Source: Candidatus Solincola jinzensis (GTDB lineage: Bacteria; Actinomycetota; Geothermincolia; Geothermincolales; RBG-13-55-18). From it: a stretch of DNA of 9,887 nt. Within the stretch, counting starts at the first letter, position 1. Each line of letters starts with the position of its first letter. The stretch spans positions 1 through 9,887 of the forward strand of contig JACVJG010000065.1 in the NCBI GenBank assembly GCA_015711875.1, in the 5' to 3' direction. The notes beneath the pieces were generated by a model that worked only from the letters and a program-made list of their open reading frames with translations, was not told where the DNA came from and ran no database searches. This document shows positions 1-9,887 of the stretch, piece after piece. The position numbers and the translations under genes were made by a program.

Positions 1-1
1 C

Positions 2-676
2 TTCCCGGCGGGAGAAGAAAAGGTACCCATGGTCAGTATTACCAACGGCCTCGAGGGCACGGTGCAGGAGCTGGCGCTGCCCCTCCTCGCCTACCGGGAC
101 GCGGACATCGGCGTCTTCCTCATGGAGATGCCCGGTACCTACGCCTACCGCAAGCCCATGTCCGGCGCCTCGGAGGAGATATACCACGGCGTCATCGAGC
201 ACTTCGCCGCCCATCCCCGCGTCGATCCCTCGCGCGTGGCCATGGTGGGGACGAGCTTCGGCGGCTACTGGTCGGCGCGCATGGCGGCGACGAGCGACCG
301 CCTGCGCTGCGCGGTGGCCTGCGGGGCGCCCCTACACCACGCCTTCGGCCCCGGCAACTCCCTGGGCACTTCGGAGATCATCGTCTCCGTGCTCAAGAAG
401 GTCACCGGGGCCGCGAGCCTGAGGGAGATGGCCTCGCGGCTGGATGACCTCTCCTTCGAGAAGAACGGCCTGTGGCGTCGCGTCGAGATCCCCATCCTGG
501 TCATCAACGGGGACGACGACACCCTGCTGGGGACGAAGGACTCCATCCTGCTCGCCACCCGGGCGCCGCGGGGGCTGCTCAAACTGTACGAGGACGACGA
601 CCACTGCGCCATGGGGCACTACCGCGAGTGGCTGGACCTGACCTTCGAATGGCTGCAAACGCAGTTCGCGCGTTGA
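2..676 (+). CDS. Alpha/beta hydrolase, C-terminal part (5' end outside window)
   Basis: Serine hydrolase of the alpha/beta fold, probably an esterase or acyl-peptidase-like enzyme of the FrsA/DUF1100 type; the substrate cannot be told. The frame is open to the window edge and reads F-P-A-G-E-E-K-V-P before the first ATG at 29. That looks like the strand before the oxyanion region of such enzymes, so the true start is likely upstream and ATG 29 internal. Counting from ATG 29, the nucleophile elbow is G74-T-S76-F-G-G, the acid is in the VINGDDD segment (about 162-164), and the catalytic His is probably H192 in DDDHCAMGH. All three members of the triad are therefore present in order, and the C-terminus looks complete. 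The gene is followed after 45 bases by the metallo-hydrolase gene on the same strand, so the two may be co-transcribed. Confidence 0.85.
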   Translation, partial: FPAGEEKVPMVSITNGLEGTVQELALPLLAYRDADIGVFLMEMPGTYAYRKPMSGASEEIYHGVIEHFAAHPRVDPSRVAMVGTSFGGYWSARMAATSDRLRCAVACGAPLHHAFGPGNSLGTSEIIVSVLKKVTGAASLREMASRLDDLSFEKNGLWRRVEIPILVINGDDDTLLGTKDSILLATRAPRGLLKLYEDDDHCAMGHYREWLDLTFEWLQTQFAR

Positions 677-721
677 AAGCAGGCGCCTCGCGGCACGGCG
701 AGAGGAAAAGGAGAAAAAGCC

Positions 722-1540
722 ATGCAGGTCCACTTTCTCAACTGCGGCACCATGTACCCGCGCCTGGCTCCGTGCTTTTCCCCCTACCAGGAGCGTAGCT
801 GCTGCCTCTGCCTGTTGATCGAGACGGAGAACGGCCTGGTGCTGGTGGACACGGGACTCGGGACCGCGGACATGGAGGATCTCGGCCGCCTGGGGTCCCG
901 CGCCAACCTGCTCCTCAACGTCCGCCCCGACCCCGAGCTCCCGGCGCTGCGGCAGATCTCGCGCATGGGCCTTGACCCCGAGCGGGTCACGGACGTCATC
1001 TGCACCCACCTGGACCGCGATCACGCCGGCGGCCTCCCCGACTTCCCCCGCGCCCGGGTGCACGTGCTCGCGGCCGAGCTCGAGGCGGCGCTCCATCCAC
1101 GGGACGCCATGGAGAGGGACCGCTACCGCGCATGCCACTTCGCCCACGGGCCCGAGTGGGTGGCCCATGAAGCGGTCTCCGGGGAAAGGTGGTTCGGCCT
1201 GGAATGCATAAGGGACCTGCCCGAGCTCCCGAGCGGGATCGCGCTGGTGCCGCTTCCCGGGCACACGCGGGGACACTGCGGGGTCGCGGTGGACACGGGG
1301 GAGGGCTGGATCCTGCACTGCGGCGACGCCTACTACGTCAAGGAGGAGCTGCGCGAGGTGGGCAAGGCCCCCATCGGCGTCAGGGCCTTCCGGCGCGTCG
1401 CCCACCACGACCACGCACGGGCCATGGATTCGCTCGAGCGGATCAAGCGGGCGCTGCGTGAGGGCGGCGGGGAGGTGCGTATCATGGCCTCCCACGACCA
1501 GTTCGAGTACCGCGCAGTCTTCGGCAAGCCCCTGGACTGA
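722..1540 (+). CDS. Metallo-beta-lactamase-fold hydrolase (lactonase-like)
   Basis: A 272-residue MBL-fold metal-dependent hydrolase, similar in size and layout to the AiiA/AttM type of N-acyl-homoserine lactonases; the real substrate is unknown. The start at ATG 722 has a purine-rich site (AGGAGAAAAAG) just upstream. Visible metal-site motifs in order: H96-L-D98-R-D100-H101 followed by AGG, H181 in PLPGHTRGH, D202 in HCGDAYY, and H258 in MASHDQFEY. The first motif is HxDxDH, not the canonical HxHxDH: the second His is Asp. I recall 'HLDxDHAGG' variants in other members of this superfamily, so this may mark a subgroup and not a dead enzyme. There is no signal peptide, so a cytosolic location is inferred. 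It probably forms an operon with the upstream hydrolase; two hydrolases in tandem could act on one ester or lactone substrate, but this is inference. Confidence 0.9.
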   Translation: MQVHFLNCGTMYPRLAPCFSPYQERSCCLCLLIETENGLVLVDTGLGTADMEDLGRLGSRANLLLNVRPDPELPALRQISRMGLDPERVTDVICTHLDRDHAGGLPDFPRARVHVLAAELEAALHPRDAMERDRYRACHFAHGPEWVAHEAVSGERWFGLECIRDLPELPSGIALVPLPGHTRGHCGVAVDTGEGWILHCGDAYYVKEELREVGKAPIGVRAFRRVAHHDHARAMDSLERIKRALREGGGEVRIMASHDQFEYRAVFGKPLD

Positions 1541-1956
1541 CGGCATGGAGGAAATCGCTCCCCTGCTCCCGGGCGGCCGTGGACGCGAACGAGCGTGTCC
1601 TGCCTTAACATGCTCGCAGTGGCATATGCGCCGCCCCCTGCCAGGGCAGGCTCGAGCGCCGTGCGACCCGCCGCGGCATCCTGTTGCGGTGTGAACAGGA
1701 TTCTGGCGGCAATCTTTAAAAGAAATGCGGAAAGCCGCGCCTCGCGACCTTTCCCGCGAGAGGGCCGGCTGCAAATATGGGTGTGTGGAGGTCAAGCTTG
1801 GAAAGGGTGCGGCGGCATGGCGGCTTAACGCCGGTTTGCGTGGCGGCTTGCGGTAATGGAGAATAGGCACAGCGATAAGCCGCAAAAACCTTGGACGGGA
1901 TATCGACGCGAGCAGGATATCCTATTGAGAACGCTTTGTCGCAGAGGAGGGTACGC
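1541..1956. other. Non-coding gap with a dyad and an inverted repeat
   Basis: No ORF here looks like a real gene on either strand; the long minus-strand ORF that enters it is an antisense shadow of the two hydrolase genes. The gap holds a perfect 8-bp dyad (1678-1701), a 7-bp inverted repeat GCGGCTT (1843-1849) with AAGCCGC (1877-1883), and a 10-bp palindrome AGGATATCCT (1914-1923) shortly before the next gene. No convincing sigma-70 promoter was found. Confidence 0.5.
1678..1701. repeat. Operator-like dyad ATCCTGTT-N8-AACAGGAT
   Basis: Perfect inverted repeat of 8 bp with an 8-base spacer, 138 bases after the metallo-hydrolase stop. No T-run follows on either strand, so a factor-independent terminator is unlikely. 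The form (24-bp dyad) suits a dimeric repressor site, but no partner regulator is identified. Confidence 0.4.
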
Positions 1957-2406
1957 ATGTCGTTCTTCAGGGAAGAAATGGTAACGGAGATCGAGATCGA
2001 GGCCCCAGCGGTGCGGGTCTGGGAAGTCCTTACCGACCTCGCTTCCTTCCCGGAATGGAACCCCATGATCAGGCGCGCCAGCGGAGAGGTACGCGTGGGT
2101 TCGCGGCTCAAGGTGCGGTTCGAGCCGGAGGGGAGCAAGGGGCATACCTTCAGGCCCAGGCTGACGGTGGTGGAACCGGGAAGGGAGCTGCGCTGGGTGG
2201 GCTGGCCGAGCCTGCCGGGTATATTCGGCGCCGATCATTACTGGATCATGGAGGAGATGCCGGGAGGAAAAACGCGCCTTCTGCATGGCGCCACCGCGTT
2301 CGGCCTGACTGCCCCCTGGCTGGGTCGTAAGCTGCTCCGCTCGACCAAAAGGCATTTCGAGGCCATGAACCGCGCCCACAAACTCCGCGCGGAAGGCGCC
2401 CTTTGA
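1957..2406 (+). CDS. SRPBCC/START-like (polyketide cyclase/dehydrase family) protein
   Basis: A 149-residue single-domain protein of the SRPBCC fold, a helix-grip fold that holds hydrophobic ligands in a cavity. The family signature is the N-terminal strand EIEIEAP, then VWEVLTDLASFPEWNPMIR. After it come RFEPEGSKG, the core strand LTVVEPGRELRW, and a long C-terminal helix (about 120-143) ending in HFEAMNRAHKLRAEG. Length matches single-domain relatives. I chose ATG 1957 because GAGGAGG ends 6 bases upstream; a longer frame from TTG 1891 lacks such a site and adds residues not typical of the family. Biochemical role is unknown: members bind or transform lipids, and others are uncharacterised. 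It stands alone, with gaps on both sides and a hairpin just after the stop. Confidence 0.85.
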   Translation: MSFFREEMVTEIEIEAPAVRVWEVLTDLASFPEWNPMIRRASGEVRVGSRLKVRFEPEGSKGHTFRPRLTVVEPGRELRWVGWPSLPGIFGADHYWIMEEMPGGKTRLLHGATAFGLTAPWLGRKLLRSTKRHFEAMNRAHKLRAEGAL

Positions 2407-2416
2407 AGAGGAATGG

Positions 2417-2448
2417 CATGACCCTCGCCGGTCATGTACAAATATTTT
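2417..2448 (+). terminator. Probable factor-independent terminator of the SRPBCC gene
   Basis: Perfect 7-bp stem CATGACC/GGTCATG with a 6-base loop (2417-2436), 10 bases after the stop codon, followed by an A/T-rich stretch ending in TATTTT. The stem is only moderately GC-rich and the T-run is not immediate, so this is a reasonable but not strong terminator. Confidence 0.45.
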
Positions 2449-2467
2449 GAGCCGATGCGCGGCGTAG

Positions 2468-2496
2468 AAAAGGAGCCCCGGCGCACCGGGGCTCCT
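2468..2496 (-). terminator. Factor-independent terminator for the minus-strand remnant
   Basis: Perfect 11-bp stem AGGAGCCCCGG/CCGGGGCTCCT with loop CGCA (2471-2496). On the minus strand the stem runs straight into TTT, then C; on the plus strand no T-run follows. It therefore points at the minus strand and lies 20 bases past the TAA of the secreted-protein remnant. A second short dyad GATCGC-CA-GCGATC (2501-2514) sits between stop and stem. Confidence 0.7.
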
Positions 2497-2515
2497 CGTG
2501 GATCGCCAGCGATCG

Positions 2516-2770
2516 TTACGGCGTGCAGCCTATGGAGTCGTGGGCCCAGGTGCGGTTGTTGCCGTACATGGCCCGCTCACAGATGACGCCATCTTCGGTG
2601 GCGACCACCTTCGTGGATACGTTGTAGTCCGTGATCCCCAGATCGTCGATCTTGAAGGTCTCGCGGAAATGCGACGGGAGGTTGTAGTCCTGCGGCCCAT
2701 CGCATCGAAGGGAGCTTCGAGATCCGCACAGGGCAATAATTGCATGCCGATTCTTGATCGGGCCGGACGT
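2516..2770 (-). pseudogene. C-terminal remnant of a secreted/cell-surface protein
   Basis: The minus-strand frame ending at TAA 2518-2516 is open back to a TGA at 2773-2771 and lacks a usable ATG start at its 5' end, so no gene caller would report it. The last 60 or so residues look like real protein. They include DGPQDYNLPSHFRETF, then DYNVSTKV, then EDGVICERAMYGNN, and end with WAHDSIGCTP. From memory, ERAMY...HDSIG endings occur in large secreted proteins of Actinomycetota that carry repeated beta-domains. Residues upstream of about 2705 show no such character. A good terminator lies directly behind the stop, as expected for the authentic end of a gene. I infer a 5'-deleted remnant of a much larger gene whose promoter and N-terminus are gone. 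Its function is not assignable. Confidence 0.6.
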
Positions 2771-2851
2771 TCACACGAGCCTCTTGCGCAATCCGACCCG
2801 CCTTGGACCGAAGTGAAAACGTTTGTCAACGCGGTTAAGAAAGGTCTGAAG

Positions 2852-2893
2852 TTGACAAATATTATGTTTATAATATTATGAATATAATATTAA
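2852..2893 (+). promoter_or_regulatory. Promoter with triple palindromic operator for the Fe-S gene
   Basis: A perfect -35 TTGACA (2852-2857) is followed, 16 bases on, by TATTAT (2874-2879) as the best -10. TATAAT also occurs at 2869-2874 and 2883-2888 but at poor spacing. The region holds three copies of the palindromic decamer ATAATATTAT, starting at 2856 (8 of 10), 2870 (10 of 10) and 2884 (9 of 10), an exact 14-bp pitch. Read another way, it is two overlapping dyads AATATTAT-N4-ATAATATT. A protein bound here would cover the -10 and start region, so repression is the natural inference. The regulator is unknown; the TetR-type gene downstream and the winged-helix-like Fe-S protein itself are candidates. 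Confidence 0.65.
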
Positions 2894-2929
2894 TTGGCCC
2901 GGTGGGCCGTGGCGAAAATGGAGGTCGGG

Positions 2930-3988
2930 ATGAGCGAGCAGGTCTACGAGGAACTGGCGAGGCACCTGGACAGGGCGGTGGCGGGGGTGCCCATGTCCCC
3001 CAAGCTCCTGGAGATCCTCAAGATCCTCTACCCGGGCGAGGAAGCGGAAGTGGCCTTGAGCATGGCCATCTACGAGAACCGCACCCTGGCCGAGCTGCAG
3101 GCGGCGCTGCCCGAGAAGGCGGGACGGCTGGAGGGAATACTGTACGCCATGGCCCACCGCGGCACCGTGTTCACGGAACAGAAGCCGGGCAAGGAAAGGA
3201 TATACCGGCTGCTACCCAGCATCGTGGGTTTCGTGGAGGTGCCCTTCCTGGACGGCCAGGACACCCCGGTGAAACGCGAGCTCTCGCGGCTTTGGAAGGA
3301 GTATATAGACGAGGGCTTCGGGGAGGAGATGGCGCGGGGCATCCCCCTCATCCGCGTGGTTCCCATCGCCGAGACCCTGGAAGATACCTCCCAGATCCTC
3401 CCATATGATGCCCTGGAGGAAAAAGTTAGGGAGGCCTCCTTCATCGCCGTTGGCCATTGCCCCTGCCGCCAGATCGGCAAGTACACCGGGGAAGGCTGCG
3501 ACCGCCCCATCGAGCGCTGCATGCATTTCGGCAGCCTGGGGCGCTACATGGTGGAGATGGGCAAGGCGCGCGAGCTCACCGCGGATGAGGCGCTCGAGAT
3601 GCTCAGGAGCGCCACCGAGGAGGGCCTGGTGCATGTCTGCGACAACCTGGAAGGGAGCCTGCGCACCATCTGCAACTGCTGCCCCTGCTGCTGCGGGTTC
3701 TTCCGCGTGAGGTCCGAGCGCGGGCTTCTGACCTATGCTCGCTCGAATTACCTTGCGCGGGTGGAGGCCGACGACTGCATCGGCTGCGGCACCTGCGTGG
3801 AAAGGTGCCCGGTGCATGCCATAGAGCTGGTGGACGGGGTGGCGGCGGTAGATGGCGAGATGTGCATAGGTTGCGGCGTGTGCGCACCTACCTGCGAGGG
3901 CGCCGAGGCCATACGCCTCAGGCTGCGTGAGGAGACCAGCCCTCCTCCCGCCTTGCAGGAGTTTCTGTCCGCCAGGATGAAGACATGA
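2930..3988 (+). CDS. Cysteine-rich 2[4Fe-4S] ferredoxin-type protein with winged-helix-like N-terminus
   Basis: A 352-residue iron-sulfur protein. The C-terminus has two classic [4Fe-4S] motifs: C283-x2-C286-x2-C289-x3-C293-P and C312-x2-C315-x2-C318-x3-C322. Before them lie more cysteines: C177-P-C179, C190, C197, C237, and a dense run C-N-C-C-P-C-C-C at 248-255, which could bind a further cluster or metal. Residues about 22-95 (SPKLLEILKILYPGEE...LYAMAHRGTVFTE) look like a winged helix. I chose ATG 2930 because GGAGGT ends 4 bases before it; ATG 2918 and TTG 2894 are in frame but lack a good site. Related proteins of anaerobes are annotated only as 4Fe-4S binding proteins. Electron transfer or redox sensing is inferred; the partner is unknown. 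The AT-rich triple-operator promoter upstream suggests tight control. Confidence 0.88.
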   Translation: MSEQVYEELARHLDRAVAGVPMSPKLLEILKILYPGEEAEVALSMAIYENRTLAELQAALPEKAGRLEGILYAMAHRGTVFTEQKPGKERIYRLLPSIVGFVEVPFLDGQDTPVKRELSRLWKEYIDEGFGEEMARGIPLIRVVPIAETLEDTSQILPYDALEEKVREASFIAVGHCPCRQIGKYTGEGCDRPIERCMHFGSLGRYMVEMGKARELTADEALEMLRSATEEGLVHVCDNLEGSLRTICNCCPCCCGFFRVRSERGLLTYARSNYLARVEADDCIGCGTCVERCPVHAIELVDGVAAVDGEMCIGCGVCAPTCEGAEAIRLRLREETSPPPALQEFLSARMKT

Positions 3989-4177
3989 GAGATGGTGACG
4001 GCGGCGAGGGCGTTCTCCCTCCCGTGTTCGTCTCGTCACAATACACGCGGTAAACGTTGAAGCCGGGATGGCGGTAGACCAGAGGTTGATGGGACGGTGT
4101 CCATTGCCGGGGAGATCGGCAGAAGGAAGCAACCCCTTCTCGGCCCCCGGCTTCAAGATGCTCAGCGGAGGTTGCTT

Positions 4178-4768
4178 TTGGCCAACGCGAAGGCCGAGAG
4201 GAAGGAAAAAAGCCGCGAGAGAATATTGACGTCCGCCGGCGCCCTGCTGCGCGAGAAGGGGATATCCGGCACCAGCGTGGCGGAGGTCATGGAGGGTGCG
4301 GGCATGACCGTGGGCGGTTTCTACGCCCATTTCCCTTCCAAGCGCTCCCTGGTGGCGGAGACGCTGCGGGACGCCCTGCGCAGGTCACGCGCCCTGCTTG
4401 CCGCGTCCGCCGGAGGTAAGCGGGGGGCGGATTGGGTGAACGCGGTTGCCGGCGCCTACCTCTCGCGGCAGCACCGTGACAATCCCCAGTCGGGATGCCC
4501 CCTGCCCGCGACCATCGCGGAGGTGGGGAGGGAGGAGTCCGAGGTGCGCGAGGCTTTGGCGGCGGAGATCGCGGAAGGTGTGGGGGAGATGGCGTGGCGC
4601 CTGGAGGAAGCGGGGATGGATGACCCCCGCGGCGAGGCGCTGGCGTTCCTTTCCACCATGGTGGGGGGCCTTGCTCTGGCAAGAGCCCTGCGGGGCACTC
4701 CGCTTTCCGACTCCGTGCTCAGATCCTGCCGCCGCCACATAGAGCGCTGTCTCGCCGGGATAAAGTGA
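4178..4768 (+). CDS. TetR/AcrR-family transcriptional regulator
   Basis: A DNA-binding repressor-type protein of 196 residues, typical of TetR. The N-terminal helix is SRERILTSAGALLREKG (about 12-28). The helix-turn-helix TSVAEVMEGAGMTVGGFYAHF (about 32-52) has the usual GxFYxHF ending followed by SKRSLV. The C-terminal ligand domain contains SGCPLPATIAEVGRE and a late hydrophobic helix LAFLSTMVGGLALARAL. I prefer TTG 4178: GGAGG ends 6 bases upstream and the resulting MANAKAERKEKSRERIL start has normal TetR length. An in-frame GTG at 4097 would give 223 residues but has no ribosome binding site. The effector is unknown. It lies 189 bases after the Fe-S gene on the same strand, so it may regulate that gene or itself. 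No dyad like the Fe-S operator is seen before this gene. Confidence 0.88.
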   Translation: MANAKAERKEKSRERILTSAGALLREKGISGTSVAEVMEGAGMTVGGFYAHFPSKRSLVAETLRDALRRSRALLAASAGGKRGADWVNAVAGAYLSRQHRDNPQSGCPLPATIAEVGREESEVREALAAEIAEGVGEMAWRLEEAGMDDPRGEALAFLSTMVGGLALARALRGTPLSDSVLRSCRRHIERCLAGIK

Positions 4769-5231
4769 ACCCTGTCCCCCTCGTCGCACGGGCGGCATCG
4801 AGACCGGCCAATGGACACCAGTATACCCGCGCTCGAGTCGAAAATCCCGTGGAAATCCGCCCATGTCGCGTGAAGGCTGCAACGGCAAGAAGGCGGACAG
4901 GCCGTGAGGTGGAAAAGGCGCAGTGTGTTTTATGGGGCGAGGCGTTAATGGGACATGTCTCACCCGTCGGCTTTATCCGTTCCGGGAAGCCCCGCGCCGG
5001 TTAAGGGCTCGACTCCTCGAACGAGCATTATGGTTAATGGCGCCTGCCTCACGCGCTCTCTGATCCCCTCCGCCTGTGGTCTCCGCGCCTGCGTGATCCT
5101 GTGCCGCCCTGAGCGAGGCGACATGCCGCTAACAAGGCGTCTCGCAGGGCGGACCTCGAGGCAGTCAATTAGCATTGTAAAATGTCATCGCTCTGGATAT
5201 GTTGGGTTCGCGGGCGCGAAAAGGGAGCTTG
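4769..5231. other. Non-coding gap with a long hairpin
   Basis: No ORF here has protein-like character on either strand. The main feature is the long imperfect hairpin at 5104-5152. A smaller stem GCTCG/CGAGC lies at 5007-5026 and a GACATGTC palindrome near 4950-4958. The short AT-rich stretch around 5165-5185 includes TAAAAT (5178-5183), a possible -10 for the PDZ gene, but no -35 was found. I looked for upstream remnants of a serine-protease domain (GNSGGP-like) and saw none. Confidence 0.5.
5104..5152. repeat. Long imperfect inverted repeat (hairpin)
   Basis: Left arm CCGCCCT (5104-5110), a 2-base bulge GA, then GCGAGGCG (5113-5120). Right arm CGTCTCGC (5138-5145), then AGGGCGG (5146-5152). 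That gives 15 pairs including one G-T, with a 17-base loop. No T-run follows on either strand. It lies 79 bases before the PDZ start. It could be a leader structure, a repetitive palindrome or a scar; nothing in the window repeats it. Confidence 0.55.
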
Positions 5232-5540
5232 ATGTGGCGGACCGTCAGGGCGGCCGGGCAGGACGTGTCGCTTAACCGCAGGGTGGTGCGCTACCATGGC
5301 CTATCGGTGGGCAAGGGGTTCCTGGTCACCCACACCGAGCCGGACAGCCCAGCGGCGCGAGCGGGTTTGAGGGAAGGTGATATCATCGTGGCCCTTGACG
5401 GCCGCCCGGTGGCGGGAGTGGACGACCTGCACCGCATGCTCACCGAGGAGCGGATAGGCGTCAGGACCGTCCTGACGGTGATCAAGCGGTCCAGCAAACG
5501 CGAGGTGGAGATAATCCCGGCGGAGAGGAAGGCGGGCTAG
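5232..5540 (+). CDS. Orphan PDZ-domain protein, tail of an HtrA/S1C serine protease
   Basis: A 102-residue protein made almost only of one PDZ domain. VVRYHGL, SVGKGFLV and HTEPDSPAARAGLREGDIIVALDGRPV form the carboxylate-binding and core strands, and VDDLHRMLTEERIG forms the helix. The closing strand is TVLTVIKR. The first residues (AGQDVSLNRRVVRYHG) match the linker that joins protease and PDZ domains in S1C/DegP-like proteases, but the trypsin-like domain is absent. I see no catalytic Ser motif upstream in any frame. ATG 5232 is preferred because AGGGAG ends 4 bases before it; ATG 5199 is in frame without such a site. There is no signal peptide. It is either a remnant still carrying a start by chance or a free peptide-binding module. 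The selenoprotein-like gene starts 58 bases downstream on the same strand. Confidence 0.75.
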   Translation: MWRTVRAAGQDVSLNRRVVRYHGLSVGKGFLVTHTEPDSPAARAGLREGDIIVALDGRPVAGVDDLHRMLTEERIGVRTVLTVIKRSSKREVEIIPAERKAG

Positions 5541-5598
5541 CAGGGAAAGGCGAGCTGGGCGGAAAGGATGACGAAGCGAGCGAAAGAGAGGAGGCGGC

Positions 5599-6231
5599 GT
5601 GCTGGGAAAGAAGGTAGCACTGGTGGCGGGATTGCTGGCAGGTGGGGGAGCCATGGCTTGCGCGTTTACGGCTGTGGGGCGGGAGCCGAGGCTGGGATTG
5701 CACCAATGCGACTGGTCCCTCTACGAGGAGGGCCTTTCCAGGCGCAGCTATCGCAACCTCTCCCATTTCCTCCATCACTTTAAGGAGCTGCTCAGCGTGC
5801 AGGTCCCCGTGGCGGAGATATATCTCGGGAGGGCCATATCCCCGGCCTTCCGAGAGCGCATCATGCTGGTCACCGCTATGGCGAACCAGTGCGCGTGGTG
5901 ACAGTTCGCACATCGGCGGTTCGGTCGGATCGCGGGGATGAGCGAGGAGGAGATGAGGGACCTGGTCACACTGGACCCGGCGAGGTTCGACCCGCGCGAG
6001 CACGCGGCCCTGTGCTGGGTGAGGGAGACGCTGACCCGCCGGGAAGGGGCTACGGACGAGACGTCGAGGCGGTTCGAGGAGGCTTTCGACGAGCGGGAGA
6101 GAAGGCACGTCGTCGCCGCCATGAAGTCGATGTACTTCTTCAACCTGGCCGGCAACACCCTGGACCGCTGGTTGCGCCGGCTCGCGGGGAAGCCGCCGGA
6201 ACCGGCGGTATCATGCTCTCTTGTGCGCTGA
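5599..6231 (+). CDS. AhpD/carboxymuconolactone-decarboxylase-like selenoprotein (in-frame TGA as Sec101)
   Basis: Two open stretches, 5599-5898 and 5902-6231, share one frame and are split only by TGA 5899-5901. Read through, they give 210 residues with C98-A-W-U101-Q-F-A-H105, the CxxC-x3-H motif of AhpD-like disulfide reductases with the second Cys replaced. E86 lies 12 residues before C98, as Glu118 and Cys130 do in mycobacterial AhpD, and H105 matches His137. After the TGA, family-like sequence continues (RFGRIAGMSEEEM, LDPARFDPREHAALCWVRE, MYFFNLAGNTLDRW). The start is GTG 5599, with AGGAGG ending 4 bases upstream. A hydrophobic stretch at 5-26 may anchor or export it. ATG 5938 has no ribosome site, arguing against a second gene. 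A SECIS-like hairpin follows the TGA. Expected role, by inference: thiol-selenol peroxide or disulfide reduction. The alternative is a TGC-to-TGA nonsense mutation; sel genes cannot be checked here. Confidence 0.8.
5911..5932 (+). promoter_or_regulatory. Candidate bacterial SECIS element
   Basis: Upper stem CGGC (5914-5917) pairs with GUCG (5924-5927), closing a 6-base apical loop GGUUCG. The stem continues downwards through U5913 and A5912 with A5929 and U5930, leaving one bulged G. The first loop G (5918) is 16 bases after the TGA, at the near edge of the 16-37 base range I recall for bacterial SECIS hairpins. A G among the first two loop bases is also expected. It lies inside the coding sequence, as bacterial SECIS elements do. 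Short GC-rich hairpins are common here, so this is supportive and not decisive. Confidence 0.5.
6193..6208. repeat. Short perfect hairpin at the 3' end of the AhpD-like gene
   Basis: CCGCCGG-AA-CCGGCGG, inside the last codons of the AhpD-like gene. No T-run follows on either strand, so a terminator role is doubtful. No better terminator is seen in the convergent gap 6232-6370. Confidence 0.35.
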
Positions 6232-6370
6232 CCACCTTGATGCCGCAATGCGAGGGGCGGGGGCCGCAAGATGGCGAGTGAAACCCGTGTCCGGCTTGCT
6301 GGCTGAAGAGCGATCGATGCCCTGACCGCTTATGGGCGACGAGATGCTGAGCCGGCGCCCCGGAGAACCT

Positions 6371-6550
6371 TCATGGAATGGTGAAGCGGAAGATGGAGCC
6401 TCCGCCCTCACGGTGTTCGTGCCAGATGCGGCCGCCATGTGCCTGCACGATCTCGCGCGCGATGTAGAGGCCCAGGCCTATTCCCTGGGTGGTGTGGCGC
6501 AGCGTGTCCTCGACCTGATGAAAACGCTCGAAGATCAGCTCGCGCTCGCT
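6371..6550 (-). pseudogene. Detached 3' end of the histidine kinase (G2 box of the ATPase domain)
   Basis: The frame that ends at TAA 6553-6551 continues for 59 further codons to TGA 6373-6371. It encodes exactly what the kinase lacks: SERELIFERFHQVED (F box), GIGLGLYIAREIVQAHGG (G2 box) and the closing strand SIFRFTIP. Without a start or ribosome site it is unlikely to be made alone. One base change (for example GAA or GAG to TAA-type stop after GVGVP) would explain the split, so the loss looks recent. A sequencing error is the other option. Confidence 0.85.
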
Positions 6551-8920
6551 TTACGGCACCCCCACACCACGATCCATAACCGAGACGAGGATGCCGCCCT
6601 CGCTTTCCTCGACCGCGATGTCGATCGTCGAACCAGGTGGCGAATGCTCGCAGGCGTTGTCCATGAGGATGACCATCACGCGGTTGATCTTCTCCGCGTC
6701 CAGCAAGCGCGAGGCGGGGGAGCCGGAGAGGCTCAGCTCGAAGCGATAAGCGAGCCATTTCTCCCGCATCTCTTCCACCGAGGCCTCCACGATCTCGACG
6801 ATCGAAGCCTCGCGCTTTTTCAGCTCCAGCCGTCCCCTCTCTATGCGCGAGACGTCCAGCAGTTCCTTTATCAGCGCGTCCATGCGGTCCGCGCCCTCAT
6901 TGACGATGTTTAGGAACTCGCGCCGCTGCTCTTCGTCCAGGCGGTCCCAGTAATCCCTCAGGGTCAGGGTGTATCCCTTCATGAGGGTGATGGGATGCCT
7001 CAGCTCGTGGCTGGCCACGTCCACAAAATCCTTTATGTCCTGTTCAAAGGCCATCCTCTCCTCCTCGATGGAGAGGACGTGGGCGAGGGTGCCCAGGGCG
7101 GCTAGCTCGTCCTCCTCCAGCCCCTCACGCTTGGTGTCCATGATGAAGAGGCAGCCCTTGTTCCTCATCCCCGCTGTCACGGGAAAACCGGCGAAGAACC
7201 TTGGCCGATGCCTCACCGCCAAGGGGGAGGTGTCGACAAAGCCCTCGGAAACCAGGTCCTTGATCACCACGGGTCCCCTGAGGTTATTGGCGATGATGTC
7301 GTAGGCCAGATAGCGCTTCGCGTCCTCGACCGGACGTGGGGTCGTGGAGGTATCCTCGCTGGTGATAAGGAAATACCCGCCGCGCCCCGCGCGCAGATAG
7401 GCCACGAGGTCCGCGCCCAGCATCTCGCGGGCCGTGGTCACCACCCTCTTCATGTTCTCGCTGGCGTCCGCTCCCTGGGCGAGGAAAAGGCGGTTGAGGC
7501 GGGACGCCCTCTCACGCGCCCTTACCTGCTCGTCGATGTCGCGGCCGTTGACCACGATGCCCTGCACGCCCGGATCCTCGAGCATGTTGTAGGCGAGCAC
7601 CTCGAAGTGCCGCCAACCCCCGTCGGCGTAGCGGTAACGGAACTGCAGACGCTCCATCCCGCCCGGATTGAGAAGCAGCCGCTGAAAGGTCCGCATGACC
7701 GTCTGCAGGTCATCGGGATGCACAAAGTCGAAGGCGTTGCGCTGCAGGAAATAGCCGCGCTCGTACCCCAGCACTTTCTGCACCGAGGGGCTCTCATAGG
7801 TCACTTTGCCTTCACGGTCGATGATGACTATGACATCAAGGGCGTTCTCGATCAGGGACCGGAAGCGCTCTTCGCTGCGTTCCAGCCTGTCCAGCATGGT
7901 GTTGATGGAGGAAGCCAGGCTTGAGATCTCGTCCTTTCCCTGCGAGCGCACGCGGGCGGCAGCGTCCGCGGTCCTGCCTATCTCGGTGACCTCGGCATTG
8001 AGTCTTGAGAGGCGGGAGAGCACCATCCTCTCGACGATCAGGAACATGCCGGCGCCGAAGAGGAGGAAAGCGGCGAAGAGGAAGAGCACATACCAGATGA
8101 GGGTGTTGACTCCCTGGTCGTGGATGTTGCGCGGCAACTCGACCTTCAAGATGAGCGCCGGCTCTCCCAAGACATCCTCTATGAACGTATAGCCCGATAC
8201 GCGGCCAGGCGTGGACGAGAGCACCACCATCTCCTCCCCCTCCATCAGCTTCGCGCGGGCTTTGGTGAAGTCCGGCGGTAGACTCTCCCCGTAAACCGCG
8301 GCGATATCCAGGTCCTGGTGGCTCGCCTCGGCAAGTCGGTTTATCTCTTCCTCGTCGAGCAGGCGCCCCATGACCAGGGTGCCGCGGGCCGGCCCCTCGG
8401 CGGCGCTGGTGAGGATGGGCTCCGCCGCGAAAAGGAGTTGCCCTTCATCAAGTTGCAGCACCCCTGCCGTCGATCTAACCCCCGATTCGCCACGCAGTAC
8501 GTCGAGCGCGGGAATGAGCTTGGGAAGAAAGTCGGAAAAGAGAGGCAAAAGGCCGTGGCTCGTGGGGTCGAATCGGCGGCCGCAAACCAGGTTACTCTCC
8601 GTGTCCAGGAACGCGATGACATCGAGACGCAGGTTCTCGAACATAAACGGGGTGAGATTGGAGGTTACGAAAGACTCGTTGCGCTCTTTCATGAAAACAT
8701 ATGAATCGTCCCAGTAAGCCCAGTCCTTGAGCACGGTGTCCAGGTTCTGCAGGTCGTCGTCGAATATGTTCCTGGCGCGAAGCACCTCCATGGCGACGTT
8801 GTCCCGCTCCAGGTGACGGAAACTCCCCAGGATGTAAAGCCAGGAAAAGACGTTCAGGGTGATCAGGAGGGTAAGGAATATCCCCAGGAATATCATGGCC
8901 GTCTTCCTGCGCAGAGACAA
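6551..8920 (-). CDS. Membrane sensor histidine kinase (CHASE4-HAMP-PAS-GAF-HisKA), C-terminally truncated
   Basis: A 789-residue two-component sensor. TM1 is about 8-31. The extracytoplasmic sensor at about 40-265 contains LDTVLKDWAYWDDSYVF, typical of CHASE4. TM2 is about 273-296, with a HAMP linker to about 345 and PAS at about 351-465 (ENALDVIVIIDREGKVTY, FVHPDDL). A GAF-like domain follows at about 475-625, then HisKA with phospho-acceptor H638 in ASHELRHP. The ATPase domain begins with N755 in MDNACEHSPPGS and G1 DRGVGVP, then stops at TAA before the F and G2 boxes. As written it should not bind ATP normally, so kinase activity is doubtful. The start is TTG 8920, with AGGAGG 7 bases upstream on the minus strand. 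No response regulator gene is adjacent. A TATAAT -10 and direct repeats lie upstream (9038-9079). The gene converges on the AhpD-like gene. Confidence 0.92.
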   Translation of the reverse strand: MSLRRKTAMIFLGIFLTLLITLNVFSWLYILGSFRHLERDNVAMEVLRARNIFDDDLQNLDTVLKDWAYWDDSYVFMKERNESFVTSNLTPFMFENLRLDVIAFLDTESNLVCGRRFDPTSHGLLPLFSDFLPKLIPALDVLRGESGVRSTAGVLQLDEGQLLFAAEPILTSAAEGPARGTLVMGRLLDEEEINRLAEASHQDLDIAAVYGESLPPDFTKARAKLMEGEEMVVLSSTPGRVSGYTFIEDVLGEPALILKVELPRNIHDQGVNTLIWYVLFLFAAFLLFGAGMFLIVERMVLSRLSRLNAEVTEIGRTADAAARVRSQGKDEISSLASSINTMLDRLERSEERFRSLIENALDVIVIIDREGKVTYESPSVQKVLGYERGYFLQRNAFDFVHPDDLQTVMRTFQRLLLNPGGMERLQFRYRYADGGWRHFEVLAYNMLEDPGVQGIVVNGRDIDEQVRARERASRLNRLFLAQGADASENMKRVVTTAREMLGADLVAYLRAGRGGYFLITSEDTSTTPRPVEDAKRYLAYDIIANNLRGPVVIKDLVSEGFVDTSPLAVRHRPRFFAGFPVTAGMRNKGCLFIMDTKREGLEEDELAALGTLAHVLSIEEERMAFEQDIKDFVDVASHELRHPITLMKGYTLTLRDYWDRLDEEQRREFLNIVNEGADRMDALIKELLDVSRIERGRLELKKREASIVEIVEASVEEMREKWLAYRFELSLSGSPASRLLDAEKINRVMVILMDNACEHSPPGSTIDIAVEESEGGILVSVMDRGVGVP

Positions 8921-9037
8921 CCGTAATCCTCCTGAACTCTTCCGCCCGGTCCGCTGCTCTCTCTGCCGTTGCTCCCGATGAGCCGGTTTCCGAAAAAGGA
9001 TGCGACGAAATCAGCGCAAACGGCAACCCCCATTTTC

Positions 9038-9079
9038 ATTATAGCCGCTTCGTCAGCATGATATAGACTGGTCAGCATG
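9038..9079 (-). promoter_or_regulatory. Candidate kinase promoter with CATGCTGAC direct repeats
   Basis: On the minus strand a perfect TATAAT (9043-9038) lies about 120 bases before the TTG start. The -35 position (9066-9061, CTATAT) is poor. Two perfect copies of CATGCTGAC (9060-9052 and 9079-9071), 19 bp apart, flank that poor -35. This arrangement suggests a promoter that needs an activator; which one is unknown. Confidence 0.45.
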
Positions 9080-9355
9080 TTCCTCTCGCCTCTCCTAGCG
9101 TTGCCGGTGGGGAAGAAAAGGCATTCATGCGATCTTTTACCTGGTCTCTGGCGAGATGAAAAGCGCCCACCGGGACGCGCGTCATCCAGCGCTCCGGAGA
9201 GCCGTCGCGGGAAGGGACGCCCCGTTTCGCGAGCGCGATTAAGCGCATGCGCGGGATGGGCACAGGCAGGAAATGGAACGGGAAAGGCGAAGCCCCTCTA
9301 TCATGGGAGCGCGTGAAGGTGATGGGGCGGTTCGGCAAGGATACCTATAACGGGC
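9080..9355. other. Non-coding stretch between kinase promoter and FAD-enzyme remnant
   Basis: The ORFs here on both strands have arginine- and proline-rich, frame-shadow composition and no recognisable domain or convincing ribosome site. No strong hairpin or terminator is seen after the FAD-enzyme stop at 9356. Confidence 0.4.
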
Positions 9356-9745
9356 CTATAGCGGGACGCTCATTTCTTTCACTGGCCCAGCGCCGGCAAG
9401 GAGGTATTCGGCCGCTTTTAAGCCGCTGAGCATGGCGGAGGGAACGCCGCCCATGGCGAGCGCGGAGAAGGCCTGGTAACCGGCCATGAACAAGCCGGCG
9501 ATGGGGGTGCGGACCAACTCCACCACCTCGCCGCCCGCCCGCTCCCAGGACCAGCCCGCCACCGCGCCGTCGGGTCGTCCCGACTGCGGAGCCGTTTGCA
9601 CGCGTTTCATCCAGGCGGTCTCGGGTTCCGAGTCGATCCGGGAGCCGGTGTTCAACCGGTGCCGGGACCGGTGTCGGTCCGGCGACCTCCGGTTTTCGGT
9701 ATGCGCATGGAAGGCGCGGGACATGGGCGACGTCACGGCCTGCAT
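9356..9745 (-). pseudogene. C-terminal remnant of an FAD-dependent oxidoreductase (phytoene-desaturase/amine-oxidase type)
   Basis: The minus-strand frame of 129 codons ends with a clear flavoprotein C-terminus. RPDGAVAGW and VELVRTPIAGLFMAGYQAF are followed by GGVPSAMLSGLKAAEYLLAG, the last FAD-contacting segment of phytoene-dehydrogenase-like NAD(P)/FAD oxidoreductases. Protein-like character begins at about residue 43 (ETAWMKRVQ); residues 1-40 (SPDRHRSRHR...) are encoded by repetitive CCGG-rich DNA and look non-authentic. The N-terminal dinucleotide-binding GxGxxG half, normally about 400 residues, is missing. No matching sequence appears in the other frames up to 9780. It is most likely a 5'-deleted gene remnant. 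ATG 9745 exists with a weak AAGG site, so a short product cannot be fully excluded. It lies just downstream of the unrecognised gene on the same strand. Confidence 0.7.
9638..9694. repeat. CCGG-rich direct and inverted repeats at the remnant's 5' edge
   Basis: An imperfect direct repeat, CCGGGAGCCGGTGT (9638-9651) and CCGGGACCGGTGT (9662-9674), overlaps a hairpin GCCGGGACC (9661-9669) with GGTCCGGC (9676-9683). The outer ends AACCGG (9654-9659) and CCGGTT (9689-9694) are also inverted. It lies where the FAD-enzyme homology fades, so it may mark the deletion junction. Confidence 0.45.
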
Positions 9746-9779
9746 GAACCTTCCGGAGTGACGGGCCCGGATTTCGTCG

Positions 9780-9887
9780 CTATTCTTCCAGGTGCCTGAA
9801 GCATTCGTCCTTGTGTAGCGCCACCAGTTGACAGAAGGTGTCGTCCACGCCCTCGTCCTGTCCTGGATTGCACGGGATGTTGGCGCT
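9780..9887 (-). CDS. C-terminal end of an unrecognised protein (5' end outside window)
   Basis: The minus-strand frame entering from the right edge is open for 35 codons to TAG 9782-9780. It reads S-A-N-I-P-C-N-P-G-Q-D-E-G, then DDTFCQLVALHKDECFRHLEE. The composition is soluble, helical at the end and without low-complexity bias, so it looks like a true C-terminus. It has three cysteines in the visible part, which may be chance. I do not recognise the family. No start codon lies within the window. The stop is 34 bases before ATG 9745 of the FAD-enzyme remnant, on the same strand. Confidence 0.6.
   Translation of the reverse strand, partial: SANIPCNPGQDEGVDDTFCQLVALHKDECFRHLEE

Follow-up and report, generated by a model that had tools for sequence, protein, structure and literature searches.

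On comparative sequence evidence, the gene under study very probably encodes a genuine AhpD-like selenoprotein of the CxxU type, the internal TGA of which would specify an active-site selenocysteine (Sec). It lies within a stretch of 9,887 nucleotides that we refer to as the window, and the features of the window are summarized in Table 1. The preliminary description had proposed that the TGA takes the place of the codon for the reactive Cys133 equivalent, giving a CxxU enzyme. That proposal is supported by the mixture of Cys and Sec in related genes, by the selenocysteine machinery of the relatives and by a hairpin downstream of the TGA.

Table 1. Features of the window and the basis for each assignment
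Feature	Position	Strand	Basis or comment
AhpD/CMD-like CxxU selenoprotein gene (probable)	5599..6231	+	Translation with TGA = U; PF02627; relatives of like architecture
AGGAGG, putative ribosome-binding site	5589..5594	+	4 nt before GTG 5599
N-terminal hydrophobic segment, codons 6-22	5614..5664	+	Mean Kyte-Doolittle 1.96 over 17 residues
Glu86, putative proton-relay residue	5854..5856	+	Invariant in alignment A2 (11/11)
Cys98, first residue of CxxU	5890..5892	+	Invariant in A2
TGA, probably read as selenocysteine 101	5899..5901	+	TGA or Cys in 12/12 genes
Putative bacterial SECIS stem-loop	5906..5945	+	Folding and synonymous conservation
Upper hairpin of putative SECIS	5916-5933	+	Apical loop GGUC 5923-5926
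His105, putative proton-relay residue	5911..5913	+	Invariant in A2
Cys206, C-terminal tail	6214..6216	+	Cys within last six residues in 10/11 A2 rows
ORF with C-terminal PDZ remnant of HtrA-like trypsin/PDZ protease	5199..5540	+	Homology from about 5244
CHASE4/HAMP/PAS/GAF histidine kinase	6374-8920	-	In-frame TAA 6551-6553 inside HATPase_c
FAD/amine-oxidase-like protein remnant	9362-9586	-	C-terminal 78-residue stretch of a 534-581-residue protein

The reading frame and its interruption

The coding frame runs from a GTG start at 5599 to a terminal TGA at 6229-6231 and is open except for TGA 5899-5901, which has 100 residues before it and 109 after it. Read through, it gives a protein of 210 residues with Sec at 101. 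Direct reading and translation confirmed that two ORFs in the same frame are divided by this TGA, and the read-through product contains C98-A-W-U101-Q-F-A-H105 with E86 twelve residues ahead of C98, as originally described. TGA is otherwise an ordinary stop in the window, since it terminates five of six further forward genes that were examined.

Ordinary ORF calling splits the gene in two. The expectation that annotation would produce two false short genes was borne out for the post-TGA half, which corresponds at the protein level to a 109-residue JGI 'hypothetical protein' (P0004) that appears to start at the equivalent internal ATG, judged from the protein rather than its DNA. That piece and two full-length Cys forms were the members of the branch returned by the protein search.

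The codon at position 101 in related genes

The closest relatives in named records are from metagenome-assembled genomes of Actinomycetota. One is Candidatus Solincola daggyaiensis, whose genus is placed by NCBI in the class Candidatus Geothermincolia. Three of the four named relatives have TGA at site 101, and the Solincola record has TGT. Across 31 genomes of the class to which G001 belongs, 11 additional genes turned up in 10 genomes, with TGA at codon 101 in nine, Cys in two (L021, TGT; L028, TGC) and no other codon. Inclusion of the window gives 10 TGA, two Cys and no others among 12 genes, so that the predicted Cys/Sec mixture is present and the alternative, random disruption at residue 101, is seen in none. 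The same TGA occurs at the same codon in eight genomes besides that of the window. Searching 396 sampled genomes of the phylum (E up to 1e-20, at most seven candidates scored per genome) returned the same 10 genomes and no others, and tblastn against plasmids gave a single distant match of 28.9% identity.

In a midpoint-rooted tree of 19 rows the selenoprotein set forms one group (100/100), and the Sec/Cys label requires three changes. The Cys gene L021 adjoins L022 (83/90) within a set that includes the window (80/91), neither node being starred. This placement suggests a Sec-to-Cys change at that point, without showing one.

Genome G010 has a second copy of the gene (L031, 1414-2010, plus strand) that also has TGA at site 101. 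Its frame is interrupted again by a TGA, at a Gly position, and lacks an ordinary start codon; the loop is also changed, and this copy is probably decaying. Given its decayed appearance it was left out of alignment A2 (11 rows), the tree, the nine-gene synonymous analysis and the count of C-terminal cysteines.

Selenocysteine machinery in the relatives

We examined selA, selB, selD and tRNA-Sec in the genomes of the relatives. Of the 31 genomes of the class, 27 have selB and 26 have tRNA-Sec over cut-off. The check on sel genes that had been put forward with the proposal came out in its favor in these relatives, where all four components are over cut-off in each of the eight genomes having the TGA form. 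ARAGORN assigned the anticodon TCA to all four tRNA-Sec loci tried (G001-G004). The selD gene itself contains an in-frame TGA in eight of nine genomes, and this is a sign from within the genome that UGA is decoded as Sec.

The two genomes with the Cys form differ. G002 retains selA, selB, tRNA-Sec and selD, and the presence of Cys in spite of that machinery is a point against our interpretation. G019, an assembly of unstated completeness, gave no selA match; selB was absent at 1e-70 and tRNA-Sec at 1e-12, and selD relatives scored only below cut-off. Because the other genomes carry their sel genes together on one contig, a single gap in G019 could remove them all.

An apparent second tRNA-Sec in G001 was set aside on being called tRNA-Cys (gca) by ARAGORN. 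The Rfam tRNA-Sec model, whose gathering score is 47, gives 65 bits to this locus (L009, 1497-1590, minus strand), which is perhaps an unusual tRNA-Cys.

A SECIS-like stem-loop downstream of the TGA

A bacterial SECIS is a stem-loop soon after the TGA with a G in its apical loop, and the RNA of the window has both features. Folding of the 47 nt that begin with the TGA gives -17.7 kcal/mol (z -2.00), a value equalled or bettered by five of 200 shuffled sequences. Unconstrained folding gives the hairpin in the window, L022, L024 and L025, and in L026 with a five-base loop; it is absent from the unconstrained folds of L023, L027, L029, L030 and L031. When the loop is imposed, between 3% and 22% of 1000 synonymous recodings are as good for the nine TGA genes other than L031, compared with 85% and 37% for the two Cys genes and 71% for L031.

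The codons TTC GGT CGG that follow the TGA within the hairpin are identical in nine of the 10 TGA genes and in neither Cys gene. In a reference set of 57 ORFs taken from the window and the loci of G001-G004, GGT accounts for 9.2% of Gly codons and CGG for 17.2% of Arg codons. Across nine TGA genes (L031 left out), the six codons +5 to +10 have the highest synonymous identity of 96 such segments, at 0.90 against a median of 0.56 with kinship ignored, and the next three segments in the ranking overlap them. The hairpin that had been suggested for this region is thus supported moderately by energy and strongly by synonymous conservation.

Rfam returned no match in the window at gathering threshold. 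The selD loci were used as a control, and the script pattern was found in seven of eight, the exception being L050. Those seven loci (L049 and L051-L056) have a GUAAK motif and, after it, a hairpin of the GGTCC type beginning at position 16, counting from the T of TGA. As the selD loops differ, these loci give no confirmation of the GGUC loop.

Fold, family and conserved residues

With C substituted for U, residues 74-142 match PF02627 (CMD) across the TGA with 37.1 bits against a cut-off of 23, and AlphaFold models an all-helical AhpD fold. The best sequence matches in the PDB are to PA0269/AhpD of Pseudomonas aeruginosa (1.3e-8 and 1.7e-8), with the Glu, CxxC and His of that protein aligned to the corresponding residues of the window protein. 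The constellation of E86, C98, Sec/Cys101 and H105 is present in all 11 rows of A2. NCBIfam models were scanned with P0001 and P0002 as queries. The ahpD_dom model (TIGR00778) fell just under cut-off (27.6 against 27.8 bits), TIGR01926 (21.8 against 81.8 bits) and NF053654 (14.2 against 310 bits) were below theirs, and NF041047 and NF041238 gave no match at E up to 1.

The N-terminal hydrophobic segment is preceded by a net charge of +2 and falls within a predicted helix at residues 2-24, the block pLDDT values for residues 1-20 being 69 and 67. A similar segment occurs in 11 of the 11 A2 rows, in keeping with the earlier remark that the protein would be membrane-associated or exported. We considered a lipoprotein signal and dropped it, because A2 shows no conservation of the cysteine that lies towards the end of the N-terminal helix. 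At the other end, residues 205-210 have pLDDT under 50.

Genomic neighborhood

Only the last 96-98 residues (the PDZ part) of the HtrA-like protease match upstream of the selenoprotein gene, and queries with the L002, L003 and L043 proteases gave no match for their trypsin part in the window. Four relatives (L002, L003, L004 and L043) have an intact protease immediately upstream. The protease has no match in L001, and its cluster contains no ORF from the five more distant loci L044-L048. A conserved operon was rejected as a clue to function, the arrangement being limited, among the loci compared, to those four and the remnant in the window. By eye the protease has no obvious N-terminal membrane segment, and so it is no guide to whether the selenoprotein lies outside the cell. 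Among 17 neighboring proteins (7 + 10) scanned with Pfam there was no peroxiredoxin.

On the other side of the gene, the kinase frame continues past its TAA to 6374 and is homologous to full-length kinases of 849 residues in L001 and L002; the TAA is a nonsense change or a sequence error. The remainder of the FAD/amine-oxidase-like protein has no match up to the end of the window. The kinase is 80% identical to that of L002, and a neighboring Fe-S protein is 92% identical to that of L001. These matches, together with those of the gene itself, make Ca. Geothermincolia the most likely source of the window. The kinase TAA and the two remnants suggest that genes have decayed locally or that the contig is misjoined. 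Such damage to the neighbors makes local decay or misassembly a real consideration, and counts against an intact selenoprotein gene.

Selection on the two halves of the gene

We calculated dN/dS by the method of Nei and Gojobori for the part before the TGA and the part after the stem-loop region. Comparison of the window with L022 gave 0.41 before and 0.23 after, and with L021 0.37 and 0.27; with L023, L024 and L025 the values were 0.14-0.27 before and 0.35-0.37 after. Over nine pairs the post-TGA values were 0.23-0.48, some with dS near saturation. The decayed-looking L031 compared with L027 also gave 0.28, with dS near saturation, so dN/dS reveals long-term constraint and leaves recent death of one copy possible.

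Alternative explanations

Could the TGA simply replace a Cys codon in a gene that is dead or misread? The truncated or interrupted neighbors and the decayed-looking paralog in G010 fit a pseudogene or a sequencing error. Yet eight other genomes share this TGA at the equivalent codon, and site 101 has only TGA, TGT or TGC. The post-TGA dN/dS of 0.23-0.37 between the window and five relatives also argues against it, although very recent death would be compatible with those values, as does the local synonymous conservation, which an RNA element can explain. Death or misreading of the gene is very unlikely. A frame that is open and conserved after the TGA would equally be expected if the codon were read as Trp or another amino acid, through a changed code or near-cognate readthrough. 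However, TGA serves as a stop elsewhere in the window, two relatives have Cys and none has Trp at the site, and sel genes are present in the relatives; we regard such a reading as exceedingly improbable. Low selenium can cause translation to end at UGA, and the codon might thus be a regulatory switch with a functional 100-residue product made without selenium. That product would lack both residue 101 and His105. Moreover, dN/dS is comparable in the two halves: L022 and L021 give the larger value before the TGA, L023-L025 after it. A switch of this kind is highly improbable.

A further alternative accepts the selenoprotein and gives it a chemistry other than peroxide reduction, such as the reductive elimination of a leaving group of some organic compound, or the exchange of disulfides with a partner protein. 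PA0269/AhpD of P. aeruginosa is the nearest protein in both sequence and fold, and Bmp8 is just 11-12% identical over the fold alignment, both of which weigh against it. We consider a reaction of this type a lesser but serious possibility.

Proposed mechanism

We propose that a single gene encodes a member of the AhpD/carboxymuconolactone-decarboxylase superfamily. Its UGA would be decoded by SelB and tRNA-Sec under the direction of the stem-loop just downstream, as the comparative data suggest, with Sec101 standing where AhpD has the second Cys of its CxxC pair. The catalytic mechanism of AhpD is the basis for a proton relay, in which Glu86 and His105, to judge from the conserved pattern, would tune proton transfers at Sec101. 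The selenol of Sec101 may attack the substrate, after which Cys98 would form a selenenylsulfide with Sec101. An external reductant could then resolve this bond, possibly acting through the flexible Cys of the C-terminal tail, and the N-terminal helix would hold the enzyme at the membrane. The function is most likely that of a peroxide or disulfide reductase, with about an even chance that peroxide reduction is the main reaction.

More tentatively, the genes may represent a membrane-anchored AhpD fold with three redox centers (Cys98, Sec101 and an electron-shuttling Cys in the tail), so far found only in genomes of the Ca. Geothermincolia type, one branch of which has exchanged Sec for Cys and lost the SECIS codons.

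Comparison with known systems

The Sargasso Sea data included CxxU selenoproteins, 27 of them AhpD-like and four with a CMD domain (PMC1088965). The AhpD-like 2 family of the GOS data (PF02627, CxxU) has 70 sequences and is commoner in non-marine samples (PMC2398784). Two selenoproteins each are listed as 'AhpD-like (COG2128)' and 'distant AhpD homolog' (PMC1794560). A 2026 review covers several such families with family models, and assigns TIGR01926, NF041047 and NF041238 to CxxU selenoproteins of AhpD type (PMC13188914); the NCBIfam description of NF053654 reads '(seleno)protein'. Among the matches listed from the open-licence literature, titles and the opening parts of abstracts contain no report of the present branch.

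As described in the relevant excerpts, GOS AhpD-like 2 and the Sargasso CMD selenoproteins share with the window protein the PF02627/CMD domain, Sec as the second residue of CxxU, Cys homologs and downstream SECIS-like elements. Neither a hydrophobic N-terminal segment nor a Cys tail at the C terminus is mentioned in those excerpts, nor is this lineage. PA0269 'AhpD' (7xw1, 2ijc and 2o4d) has Cys rather than Sec. Its solved chains are of 145-165 residues, and the window protein matches its fold from residue 52 on. AhpD of Mycobacterium tuberculosis (1gu9 and 1knc) is only 8% identical to the window protein over the fold alignment, and has CxxC, not CxxU.

The branch is easily missed by standard annotation, and the set of TGA and Cys genes could seed an annotation model. 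The same set is a small natural experiment on the joint loss of Sec and its SECIS codons. The AhpD-like CxxU kind is already known, and the window gene is a lineage-restricted member of it whose product has a hydrophobic helix at the N terminus and a conserved Cys in the C-terminal tail.
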